Shown: piece by piece, positions 1-28,344 of the stretch
How positions within the stretch are numbered: the stretch's first letter is position 1
Layout of the letters: each line of letters begins with the position of its first letter
IMG/VR virus record: IMGVR_UViG_3300037493_001565
Location: 1 to 28,344 of that record
Origin: a virus
Length of the DNA: 28,344 bases
Reading direction: 5' to 3' (one strand)
The notes under the pieces: model-generated
Told to the model about the DNA's origin: nothing
The model's database searches: none
The model's input: only the letters and a program-made list of their open reading frames with translations
Made by a program: the position numbers and the translations under genes

Positions 1-531
1 TTTGGGGTCAGCCAACAGGTCTTCATACTCAACGAACAAGAAGTTCTCAGGAGCAAAGTTGTAGCCGTTCTGGAGCGAGATGTAAGCAGCCTTGAGATGA
101 TCCATCAACTGACCGGAGTACATGAACTCGTCAAGGTCTTCAGGCTTTGCCACACGCACAAAGGACGCAGCGCAGTCTGGCACTGAACGCACGGTAGCAA
201 TGATTTTAGGCTGCTTGCCAAGCACTTGAGACATAGCCGCCATGATCTGCGCGATAGGCCAGCCACGGGACTTGTCGATGATGACAGGGGCAGTCTCATC
301 CGCGTAGAAAGCATCAATAGCGCCACGCATCGTCTGAGCCAGCTTAGTGCGCTCAGGGTCGTTCTCGTTCAGCAACCCAGCGGAATGCCAAGTGTTCGCC
401 AAGCCATCAAGCGCATGAACCAGACCAGACGTTGTTGAAACGTGGGTCATGGGGTTCTGGTTGAGGATGGCAGCTAAGACGGTGCTGCCGCTACGGGGAA
501 TGCCAGAAAGGAAGTGGAGTGTTTTGTTCAT
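1..531 (-). CDS. Sulfotransferase family protein (C-terminus cut by window edge)
   Basis: A 177-codon open frame starts at ATG 529-531 and runs off the left edge. The N-terminus has the sulfotransferase 5'-phosphosulfate loop (FLSGIPRSGSTVL, about residues 6-18). A later strand, IIATVRSVPDCAASF, matches the 3'-phosphate-binding R...S region of PAPS-dependent sulfotransferases. The family moves sulfate from PAPS to hydroxyls or amines of sugars, lipids or proteins; the acceptor here is unknown. It follows the two RCC1 genes by 23 nt, in the same direction, at the end of the tail-protein block. A late role modifying a virion or host-surface glycan is possible but is inference. The family call is fairly secure; the substrate is not. 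Confidence 0.8.
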   Translation of the reverse strand, partial: MNKTLHFLSGIPRSGSTVLAAILNQNPMTHVSTTSGLVHALDGLANTWHSAGLLNENDPERTKLAQTMRGAIDAFYADETAPVIIDKSRGWPIAQIMAAMSQVLGKQPKIIATVRSVPDCAASFVRVAKPEDLDEFMYSGQLMDHLKAAYISLQNGYNFAPENFLFVEYEDLLADPK

Positions 532-554
532 GTGGGAATTTTAGCTCTTGATTG

Positions 555-1733
555 CTAAGGCTTGGAGGTAGCCATACTGAAATACTGTCCACTTGCAATG
601 CTCAACCAAGTGGTTAGAGCGCCAACTTGTTTTGGACTAGAGTAGTATGTTGTGTTATTAAGACCAAGCTGACCTGCGCTACCATTACCCCAAGACCAAA
701 GAGTACCATCGGTTTTGATTGCGCCTGTAGACACTGATCGGCTTGTCACATTAGCCCAATTGGTTAGTAGGCCAACTTGCACTGGACTAGACCTACTGTT
801 AGTGTCACCTATACCAAGCTGCCCTGCTGTGTTAATTCCCCAAGCCCACAAAGTTCCATCGGTTTTAAGGGCTAATGAGTAGTTGGCATTATCCCTAGAA
901 CTAACAGATAACCAGTCGGTTAGCAGCCCCACTTGATTAGGGCTTGATAGGTACGTTGTGTTGCCTAGGCCCAATTGACCTTGAACGTTTTTACCCCATG
1001 ACCAAAGAGTACCATCGGTTCTAATGGCTAAAACGTGTTGATTCCCACAAGCTACTTGTGACCAAGTTGTTAAAGCGCCTACTTGATTGGGAGATGATTT
1101 GCTCTGTGCATAGGAAGAAGTACCCAATCCAAGTTCACCCTTTTGATTATTGCCCCAAGTCCAAAGTGTTCCGTCTGTCTTAATAGCCGCCATAGAGTAG
1201 CGTCCACCAGCAACTTTTAGCCAATTAGAAAGTGTACCAACTTGCACAGGGCTTGAGCGATTTACTGTATCTCCTAACCCCAACGCACCTTGGTCATTCC
1301 CTCCCCAAGTCCACAGCGTACCACTGGTTGTGATGGCTGCGGAACAAGTGCCGCCGCCGCTAACTGTTTTCCAAATAGCCAACGATCCTACTTGATTAGG
1401 AAGTGATTTATTGCCAGACGCATTTCCCAACCCAAGCTGACCACTAGCGTTGTAACCCCACGACCACAGCGTTTTGTCGTTTTTAATGGCTAACGTAAAA
1501 TTGTTACCGCCGTATATCTTGCTAGTCCAAGTAGCCAATGTACCAACCTGAGCCGGGGAAGAACGATTTGTTGTATCGCCAAGACCTAATTTACCTGCAT
1601 AGTTTCCACCAAATGCCAAAAGCAAACCCGTTGGGGGACTAGGCCAAGTCCCCGCAGCTACAGCGGCATTCACCTGTGGCATTGTCCAGATGCCGGAGTA
1701 TTGGACGCCTGATACTGTTGTTGTTGATGGCAT
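555..1733 (-). CDS. RCC1-type seven-repeat beta-propeller protein (second of a pair)
   Basis: This 392-residue protein begins with a short module containing GIWTMPQVNAAVAAGTWP, a motif I associate with aquatic phage tail proteins. Seven repeats of about 50 residues follow, close to LWSWGxNxxGQLGLGNTT then SSPxQVGxLTxW and a hydrophobic strand ending in IKTDGT. This is the RCC1 signature, and seven repeats would close a seven-bladed propeller. In eukaryotes RCC1 repeats bind proteins and chromatin; in a phage tail block a receptor-binding or display role is more likely (inference). It lies 9 nt downstream of the homologous gene at 1743-2879. No signal peptide or membrane segment is seen. The fold call is strong; the virion location is inferred. 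Confidence 0.85.
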   Translation of the reverse strand: MPSTTTVSGVQYSGIWTMPQVNAAVAAGTWPSPPTGLLLAFGGNYAGKLGLGDTTNRSSPAQVGTLATWTSKIYGGNNFTLAIKNDKTLWSWGYNASGQLGLGNASGNKSLPNQVGSLAIWKTVSGGGTCSAAITTSGTLWTWGGNDQGALGLGDTVNRSSPVQVGTLSNWLKVAGGRYSMAAIKTDGTLWTWGNNQKGELGLGTSSYAQSKSSPNQVGALTTWSQVACGNQHVLAIRTDGTLWSWGKNVQGQLGLGNTTYLSSPNQVGLLTDWLSVSSRDNANYSLALKTDGTLWAWGINTAGQLGIGDTNSRSSPVQVGLLTNWANVTSRSVSTGAIKTDGTLWSWGNGSAGQLGLNNTTYYSSPKQVGALTTWLSIASGQYFSMATSKP

Positions 1734-1742
1734 AGTGTGTTC

Positions 1743-2879
1743 TTAGTAGAGAAGGGCGGTAGTAAAGTCTAGTCCCGACGAGACACTTAGCCATGTAGTA
1801 AGCGCACCAACTTGCACAGGACTGGAACGATTTGTGACATCCCCTAAACCTAACTGACCTGTACTATTCCAGCCCCAAGACCAGAGCGTCCCATCAGTTT
1901 TAATAGCTTCAGTGTGCACCTTACCCATTGCTATTTTCGACCATGTTAGCAATGCCCCGACCTGTTTCGGAGAGTTGTACTGCGTCGTATTGCCAAGACC
2001 CAACTGACCTTGGTTGTTCCGGCCCCAAGTAAATAGCGCACCATCGGTACGTACAGCCACTGTGCTTTGATAACCGCAAGCCACACTTAACCATGTTGTA
2101 AGCGCACCCAACTGTACCGGGCTTGATACGTTAGTGGTGTTACCCATACCGCCCTGCCCATAATTACTTGCACCCCACAGCCACAGAGTGCCGTCTGTTT
2201 TAGTAGCCGCACTAAAATAACCACCAGCCGATACAGTGAGCCAAGTCGATAGCGCCCCTACTTGATTGGGACTTGAGCGGTACGTTGTGTTACCAAGCCC
2301 GAGTTGACCACTATTGTTTTGGCCCCAAGACCACAGTGTGCCATCAGTTTTAGTAGCTAGAGTAAACCCCGTACCGCCAGCAATATTACGCCAAGTAGTT
2401 AACGCGCCTACTTGTGTAGGGGAGTCTTGGCTTGTGGTGCTACCTATTCCTAATTGTCCATTAGCATTGACCCCCCATGACCACAATGTTCCATCTGTTT
2501 TAACGGACAATGAGTGACCACGGCCAGCGGCAACGTTGTACCAGTTAGTCAGTGAGCCTACTTGAATTGGGCTTGAGCGGTATACGGAACTGCTATTGCC
2601 TAATCTTCCAGCGTTATTATTACCCCATGCCCACAATGTCCCATCTAGCTTAGTAGCCAGTGTGTGTGCATACCCATTAGCAGTTTTTAGCCATGTTGTT
2701 AATGCGCCAACTTGATTGGGGGATGACTTGTATGTAGTATTACCGAGACCTAGCTGCCCAAAATTATTCGTCCCCCACGTATATAAATACGGAAAATAAG
2801 TAGTCGTAGTCGTCTGTGCCCCGAGCGGATTAAACCCCGGCTTGACAATGCTGCCTAAATTATGCTGCCTAATAGTCAT
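1743..2879 (-). CDS. RCC1-type seven-repeat beta-propeller protein (first of a pair)
   Basis: This 378-residue protein has an N-terminal segment of about 32 residues that differs from its neighbour's. Seven tandem RCC1-like repeats then run to the C-terminus, the first starting LYTWGTNNFGQLGLGNTTY. The blade cores are nearly invariant, while the stretch after each QVGxLTxW varies, as expected of exposed loops. The start ATG 2877-2879 follows a GAGG ribosome site. It is a paralogue of the gene at 555-1733, so tandem duplication is likely. The DNA of the repeats differs at many synonymous positions, so they are not recent copies. A tail or adhesin role is inferred from the neighbouring fibre genes. 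Confidence 0.85.
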   Translation of the reverse strand: MTIRQHNLGSIVKPGFNPLGAQTTTTTYFPYLYTWGTNNFGQLGLGNTTYKSSPNQVGALTTWLKTANGYAHTLATKLDGTLWAWGNNNAGRLGNSSSVYRSSPIQVGSLTNWYNVAAGRGHSLSVKTDGTLWSWGVNANGQLGIGSTTSQDSPTQVGALTTWRNIAGGTGFTLATKTDGTLWSWGQNNSGQLGLGNTTYRSSPNQVGALSTWLTVSAGGYFSAATKTDGTLWLWGASNYGQGGMGNTTNVSSPVQLGALTTWLSVACGYQSTVAVRTDGALFTWGRNNQGQLGLGNTTQYNSPKQVGALLTWSKIAMGKVHTEAIKTDGTLWSWGWNSTGQLGLGDVTNRSSPVQVGALTTWLSVSSGLDFTTALLY

Positions 2880-2889
2880 GGGGCTACCC

Positions 2890-3267
2890 TCAAGCTGCTA
2901 TGGATTCGTAGCTCAAGGTGTAAGTGATGCCGCTTGACGTGCCAGAGGTCACTACGATGGAGCTATTTTCCATGAGGTAGATCGAGGTAGTCTTGTCCAC
3001 AGCAATCACAGACGCACTAGCTGGCACTGAGATGGTGGAGATGACAGGGAAGTTCGTACCAGCACCAGCCGCTGCGTTGTTGATTGCCACAGTTGCGTTG
3101 ACAGCAGAGCCGCCGTTGACGTTAGCGCATACTATTTGGTTGATCTTGTAGACCAAGCCTGAGCCAGATGCGTTGGACAGCAGCGTGTTAGCCGTTGTGT
3201 TGGCGGGTGTGAGGTACGTTGTGACGCCAAGAATTGTGGTGACGTTAACTATGTTTGGGTTTGCCAT
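2890..3267 (-). CDS. Small hypothetical virion-type protein
   Basis: This 125-residue protein is rich in Ala, Thr, Ser, Val and Asn, with almost no Cys or Trp, which suits a beta-rich structural protein. It begins MANPNIVNVTTILGVTTYL. Alternating hydrophobic strands and a C-terminal SSGITYTLSYESIAA point to a beta-sandwich. The ATG at 3265-3267 follows AGGA at 6 nt. It sits between the 74-residue fibre-associated protein and the RCC1 pair, all co-directional. I do not recognise a named family. A small virion or tail accessory protein is the best guess from composition and position. Confidence 0.7.
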   Translation of the reverse strand: MANPNIVNVTTILGVTTYLTPANTTANTLLSNASGSGLVYKINQIVCANVNGGSAVNATVAINNAAAGAGTNFPVISTISVPASASVIAVDKTTSIYLMENSSIVVTSGTSSGITYTLSYESIAA

Positions 3268-3276
3268 GATTATTCC

Positions 3277-3501
3277 TTACAGACCAAAGATCATTGAAAA
3301 AGCGATAGCTTGGCCTTTGGTAGCCCCGCTAGGGGATGTGGAAGCAATCTGCTTGACCACACCTGAAGAGTTCTTGAAGTAGAGTTTCTCGTCAACGGTG
3401 TTGATCGCCAACTCACCCGCCAGCAGGTTGCCCGCTGAAGGTACAGCCGAAGCAGTCGTACTGTAGTACGTTTGAATGGGTGTGAATCCGGTTTGTGCCA
3501 T
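3277..3501 (-). CDS. Small tail/fibre-associated protein with GELAINTVDEKLYFKN motif
   Basis: A 74-residue protein carrying GELAINTVDEKLYFKNSSG (about residues 28-46). I know this motif from the N-terminal region of many phage tail fibre and tropism proteins, where it forms a short beta module. Here it stands alone rather than fused to a long fibre. The start is supported by a GAGGT site 7 nt before ATG 3499-3501. It lies between the ferritin-like gene and the 125-residue protein in the tail block. It may be a free attachment module or trimerisation tip. Confidence is good that it is a real virion-type gene and low on its exact role. Confidence 0.7.
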   Translation of the reverse strand: MAQTGFTPIQTYYSTTASAVPSAGNLLAGELAINTVDEKLYFKNSSGVVKQIASTSPSGATKGQAIAFSMIFGL

Positions 3502-3506
3502 AGTGC

Positions 3507-3851
3507 TTACCTCAGGTTCTCAAGTTTGTAGAGCGTTTTCAGATACAGGGCGGTCAGTTCGTCAAAGATGTTTTCAAGTGCCGGCACGCCGTTTGAAACT
3601 TTGTCCCTATTCTCAGACAGCCAAATGAGGTCAGCGCGTAGCGCCTCGGTAGCGTCTTTAGTGTCTTCGGGGACGTCCTTGATCAAACCGAACAAGCCCT
3701 GATGCGCTTCAACGTATTTGTCCAATGCGCTGATTATACCCTCATAAAAGTCGCCTAGGGCTTCATGCTGCGCGAATGAGTTTGTTTTCCAGTGCCTGAC
3801 GTGCGTGGCATTGCGCGCCTTGAACACTCGGGAGATTAGTTTTTCAATCAT
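3507..3851 (-). CDS. Helical ferritin/Dps-like small phage protein (DUF5856-like)
   Basis: The 114-residue product starts MIEKLISRVFKARNATHVRH. I chose ATG 3849-3851 because it overlaps the upstream stop as TGATG; a start 30 nt earlier would be TTG. The segment HVRHWKTNSFAQHEALGDFY, then EGIISALDKYVEAHQG, places His, Glu and Asp on helices as in Dps-like four-helix proteins. From memory it resembles the phage family DUF5856. Whether it binds metal is unknown. It is translationally coupled to the 871-residue fibre gene, which is odd for a ferritin-like protein and may point to a virion or assembly role. The family assignment is moderate. Confidence 0.6.
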   Translation of the reverse strand: MIEKLISRVFKARNATHVRHWKTNSFAQHEALGDFYEGIISALDKYVEAHQGLFGLIKDVPEDTKDATEALRADLIWLSENRDKVSNGVPALENIFDELTALYLKTLYKLENLR

Positions 3852-6466
3852 CAGAAAGTTCCGCCTGTAATATTGTTCCAACTCGGAGCGCCTGCGCCGC
3901 CTGAAACTAGCACCTGCCCGGCAGTTCCGTTGGCTATGTACGCGGTCACTCCGGGGGCTGATTGATAGGGTATCTGGCTCGCCGCGCCGTTAGCTAGGTT
4001 GGTCGCCTTAGCCGCTGTGCCGGTAGCTCTAACAAACACCCCGGTGCCGTCACCCGCGTATTCAGCCGAAGTCAGGTGATAGTACTCAAGAGCGGTGCCG
4101 CCTTGCAGGTTGGCGAGGTCATTATGGTTTGAAACCGTAGTGCCCGCAAACACAACCGTAAAGGCTGAGTCAATCTGCAGGGCTGTAACCGCCGCTTGAG
4201 CCACGATTATGCGACCCACCAGGATAGCCATGGAAGTCAGAATAGCGGGTGGGGTGGGCGAGGCTGACGCCTGAGCCTGATTCAAGTTGTAATTGCCCGT
4301 GCCGAGCACGTACGCGAGCTTAGGCAGGGAGTCACCGTCGATGTATCGATACACCCAGTTCACGGCGTATTGCGTACCCGCACCGCTCAAAGTCACAAGG
4401 TCAGTACCGTTGTCGTACTGATTGTTGTTGTATATTGAAACTACCGACTTAGTCCAAACTCCCGCCACATGGTACCAGAACTCGCAGTTGCTGGCCGCAG
4501 ACGTAACCGCCGGTTCAGAGTACTCCGTTGAGGCATACCAAAGCGAACCCGCCGTGAGCGTTATAACCCGACCCGTGGATTCATCCAAAACGAGCCCCGA
4601 GGCGCGTTGAATACCGTTGACCAGCAGTGAGCGTTTGTTAGCGTTGCTAGCAGTGGCTAGACCCCAATCAACCGACTGATGATGAACCTCTGTGCCGATG
4701 CGGTAAAGCGTGGCCGCACCCACTACATTTGAGCCGTTGATTAAGGCCAAGTTAGTGGTTACTGAGAATACAGGGTTCCCCCCGTTGTATGAAATGATGA
4801 GCGCGTTTAGCGAGTTATCAGTGAGCGCCAGCCCGGTTGCCGCTGGGATGACAAAGCGTTTAAAGTCGCCATTGAACCCGCTAGAAGAATACAACAGCGC
4901 GTCTACGGATGAACATGAGATAGTTGAACCGCCAACCGCCACAGTTATAACTGTACGGCCCAGTGCGCCGGTGGTGTTTGTGTCAAAATCAATTTGATGA
5001 ATATAGGCGCTGTTTTTAACAAACATACCCGTGGATTCAACCCAAATATCACCGTCAACCGGGGCGCTGGGTGTAACACCCGCATTTATGTGTAAAGGTA
5101 CTAAACCTGACGTAGAGCCTGGAAGAGTAACCGCCCCGGTAGCGTCTATGGTCGTAGCTTTTACCGAACTGCGAGCCGTTTCACCTATAGACGCCCCGTT
5201 TATAGAGCCGCCGGTTATAGCCACGTTGTTGGCGTTCTGCACAGCCATGGTACCTAGGCCACCGATGTCGCTGGCAGTCAACACCACCGCACCAACCTGT
5301 CCGTTGACTGAGCTGACCGAGTTGGTCTGGTCAATCTTCTGCCAAGTCACGCCGTTGAATATAGCCCAGTCACCCACCTGCCAGTCGGTAATGCCGTCTA
5401 GGTTGGTGGTTCCAGCAACTGATACGATGTAGTAATAACCGTTAGTGCCTGCGCTTGAGACCAACGTAGGGGTGTTGGTTGACGCGTTCCAGGCTCCGCT
5501 GTACGTCAAGCCGCCAGTGAATGAGACGGTTGATACCGAGGTGATTACACCTTTAGCGTTCACGGTCATCACGGGGATGGCCGTTGAAGAGCCGTAAGTG
5601 TTAGCCGTTACGCCTGAGTTCGGCAGGTCAGCGTTGACCATCAACCTGAACGAGGCCTCAGCGTCCGGGCCACTTACAGGGCCGGAGAACATTACGTTAG
5701 CGGGCTGGTCAGATAGGATAAGTGCCGAACCCCAAGCGGGTGAGCCTGTGCCGCCTGAAACTAGCACCTGACCCAGGGCTCCTGCCGGGCTCACGTATAA
5801 GCCATCCGCACCTGACCAGACTACCGCGCCGGGCTGCATCACCAAGCTCCGCGCTGTGCCGCCGTTGCTCAAGCCCAGAATGCCGTCAACTTCAGCGTCT
5901 AGCGCGAGGTTCACGGCGGGGTGTTGGTGGTCTGAACGGGCTGAGCTGGTCGCTACACCGGCTGAACCTGAGTTGCTACCCGCCAGGGGAGTTGCATCTG
6001 AAAGGTCAACTGTTAGTGTTATGTTGGCGTTCAGAGGCCCGCCACCGCTCAAACCCGTACCGGCGATAACTTGCCGGGCCACGGGCACGTAGCCTGTCAC
6101 CTCAACAGCCACTGAGGAGGCAGCAGTTACGCGCCCGGTCTCGTCAACCGTGAACACTGGAATTGAAGTCGCCGTGCCGTAAATTCCGGCAGTTACGCCG
6201 GTGTCAGCCAGCAGTGCCGTGCCGATACCTTTAGAGGCCACGCTCAGTGTCACGTTGTTGCTCAGCTGACCGCCGCCGGTCATACCTGTACCCGCTATGA
6301 CTTGACGTGAGGTAGGCACCCCGGCCACGTTCAGCAGGTCGCCAGCGCGTACTTTGTAATTGTTGCCTTGATATACAAACAGCAACAGTCCGTCTTCAGA
6401 CGCAACGGGGGCGTCTGGCAGCTGCGTAATGCGCGTGGGTATCAGATTGCTGGGCACTTCAGACAT
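3851..6466 (-). CDS. Long modular tail fibre-type protein
   Basis: This 871-residue protein has repetitive phage-fibre modules. SRQVIAGTGMTGGGQLSNN and a related RQVIAGTGLSGGGPLNANI occur near the N-terminus. The phrase GLTYSGAWNASTNTPTL with VGDWAIFNGVTWQKID appears around residues 310-380. SVSSVNGQVGAVVLTASDIG follows. Near the end are GGTALEYYHLTSAEY and GQVLVSGGAGAPSWNN; a near copy of the latter (GQVLVSGGTGSPAWGS) lies about 240 residues from the start. These beta-rich repeats typify receptor-binding or structural fibres of aquatic phages. ATG 6464-6466 has a CTGGAG site 8 nt upstream. The middle region (about 480-760) contains an unrecognised insert rich in Tyr and Ser. Role in adsorption is inferred. 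Confidence 0.85.
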   Translation of the reverse strand: MSEVPSNLIPTRITQLPDAPVASEDGLLLFVYQGNNYKVRAGDLLNVAGVPTSRQVIAGTGMTGGGQLSNNVTLSVASKGIGTALLADTGVTAGIYGTATSIPVFTVDETGRVTAASSVAVEVTGYVPVARQVIAGTGLSGGGPLNANITLTVDLSDATPLAGSNSGSAGVATSSARSDHQHPAVNLALDAEVDGILGLSNGGTARSLVMQPGAVVWSGADGLYVSPAGALGQVLVSGGTGSPAWGSALILSDQPANVMFSGPVSGPDAEASFRLMVNADLPNSGVTANTYGSSTAIPVMTVNAKGVITSVSTVSFTGGLTYSGAWNASTNTPTLVSSAGTNGYYYIVSVAGTTNLDGITDWQVGDWAIFNGVTWQKIDQTNSVSSVNGQVGAVVLTASDIGGLGTMAVQNANNVAITGGSINGASIGETARSSVKATTIDATGAVTLPGSTSGLVPLHINAGVTPSAPVDGDIWVESTGMFVKNSAYIHQIDFDTNTTGALGRTVITVAVGGSTISCSSVDALLYSSSGFNGDFKRFVIPAATGLALTDNSLNALIISYNGGNPVFSVTTNLALINGSNVVGAATLYRIGTEVHHQSVDWGLATASNANKRSLLVNGIQRASGLVLDESTGRVITLTAGSLWYASTEYSEPAVTSAASNCEFWYHVAGVWTKSVVSIYNNNQYDNGTDLVTLSGAGTQYAVNWVYRYIDGDSLPKLAYVLGTGNYNLNQAQASASPTPPAILTSMAILVGRIIVAQAAVTALQIDSAFTVVFAGTTVSNHNDLANLQGGTALEYYHLTSAEYAGDGTGVFVRATGTAAKATNLANGAASQIPYQSAPGVTAYIANGTAGQVLVSGGAGAPSWNNITGGTF

Positions 6467-6468
6467 GT

Positions 6469-6771
6469 TTAAATCTCCAGGTATCCATCACCATTTTCAG
6501 TGATGAAGAACTCGTCACCGGCTTCTTGAATAAGCCCGGCAGGGCGAGTGTTGACGGGGGTGTCGGGGCGTGTAAAGGGGAGCACGATTTGGTCTTCTTT
6601 ACGCGGTGCCAGACGGTAAGGGTCGTAATCATCTAGGTCTTCAGCACAGACCTTGAGCCCCGGCGAGTTGGGGTCAGATGACAAGTCAGCGAGCTTGAAC
6701 TTACGCGAACACCGGGCACAGATGCCGATGCCGTAAGTGGACTCGCCGGTGACATCTAAGAAACGACTCAT
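6469..6771 (-). CDS. Small zinc-ribbon-like phage protein
   Basis: A 100-residue acidic protein beginning MSRFLDVTGESTYGIGICAR. It has a CxxC pair (ICARCSRKF, about residues 17-25) and another Cys in LKVCAEDLDDYDPYRL, so a small metal-binding knuckle is plausible, although only three well-placed Cys are seen. Its ATG overlaps the stop of the adaptor gene by ATGA, which suggests coupled synthesis. I associate similar proteins with the head-tail connector to fibre junction of uncultured phages, without a known function. A connector accessory role is a guess from position. Confidence 0.65.
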   Translation of the reverse strand: MSRFLDVTGESTYGIGICARCSRKFKLADLSSDPNSPGLKVCAEDLDDYDPYRLAPRKEDQIVLPFTRPDTPVNTRPAGLIQEAGDEFFITENGDGYLEI

Positions 6772-7748
6772 CGCGTGTACACACCTATTGAAGGCTGAAT
6801 GAACGTGGGTGAACCGTCGTTGTCCCCATCCCAGGCGAACTGCCGAGCGGCCATGTATTTCTGCTCCAACATCGGGATTAGATTGATGTCCGCGGAGGGT
6901 GTTTCAGCCGCTACACGAGCAGCCAGTCCAGCCACGATAGCCTCGAGCCAGCGCTGTGGCACTTCCACGTCTTGACGCAAGTTCTCAGTGTCCATGATGT
7001 GCCGGTGACGCCACACGATGAGTTGAGCCTGCTCAGCGCCAGCAAAGGGCGCGGGCCAGATGTTCATCACCGGGCTCGGCAGGTCACGCTGGAACCAGTA
7101 GCTGTTGGGGCGACCGGGGAACACCTTGTTGCTCTGCGCTACGTAGGTGTCACGGTTCAGCACCCCGAACGGTATCTCCTGCGGCATGTTGCCCAGGGTC
7201 ACCGTAGTGTAGGAAATAACGCTGGTAGAGCTAATCCGGAAGTAAGGGTAGGCCTGTGCCCCGGAAATGTCTGTCCAGGTGATTTCGCCAGCGCTAGCCG
7301 TGGCTGAGGAGCTACCGACCGTTATCCAGACCAGCCCGTTAGTCGAGACTTGAATGTTAAACGGAACCGCAGCCGCTGACCACTTGATGCCGATGGTGTC
7401 CACCACGGTCTGAGTGCTAAAGCTAACGGTATATTCTGTGCTGGTGTAAACTGGCGCACCCGTGACCGGCTGAATGACGCGATAGTTCGCGTTCAGCACT
7501 TCCACAGTGCCCAGAGGCAAGGTCACGATAGGCTGGTTCTCGTAGAACGGCAGAACCAGCTTCTCAATACACCAGCTTGGGGTTTTGATGTTGGCCATTT
7601 CAGACAACAACAGGTAAAGCGAATCCAAAGCATAGCTCTGCATTTCACCCGTTATCGCCTGGGCCGGGAGGCGGCAACGCCTAAAGGCGTGGTCTACCAC
7701 CTTCAGTGCGTTGAATTTTGTACCGCTGACGTTGCCCGAAAAGGCCAT
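6768..7748 (-). CDS. Head-tail adaptor (P22 gp4-like) with an inserted discoidin-like domain
   Basis: The 326-residue protein has flanks typical of podoviral adaptor proteins. The N-terminus (KVVDHAFRRCRLPAQAITGE, then helices to about residue 92) and the C-terminal part (PGRPNSYWFQRDLPSPVMNI ... LIVWRHRHIMDTENL ... VEVPQRWLEAIVAGLAARVA, residues 211-282) look like the helical ring-forming adaptor below the portal. Between them, residues about 93-189 form a beta-rich insert (VDTIGIKWSAAAVPFNIQVS, WITVGSSS, YFRISSTSV) resembling F5/8 type C domains. The role would be joining the portal to the tail after packaging. ATG 7746-7748 follows GGAG at 5 nt. The adaptor call is good; the discoidin label is moderate. 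Confidence 0.72.
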   Translation of the reverse strand: MAFSGNVSGTKFNALKVVDHAFRRCRLPAQAITGEMQSYALDSLYLLLSEMANIKTPSWCIEKLVLPFYENQPIVTLPLGTVEVLNANYRVIQPVTGAPVYTSTEYTVSFSTQTVVDTIGIKWSAAAVPFNIQVSTNGLVWITVGSSSATASAGEITWTDISGAQAYPYFRISSTSVISYTTVTLGNMPQEIPFGVLNRDTYVAQSNKVFPGRPNSYWFQRDLPSPVMNIWPAPFAGAEQAQLIVWRHRHIMDTENLRQDVEVPQRWLEAIVAGLAARVAAETPSADINLIPMLEQKYMAARQFAWDGDNDGSPTFIQPSIGVYTR

Positions 7749-7808
7749 ATTAACTCCACATAGTAGTCAAGATGGTTGCTGCTTCAGCACGCCCCAGGAT
7801 TGACGGAA

Positions 7809-7814
7809 ATTATA
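7809..7814 (-). promoter_or_regulatory. Possible -10 element before the head-tail adaptor gene
   Basis: The 90-nt gap 7749-7838 is one of the longest in the structural block. On the minus strand it contains a perfect TATAAT, about 60 nt before the adaptor ATG. The -35 region 17 nt upstream is a poor match. A weak internal promoter is possible. Confidence 0.25.
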
Positions 7815-7838
7815 GTTGATTAATTTGGAAAGCGAAAA

Positions 7839-8165
7839 TTAGCGTTTTCCGGCTTTACCGCCACAGGCCATGCAAGACGCTGCGCCGCCCTTTTTCAAAG
7901 CGATGAGCGGGCCAGTGGGGGCTACTGGAACACTGCGCCGGGCAGGGGCAACCACCTTTGAGCGTTGAATCAACTCTTCACGCTGCATGCGCGGGGTCTC
8001 TTCAGCTTCGTGCTTGACCATGGCCTTGCGGCTGGGGTACTTCTCGCCGGTGGCTTTCTCTATGACCTTACCGCCACGCGCATAGGCGGGCTTGGCGGGC
8101 TTGGCGTTGGACATGTCGCTTGACTTCTTGCCGAAGTCGAATTCTTTAACGTAGGTGCATCCCAT
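7839..8165 (-). CDS. Hypothetical Lys-rich protein with AYARGGKV motif
   Basis: A basic 108-residue protein. It carries YARGGKV (residues 28-34), followed by KATGEKYPSRKAMVKHEAEE, then a Pro/Ala-rich linker and a C-terminal CMACGGKAGKR. The YARGGKV segment matches the [FY]AxGGxV motif found three times in the large protein at 15255-18800. The start ATG 8163-8165 follows AGGAG at 7 nt. It lies between small structural genes and the adaptor. No family function is known to me. The lone CxxC near the end is insufficient for a full zinc site unless the protein multimerises. Confidence 0.65.
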   Translation of the reverse strand: MGCTYVKEFDFGKKSSDMSNAKPAKPAYARGGKVIEKATGEKYPSRKAMVKHEAEETPRMQREELIQRSKVVAPARRSVPVAPTGPLIALKKGGAASCMACGGKAGKR

Positions 8166-8180
8166 GGCGAGTCTCCTGAA

Positions 8181-8447
8181 TTAGGTGTAAATGATGATGA
8201 CGCTGCCGGTGGTCACGACCGTGAGGCCATTGTTGGCGGCGATGCCGTTACCGCCAAAGTGCACCGTGTCGCCTACCACCGCAGAGGCTTTGGTGTACAG
8301 CACAGTGCCGCTGCCAGCAGTAGCGTTGTCGTAAACTGTGACCGCGCCTGCGCCCGTAATGGACAAGCCAAAGAAGCCCGCCGGGGTGGGTTTGATAACG
8401 GTAGTGGTGTTGCTGACTAGCTGGTAGCCAAGTTTGTCGCACATCAT
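8181..8447 (-). CDS. Small beta-rich structural-type protein
   Basis: An 88-residue protein beginning MMCDKLGYQLVSN. It has alternating hydrophobic strands (TTTVIKPTPAGFFGLSITGA, VTVYDNATAG, VLYTKASAVVGDTVHFGGN) and ends TGSVIIIYT. The VTVYDN strand is common in small aquatic-phage proteins next to capsid genes. An AGGAG site lies 9 nt before the first of two consecutive ATGs. A strong hairpin (8483-8500) lies between it and the 68-residue gene. A head decoration or tail accessory role would fit composition and position but is unproven. Confidence 0.65.
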   Translation of the reverse strand: MMCDKLGYQLVSNTTTVIKPTPAGFFGLSITGAGAVTVYDNATAGSGTVLYTKASAVVGDTVHFGGNGIAANNGLTVVTTGSVIIIYT

Positions 8448-8482
8448 GATGGCGCTCTCCTAGGGGTGAGGTTAGTAAGGCA

Positions 8483-8500
8483 CCCCCGCCTGAGCGGGGG
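8483..8500 (-). terminator. GC hairpin between two small structural genes
   Basis: CCCCCGC and GCGGGGG form a 7-bp stem with a 4-nt loop, 9 nt after the stop of the 68-residue gene. No T-run follows on the minus strand. It is probably a weak terminator or an mRNA-stabilising end. Confidence 0.5.
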
Positions 8501-8508
8501 CGGCTAAA

Positions 8509-8715
8509 TTAGACCGTGACCGAGAGGGTCAGCACACCGGAGTTAGACCAGATAGCGCCCGCGACCAAGGGGTCAGCAGTTGGCAGGCCCGTCATTTTGA
8601 CTACGCCCGAAGCGGTCAAAGTGGTGGCTGCTACAGCGGCAGGTGTGACTGTGCCCAGAGCGCCCACAAAGCCATTGGTGGAATTGACTGGGCCGGAGAA
8701 GGTGGTTGATGCCAT
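8509..8715 (-). CDS. Small beta-rich structural-type protein (MASTTFSGPV start)
   Basis: A 68-residue protein starting MASTTFSGPVNSTNGFVGAL. I took ATG 8713-8715 because AAGGAA lies about 9 nt upstream; the longer frame starting at 8760 has no such site and begins in an unconserved-looking stretch. Its sequence, rich in Thr, Val, Ala and Gly, with SGVVKMTGLPTADPLVAGAI and a terminal VLTLSVTV, looks like a short fibre or decoration module. It is the first gene after the capsid gene's terminator-like hairpin pair and so may be expressed at a different level from capsid. Function unknown. Confidence 0.62.
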   Translation of the reverse strand: MASTTFSGPVNSTNGFVGALGTVTPAAVAATTLTASGVVKMTGLPTADPLVAGAIWSNSGVLTLSVTV

Positions 8716-8801
8716 GATATAAAGTTCCTTACATGCAAGTGTTGATGCGGCTGTCTGCATGTCGTCAGTCGGGGCGGGACTGTCAGACGCATCGGGATGA
8801 A

Positions 8802-8846
8802 CCCCTCTGGCGGAAAAGCCTCCCGACTGTTTCCAGAGGGGAGGCT
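8802..8846 (-). terminator. Paired alternative hairpins after the major capsid gene
   Basis: On the minus strand, AGCCTCCC and GGGAGGCT (8839-8846 and 8817-8824) form an 8-bp stem followed at once by TTTT, a terminator shape. A second stem, CCCCTCTGG with CCAGAGGGG (8833-8841 and 8802-8810), shares bases 8839-8841, so both cannot form together. This could reduce read-through from capsid into the small genes. Confidence 0.6.
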
Positions 8847-8869
8847 GATTAGGCTAGGCCTGCGGGGTA

Positions 8870-9784
8870 TTAGATACCAGCGGTGCCGTAGATGCCACGT
8901 GGGTCAGTCCAGCCGATTGTGTAACGCTCGGTGGCTTTGTAACGCATGGAGTCGGTTTCGAAGTCGCCTTCCATGGATTTCTCGAGACCACGACGCATCA
9001 ACAACTTCAAGCCATCAGGCGCATCAGTCTGAACCCACCAGGCAGTGCTGGAAGTGATACGAGACAGATTTGCTTGACCTTCAGCCAGCAAGCCCATGGA
9101 CTTAACGGGGTTGATGTCGTTGTCAGCTGTACCGCTACGCAGCACAGATTTCAACAGCACTTCGGCCTGGAACACGTTGCTGGGGCCAGCGACGATTTTC
9201 TTAGGTGTCAAGCGGATACGCTTGCCGTTGTTGTCAACAGCGTTGCGGATCTGGATGAGCATCTGTTCCAGCGAAGTTTGCGACAACGCGGCAGGTGTGG
9301 TCAACTGATTGCTGAACGAACCGCTAACGATCGGGTGATCAGTAGCGATGAGCGCCTTGCCGTCACCACCCAGGTACGCGCCGTTGAAGGCACGATTCAG
9401 GATGTTGGCTGCGAGGGTCTCTTTCGTTTCAATCAACGACTGAGCCAAGTGCTTGGCGTAGGTCTGACCGATACGGATGTGGTCGCCATCTTCAACGAGG
9501 ACCTTGGTCAAAGCGAAGGCCAAGCCATACACTTTGTACAGGTAACGTTGCAGGAACAACACACCACCGGACTGGTAAGTCACGGCCATACCGTCTGGCA
9601 GCTCAGGAGCAGCACCGAAGCCGTACAAGACGGGTTCTTCGTGGTAGTTACGTGGGATGCCTTTTTGCTCGCGGAAGACCGCTTTCCATTCGTCAGCACG
9701 TTGGTCGTAAACGCCGTCAAAGACTTCGTTCATGATGGGTTCGACGACGGAGCGGAAGTCCGTACTTCTCATTGGGGTAGCCAT
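8870..9784 (-). CDS. Major capsid protein (Mu gpT-like size and motifs)
   Basis: This 304-residue protein matches the size of Mu-type gpT coat proteins. Features: an N-terminal helical stretch (VEPIMNEVFDGVYDQRADEW), the loop-like LYGFGAAPELPDGMAVTYQS, then ALIATDHPIVSGSFSNQLTT (about residues 144-163), a phrase common in gpT-type capsids. IRLTPKKIVAGPSNVFQAEV and a C-terminal YTIGWTDPRGIYGTAGI follow. It should form the HK97-fold shell. The start has the best ribosome site in the block (AAGGAGG, 8 nt), as expected for the most abundant product. It follows the putative capsid accessory gene, and its end is followed by terminator-like hairpins (8802-8846). Confidence 0.83.
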   Translation of the reverse strand: MATPMRSTDFRSVVEPIMNEVFDGVYDQRADEWKAVFREQKGIPRNYHEEPVLYGFGAAPELPDGMAVTYQSGGVLFLQRYLYKVYGLAFALTKVLVEDGDHIRIGQTYAKHLAQSLIETKETLAANILNRAFNGAYLGGDGKALIATDHPIVSGSFSNQLTTPAALSQTSLEQMLIQIRNAVDNNGKRIRLTPKKIVAGPSNVFQAEVLLKSVLRSGTADNDINPVKSMGLLAEGQANLSRITSSTAWWVQTDAPDGLKLLMRRGLEKSMEGDFETDSMRYKATERYTIGWTDPRGIYGTAGI

Positions 9785-9797
9785 TTGTTAGCCCTCC

Positions 9798-10397
9798 TTA
9801 GATTGAGTTGACAGCTGCTTTGTAGCTGTGTTCGTTGATACGAACGATAGCTACGATGTAGGCGTCGGTGAGTGAATCTTTGATCTCGTTGCCGAAACCG
9901 GTGATCTGGAACTGGCCAGAGGTTGTTTGGATCACACCGAGCTGGGTTGTAGACAAACCAGTTTGTGTGGAGCCGCCTGGGGAGGCCACTGTCCAATCGC
10001 ACTCTTCACCCACTGCAGTTTGCATAGTAGTGGTGCCGGGTGTACCTGGATTAGTGTACTGAGCTTCGAACAAAGTCTCAGGATCATCCACCACCCAAGC
10101 AGTGATGTCAGTCGCAGTCGTGCCGGTAGGCCAGAAAGGGCTGATGGTAGGCTTGCCGCTGGCGTCATTGTACTGGCAACCGACAAAAATGCCGAGCAGT
10201 GCGATGCCGTCTGTGGTGCCTGAACGAGTACCGTCAGAAGTACCGAGTTGGATTGTACCCGCGTCAACGAGTTTAACGGGGTCACCGCTAAAGATGTTGG
10301 CAGCGTAGGTGCTTGCTACTGTGTAGGCTTTGGGGCGCATGTTGCCACTGTTGTGGAAACTCGCACGAAAGCCAAAAGGGGCGCTAGTCGATGACAT
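9798..10397 (-). CDS. Putative capsid accessory/decoration protein
   Basis: A 199-residue protein beginning MSSTSAPFGFRASFHNSG, with RPKAYTVASTYAANIFSGDP near the start and TQLGVIQTTSGQFQITGF towards the end. It is rich in Thr, Gly and Ser and predicted beta-rich. It sits 13 nt upstream of the major capsid gene. I recall similar proteins next to capsid genes of uncultured aquatic phages. A head decoration or capsid-stabilising protein is the likeliest role, by position and composition only. AAGGAA precedes ATG 10395-10397 by 7 nt. Alternative: a minor head protein. Confidence 0.65.
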   Translation of the reverse strand: MSSTSAPFGFRASFHNSGNMRPKAYTVASTYAANIFSGDPVKLVDAGTIQLGTSDGTRSGTTDGIALLGIFVGCQYNDASGKPTISPFWPTGTTATDITAWVVDDPETLFEAQYTNPGTPGTTTMQTAVGEECDWTVASPGGSTQTGLSTTQLGVIQTTSGQFQITGFGNEIKDSLTDAYIVAIVRINEHSYKAAVNSI

Positions 10398-10437
10398 GAG
10401 CTTATTCCTTATTGGAAGGGGTTGAACATATTACACA

Positions 10438-10968
10438 TCAGGTCAACTCGAATTGAGCCGACCTGTTTTGTCCTAATTCCGAGTTGCCATCGCCACGTAC
10501 CAAGTTTGTCTTAGATGCTCGGGCCTGCTGGTCCATGAATTCAGCAGTGTCGGTCAGCTTCTCTTCTTCGCGCATCGGAGCATCGTGGTGAGCTTCCTTC
10601 ATGTACTTTTCGTAGAGACTGATCGGCAGCTTAAAAGCTAGCATCTCATTAACCCCGATGAATCCTACCCAGTCGCCGGTTTTAACGGCTGCGTATTCCC
10701 AGCCCGGAACGTCTTCGGGCTTTACGGCTGTGTAGCCCAGGCGCATACGCGTCTGGATAGAGTCACGAGGGTTAGTCGTGGTAAGCCAGCACAAGTGCCA
10801 GCCGGGTATCTTCGGCAAGTCCGGTAGGGAGGACTGGAAAAACTGTTGGCGAAACATTTCAACCCGCTCATCATCAGACAGCTCACGATTTTCAGAAGTC
10901 GTGCGATCCTGCACAACACGGTTATCGCGGTTATCACCAGCGGATTTCTTTAAACGTTCATCAGACAT
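10438..10968 (-). CDS. Conserved hypothetical protein between scaffold and capsid genes
   Basis: The product is 176 residues, MSDERLKKSAGDNRDNRVVQ onwards. I chose the second ATG (10966-10968): AAGGAG lies 7 nt upstream of it but only 1 nt before the first ATG at 10974. A charged N-terminal 45 residues precedes a compact core with PGWHLCWLTTTNPRDSIQTR and MRLGYTAVKPEDVPGWEYAA, then a charged tail. I recall this W-rich core in the same position in related uncultured phages, with no assigned role. It lies between scaffold and capsid accessory genes, so an assembly role is possible. Confidence 0.68.
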   Translation of the reverse strand: MSDERLKKSAGDNRDNRVVQDRTTSENRELSDDERVEMFRQQFFQSSLPDLPKIPGWHLCWLTTTNPRDSIQTRMRLGYTAVKPEDVPGWEYAAVKTGDWVGFIGVNEMLAFKLPISLYEKYMKEAHHDAPMREEEKLTDTAEFMDQQARASKTNLVRGDGNSELGQNRSAQFELT

Positions 10969-11001
10969 ACACATGCTCCTTCAGCAATTAAGTGAATTAT
11001 A

Positions 11002-11020
11002 GGGCCAATTCATCTGGCCC
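11002..11020 (-). terminator. Small hairpin after the scaffold gene
   Basis: GGGCCA and TGGCCC form a 6-bp stem with a 7-nt loop, followed on the minus strand by TATAATT. It lies in the gap between scaffold and the next gene. The tail is poor in T, so terminator strength is doubtful; the TATAAT could instead be a -10 element, but no matching -35 is visible. Confidence 0.35.
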
Positions 11021-11026
11021 GCCAAA

Positions 11027-11977
11027 TTAAGATTTGTTGTTGCGGTCATATTCCGCGTAACGCTTGACATATTTCATCCGCAACGTGGCATCGTCCCACA
11101 CTCCGGCGTCAATCAGAGCCTGCTTGCGCTCGGGGCTGACGTAGATCTCTTTACGTGTGGAAGCCGGTGCATGTTCACGCCCTGAGCCAATTGCTGGGCC
11201 ACCGCGTGAGACACGCTCGGGGGCTTCGGCTTTGGCGGGGGCGAACTTCTCGGGCAACCGGCGAGCAGCGCGTTTGTTCAGCTCGGCCCAGTACTCTTCA
11301 GTCTTCGGGTCGTAACCGTCTTTTGAGAGTGCTTGGTCGATAGCCAACACGATGGCGGAGTCTTCGTCACGGCCTTGCGGGTCATACCATTTGTTCTCTT
11401 TCAAGAACCCTTGGGCATGCTGCATGGTCATGTCGTCGATGCCGTTGTTAGCGGGGGCACGCGGGGCGGCTGCGTTCTGCTTGACAGCGTTGAGCTGCTG
11501 GGCTTTTTGCATTGCCTGGTCACGGTAGCGCATAGCCTGAGCGACGTCATCACCATTACCTACAGCTACCGCCTTGGCGATGACTTTTTCAGCCATGTCG
11601 ACTTCATTCATCGCCCCGCGCAACTGTGCGTCCAGGTTGTTGAGGTCAGTCTGATGAGCGCGTTGCTCTTGCGCGGACATGCGGCGTTCGAGTTCGTCGT
11701 TGCGCTTACGCAGGAAGTCAAGCTCGGTCTTGTCCCGAGTGATGGCTTTGTCCCGGCGCTCTTTACGCTCGAGCTTTTCAAGACGTCGGCGTTCGCGAAT
11801 CGCATCGCGTTCGTCATCAGTCTCGTCGGTGTTCTTGGTGGCGCGTTCGTCTTCGTCGTGGTCATCTTCGTCGGAGGCCTCCGCGGATTCAACTTTCTTT
11901 TTGAATTCGGGGTTGTCTTCGACGATCGTGATTTCTTCGTTCTGAACGTCGTCAGATTCTTTTAGTAAGTCAGCCAT
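11027..11977 (-). CDS. Scaffolding-type protein (acidic, coiled coil)
   Basis: This 316-residue highly charged protein has no Cys and few aromatic residues. The N-terminal ~75 residues are very acidic (DEDDHDEDERATKNTDETDD). A long predicted coiled coil follows (RERRRLEKLERKERRDKAI ... ELDFLRKRNDELERRMSAQE), then a helical Gln/Ala region. The C-terminal part is basic and ends KYVKRYAEYDRNNKS. This layout (acidic head, coiled coil, basic tail), its position between portal and capsid genes, and its length all fit an internal scaffolding protein that templates procapsid assembly and then leaves. The ribosome site is AAAGGAG, 7 nt before ATG 11975-11977. It is followed by a small hairpin (11002-11020). 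Confidence 0.75.
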   Translation of the reverse strand: MADLLKESDDVQNEEITIVEDNPEFKKKVESAEASDEDDHDEDERATKNTDETDDERDAIRERRRLEKLERKERRDKAITRDKTELDFLRKRNDELERRMSAQEQRAHQTDLNNLDAQLRGAMNEVDMAEKVIAKAVAVGNGDDVAQAMRYRDQAMQKAQQLNAVKQNAAAPRAPANNGIDDMTMQHAQGFLKENKWYDPQGRDEDSAIVLAIDQALSKDGYDPKTEEYWAELNKRAARRLPEKFAPAKAEAPERVSRGGPAIGSGREHAPASTRKEIYVSPERKQALIDAGVWDDATLRMKYVKRYAEYDRNNKS

Positions 11978-11990
11978 GAGTCATCTCCTT

Positions 11991-12392
11991 TCAGATGAAT
12001 GCACGAATGGACAACGGATCAACCTCTACGCGGCCAATGATGTCCAAATCGTTAAAGATTACAAACAGTGCGGCTTCACCATTCGGTAAGTTCACTTCCC
12101 AGCGGTCGCCGCCGTATTTTGCAACACGAACGTAATCGCCTTCTTTGCACCAGGAGCCCTCGGGCCAACTGTCCATGGTGTTACGGTTCTTGAATGCCAG
12201 TGGGCCAACCGAGACTACCTTGGCAATCTGTGTGTTCCACTTCTCCGTATCTTTAGTCCCACTGTCCAGAATGATGCCCGACGCGGTGCGTTGTTTAGGG
12301 CTACGAATCTGAACCAGAACACGGCTACCGAATGGCTGAATACCGGCATTTACTGCCGGGAAAGCCTCCGCAATTGCGTTCTCATAGGTCAT
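11991..12392 (-). CDS. GroES-like co-chaperonin (Cpn10 fold)
   Basis: The product has about 133 residues from ATG 12390-12392 (MTYENAIAEAFPAV...). The core has the Cpn10 pattern: FGSRVLVQIRSPKQRTASGI (first strand, then a loop in the mobile-loop position), IAKVVSVGPLAFKNRN, and EGDYVRVAKYGGDRWEV. It would replace or supplement host GroES and work with host GroEL in folding capsid proteins, as T4 gp31 does. No GroEL is in the window. It is longer than bacterial GroES (about 97 residues), with extensions at both ends. An alternative ATG at 12413 adds seven residues. It overlaps the upstream small gene by 11 nt. Confidence 0.8.
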   Translation of the reverse strand: MTYENAIAEAFPAVNAGIQPFGSRVLVQIRSPKQRTASGIILDSGTKDTEKWNTQIAKVVSVGPLAFKNRNTMDSWPEGSWCKEGDYVRVAKYGGDRWEVNLPNGEAALFVIFNDLDIIGRVEVDPLSIRAFI

Positions 12393-12579
12393 TGTCACTG
12401 TGCTTCTCCTCATCAAGGATTGAAAAAAGTATGTTAAGTGCAGCCTCGTAGCCAGCTACAAGACCGACGCGATGCCCATACTCGAAAGCATCGCGGTTTT
12501 GGGGTCGCTTGAGTGCATCAAGCGCAAAGGAGGCCTGCTCAGCCTTGAGGCGGTTGAGCAGCGCGGTGGCTACGTTCAC
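12382..12579 (-). CDS. Small conserved hypothetical protein (GTG start)
   Basis: A 65-residue helical protein: NVATALLNRLKAEQASFALD, then RDAFEYGHRVGLVAGYEAAL, ending EEKHSDNDL. The YGHRVG...AGYEAA segment recalls a small protein found near GroES or portal genes of related phages. The start is GTG (12577-12579), accepted because it overlaps the stop of the 44-residue gene as GTGA; no Shine-Dalgarno is seen, so translation likely depends on coupling. Its end overlaps the co-chaperonin start. Function unknown. Confidence 0.65.
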   Translation of the reverse strand: MNVATALLNRLKAEQASFALDALKRPQNRDAFEYGHRVGLVAGYEAALNILFSILDEEKHSDNDL

Positions 12580-12710
12580 GCAGGCGTTTTAGGGGTGCCA
12601 GGTGCAGCCGGCAGGGTCTGGCCCGTTACGGGTTGCCCCGCCGCCATGCGGTGGTGTTGTTTGACCAAAGCGCCGGTCATCGGCACGGGGGTGTTGTTAG
12701 GTGTAGGCAT
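12576..12710 (-). CDS. 44-residue Pro/Thr-rich small protein
   Basis: A short gene between portal and the 65-residue gene, starting ATG 12708-12710 with AAGGAA 5 nt upstream. The product begins MPTPNNTPVPMTGALVKQHH, followed by a Pro/Thr/Ala-rich tail ending KTPA. It overlaps the next gene by GTGA, and the gap to portal is only 16 nt, so without it there would be an unexplained 147-nt hole in a packed operon. Low complexity makes it hard to assign; it may be a linker-like virion component or a coupling leader. No transmembrane segment. Confidence 0.55.
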   Translation of the reverse strand: MPTPNNTPVPMTGALVKQHHRMAAGQPVTGQTLPAAPGTPKTPA

Positions 12711-12726
12711 GAGAGTTCCTTAAGAG

Positions 12727-15240
12727 TTAAGAGCCGGGGTTAATACCCGTGCCGGTGCTGACTGCTACCTTCTCGCCACTCGCGATTTCAGCAGCCGCCA
12801 AGCGCAGCGCGGTGTTGTTGTCATCAATGTTCATCTGATAACGAACCTGAGTTTCCAGCTGTGTGCGCTCGTTGTCGCTCTGCTGGCGCAGCATCTCAGT
12901 CTGCATGTCTTGAGAGGCTTTCTGTTGAGCGGCCTGCTGAGCTTGTTGCAGTTTGACCTGCTCGAGCTGTGCACGCTGCTGTGAGTCAGCCTGTTGGAAC
13001 TGCAACCGCGCCTGATCAGCCTGCGCACGCTGTTGCAGGGCTTGCTGCTGGGACTGGATGTTCATCTGTGCGACCTGGATAGAGTTGTCCGGCGGCATAG
13101 GTGGTTGAGGCTTGAATTGCTGAGCGGCTTGGTCGATCTGAGCCAACGTCTGTGCGAACCCACCGAGTTGTTGCTCGATGACCTGCTGCACTTGAAGGAT
13201 TATCTTCATCTGCTCGGAGGCTTCGGACTCAATCAGCTCTTCTTTTTCAGCGCCCTGCACAGCCTCGTGAGCTTCGGTCAGGTAGTAGTTGAGCAGGTGA
13301 TCGCGCAGGTGAGTGGCGATGGGGTACATGAAGGTGCGAGCGATGACCGGGTTTTGCCCGAACAACGGCGACTGTAGGAACGCCATGTGCACCTTGAGGT
13401 GGGTGATGTGGTCTTGCTTGGGCATAACGTACACCGGGCGACCCATGGTAGCGGCGACGTTCTCGCTGACGGGGTCGACGTTCTCGTCACCGGCTTTGGG
13501 CTGGAGTACGTCGTTCTCGTCGAGCTTCATGCTACGCAGGAACATCTCCTCCACCTTGCGCTGATCATACAGCTGGGGCATCATGGCGGAGCGTTGCAAC
13601 AGGGCTTGCACCTGCGCAAAACGCTGTGTCTCGCTGAAGATTGCAGGGTCGCTTACGGGTACGATGTCCAGGGGGCCGTCAAAGTCCGAGGGCTTGATGT
13701 CGAGGTCACCGGCTTGGGCCTTGATGTCTTCCTCAGTCAGGTAAGCCGAGTTGAGCCGGTGAATGATCTTGAACACCCGACCCATGGAGCTATGCAACCG
13801 CGAGTGAATGGACGAGAACACGACCATCCCTTGCTCGATGAGCGCCATGGTGGTGCCCACGGGCATGTTGGGGTTCTGGTCGCTGAGCTTCTCAAACGAG
13901 GTCTGCACCACGCCTTTGCCCGCGTCAACCAGGAAGCCCAACAGCTGAAACAGCACCGGACTCGGGCCGTTAAAGGGGATAGGCATGGCGAGCTTGCGGA
14001 TGTCATCCACGAGCGCCCCACCTTCCATCTCCACGACTTCAGTCGGCTGGAGGTTGATGGTCTGCCCGCCGGGGCCACCTTTCAACTTCAACAGCGTAGG
14101 TATGTTCTGAATGTGGGCGCTGTCCATGAGGGCTCGCAGGGCTCCGGTAGCCGCACCGCTGATACCACCAATCATGTGGGTCAAGCCGATGGGGTACGCG
14201 CCACGCCATGGCACGAACGGGAACTCCACAATGGAGTCCAGCTCCTTGCGCATTTCGTCTTCAGGCTCCCAGTTGCGGTACAAGCTGAGGGCTTTGCCGC
14301 TGGACTTGTCCAGGCTCAGAACGTAAGGTTCAACCCCGTCACCGAAGTCCAAGTGTGTATAGACCTCAAAGATCGTACGGAGCCCGTCCTCATTGTAAGA
14401 GGTGTCCTTACGGCCTTCGATTTTGTCGTTGGCGATGGTTGACTTGCTGTATTCAATGTCGCTGGCAGAGCCCACGTCGACGTCGATGTACATACCGGCC
14501 TTGACCCGGCGCGAGTACTCCATCTTGGTGACGTACTGCACGTGCGTCTTGCGCTCGGAGGTGTAGAAGTTGGTGGCCGCAAAGGGCAGGTAGATGTCAT
14601 CAATGGGGATGAACTCAGCCGTGGGCCGGTGCCATTGCTGCGACCAGATGAGCTTCATGTACTGCGCACCGCCCAGGGGTAGTTGCGTGCTGAGCTGTTC
14701 CAGTTCGCCCCTGAACTCGGGCATCTGCTCGGTGGCCTGCCAGTTCATGAAGTCGGCTTTGCGTTCAGCCTTTTCTAGCTTCTCTTTGTCATGAATGCCG
14801 ACGATCTTAGTCTTGACGGGGCCGTTGGCGGGAAACATCTCCTTCATGACCCGTGCGGAGAAGTCTACGCAGGCCTCGATGAGCATCGGGTGCACGACCT
14901 TAGTGGCTCCGGAGAACTGAGCGCCACCGGGGGCGTCGTCACCCATGCCCGTGCGGCGTAAGCCTTCCTCGTAGAGCTTGTCGCGCTTCTCACGGGCTTC
15001 TTTGTCGCGTTCGATCTTGTCGAGCAGGTCGCTGACCGCATCACGCAGGTCGGACTGGTCGACGTCGTCTACGATGTTGGCGAAGTGCTCACGGTTGAGG
15101 GCGTGGTCTTGTTCGTCCTTGAGACGAATGACCGCACCACCGTCTTCGGTGTCTTCAACGTCGTTGTCTTCTTCGACGAGTTCCAGCATTTCGCCTTTGG
15201 CTTCGTCTTCGTTATCTTCGAGGTTCATTTGGTCCGCCAT
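12727..15240 (-). CDS. Portal protein
   Basis: This 837-residue protein starts with a very acidic stretch (about residues 5-45). The portal core follows, with RTGMGDDAPGGAQFSGATKV, VHPMLIEACVDFSARVMKEM and FPANGPVKTKIVG in the N-terminal third, as in large podoviral portals. FEKLSDQNPNMPVGTTMALI and VYVMPKQDHITHLKVHMAF are later landmarks. The last ~120 residues are a Gln-rich coiled coil (QQQALQQRAQADQARLQFQQ), which may form the barrel. It makes the dodecameric vertex ring through which DNA is pumped. AGGAG lies 6 nt before ATG 15238-15240. It follows the PcfJ-containing gene by 14 nt. Confidence 0.88.
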   Translation of the reverse strand: MADQMNLEDNEDEAKGEMLELVEEDNDVEDTEDGGAVIRLKDEQDHALNREHFANIVDDVDQSDLRDAVSDLLDKIERDKEAREKRDKLYEEGLRRTGMGDDAPGGAQFSGATKVVHPMLIEACVDFSARVMKEMFPANGPVKTKIVGIHDKEKLEKAERKADFMNWQATEQMPEFRGELEQLSTQLPLGGAQYMKLIWSQQWHRPTAEFIPIDDIYLPFAATNFYTSERKTHVQYVTKMEYSRRVKAGMYIDVDVGSASDIEYSKSTIANDKIEGRKDTSYNEDGLRTIFEVYTHLDFGDGVEPYVLSLDKSSGKALSLYRNWEPEDEMRKELDSIVEFPFVPWRGAYPIGLTHMIGGISGAATGALRALMDSAHIQNIPTLLKLKGGPGGQTINLQPTEVVEMEGGALVDDIRKLAMPIPFNGPSPVLFQLLGFLVDAGKGVVQTSFEKLSDQNPNMPVGTTMALIEQGMVVFSSIHSRLHSSMGRVFKIIHRLNSAYLTEEDIKAQAGDLDIKPSDFDGPLDIVPVSDPAIFSETQRFAQVQALLQRSAMMPQLYDQRKVEEMFLRSMKLDENDVLQPKAGDENVDPVSENVAATMGRPVYVMPKQDHITHLKVHMAFLQSPLFGQNPVIARTFMYPIATHLRDHLLNYYLTEAHEAVQGAEKEELIESEASEQMKIILQVQQVIEQQLGGFAQTLAQIDQAAQQFKPQPPMPPDNSIQVAQMNIQSQQQALQQRAQADQARLQFQQADSQQRAQLEQVKLQQAQQAAQQKASQDMQTEMLRQQSDNERTQLETQVRYQMNIDDNNTALRLAAAEIASGEKVAVSTGTGINPGS

Positions 15241-15254
15241 TCGGAGCTCCTAAT

Positions 15255-18200
15255 TTATTGAAACAGTTCCGTGCGCAGGGAGTTGACGATTTCGTCAACA
15301 CGTGCAGGATTATAGCCTGAAATAGAATCATTCACCAAACCACCAGCCGCGAAGCCGGGTTTGCCGAGGTTGCGAGATGAGAATGCATCAGAGTCTGCAG
15401 GAGACAGCGCGTCAATCTCAGCACGGGTGAGGTATTTGTCATCCCACTTTTGCAACCCCGTGTTCTGCAGGTCACCTACGTCAGACCACTTACCGGACTT
15501 TACAAAGTCTTGCACCATCGGTAGGTATTCCTCGACCGGGGCTTTGTTGCCCTTGCCTTTGATCTGCTGTATGGAATATGTTTGAGGTTTGTTTTTTAAA
15601 TATGTTGAATAACGTAATGAGGCATCGTCCCCGAAAGTTCCAACAATGTCTCCAATTGCTTCATAGGGGTTATCAACCTCATTGCCAAAGCGTTCTTTTA
15701 AACCTTCGAACACATCATCACCGTAATTGTTTTCAAGGTTAGCATATTCAGCGTCTGTCACGTGCTCCATAGCTTTATCGAATACATCTGAGAATTTATT
15801 ACCATAAACTTCGGTGTCAGGCTTAGTCTCAATCGTCACATGGGGTTGACCCTTAGCATCACGCAGCGAGTATATCTCGCTCCTACCTTCCACCACATCA
15901 GGGCAGTATCCACCCACGCAGTGGCCCATCTGCTCGCCTTCGTACTTGAGTTGGTCTTGCAGGGCTTCATTACCTGCGTTGTATTTATCCATTGTCGATT
16001 CGCGGTACAACTTAGGGTCAGCACCTTTCAGCTCACGCCAGTGCAGGCCACGAGGGTTAGCCTCACCTGGGTATTCTTTGAACATAACTGATGCGGGGTT
16101 ATGAGCCCGAGCCTGACTAGCTTCAGCCTTCTGCGCGGCCCGCCAGTCATTGATGTCAGCTACGCGCTGTACGGCCTTCTCCACTCCGTAGCCTTTCATC
16201 TGCTCAGGGGTGAGGAGCAAGTGACGCGGCAGTCCGGACTCGGGGTTGAGCGCGTTGCGGAGTTCGTCGGTGAGGTGGCCAAAGCCTAAGTGTTCCGGGC
16301 TCATTCCATAGGTGGGGGCGTTTACAATTGTCTCAGGCGAAACTTTACTCAGCCACGGGTCATTTGCAAGCGCCGTACGGTTGTACGCCGAACCCATTGA
16401 AGGGTCGAACAGATTACCAACCGTGTCGGGATATATAGCGGAGTCGGCTGCGTTCTCCCAGCTTTTTGCAGTAGGCGTTTGCCCTAGTTTCTGCAGCACG
16501 TCACCTGACATGTGATCTGTAGAATCACCTAGTATCAACCTTTGCGGACTCACATGCAACACCCCCCGCTCAGCCATCGCCCGTACCGGGTCTTCCGGAG
16601 TAGCCATCTGGGTCTTGACGTACTTTGTGAGCGGACCTTCGACGAACTTGTTCAGGGATTGCGCTTGTTCAGGGTTGTCCAAGTTCTCAGCGCGACGTAA
16701 TCCACGCAGAGATTCTTCCACTGAACCCGACAGCCACTGCCCACCCTTAGGCTTGATGACGTTCATCGGTGCAAACCCTGCGGTGAGCGGATGACCGGCC
16801 TCAACAGCCCGTGCAATCTGCTCTGCGCCACCCCGAGCCACCGCGCCCGCGCCACGTCCGGCGAGTTTGGCTAGTGGGCCTAGGCCAACCCCTCCTGCGG
16901 CCCCGCCCAGCTCAGTAAATGCGCGCCCGGCGGGAGTGTCTTGCAGTTGCTGTAACGGCAGCACTTTGCGGAAGTATTCTGAGTCCGGCAGGGCGGGTTC
17001 ATTGCTGACACCGGGGATGAGCATGCGGCCCAGGCTTTCCAGGTCACCGGGCAAGCCCAATGTGCCGGCTATGTAACCACGCAGGGCGCTGAGGGGTAAG
17101 TCCTTGGCGGCTTCGCGGTCTTGTTTAGCCCGGCGGGGCTTCATTTGTGGGAATACGCCAAAAGAGGCCCGCTCATCAGCTGAAACCGCACCACCCTTGG
17201 CAAAACCTTCGGGTTTAGGCGTGTCTTCCAGCTTGAACTGTGCCTTTTCGCTAGGTACGTACTCAGGTATCTCCAGGCCCAACGCCTTGTAGCCCTTGCG
17301 GTAGCCTTTGTCGTAGATAGACCGGGACAAAGCGTCCTTAGCGGCCTCAAGTTGCATGTCATATTCAAGCTCAGACAACGGGAGTTCGTCCGGGGTCATG
17401 CGGTTGATGCGCTCCAGGCTAGGGCTCACGCCATAAGGCATGTCTATCTCGAGCACCCGGCCCACACGTGAGTTCAGACCTGACAACGCAGCGGGAATAG
17501 TCAATGGTGAGGCAGACTGCGCGTTGGCTATCTGGCCGTAAAGCGCAGCGGCTTCCTTGTTTTGTAGCTTCATCTGCGGTGCAAACACCTGTTTGAACGC
17601 TTTCAGCTTGTCAAGTGCTTCATTGGTGGGCACGCCCATCAGTTTGTCCTTCAGGCGCTCTTGAGTTGCTGAATCGAGGTCGTAAAACCATTCAGGCGCT
17701 GACATGTCCACGTCAAACATGCGGGGCTTGACGTTCTCTGAGACGTAATTCGTGGGTTCCTTGAAGTTGCCACCGTATTTGTCCCACAGCTTGGCTTCTC
17801 GCCCGATAGAGCCTTCCGGGGTGCCCATGTCTTTCAGCTGAGACATGTAGTCTTCCTTGGAGCTGCCGTGGGCTTGACCGAATCGTTCTTCCAGGCCCAG
17901 GCGTTCAACGTCTTTCATCATCGTGTTGTACACATCGGGTTCGGTCTTGACCTCACGCATGAACTGTTTAAGAGACATGCCTTCAGGCACCGCCACAGAC
18001 ACCAGTGAAGCCCGGTCTAATGCGCTGGGGGCACGTGACATCCGCGCTACGTTGGCCATCAAGTTCATTGCCCCGGTCTTAGCCCTAGGGGTTAGCTGTG
18101 CCGCTGCGGGTTTAAGCACTGAGGCGGCTGAAGGCAACGCCTCTGCCAGCTCCGGAACCATTGTGCGTATACCGGCCTGCACAGCGGGTGAGGCGGTAGT

Positions 18201-18800
18201 CCTGAGGAAGCCGCGACGGGACATCGGCACGTTGCCCAGGGCCTCAACTACCTGTTCAGGTTCAGCGGCAAACAGGCTACGTATCTTGTCCAACACCGAA
18301 GTCGGCATGGCGGGGGCTTCCTTTGAAGCCTTTACCGCAGAGCGTATCACACCCCCGGCAGCGTAGCCTTCGGGCTTAACGCTGGGTGGGATTAACAACG
18401 CCCGGTCAGCCGGTGCGTTCAGCTGTGCACGTTCAGCTTCACGCTGCACCATGTCTTCCAGTTCACCCTGTGACTTAGCCTGCATACCCAGCTTAGCGCC
18501 ATAAGCGTTGTTGTGCAGATCCATCAGGTAGTCGGCTTTGGGCTCTGAGCCCATCATCATCTTCAAGGTGTCCATGGGCGTGCTACCCCACTCGTACATC
18601 TTGCCGATGAACTCAGCCGGGGCCACGCCGTACTTGCGAGCGAGGGTACCCGCTACCAGCATGTGCCGAGCGGCATCGCGTTGGTCGTCGGTGCCGCCTT
18701 GGCCGGGGTACATGTCCTTGGCTACTGACTTTGAGTACGGACTGACCGTGAAGATTGAGGGAGTCTGCACGTCACGTTGTGGTAGCTGTTTAGGCGGCAT
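15255..18800 (-). CDS. Large multidomain protein with DUF6973-like and PcfJ-like segments
   Basis: This 1181-residue protein starts at ATG 18798-18800, inside the end of TerL; a longer frame would use TTG at 18866. Residues 38-101 (DDQRDAARHMLVAGTLARKY ... YLMDLHNNAYG) resemble the phage DUF6973 pattern with conserved His/Asp/Asn. Residues 193-200 read MSRRGFLR, an internal Tat-like motif. Residues about 907-1000 hold a PcfJ-like core: GEQMGHCVGGYCPDV, then IYSLRDAKGQPHVTIE. Three [FY]AxGGxV motifs (146, 533, 1150) lie between blocks, and a Gly/Ala-rich stretch spans 628-660. Its position between TerL and portal suggests an injected or internal virion protein, possibly processed (inference). 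Function unknown; domain labels rest on memory of motifs. Confidence 0.75.
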   Translation of the reverse strand: MPPKQLPQRDVQTPSIFTVSPYSKSVAKDMYPGQGGTDDQRDAARHMLVAGTLARKYGVAPAEFIGKMYEWGSTPMDTLKMMMGSEPKADYLMDLHNNAYGAKLGMQAKSQGELEDMVQREAERAQLNAPADRALLIPPSVKPEGYAAGGVIRSAVKASKEAPAMPTSVLDKIRSLFAAEPEQVVEALGNVPMSRRGFLRTTASPAVQAGIRTMVPELAEALPSAASVLKPAAAQLTPRAKTGAMNLMANVARMSRAPSALDRASLVSVAVPEGMSLKQFMREVKTEPDVYNTMMKDVERLGLEERFGQAHGSSKEDYMSQLKDMGTPEGSIGREAKLWDKYGGNFKEPTNYVSENVKPRMFDVDMSAPEWFYDLDSATQERLKDKLMGVPTNEALDKLKAFKQVFAPQMKLQNKEAAALYGQIANAQSASPLTIPAALSGLNSRVGRVLEIDMPYGVSPSLERINRMTPDELPLSELEYDMQLEAAKDALSRSIYDKGYRKGYKALGLEIPEYVPSEKAQFKLEDTPKPEGFAKGGAVSADERASFGVFPQMKPRRAKQDREAAKDLPLSALRGYIAGTLGLPGDLESLGRMLIPGVSNEPALPDSEYFRKVLPLQQLQDTPAGRAFTELGGAAGGVGLGPLAKLAGRGAGAVARGGAEQIARAVEAGHPLTAGFAPMNVIKPKGGQWLSGSVEESLRGLRRAENLDNPEQAQSLNKFVEGPLTKYVKTQMATPEDPVRAMAERGVLHVSPQRLILGDSTDHMSGDVLQKLGQTPTAKSWENAADSAIYPDTVGNLFDPSMGSAYNRTALANDPWLSKVSPETIVNAPTYGMSPEHLGFGHLTDELRNALNPESGLPRHLLLTPEQMKGYGVEKAVQRVADINDWRAAQKAEASQARAHNPASVMFKEYPGEANPRGLHWRELKGADPKLYRESTMDKYNAGNEALQDQLKYEGEQMGHCVGGYCPDVVEGRSEIYSLRDAKGQPHVTIETKPDTEVYGNKFSDVFDKAMEHVTDAEYANLENNYGDDVFEGLKERFGNEVDNPYEAIGDIVGTFGDDASLRYSTYLKNKPQTYSIQQIKGKGNKAPVEEYLPMVQDFVKSGKWSDVGDLQNTGLQKWDDKYLTRAEIDALSPADSDAFSSRNLGKPGFAAGGLVNDSISGYNPARVDEIVNSLRTELFQ

Positions 18801-20367
18801 AGGGGTTAGTCCGGTTGCGTTCAGGTTTGCGAGGCTCGTCGATGTCCTTGGCGCGGGGCAGCTCAAACCAGCCCTCGTTCTTCAGGAATATGACAGCTTG
18901 GGTCATGCAGTCTACATATTCATCGTGCTCGGCTACCGGGAACTTGGCGACCTGCTTCATGAACGCGTCTGCCCAGCTTACGTGCTGGCCAGGGTTTTTC
19001 TTTGACTCAGGTACCCACAGCAGTCCGAGTTCCAGCGTGGGGGCGGCTTGGTGTGCTCGGGAGACCTTGTCAGCGTTGCCTGGATTATAGCCCACTGCGG
19101 GCACCCGGGCAAGCCGCAAGTCCTGCAGCAGGGACTGCCCGCTGGCCTTGGCTTCAACGAGTATGCGATCAGGGCGGCGAGCGCGGGTGGGCATGCCCGC
19201 CTTGGCGGAGCTGTCCCCGCCGTACTCGGTGCGCCAGTCATCCACCACACGCTTGCGCAGGTCGGGGTAGGACAGGTGCTCGTCCCAGGCGTCCAGGAGC
19301 ATGGCTTGGCGCTCACCCTTATGCGTGAACACACCCCAGACCTCGCAGCCCGTGGGGTCGCCGCTGGTCTTCTCGGTGAAGGCGGTGTCGTATGACTGAA
19401 GCACGTACTCAAACTGGGGCAGGCGGTCAGCGTGTGGCCAGAGCTGGAAGAACTTCGTCTTGAGTATGCCGCCCTCGCTAGGTGTGGGGTCTTGCTGCAG
19501 CTGTCCGCTAGAGCCGTACACACCGAGCAGCTGCTTCAGCTTCGTTATCTCCGCTGGCCCAAAGCGTTCCGCACAGATGAGTTCGCCCTTCTTGGTGCGG
19601 GGGTCGTACGTGCCTAGACTGGTCTTACGCTTCACGCCATCCCATTCAGCCGGTATCATGATGTGATCCCACCCGCCCAGGTCTTCCAGGATGTGCCCGC
19701 TGATGTCCTTCTGGTGCAGGCGCTGCATCACCGTGACCATTGCATCGGTCTTCGGGTTGTTGAGCCGGGTTGACCAGACCACGTCGAACCACTCCAGGTC
19801 TGACTCCCGCACTGCGTCCGACTGTGCTGCCTGTGCACCGTGTGGGTCATCCAGTATCAACCGTGAGCCACCCTCACCCGTCGCGGTACCACCCACCGAG
19901 GTGGCGATGCGGTAGCCGGTATGGTCGTTCTCGAACCGTTGCTTAGCGTTCTGGTCACCCGCAAAGGCGAACATGTGCCCCCAACGCTCTTGATACCAAG
20001 GGCTCTGAATGAGCCGCCGGGTCTTCAAGTTGTCACGGGTGCTGAGCGCCCCTGAGTACGAGGCACACAGGAACTTCTGTTGCGGGTCGGTGAGCCACTC
20101 CCACGCGGGCCATGCCACGCTGACAATGGTGGACTTGCTGTGCCGGGGCGGGATGTTGATTAACAGCCGGGTAATCTCGCCGTGGCTTACGGCTTCAAGG
20201 TGCTCACAGATAGCTTCAATGTGCCAGCTCTCGATGAACGGCACGCCGGGCTCCATAACATGCCAGGACTGCTTGACGAACTCGTACAGCGAGACCTCAG
20301 CCCGCCGCCGCAGCTGTTCAGTCTTGACCAACTCCAGCAGGAGCGCGGGCGACACCGGAGCGTTCAT
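18790..20367 (-). CDS. terL: Terminase large subunit (packaging ATPase-nuclease)
   Basis: A 525-residue protein with all expected parts. The variant Walker A is NIPPRHSKST (residues 71-80) and Walker B is LILDDP (170-175). The RNase H-like nuclease has D327 in SYDTAF, E405 in ILVEAKASG and D482/D486 in HDEYVD. It cuts concatemeric DNA and drives it through the portal. Its ATG overlaps the 51-residue gene by ATGA, and its end overlaps the next gene by 11 nt. Length and motif spacing are normal, with no sign of interruption. A GAGGAAA site precedes the start. Confidence 0.93.
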   Translation of the reverse strand: MNAPVSPALLLELVKTEQLRRRAEVSLYEFVKQSWHVMEPGVPFIESWHIEAICEHLEAVSHGEITRLLINIPPRHSKSTIVSVAWPAWEWLTDPQQKFLCASYSGALSTRDNLKTRRLIQSPWYQERWGHMFAFAGDQNAKQRFENDHTGYRIATSVGGTATGEGGSRLILDDPHGAQAAQSDAVRESDLEWFDVVWSTRLNNPKTDAMVTVMQRLHQKDISGHILEDLGGWDHIMIPAEWDGVKRKTSLGTYDPRTKKGELICAERFGPAEITKLKQLLGVYGSSGQLQQDPTPSEGGILKTKFFQLWPHADRLPQFEYVLQSYDTAFTEKTSGDPTGCEVWGVFTHKGERQAMLLDAWDEHLSYPDLRKRVVDDWRTEYGGDSSAKAGMPTRARRPDRILVEAKASGQSLLQDLRLARVPAVGYNPGNADKVSRAHQAAPTLELGLLWVPESKKNPGQHVSWADAFMKQVAKFPVAEHDEYVDCMTQAVIFLKNEGWFELPRAKDIDEPRKPERNRTNPYAA

Positions 20368-20519
20368 TGTGGGTTTTCCTCTTCGTCAAACTTCATGTGT
20401 TCGGGGTGTGGCACCTGTTGATGAAAGGTCACCGAGTAAAACTCATAAACATCCTGCATAACCGGGCCACACACAGCGCAGTAATGCACTTGAGTGTGCG
20501 GGCAGGCTTCTGCACTCAT
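20364..20519 (-). CDS. 51-residue Cys/His-rich small protein
   Basis: The product starts MSAEACPHTQVHYCAVCGPV, with C6, C14, C17 and several His (H8, H12), so a small zinc knuckle is plausible. The rest is polar and ends FDEEENPQ. I chose ATG 20517-20519 because it overlaps the preceding stop by ATGA; the longer frame would begin at a GTG inside the upstream gene. Its own stop overlaps the TerL start by ATGA. A packaging accessory role is conceivable from position but unproven. Confidence 0.6.
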   Translation of the reverse strand: MSAEACPHTQVHYCAVCGPVMQDVYEFYSVTFHQQVPHPEHMKFDEEENPQ

Positions 20520-20617
20520 TCCATCAACCAGAAGCCCAACACTGGCAGCAGCGCCCACCAGCCCGGCAGCGTGAGTATGCTGAAGATTATCAACGTGAAG
20601 ATTATCCAGTTGTTCAT
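20516..20617 (-). CDS. 33-residue single-pass membrane peptide
   Basis: A tiny gene linked by ATGA overlaps at both ends: its ATG (20615-20617) overlaps the stop of the 73-residue gene, and its stop (20516-20518) overlaps the next ATG. The product begins MNNWIIFTLIIFSILTLPGW and is hydrophobic to its end (FWLME), long enough for one membrane span. A spanin or holin subunit is possible but the peptide is short for either, and no lysozyme is nearby. The double overlap is the main evidence that it is translated. Confidence 0.55.
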   Translation of the reverse strand: MNNWIIFTLIIFSILTLPGWWALLPVLGFWLME

Positions 20618-20835
20618 TTCCGGTTCCTCAGCGCAGCCGCCAGCAGGGTCAGGGCGCACATCGAGGCGCGGGCCTCTTCACGGTCGCCGCCTTCAAGCCG
20701 ACCACGAGCCTTCCAGCCCTCAGCCAGCAGCTCAGCGTACCGGGCGCACTCTTCACGTTCCTGCAGCACGGCTTCAGCGATGTCAAACAGCTCAAACTGT
20801 TGGGGCTGGACGTTGCGTCCCTCAAACAGGTTCAT
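20614..20835 (-). CDS. 73-residue helical hypothetical protein between terminase subunits
   Basis: The product starts MNLFEGRNVQPQQFELFDIA and is largely helical (EAVLQEREECARYAELLAEG, then EEARASMCALTLLAAALRNR). GGAGG lies 6 nt before ATG 20833-20835, so the TTG two codons earlier is rejected. That ribosome site lies in the last codons of TerS; the stop is 2 nt from the new start. The pattern EREECARYAELLAE recalls small phage proteins encoded near terminases. Function unknown. Confidence 0.65.
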   Translation of the reverse strand: MNLFEGRNVQPQQFELFDIAEAVLQEREECARYAELLAEGWKARGRLEGGDREEARASMCALTLLAAALRNRK

Positions 20836-20837
20836 CT

Positions 20838-21383
20838 TCAACCTCCGGATACTTTAGAGAGCATGGCCTGCATGTTGGCCAGCTCAGCGTCAGACAAGTT
20901 CTTGAGGTCCACCGCAGCCATTGTGATGGGTCCTCCGCCAGCACCCGTGTGCTCTTGTGTGACCTTGTCGCCGTAGACGCGAGGTTTGAGTTTAGAAGCG
21001 GCCCACTTCCTGGCATCAACCCTGAGCCGGTTACGAGCCACAGCGGTTGAATCTAACACCAGCTTGACGTCTTCGCCTTCGTATTTGGCTTCAACGCATG
21101 TTTCATCACTGATTGCGATAATCTCATCAAATAAGAAATCTGCGCGTTCTTCGCGTGCGCGTGCGTACATCGCGGCACGGTCAGGGTTTTTGTAAATCCA
21201 GTCAGACACCGTTTTATACGGCAGACCCCGACCCTCGCAGAAACCCGCCATGTGACCGCCCTTGGCCACGTGCTCGCAGAACTCACCAATAGAACCCGCC
21301 GCGTCGTAAAACGGGTCGCGCTTGGGTTTGATGTCAGCGACCATTTGGGTTGGTGATTTGACAGCGTGTTTATTTGTAGCCAT
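20838..21383 (-). CDS. terS: Terminase small subunit
   Basis: A 181-residue protein directly upstream of the TerL cluster. The N-terminal half contains a helix-turn-helix-like segment (about residues 45-70: HMAGFCEGRGLPYKTVSDWI) followed by the helix ARAREERADFLFDEIIAISD, the arrangement in small terminases of the P22/Sf6-like type. LDSTAVARNRLRVDARKWAA and SKLKPRVYGDK match the family's central oligomerisation region. It recognises phage DNA and stimulates TerL. The C-terminal tail is NLSDAELANMQAMLSK, likely the TerL-contact helix. Its ATG abuts the TAA of the GIY-YIG gene with no gap. Confidence 0.85.
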   Translation of the reverse strand: MATNKHAVKSPTQMVADIKPKRDPFYDAAGSIGEFCEHVAKGGHMAGFCEGRGLPYKTVSDWIYKNPDRAAMYARAREERADFLFDEIIAISDETCVEAKYEGEDVKLVLDSTAVARNRLRVDARKWAASKLKPRVYGDKVTQEHTGAGGGPITMAAVDLKNLSDAELANMQAMLSKVSGG

Positions 21384-21929
21384 TTAAATATTACTCCATA
21401 TTCCAAACAAGTCAGGCCGTTTAGCCGCAGCGTAACGAAGTTTTGTTTTTACTTCTTCCTGCAAACAGCCCATGTTCAACGCACGGCTAAGATGAAGTTT
21501 CAAATAGTGAATACGTTTACGAACAGGGTCGGCTTGAATAGCGGCTGACACTTTGCGTCCGTTGGCTTGTCTAACTTCAACAGGGCACTTGATACTGGCT
21601 CCTATTTTTTGCCGTACTTCCAAAGAACAAAAAGGTTCATCACCACCGTCAGCCAGGTTAAGCATTCTAGGGCTATCTGCACGGTATTGTGCTATCATGT
21701 CCCGTTCAAGCTGACGCCAGTCTCCGATGACTGAAGACAAAACTTTACAAGAAACTTCTTTACCTTCTCGTATCTGTTTTCTCAACCACGTGTACAACGG
21801 GTATGTCCTGACTTTCTCAGCCAGGTGGGTTTTGAACCTTTGATGCACATCGTTCGTTTTACCGACGTACCTTACTTCCCCGTGTTCATCACAAATACCG
21901 TAAATTACAAGTCGTTTTGTTGTAGCCAT
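21384..21929 (-). CDS. GIY-YIG endonuclease (probable free-standing homing nuclease)
   Basis: The product has 181 residues from ATG 21927-21929 (MATTKRLVIYGICDEHGEV). Motifs: IYG (GIY-like), RYVGKT (YIG-like), the catalytic-type Arg in QRFKTHL, Glu in QLERDMIAQY, and the family's LNLADGGDEP. The segment SLEVRQKIGASIK may be a NUMOD-like DNA-binding repeat. A start at 22025 would add 32 residues drawn from the repeat-rich DNA, so I prefer 21929. Such genes cut intron-less alleles or rival phages. It is inserted directly before TerS, a frequent homing target zone. It encodes no other domain. Confidence 0.82.
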   Translation of the reverse strand: MATTKRLVIYGICDEHGEVRYVGKTNDVHQRFKTHLAEKVRTYPLYTWLRKQIREGKEVSCKVLSSVIGDWRQLERDMIAQYRADSPRMLNLADGGDEPFCSLEVRQKIGASIKCPVEVRQANGRKVSAAIQADPVRKRIHYLKLHLSRALNMGCLQEEVKTKLRYAAAKRPDLFGIWSNI

Positions 21930-21960
21930 AATTTGATTATACCTCTGTTTACTAAAACCA

Positions 21961-22217
21961 CCGAGCCCGTTACCGAGCCCGTTAAAACCACACTTTACCA
22001 ATAACCAACCAGTTTGAAAGGTCATAAGGCCAAAACTAACGGGTTTATTTTAACGGGTCTCCTTATAGTAAAAACCCGTAAACCCGTTACCCCCCTGACG
22101 AGCTGCGGAGGAGGTAATAATTACCCCTCCTACGCTCATCGAGGGGTCTGGAGAGGGGCTCAACGGGCTCGGTCGAAAACCCAGACCCGTTACCGAGCCC
22201 GTTAAAAAGACCCGTTA
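21961..22217. repeat. CCCGTTA repeat cluster with nested inverted repeats
   Basis: This non-coding stretch holds eight exact copies of CCCGTTA or its complement (21966, 21978, 22037, 22051, 22083, 22186, 22198, 22211) and two one-base variants (22075, 22161). An exact 22-bp direct repeat occurs at 21966-21987 and 22186-22207. Inverted pairs include TAACGGGTTTA (22037-22047) with TAAACCCGTTA (22079-22089), and AACGGGCTCGGT (22162-22173) with ACCGAGCCCGTT (22192-22203). It lies between the primase-helicase and the endonuclease. An iteron-like origin, an operator array or a transcript-processing zone are the candidates. Confidence 0.75.
22098..22141. other. Long imperfect hairpin in the repeat region
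   Basis: The core GGTAATAATTACC (22112-22124) is a perfect 13-nt odd palindrome, flanked by GGAGG on the left and CCTCC on the right with one bulged base. Outside this, GACGAGC pairs with GATGAGC-like sequence on the far side, giving a total span of about 44 nt. There is no T-run on either strand, so it is not a standard terminator. It could be a protein site or structured RNA. Confidence 0.55.
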
Positions 22218-22223
22218 CTTTCT

Positions 22224-24329
22224 TCATACCGCAAACCGCCCATTTTCAATCGAACTGACCACCGCCTCGTCCACCCGCAAATAGTGATCTCGCTGCCCCA
22301 CGGGTTTCTCCAACATCACCCGCACCAGTGACCCGTCGTTGACCAGAGCCAGCATCGCACGCTCTTTACGGTCACGCCCGCCACGCAGCCCGCCCTCGTT
22401 AGCGGTCAGCTTTGAGTAATACGAGGTGGCCCGCCCACCGTCACGCCGCACCAGCTCAATCAGGTCTTCGCAGAGTTTGTTGTAGTCGTCGTTCTCGCGG
22501 GCGTCTTTGTTGTCCTCTTTGAACTGGGCCCGCTCGCCACTCTTAAGAGGCCGTGCAACGGAGTGCGAGAAGTGCACCTCACCCATGGTACCCAGGACGT
22601 TAGGATGCCGCTCTGAGTGGCTCACGAGGTCAAAAGTCAGCTCGGGCCAGCGGGTCGGAAAGCGCACCTTGGTCGCCTTGAGCACGCGTGGTGAGTCAGG
22701 ATGTTCACCGTCTTTGAAGACCGTATACACCCCGTGCGCGTCCCCCGTCCACGCTGAGGCACCCCGTGGGCTCAGACCGTCAGACTCAGCCGAGCCCATG
22801 GCCTTGGCGGTGTGGGCTACTATCAGCAGCGGGAACTCCCCAAAGGACTGCTTTATGAGCGCCATGGCCCTGCCCACCTCAGCGTTGTCGTTCTCGTTCT
22901 CGAGTTCAAGCACCGCGTTGGCTGTGTCTAGCACTACCACGGGCTTGGCCTTGAACACCCCGCCACACGCCATCGCGTTGTCCACCGTCCACTCGGCATA
23001 CTCACCGGCTACCTGCGCCACGACTGCGGGGTCGAGCCGGTGAGCGGGGATAACCCGCACGCGCTGTTCAAAGTCAGCTGAGTTCATTCCGGTAAAGCCC
23101 CACTGTGCCAGGCTGTATATGACCCGCTGAACCTGCACCACGGACTCGGTGATGATGATGACGTTGCGGCGCACGGCGGGCTTCATGGGGTGGTCATGGG
23201 GGCAGAGATGCGCAGCGACCAGGGCCATGGGTATGACCAAGGTGGTCTTGCCCACCCCCGGCGCACCGGCTATAACGTTCACCCCCGTTGACATGAAGTC
23301 ATCGTACAGGAACTCAAACAGCGTCACGGTGCTGGCCCCTGAACCCTTAGTGCGGCTGAGGGCTAAGGGGTGGACGGCTTCCGGTGTGCTCACCAACGGC
23401 ACCTGTGGTATGCCTTGACGCCACGCCCGTGATGAGTCGCGCTCGTCAGCCATGCGGAAGATGCTCAGGTAAGTGCTGTTGCCCGGCTCGTCTAGGTCAT
23501 GCGCCCACTTGTACTCAAACGCCTCCAGGGTGTGGCCGGGCCGAGTGCTGCGTGTAGACCACTCACGGGCTATCTCGTAAGCCTGCCCCTCATCGCTCAG
23601 GCGACGTAGAGCTTGCAGCACTGCGTACCATGTGTTGTAGTCCTCCTCAGGGGACACCACCTTGAGTGCGGCCTTCAAATCCTCGTAGACCTGAGGGGCT
23701 ACCACTATAGAGCCTGAGGACTTGCTGATAGCGTACTTGGATTCCTCCGAGTGGCCCCCTAACACTCCCGGTGCAAAGGTCGGAATGTGGCCCTCGGTCG
23801 GGTTCTTGCCGTCCTGCCACTTGTACACCCCGGAAGGCCCACTCGAGGGCTCCACCAATATATAGCCCTTGTACTTTATGTCCAAGCCCTCGCCCAGCGT
23901 ACCGGGGTAAGCCAGACCCGGTTGGGCTTTGAACACCCGGTGCTCGCCCCCGCCTTGAGTGTTGGCCGTAACTGAGCTGTACAACACCCCGAGGCGTGCC
24001 TCTAGCTGGGTTAGAGTATCATGTCCACCGTTGCGGGGGTCAATGTCTAGCACCACCAACCCGGACTTCTCACAGGCCACCGCAATACCTGCTTGGGGGT
24101 GGGCTGTCCATATTTTGCGAATGACCGCAGGGTCTTTAGTGGCGCTGGTTAGGCCGTAACCGTCAAGGGGCTTTTTGTCCTTGCGGACGGGGAGCACGAA
24201 CCAACCTAACTCGGCATACCGTAGGGCAAAGTCAAGGGGCGTGTCGGTTATCTCCGGATGCTCCTCAACGTGGTCAGCTGTGACTAGCGAGAGCCGTATC
24301 TGTGATGTGTCAAATCCGAACTTAGCCAT
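22224..24329 (-). CDS. Primase-polymerase/helicase fusion (PrimPol + PriCT + RecA-like ATPase)
   Basis: The 701-residue product starts at ATG 24327-24329; a GTG two codons earlier is also possible. Residues about 31-180 are a bifunctional primase-polymerase domain, with D95/D97 in VVLDIDPRN and H130 in GGEHRVFK. Residues about 224-293 look like PriCT (YNTWYAVLQALRRLSDEGQA ... FEYKW). Residues about 340-560 are a RecA/RepA-like ATPase: Walker A GAPGVGKT (355-362), Walker B VVVLD (464-468) and the VAHTAK sensor (504-509). The C-terminus may be a winged-helix-like region. It would prime and unwind the phage genome. It is followed by the repeat cluster, which could be its origin. Confidence 0.87.
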   Translation of the reverse strand: MAKFGFDTSQIRLSLVTADHVEEHPEITDTPLDFALRYAELGWFVLPVRKDKKPLDGYGLTSATKDPAVIRKIWTAHPQAGIAVACEKSGLVVLDIDPRNGGHDTLTQLEARLGVLYSSVTANTQGGGEHRVFKAQPGLAYPGTLGEGLDIKYKGYILVEPSSGPSGVYKWQDGKNPTEGHIPTFAPGVLGGHSEESKYAISKSSGSIVVAPQVYEDLKAALKVVSPEEDYNTWYAVLQALRRLSDEGQAYEIAREWSTRSTRPGHTLEAFEYKWAHDLDEPGNSTYLSIFRMADERDSSRAWRQGIPQVPLVSTPEAVHPLALSRTKGSGASTVTLFEFLYDDFMSTGVNVIAGAPGVGKTTLVIPMALVAAHLCPHDHPMKPAVRRNVIIITESVVQVQRVIYSLAQWGFTGMNSADFEQRVRVIPAHRLDPAVVAQVAGEYAEWTVDNAMACGGVFKAKPVVVLDTANAVLELENENDNAEVGRAMALIKQSFGEFPLLIVAHTAKAMGSAESDGLSPRGASAWTGDAHGVYTVFKDGEHPDSPRVLKATKVRFPTRWPELTFDLVSHSERHPNVLGTMGEVHFSHSVARPLKSGERAQFKEDNKDARENDDYNKLCEDLIELVRRDGGRATSYYSKLTANEGGLRGGRDRKERAMLALVNDGSLVRVMLEKPVGQRDHYLRVDEAVVSSIENGRFAV

Positions 24330-24331
24330 GC

Positions 24332-24640
24332 TCACTCTTCCCCAGTGTCTTCATCAGTCGACTTGTCCTGATAAGGTCGCACCGGGAACAGCGCACACGT
24401 CAGCACCGCGCAGGTCTTTATCTCCTCGCGCTGATAACCACAGCATTGAAGGCACTTAACCCTGATGGCGGTGGAGCGTGTAATCTGGCCAAGCAATGCG
24501 CGCTGGGTGGCGAGTTTGTGTTTCTCGGGTACGCTTTGGTCAATGTAGAGTTGAATCTTCTTCTGCTCTACAGTGGTAGTAATGCGGGCTTCCTTGATGC
24601 GAGGAGCGCGTGTGGGGGCGGGTGAGTTATCAGTTGTCAT
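24332..24640 (-). CDS. Small Cys-rich zinc-finger-type protein
   Basis: A 102-residue protein. A polar N-terminal half is followed by IRVKCLQCCGYQREEIKTCA and VLTCALFPVRPYQDK. The spacing CxxC ... C ... C with a final RPY is a pattern seen in small phage proteins beside replication genes, probably one zinc site. Function is not established; DNA binding or regulation is plausible. Its stop overlaps the possible GTG start of the primase-helicase (GTGA) and lies 2 nt from the ATG I prefer. The leader contains ATATAACCCGAGAAACTT, a looser relative of the leader motif at 27237-27258. Confidence 0.7.
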   Translation of the reverse strand: MTTDNSPAPTRAPRIKEARITTTVEQKKIQLYIDQSVPEKHKLATQRALLGQITRSTAIRVKCLQCCGYQREEIKTCAVLTCALFPVRPYQDKSTDEDTGEE

Positions 24641-24682
24641 AAGTTTCTCGGGTTATATTGAGAGGGGTAAAGTATAGCTGGC

Positions 24683-26239
24683 TCAGAATTGTTCGGCAAT
24701 CACGTTCCAGTACTTACCGCTCTTTTTTACAGTCACGGTTTGGGGCTTTTTGGAGTTCTTAATTGACCAAGACATCTTGCTCGCCGGGCACGGTAGCGTT
24801 ACCGCGAGGCCTCGGCTTGAGATGAACGAAAGGGCTTCTTCGTACCTCAAACCGACCGGCACACCGTCAGTGGTGAGTATTCGACTGCCGTTAACTCTAG
24901 CATTCTCGGGGGTGGTGCATACGTAGTTCACCAGTAACATCGGGCGCAAGGGGTTGCGCCGGTTGGGTATAGCCGCCGCTGAAACTTCATACACCTGAAC
25001 GGTCATCTCAGCGCCATCAGCGGCCTGCTCCCCGGTCATGGGGTCAATGGGTATTAGGGAAGTCACCCCCGGTAACACCCGGCGTGGGGCTTTGGGTTTA
25101 GGGGTATCAGCTACCAAAGTGTCTAGCACCTCACCGTTACGTTCACGCACGTAAGTCTCAAGCATGTCTACCCCGCCCAGCCGCTGCAGGTTACCCACAT
25201 AGTCCAGCAGTAGGCAGTTCTTTTTGTCTTTGTGGATACGGGTACCGCGCCCTTGAATCTGAACCCACAGCGATGATGAGACCGTAGGTCGCAGGCACAC
25301 TATGCAGTCCAGCGCGGGGAAGTCAAACCCCGTGGTCATAGTGTCAACCGAACACAACACGCGCAACACGCCGCTCTTGAAGTCAGCGAGCATGTCGGAG
25401 CGATCATCACGGTGCGTGTTTCCGCTCAGTATGTCGGTAGTCCAACCCGTCACCCGCGCTATGACCGCCGCTGCGCGCATCGCTGACACCACGTTAGGGC
25501 AGTACACTGCGAGGTGTTTGCGGTTAGCAGCCATTGTGAGTAGTGAGCGGGCTACGGTTTCAAGCCACTCATTAGTCTCAAGAGCTCCGGTTTCATCATT
25601 GCTGAAGTCACTGCTACCGGGTGTGACGTCCTCAAGGTTCAGCTGCACTTCAGTCTCAACACCTACTAAGGGGCTGAGCCAGCCATCGGCTACCGCCTGA
25701 GGTACGGTGTATTTGAAGCACCGCTCATCAAACCAGAAGTTCCGACCTAAGCCATATATCAAACCGTCGTCCATGCGCCACGGGGTGGCGGTCATGGCCA
25801 CACGTGACGCTTCTGGGAACTTGTTGAATATGTCCCCGTACATTCCGGTTTCGCCGTGGCGGTGTGATACCCGGTGTGCTTCATCTACTATGATGATGTC
25901 AGGGGTTTTCAATTCGCCTCGTAGCGCCGGGCCTATTACCGATTGAATAGTTCCGAACATAACTGGCGACTCATAGTCGTTCTGCTGTAGCCCCGCGCAG
26001 ATTATGCCCGCACGGGTGTCGGTGTATTGGTAGTAGGTCTCGGAGTTCTGTTTGACGAGTTCCTGCGAGTGGGTGAGAACCCAGACCCGTCGGTTGTTAT
26101 GAGCGGCCACCCTGGCGAGTTCCGCTATGATGAGCGACTTGCCGGTGCCGGTAGCTAGTTGGGCCGCAGGGTGATGCCCCCCGGCTATTGAGTTCGTTAT
26201 AGCAGCGACCGCCGCCACCTGATGAGGTCTAAGTTGCAT
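24683..26239 (-). CDS. Superfamily 2 DEAH-box helicase
   Basis: A 518-residue protein with a full SF2 motif set: a Q-like start (LRPHQ), Walker A ATGTGKS (residues 29-35), DEAH (119-122), TATP (150-153) and motif VI QGRGTR (329-334). DNA or RNA unwinding or translocation is expected; layout resembles RadD/YejH-type helicases used by phages for replication, recombination or repair. The last ~120 residues are not conserved helicase sequence and may bind nucleic acid. It is the first gene of the leftward arm, with the leader CTAACTTAATAACTGGA just upstream of its ATG (26237-26239). Confidence 0.88.
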   Translation of the reverse strand: MQLRPHQVAAVAAITNSIAGGHHPAAQLATGTGKSLIIAELARVAAHNNRRVWVLTHSQELVKQNSETYYQYTDTRAGIICAGLQQNDYESPVMFGTIQSVIGPALRGELKTPDIIIVDEAHRVSHRHGETGMYGDIFNKFPEASRVAMTATPWRMDDGLIYGLGRNFWFDERCFKYTVPQAVADGWLSPLVGVETEVQLNLEDVTPGSSDFSNDETGALETNEWLETVARSLLTMAANRKHLAVYCPNVVSAMRAAAVIARVTGWTTDILSGNTHRDDRSDMLADFKSGVLRVLCSVDTMTTGFDFPALDCIVCLRPTVSSSLWVQIQGRGTRIHKDKKNCLLLDYVGNLQRLGGVDMLETYVRERNGEVLDTLVADTPKPKAPRRVLPGVTSLIPIDPMTGEQAADGAEMTVQVYEVSAAAIPNRRNPLRPMLLVNYVCTTPENARVNGSRILTTDGVPVGLRYEEALSFISSRGLAVTLPCPASKMSWSIKNSKKPQTVTVKKSGKYWNVIAEQF

Positions 26240-26262
26240 GAGCTTTCCAGTTATTAAGTTAG
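26240..26262 (-). promoter_or_regulatory. Leader element of the helicase gene (copy 1)
   Basis: On the minus strand this reads CTAACTTAATAACTGGA followed by AAGCTC and then the ATG. It is identical over 17 bases to the element before the rightward gene. The GGAAAG part can serve as ribosome site; the upstream 14 bases are more than a ribosome site needs, so a transcription-start or translation-enhancer role is likely. Confidence 0.65.
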
Positions 26263-26306
26263 TTTACAGACCCCTTCATTTTGCCTCATTCTTGAGCCCG
26301 TTGTGC

Positions 26307-26353
26307 GATTGTATTTTCCAATCGGTAGCAAGAATCGATTCAAAAATACAATC
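26307..26353. other. AT-rich hairpin/cruciform in the divergent region
   Basis: GATTGTATTTT (26307-26317) and AAAATACAATC (26343-26353) are perfect inverted arms. Inside them AATCG (26320-26324) and CGATT (26336-26340) also pair, leaving a 2x2 internal loop and an 11-nt apex. The total is 16 base pairs. It lies near the middle of the divergent spacer and could be an operator for a dimeric regulator or an early origin structure. Confidence 0.6.
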
Positions 26354-26433
26354 ACTGATTTTTACGAAAAACGCAGAAACAGCAAATTCCGTGAGGCATA
26401 ATTCAGTCATTGGCGAAATCAAACGCTAATACC

Positions 26434-26457
26434 CTAACTTAATAACTGGAGTAACTC
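26434..26457 (+). promoter_or_regulatory. Leader element of the zinc-ribbon gene (copy 2)
   Basis: CTAACTTAATAACTGGA (26434-26450), then GTAACTC and ATG at 26458. It is the mirror arm of the copy at 26246-26262, making a perfect 17-bp inverted repeat with centres about 188 bp apart. GGAG inside it is the ribosome site. Confidence 0.65.
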
Positions 26458-27213
26458 ATGACCACATCTTTCAACACCCGCGCTGCCACCATGTCTCAAC
26501 TCTTGACCTTCTTCAACGCCAACACCGGCGGTGCACAAGTCAAGAAGTTTGCTGATCGCCCTACCGCTGAAAAGCGTGTTCAGAAGTTGGTTGATGAGAT
26601 GGCGGCTGAAGAGTTTGAACCTGCCGAAGTTGCATTCTTTGCAGCGCAACGCGCTGTTGAATTAGCTCACCCTGACAACATCGCAGCCGCAGAGCGTGAA
26701 ATAGCAACTCGCCAAGCTGAAGGCGAAGACATGAGCGACGCTACTATTGACCCGGTAACCAGCGCTATCGTCAACCACTCAGCTGCCAACACTCGCATCG
26801 CTGCCATGTTAGCTGCTGAGGTTTCAGGTGACGCATGCCCCAATTGCGGCGCTACTCAAGACATCACCTCGGGCCGTGTCATCAATCGCTTCGGTCATCA
26901 GGTGCTGGTTGACGAGGGATTGTTCACATGCCACAGCTGCTCACACGAGTGGGGCGCAGCTGACAAAGCTCCTAAGGCTGCTGCCGCTTACCGCACCGTG
27001 CGTAACAACATGGTCACCTCGCTGAAACTTGATCGCCGCATCGTGCACACCGACACCGGAAGCATCTACGCCAACGCTTGCCAAGTGTGGAAAGCGGGCC
27101 TGGTGAGCGCATCGCAAGGTGATCGTCTTTCCTCAGTGTTGTACACCGCTGCTAAGAACAACGACCGCGTGGTTACCGTAGTCAACGGACACACATTCCG
27201 CTTGTTTGCTTGA
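26458..27213 (+). CDS. Zinc-ribbon protein, first gene of the rightward arm
   Basis: This 251-residue protein has three parts. The N-terminal ~40 residues (MSQLLTFFNANTGGAQVKKF then ADRPTAEKRV) resemble a small helical module seen in phage early proteins. A helical Ala/Glu-rich middle follows. A four-Cys zinc ribbon comes next: C127/C130 (CPNCG) and C158/C161 (FTCHSCSHEW). The C-terminal 80 residues have YRTVRNNMVTSLKLDRRIVH and end VNGHTFRLFA. A nucleic-acid-binding or regulatory early protein fits, but no named family is recognised. GGAG lies 7 nt before ATG 26458. Codon use looks strongly biased towards C/T-ending codons, consistent with high expression. Confidence 0.75.
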   Translation: MTTSFNTRAATMSQLLTFFNANTGGAQVKKFADRPTAEKRVQKLVDEMAAEEFEPAEVAFFAAQRAVELAHPDNIAAAEREIATRQAEGEDMSDATIDPVTSAIVNHSAANTRIAAMLAAEVSGDACPNCGATQDITSGRVINRFGHQVLVDEGLFTCHSCSHEWGAADKAPKAAAAYRTVRNNMVTSLKLDRRIVHTDTGSIYANACQVWKAGLVSASQGDRLSSVLYTAAKNNDRVVTVVNGHTFRLFA

Positions 27214-27218
27214 GCGCC

Positions 27219-27234
27219 GGGGGCTACGGCCCCC
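27219..27234 (+). terminator. GC hairpin with UACG tetraloop after the zinc-ribbon gene
   Basis: GGGGGC (27219-27224), loop TACG, GCCCCC (27229-27234), beginning 5 nt after the stop codon. The cUACGg loop belongs to the very stable UNCG class. No T-run follows, so it may stop transcription poorly and act instead as a 3'-end protector of the mRNA, with the leader of the next gene right behind. Confidence 0.5.
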
Positions 27235-27236
27235 AA

Positions 27237-27258
27237 CTAACTTTATAACTGGAAAACT
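27237..27258 (+). promoter_or_regulatory. Leader element of the 30-residue gene (copy 3)
   Basis: CTAACTTTATAACTGGA (27237-27253), then AAACT and ATG at 27259. It differs by one base from the two copies in the divergent region. Its presence in an internal gene gap, right after a GC hairpin, supports a real functional element rather than chance. Confidence 0.65.
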
Positions 27259-27351
27259 ATGAAACACCGCCTAATTAATCTGTCTTTCGCGATAGTCTAC
27301 GTTGCTTCTGTCGTTGTTATTTACTTTGACCTGTTTGTCTGGAGACCGTGA
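27259..27351 (+). CDS. 30-residue membrane peptide
   Basis: ATG 27259-27261 follows the leader motif. The product, MKHRLINLSFAIVYVASVVV then IYFDLFVWRP, has a basic N-terminus and one hydrophobic span of about 20 residues, so an inner-membrane peptide with a cytoplasmic N-terminus is likely. Its TGA overlaps the ATG of the PLP enzyme gene (TGATG), and GGAG inside its last codons serves as that gene's ribosome site. It could act as a translational leader or a small host-membrane effector. Confidence 0.6.
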   Translation: MKHRLINLSFAIVYVASVVVIYFDLFVWRP

Positions 27352-28322
27352 TGTCTAACTCTATTTTCCCCACCCTGGCTATCAACCGAGAAGTCTCACA
27401 CTGGGAAGATCACCTCGCTGACCTGACCCCGTTCGAGAACCACAACGGGCTCTGGTTCAAACGCGAAGATTACTTCGCCCCCTTGGGTTACAGCGGGCCT
27501 AACGGCTCTAAGATGCGCCAGCTCATCTGGTACATGAACAAGTTCCGCACCGGCAAGACTCACGTGCTCACCGGCGCGAGCATCCAGTCACCTCAGCTGA
27601 GCATGTCCGCTATCGTCGGTGCGCATTACGGTTTGCCCTCACGGCAGGTCGTTTACAGCAAGCCTGAGAGCATCATGCGGCATATTAACCCCCAAGTAGC
27701 CGCCGGGTTCGGCACCACGTTTGAGTATGCCTCCGGGCCGTACAACCCTATCCTGCAGCGCAAGGTAGCTGAGTTGAAACGTGATGACTCGCTGGTCGTG
27801 GAGTACGGCATCACAGTTGACCACAAGAAGTATGATGCCGAGGTGGTGCGTAAGTTCCACGAGGTCGGTGCTCATCAGGTCAGCAACCTGCCTGACTCGG
27901 TGACCCGGTTGATAACCCCTGCGGGCTCATGTAACTCGCTGACCTCAATCATGTTGGGTTTGAGTCGCAACCCCAACAACGTGCAGGAGCTGTTCACCAT
28001 CGGCATCGGGCCGGACAAGCGCCCCTGGATGCTAGAGCGTTTGGCGCTCATGGGGGTTGACGTGAAGAAACTGCCGTTTGAGTGGAAACACTACAGCCTG
28101 CACGACACCGGCTACTCAAAGTACAGCGACCACTTCAACGGTGAGAGCTATGACGGCATTGACTTTCATCCTACCTACGAGGGTAAGATGTGGCGTTGGC
28201 TCAATAGCGGAGTTACGGGCGACCCCTTGCCTAAAAATGATTCAACTGCATTCTGGATAGTGGGTTCCGCGCCTAAGCTCTCTGTGGTACAACCTTTCTT
28301 TACAACTAAGGGGGTAGCATGA
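27351..28322 (+). CDS. Fold-type II PLP-dependent enzyme (ACC deaminase/cysteine desulfhydrase-like)
   Basis: A 323-residue protein starting ATG 27351-27353. LWFKREDYFAPLGYSGPNGS then KMRQL (residues 34-58) matches the ACC deaminase/D-cysteine desulfhydrase pattern, in which the Lys of GNKxRKL binds PLP; here K54 in NGSKMRQ is the candidate. GASIQSPQLSMSAIVGAHYG (75-94) corresponds to the family's Q-S-N-H segment, with PQ in place of NH. PAGSCNSLTSIMLGL (190-204) fits the phosphate-binding loop. The substrate may be an amino acid or a modified nucleotide precursor; the altered active-site segment argues against plain ACC deamination. The fold call is good, the reaction unknown. Confidence 0.72.
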   Translation: MSNSIFPTLAINREVSHWEDHLADLTPFENHNGLWFKREDYFAPLGYSGPNGSKMRQLIWYMNKFRTGKTHVLTGASIQSPQLSMSAIVGAHYGLPSRQVVYSKPESIMRHINPQVAAGFGTTFEYASGPYNPILQRKVAELKRDDSLVVEYGITVDHKKYDAEVVRKFHEVGAHQVSNLPDSVTRLITPAGSCNSLTSIMLGLSRNPNNVQELFTIGIGPDKRPWMLERLALMGVDVKKLPFEWKHYSLHDTGYSKYSDHFNGESYDGIDFHPTYEGKMWRWLNSGVTGDPLPKNDSTAFWIVGSAPKLSVVQPFFTTKGVA

Positions 28323-28344
28323 AAACATATTGCTGCTATTGCGG
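28319..28344 (+). CDS. Start of a Cys-rich protein (cut by window edge)
   Basis: The ATG at 28319-28321 overlaps the PLP enzyme stop as ATGA. Only MKTYCCYCG-like sequence is visible: three Cys within eight residues, suggesting a zinc knuckle. Everything else lies beyond the window. Confidence 0.5.

Follow-up and report, generated by a model that had tools for sequence, protein, structure and literature searches.

The window analysed here is the whole of a 28,344-nucleotide stretch that represents an incomplete 28-kb virus record. On its minus strand, a gene for a PrimPol-helicase (22224–24335, assigned by Pfam, with the C-terminal domain assigned by structure) is followed by a dense array of short repeats (21962–22217), a GIY-YIG endonuclease gene (21384–21929; Pfam E 2e-7) and terS, which encodes an Sf6-like small terminase (20838–21383; Pfam PF20901, E 2e-27) and is the conserved downstream neighbour of the array in this phage group. 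The GIY-YIG gene is inserted between the array and terS and is missing from some relatives, among them L005 and L052. Its reading frame, if drawn from 22025, overlaps the repeats only through an open upstream ATG, and a start at 21929 is likelier; between 21930 and 22025 the open frame runs into the repeats, where AACGGGCTCGGT is read as NGLG. Elsewhere on the minus strand of the window, a partial protein (1–531) is sulfotransferase-like by eye (FLSGIPRSGSTVLAAIL), and two adjacent RCC1-like repeat proteins (555–1733 and 1743–2879; LWSWG..GQLGLG) are possibly virion surface proteins. A 324-residue protein on the plus strand (27348–28322) has no Pfam match at 0.01 and resembles, by eye, an ACC-deaminase-type PLP-dependent enzyme.

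The window contains 13 copies of the word CCCGTTA, where 2.9 would be expected, and none of 100 dinucleotide shuffles reaches this number. Eight of these copies are packed into 252 bp (21966–22217) on both strands, with exact starts at 21966, 21978, 22083, 22186, 22198 and 22211 on the plus strand and at 22037 and 22051 on the minus strand; no 7-mer exceeded five copies per 350 bp when the entire window was Markov-shuffled 30 times. The preliminary description of this DNA, which had reported eight exact copies on both strands far above chance and had proposed counting the 7-mer more widely, is thus borne out as to both abundance and concentration. The near copies that it claimed are also present, and a motif search of the array raises the total to 11 sites, one of them weak (22005–22015). 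Its 22-bp direct repeat with a spacing of 220 bp (21966 and 22186) is real and consists of 22 identical bases within a 33-nt match at 88%, and its perfect inverted pairs are found as the 12-bp pair AACGGGCTCGGT/ACCGAGCCCGTT. The array begins 7 bp past the stop of the PrimPol-helicase gene (22224), in agreement with the placement of the cluster immediately downstream of that gene.

The motif sites are arranged in sets. The set on the PrimPol side (22161–22217, minus strand) contains copies at 22207–22217, 22194–22204 and 22182–22192 (minus), an inverted near copy at 22161–22171 (plus) and a 12-bp perfect inverted pair. The terS-side set (22037–22089) contains a copy at 22079–22089 and a near copy at 22071–22081 (both minus), inverted copies at 22051–22061 and 22037–22047 (both plus), and a short spacer, TACTATAAGGAG, at about 22059–22070 between the copies and the inverted copies. 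An equivalent unit, in which a repeat, a spacer and an inverted repeat follow one another, recurs in relatives. A distal pair (21962–21984, minus) immediately precedes the likely start of the GIY-YIG gene.

The two sets are separated by a GC-rich hairpin (22097–22140, minus) that was absent from the earlier list of repeats, and no other part of the element is so well conserved. Its outer stem, GATGAGC/GCTCGTC, pairs 22134–22140 with 22097–22103, and its inner stem, of the GGAGGGG..CCTCC type, occupies about 22107–22131. An alignment of 22 diverse sequences revealed compensatory changes in all 12 pairs of the two helices, with a covariation score of 0.660 as compared with 0.264 (sd 0.026) for shuffled data and at most 0.222 for slid partners. 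This covariation indicates that the hairpin structure is under selection, whether as DNA or as RNA. The repeats are one component of a larger element. An Rfam scan gave sub-threshold matches only and no known RNA, and an intrinsic terminator was rejected, the sole terminator-like site having a weak tail.

The PrimPol-helicase consists of a Prim-Pol (AEP) domain (residues 37–179; Pfam E 1.2e-28), a PriCT_2 domain (221–296), an AAA_25 ATPase of the RepA/RecA type (344–512) and a C-terminal domain (CTD; about residues 617–703, encoded by 22227–22487, minus). A PDB sequence search and Pfam yielded no family for the CTD, and structure comparison alone gave one. AlphaFold, applied to 31 CTDs (pLDDT 84), places helices at positions 15–45, 51–56 and 68–81 and a beta wing, and the top ranks of a structural aligner were the winged helices of MarR, MecI, BlaI and MepR, with Z scores of about 9 that are modest for a common fold. 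Assignment of the CTD to the winged-helix class is thereby supported, and contacts of the domain with DNA are putative. Residue 642 corresponds to model position 56, the last of helix 2, and residue 654 to model position 68, the first of helix 3, in winged helices the canonical recognition helix. In the window these putative specificity residues are K642 (22410–22412) and R654 (22374–22376).

IMG/VR scans with the PrimPol-helicase and TerS as queries retrieved more than 100 relatives. In about 60 related contigs the same architecture is found between the PrimPol-helicase gene and terS: at least two clusters of a word of about 10 bp, in both orientations, around a GC-rich covarying hairpin. By eye, the order is constant, with direct and inverted copies, the GC-rich hairpin, more copies, and inverted copies around a short palindromic spacer; a TATAAT-like box then usually precedes terS or a small inserted gene. 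CCCGTTA itself is found at this place in just one relative (L059/L069, proteins 98–99% identical). Most relatives carry a standard word, CCGAACGATTA, and others carry CACTTGATTA (L005/L183), AACACGATTA (L027/L088), CGGACTGATCA (L010), CACACGGTTA (L016), a CCGAACGTTTA-like word (L096), CCGGGC(A/T)TTCG (L158/L162) or CTTATTTAGG (L047/L231), with further words in contigs without PrimPol. Absence of the repeats from relatives that keep both flanking genes had been named as evidence against the cluster; the 7-mer is indeed confined to one relative, yet in the others its place is taken by a different word. The comparison indicates that the architecture is conserved, not the 7-mer. Contigs ending before terS or lacking TerL (for example L024, L030, L033, L042, L043 and L054) were left unscored. 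The 101.8-kb contig IMGVR_UViG_3300047121_000347 (L032, L037), with two PrimPol-helicase copies, is a co-assembled pair or a dimer.

The position of the array relative to its neighbours varies. Within the group it is closer to terS, at a median distance of 46 bp in 44 relatives; PrimPol is a median of 877 bp away, and as much as 4.9 kb. It immediately follows the 3' end of the PrimPol-helicase gene in the window, in L005, L052 and L199 and in the distant L356–L358, though not in all relatives. The L212/L218/L232 clade has the array on the opposite side of PrimPol, about 5 kb away, and in L212 the array adjoins an inverted terS. The repeats are clustered in one place of the genome, and in near-complete relatives nearly all copies of the word sit in the array. 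Scattered operators of the stoperator type were rejected, the sites not being spread over the genome.

The exchange of words between lineages is accompanied by changes in the winged-helix domain. When all PrimPol columns were ranked for association with the word over 28 clusters, residue 654 came first and residue 642 second, and with permuted labels two such columns were obtained in 2.6% of cases. Among the 200 columns that are invariant in 34 standard-word PrimPols, only 642 and 654 deviate in at least three of the eight non-standard lineages (in four and five, respectively). The simulated P values, about 1e-4 for the top column and below 1e-4 for both, are somewhat optimistic because the two residues had first been spotted by eye on a PrimPol subset, before the test of all columns. 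R642 and Q654 occur together in 30 of 30 standard-word tree rows, and one or both are changed in six of the eight non-standard lineages; the exceptions, L016 and L096, have non-standard words yet keep R642/Q654. On a PrimPol tree built without the CTD, the word label changes eight times, not fewer than with shuffled labels, which suggests that words changed independently about eight times. Because the labels are no more clustered on this tree than shuffled ones, common descent fails to explain the association.

Two sister pairs display the same correspondence: L183 (Q642, CACTTGATTA) differs from L248 (R642, standard word), and L158/L162 (K654) from L074 (Q654, standard word). The change of R642 to Q accompanies a change from C:G to T:A before GAT, giving (C/T)GAT, in L005 and L010. 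Arginine usually prefers guanine and glutamine adenine. Lineages added after the pattern had been seen, including the marine clade of L236, L239 and L241 (about 47% identity), keep R642/Q654 and have words containing GAACGAT. All columns of TerS, TerL and the DEAD helicase were tested likewise, and none was of comparable strength. These results support the view that the PrimPol-helicase reads the iteron word through its winged-helix CTD. The preliminary description had named this protein and a Cys-rich protein (24332–24640) as possible binders; the covariation of word and winged helix speaks for the former as the probable reader, whereas the gene for the latter is missing beside PrimPol in several array-bearing relatives.

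A profile search with the CTD also found separate small genes that encode this domain only (E 1e-28 to 5e-12). They are always situated between the array and terS: L010 8155–8559, L016 4838–5347, L085 2430–2828, L096 5494–5892, L138 2421–2837, L206 13037–13711 and L225 7928–8350, with two tandem copies of the domain in L206/L026. This position ties the domain family to the array. The presence of such genes explains tblastn matches to PrimPol in L016, L056 and L225 that look split.

Distant PrimPol-helicases (32–39% identity) in beta-proteobacterial genomes have arrays at the 3' end of the gene: nine copies of GGGAACA in a Propionivibrio dicarboxylicus MAG (L356), seven of GGAACGGA in Brachymonas chironomi DSM 19884 (L357) and seven of GGGAACG in a beta-proteobacterial MAG (L358). 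The counts exceed those of shuffles in all three, with inverted repeats or a hairpin between sets. By eye, the gene after the array encodes an HK97-like capsid protein in L357 and a VRR-NUC protein in L358, and neither has terS there. By eye, the array of L351 (39%) and that of the circular phage MW202879 (L363) resemble these, although the counts of their 7-mers are weak. In distant relatives the array thus appears to be linked to PrimPol and not to terS, as an origin would be. No array was found upstream of terS in Roseobacter phages CRP-901/902 (TerL 46–48%) or at the PrimPol of CRP-901, and no clear array after the primase in Pseudomonas phage MR14 and phage TPWB-08.

Taken together, these findings suggest that the cluster is a phage replication origin, in which iteron sets flank a hairpin and are recognised by the neighbouring PrimPol-helicase, a reading to which we assign a probability of about 0.72. 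An iteron-type origin beside the PrimPol-helicase was also the first candidate of the preliminary description, and after comparison it is the best-supported one. From the computational evidence, which comprises the array, the covarying hairpin, the lineage-specific words and the covariation of these words with residues 642 and 654, predicted to act in recognition, we infer binding, melting, priming and origin activity as follows. The CTD winged helix would bind iterons on both sides of the hairpin, and the RepA-like helicase/ATPase of the same protein would assemble there. The duplex might then open or the hairpin extrude, and the Prim-Pol domain could prime on the exposed strands; these last steps are borrowed from pRN1, RSF1010 (PMC4234260) and NrS-1 PrimPol, which primes sequence-specifically at TTTGGTTA (PMC8718748).

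Several features count against an origin. No clear switch in GC skew, for which the preliminary description had proposed to look at the cluster, was found. The AT content of the array is only about 47–55%, and it contains no AT-rich DNA unwinding element; such an element is common in iteron origins and not strictly defining. The variable distance to PrimPol, the clade with the array on the far side and the two exceptions to the word/residue code also count against it.

An operator array for the late (terS) promoter, which would mediate the switch from early replication to late expression with the PrimPol CTD, a stand-alone paralogue or another protein as its binder, is rather unlikely, although the TATAAT-like box between the array and terS or the inserted gene and the adjoining stand-alone winged-helix genes are what it would lead one to expect. 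However, a covarying central hairpin is unexpected for an operator, in near-complete relatives almost every copy of the word belongs to a single cluster, the genes that follow the array in distant relatives are unrelated, and no canonical promoter was scored in the window on the terS strand. Many iteron replicons have such a second, regulatory role for the same site, and control of late transcription may be an additional function here.

The position of the array, close before terS, made TerS the first candidate to be tested as reader of the word. An improbable alternative is a site for the initiation of packaging (pac or cos) that the small terminase would recognise, with repeats flanking a central cut region. 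Its closeness to terS, which persists in L212 despite the inversion of terS and the 5-kb distance to PrimPol, the insertion of GIY-YIG beside it, and the layout of the P1 pac site, where repeats lie on both sides of the cut region, agree with such a site. TerS is nevertheless rejected as reader: a single word is found alongside three TerS N-terminal types that are unrelated (L052; L021/L077; L147), one TerS type occurs with three words (the window, L005 and L052), and in no TerS column do at least three of the other phages depart from a residue that all standard-word phages share. The distant relatives L357 and L358, moreover, keep the array at PrimPol without an adjoining terS. In five near-complete relatives the terminal overlaps are 55–127 bases, the k-mer size of the assembler, and the ends lie off the array, which is weak evidence against cos. 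A cos site proposed from an L060 contig end in the array centre was rejected, as the array is actually near the other end and the ends overlap by 127 bases. Packaging site and late-promoter operator are both less likely than an origin.

A recombination or segregation site of the integrase, telomere or partition type, with a recogniser encoded outside the window, would accord with inverted repeat sets around a hairpin and with a window that covers only half of the genome, but it is very improbable given that the word covaries with the PrimPol winged helix and that no partition or recombinase gene was seen in the neighbourhood of the array. The earlier suggestion of a recombination zone that received the GIY-YIG gene is not needed, that gene being one of several small inserted genes.

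As an origin, the element is best read as functionally like that of P4 alpha, the PICI rep-ori or pRN1, by analogy with these systems. Origins of PICIs and SaPIs lie immediately 3' of pri-rep, and their AT-rich region is flanked by two sets of iterons (PMC6092414). The likeness extends to the position 3' of a primase/helicase initiator, the two iteron sets and the element-specific words, but here the centre is a GC-rich covarying hairpin instead of an AT-rich region, and a complete tailed phage carries the element, with an initiator that joins an AEP PrimPol to a RepA/RecA-type ATPase. In pRN1, a stem-loop of conserved structure and variable sequence is required 3' of the PrimPol-helicase-winged helix gene (PMC4234260). 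A structure-conserved stem-loop near a gene of the ORF904 type is likewise found here; unlike in pRN1, where the helicase is of the SF3 type and neither iterons nor sequence-specific binding were found, iterons flank the stem-loop and the ATPase is of the AAA_25 type.

In phage P4, the alpha protein binds repeats of the origin through its winged-helix domain (PMC4234260). As there, primase, helicase and a C-terminal winged-helix reader are found in one chain and repeats serve as the putative origin, whereas the P4 primase is of the Toprim type, and here a Prim-Pol (AEP), many diverged words and a covarying hairpin are seen. At oriV of RSF1010, iterons are read by RepC, RepA is the helicase and ssi hairpins are primed by RepB' (PMC4234260); iterons combined with a hairpin, and a RepA-like ATPase with a primase, are common to both, while RSF1010 as described there uses three proteins without a fused winged-helix reader and its hairpins are paired and placed differently. 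The domain order Prim-Pol, PriCT, RepA/RecA-type ATPase and winged helix is that of PrimQH-type AEPs, to which the protein is likened by this order; a 2018 survey predicted that the winged helix of PrimQH proteins reads origins (PMC5862659). We found no description of such an element in the open-licence literature.

For a large group of tailed phages that are aquatic and uncultivated, the element offers a candidate origin. It also makes the published prediction on winged helices concrete and testable, as a code of about ten natural words against two recognition residues. So many natural replacements are rarely available for the specificity between an initiator and its origin, and pairing word with residue could help in predicting the origins of related phages and prophages. 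More tentatively, and with the balance somewhat against it, the origin may act as a fast-changing lock and key, the word being replaced repeatedly, every time with compensating changes at two positions of the winged helix, while the stand-alone copies beside the origin would serve as regulators directed at it or as decoys, perhaps in conflict with related phages or satellites over replication.

The arrays of L085/L096 and L099/L100 mix the CGAACGAT and CGAACGTT word types and may be intermediates of word change. In the marine clade of L236, L239 and L241, an extra inverted word pair, GATCGTTCGG .. CCGAACATAT, is situated within the first codons of terS.
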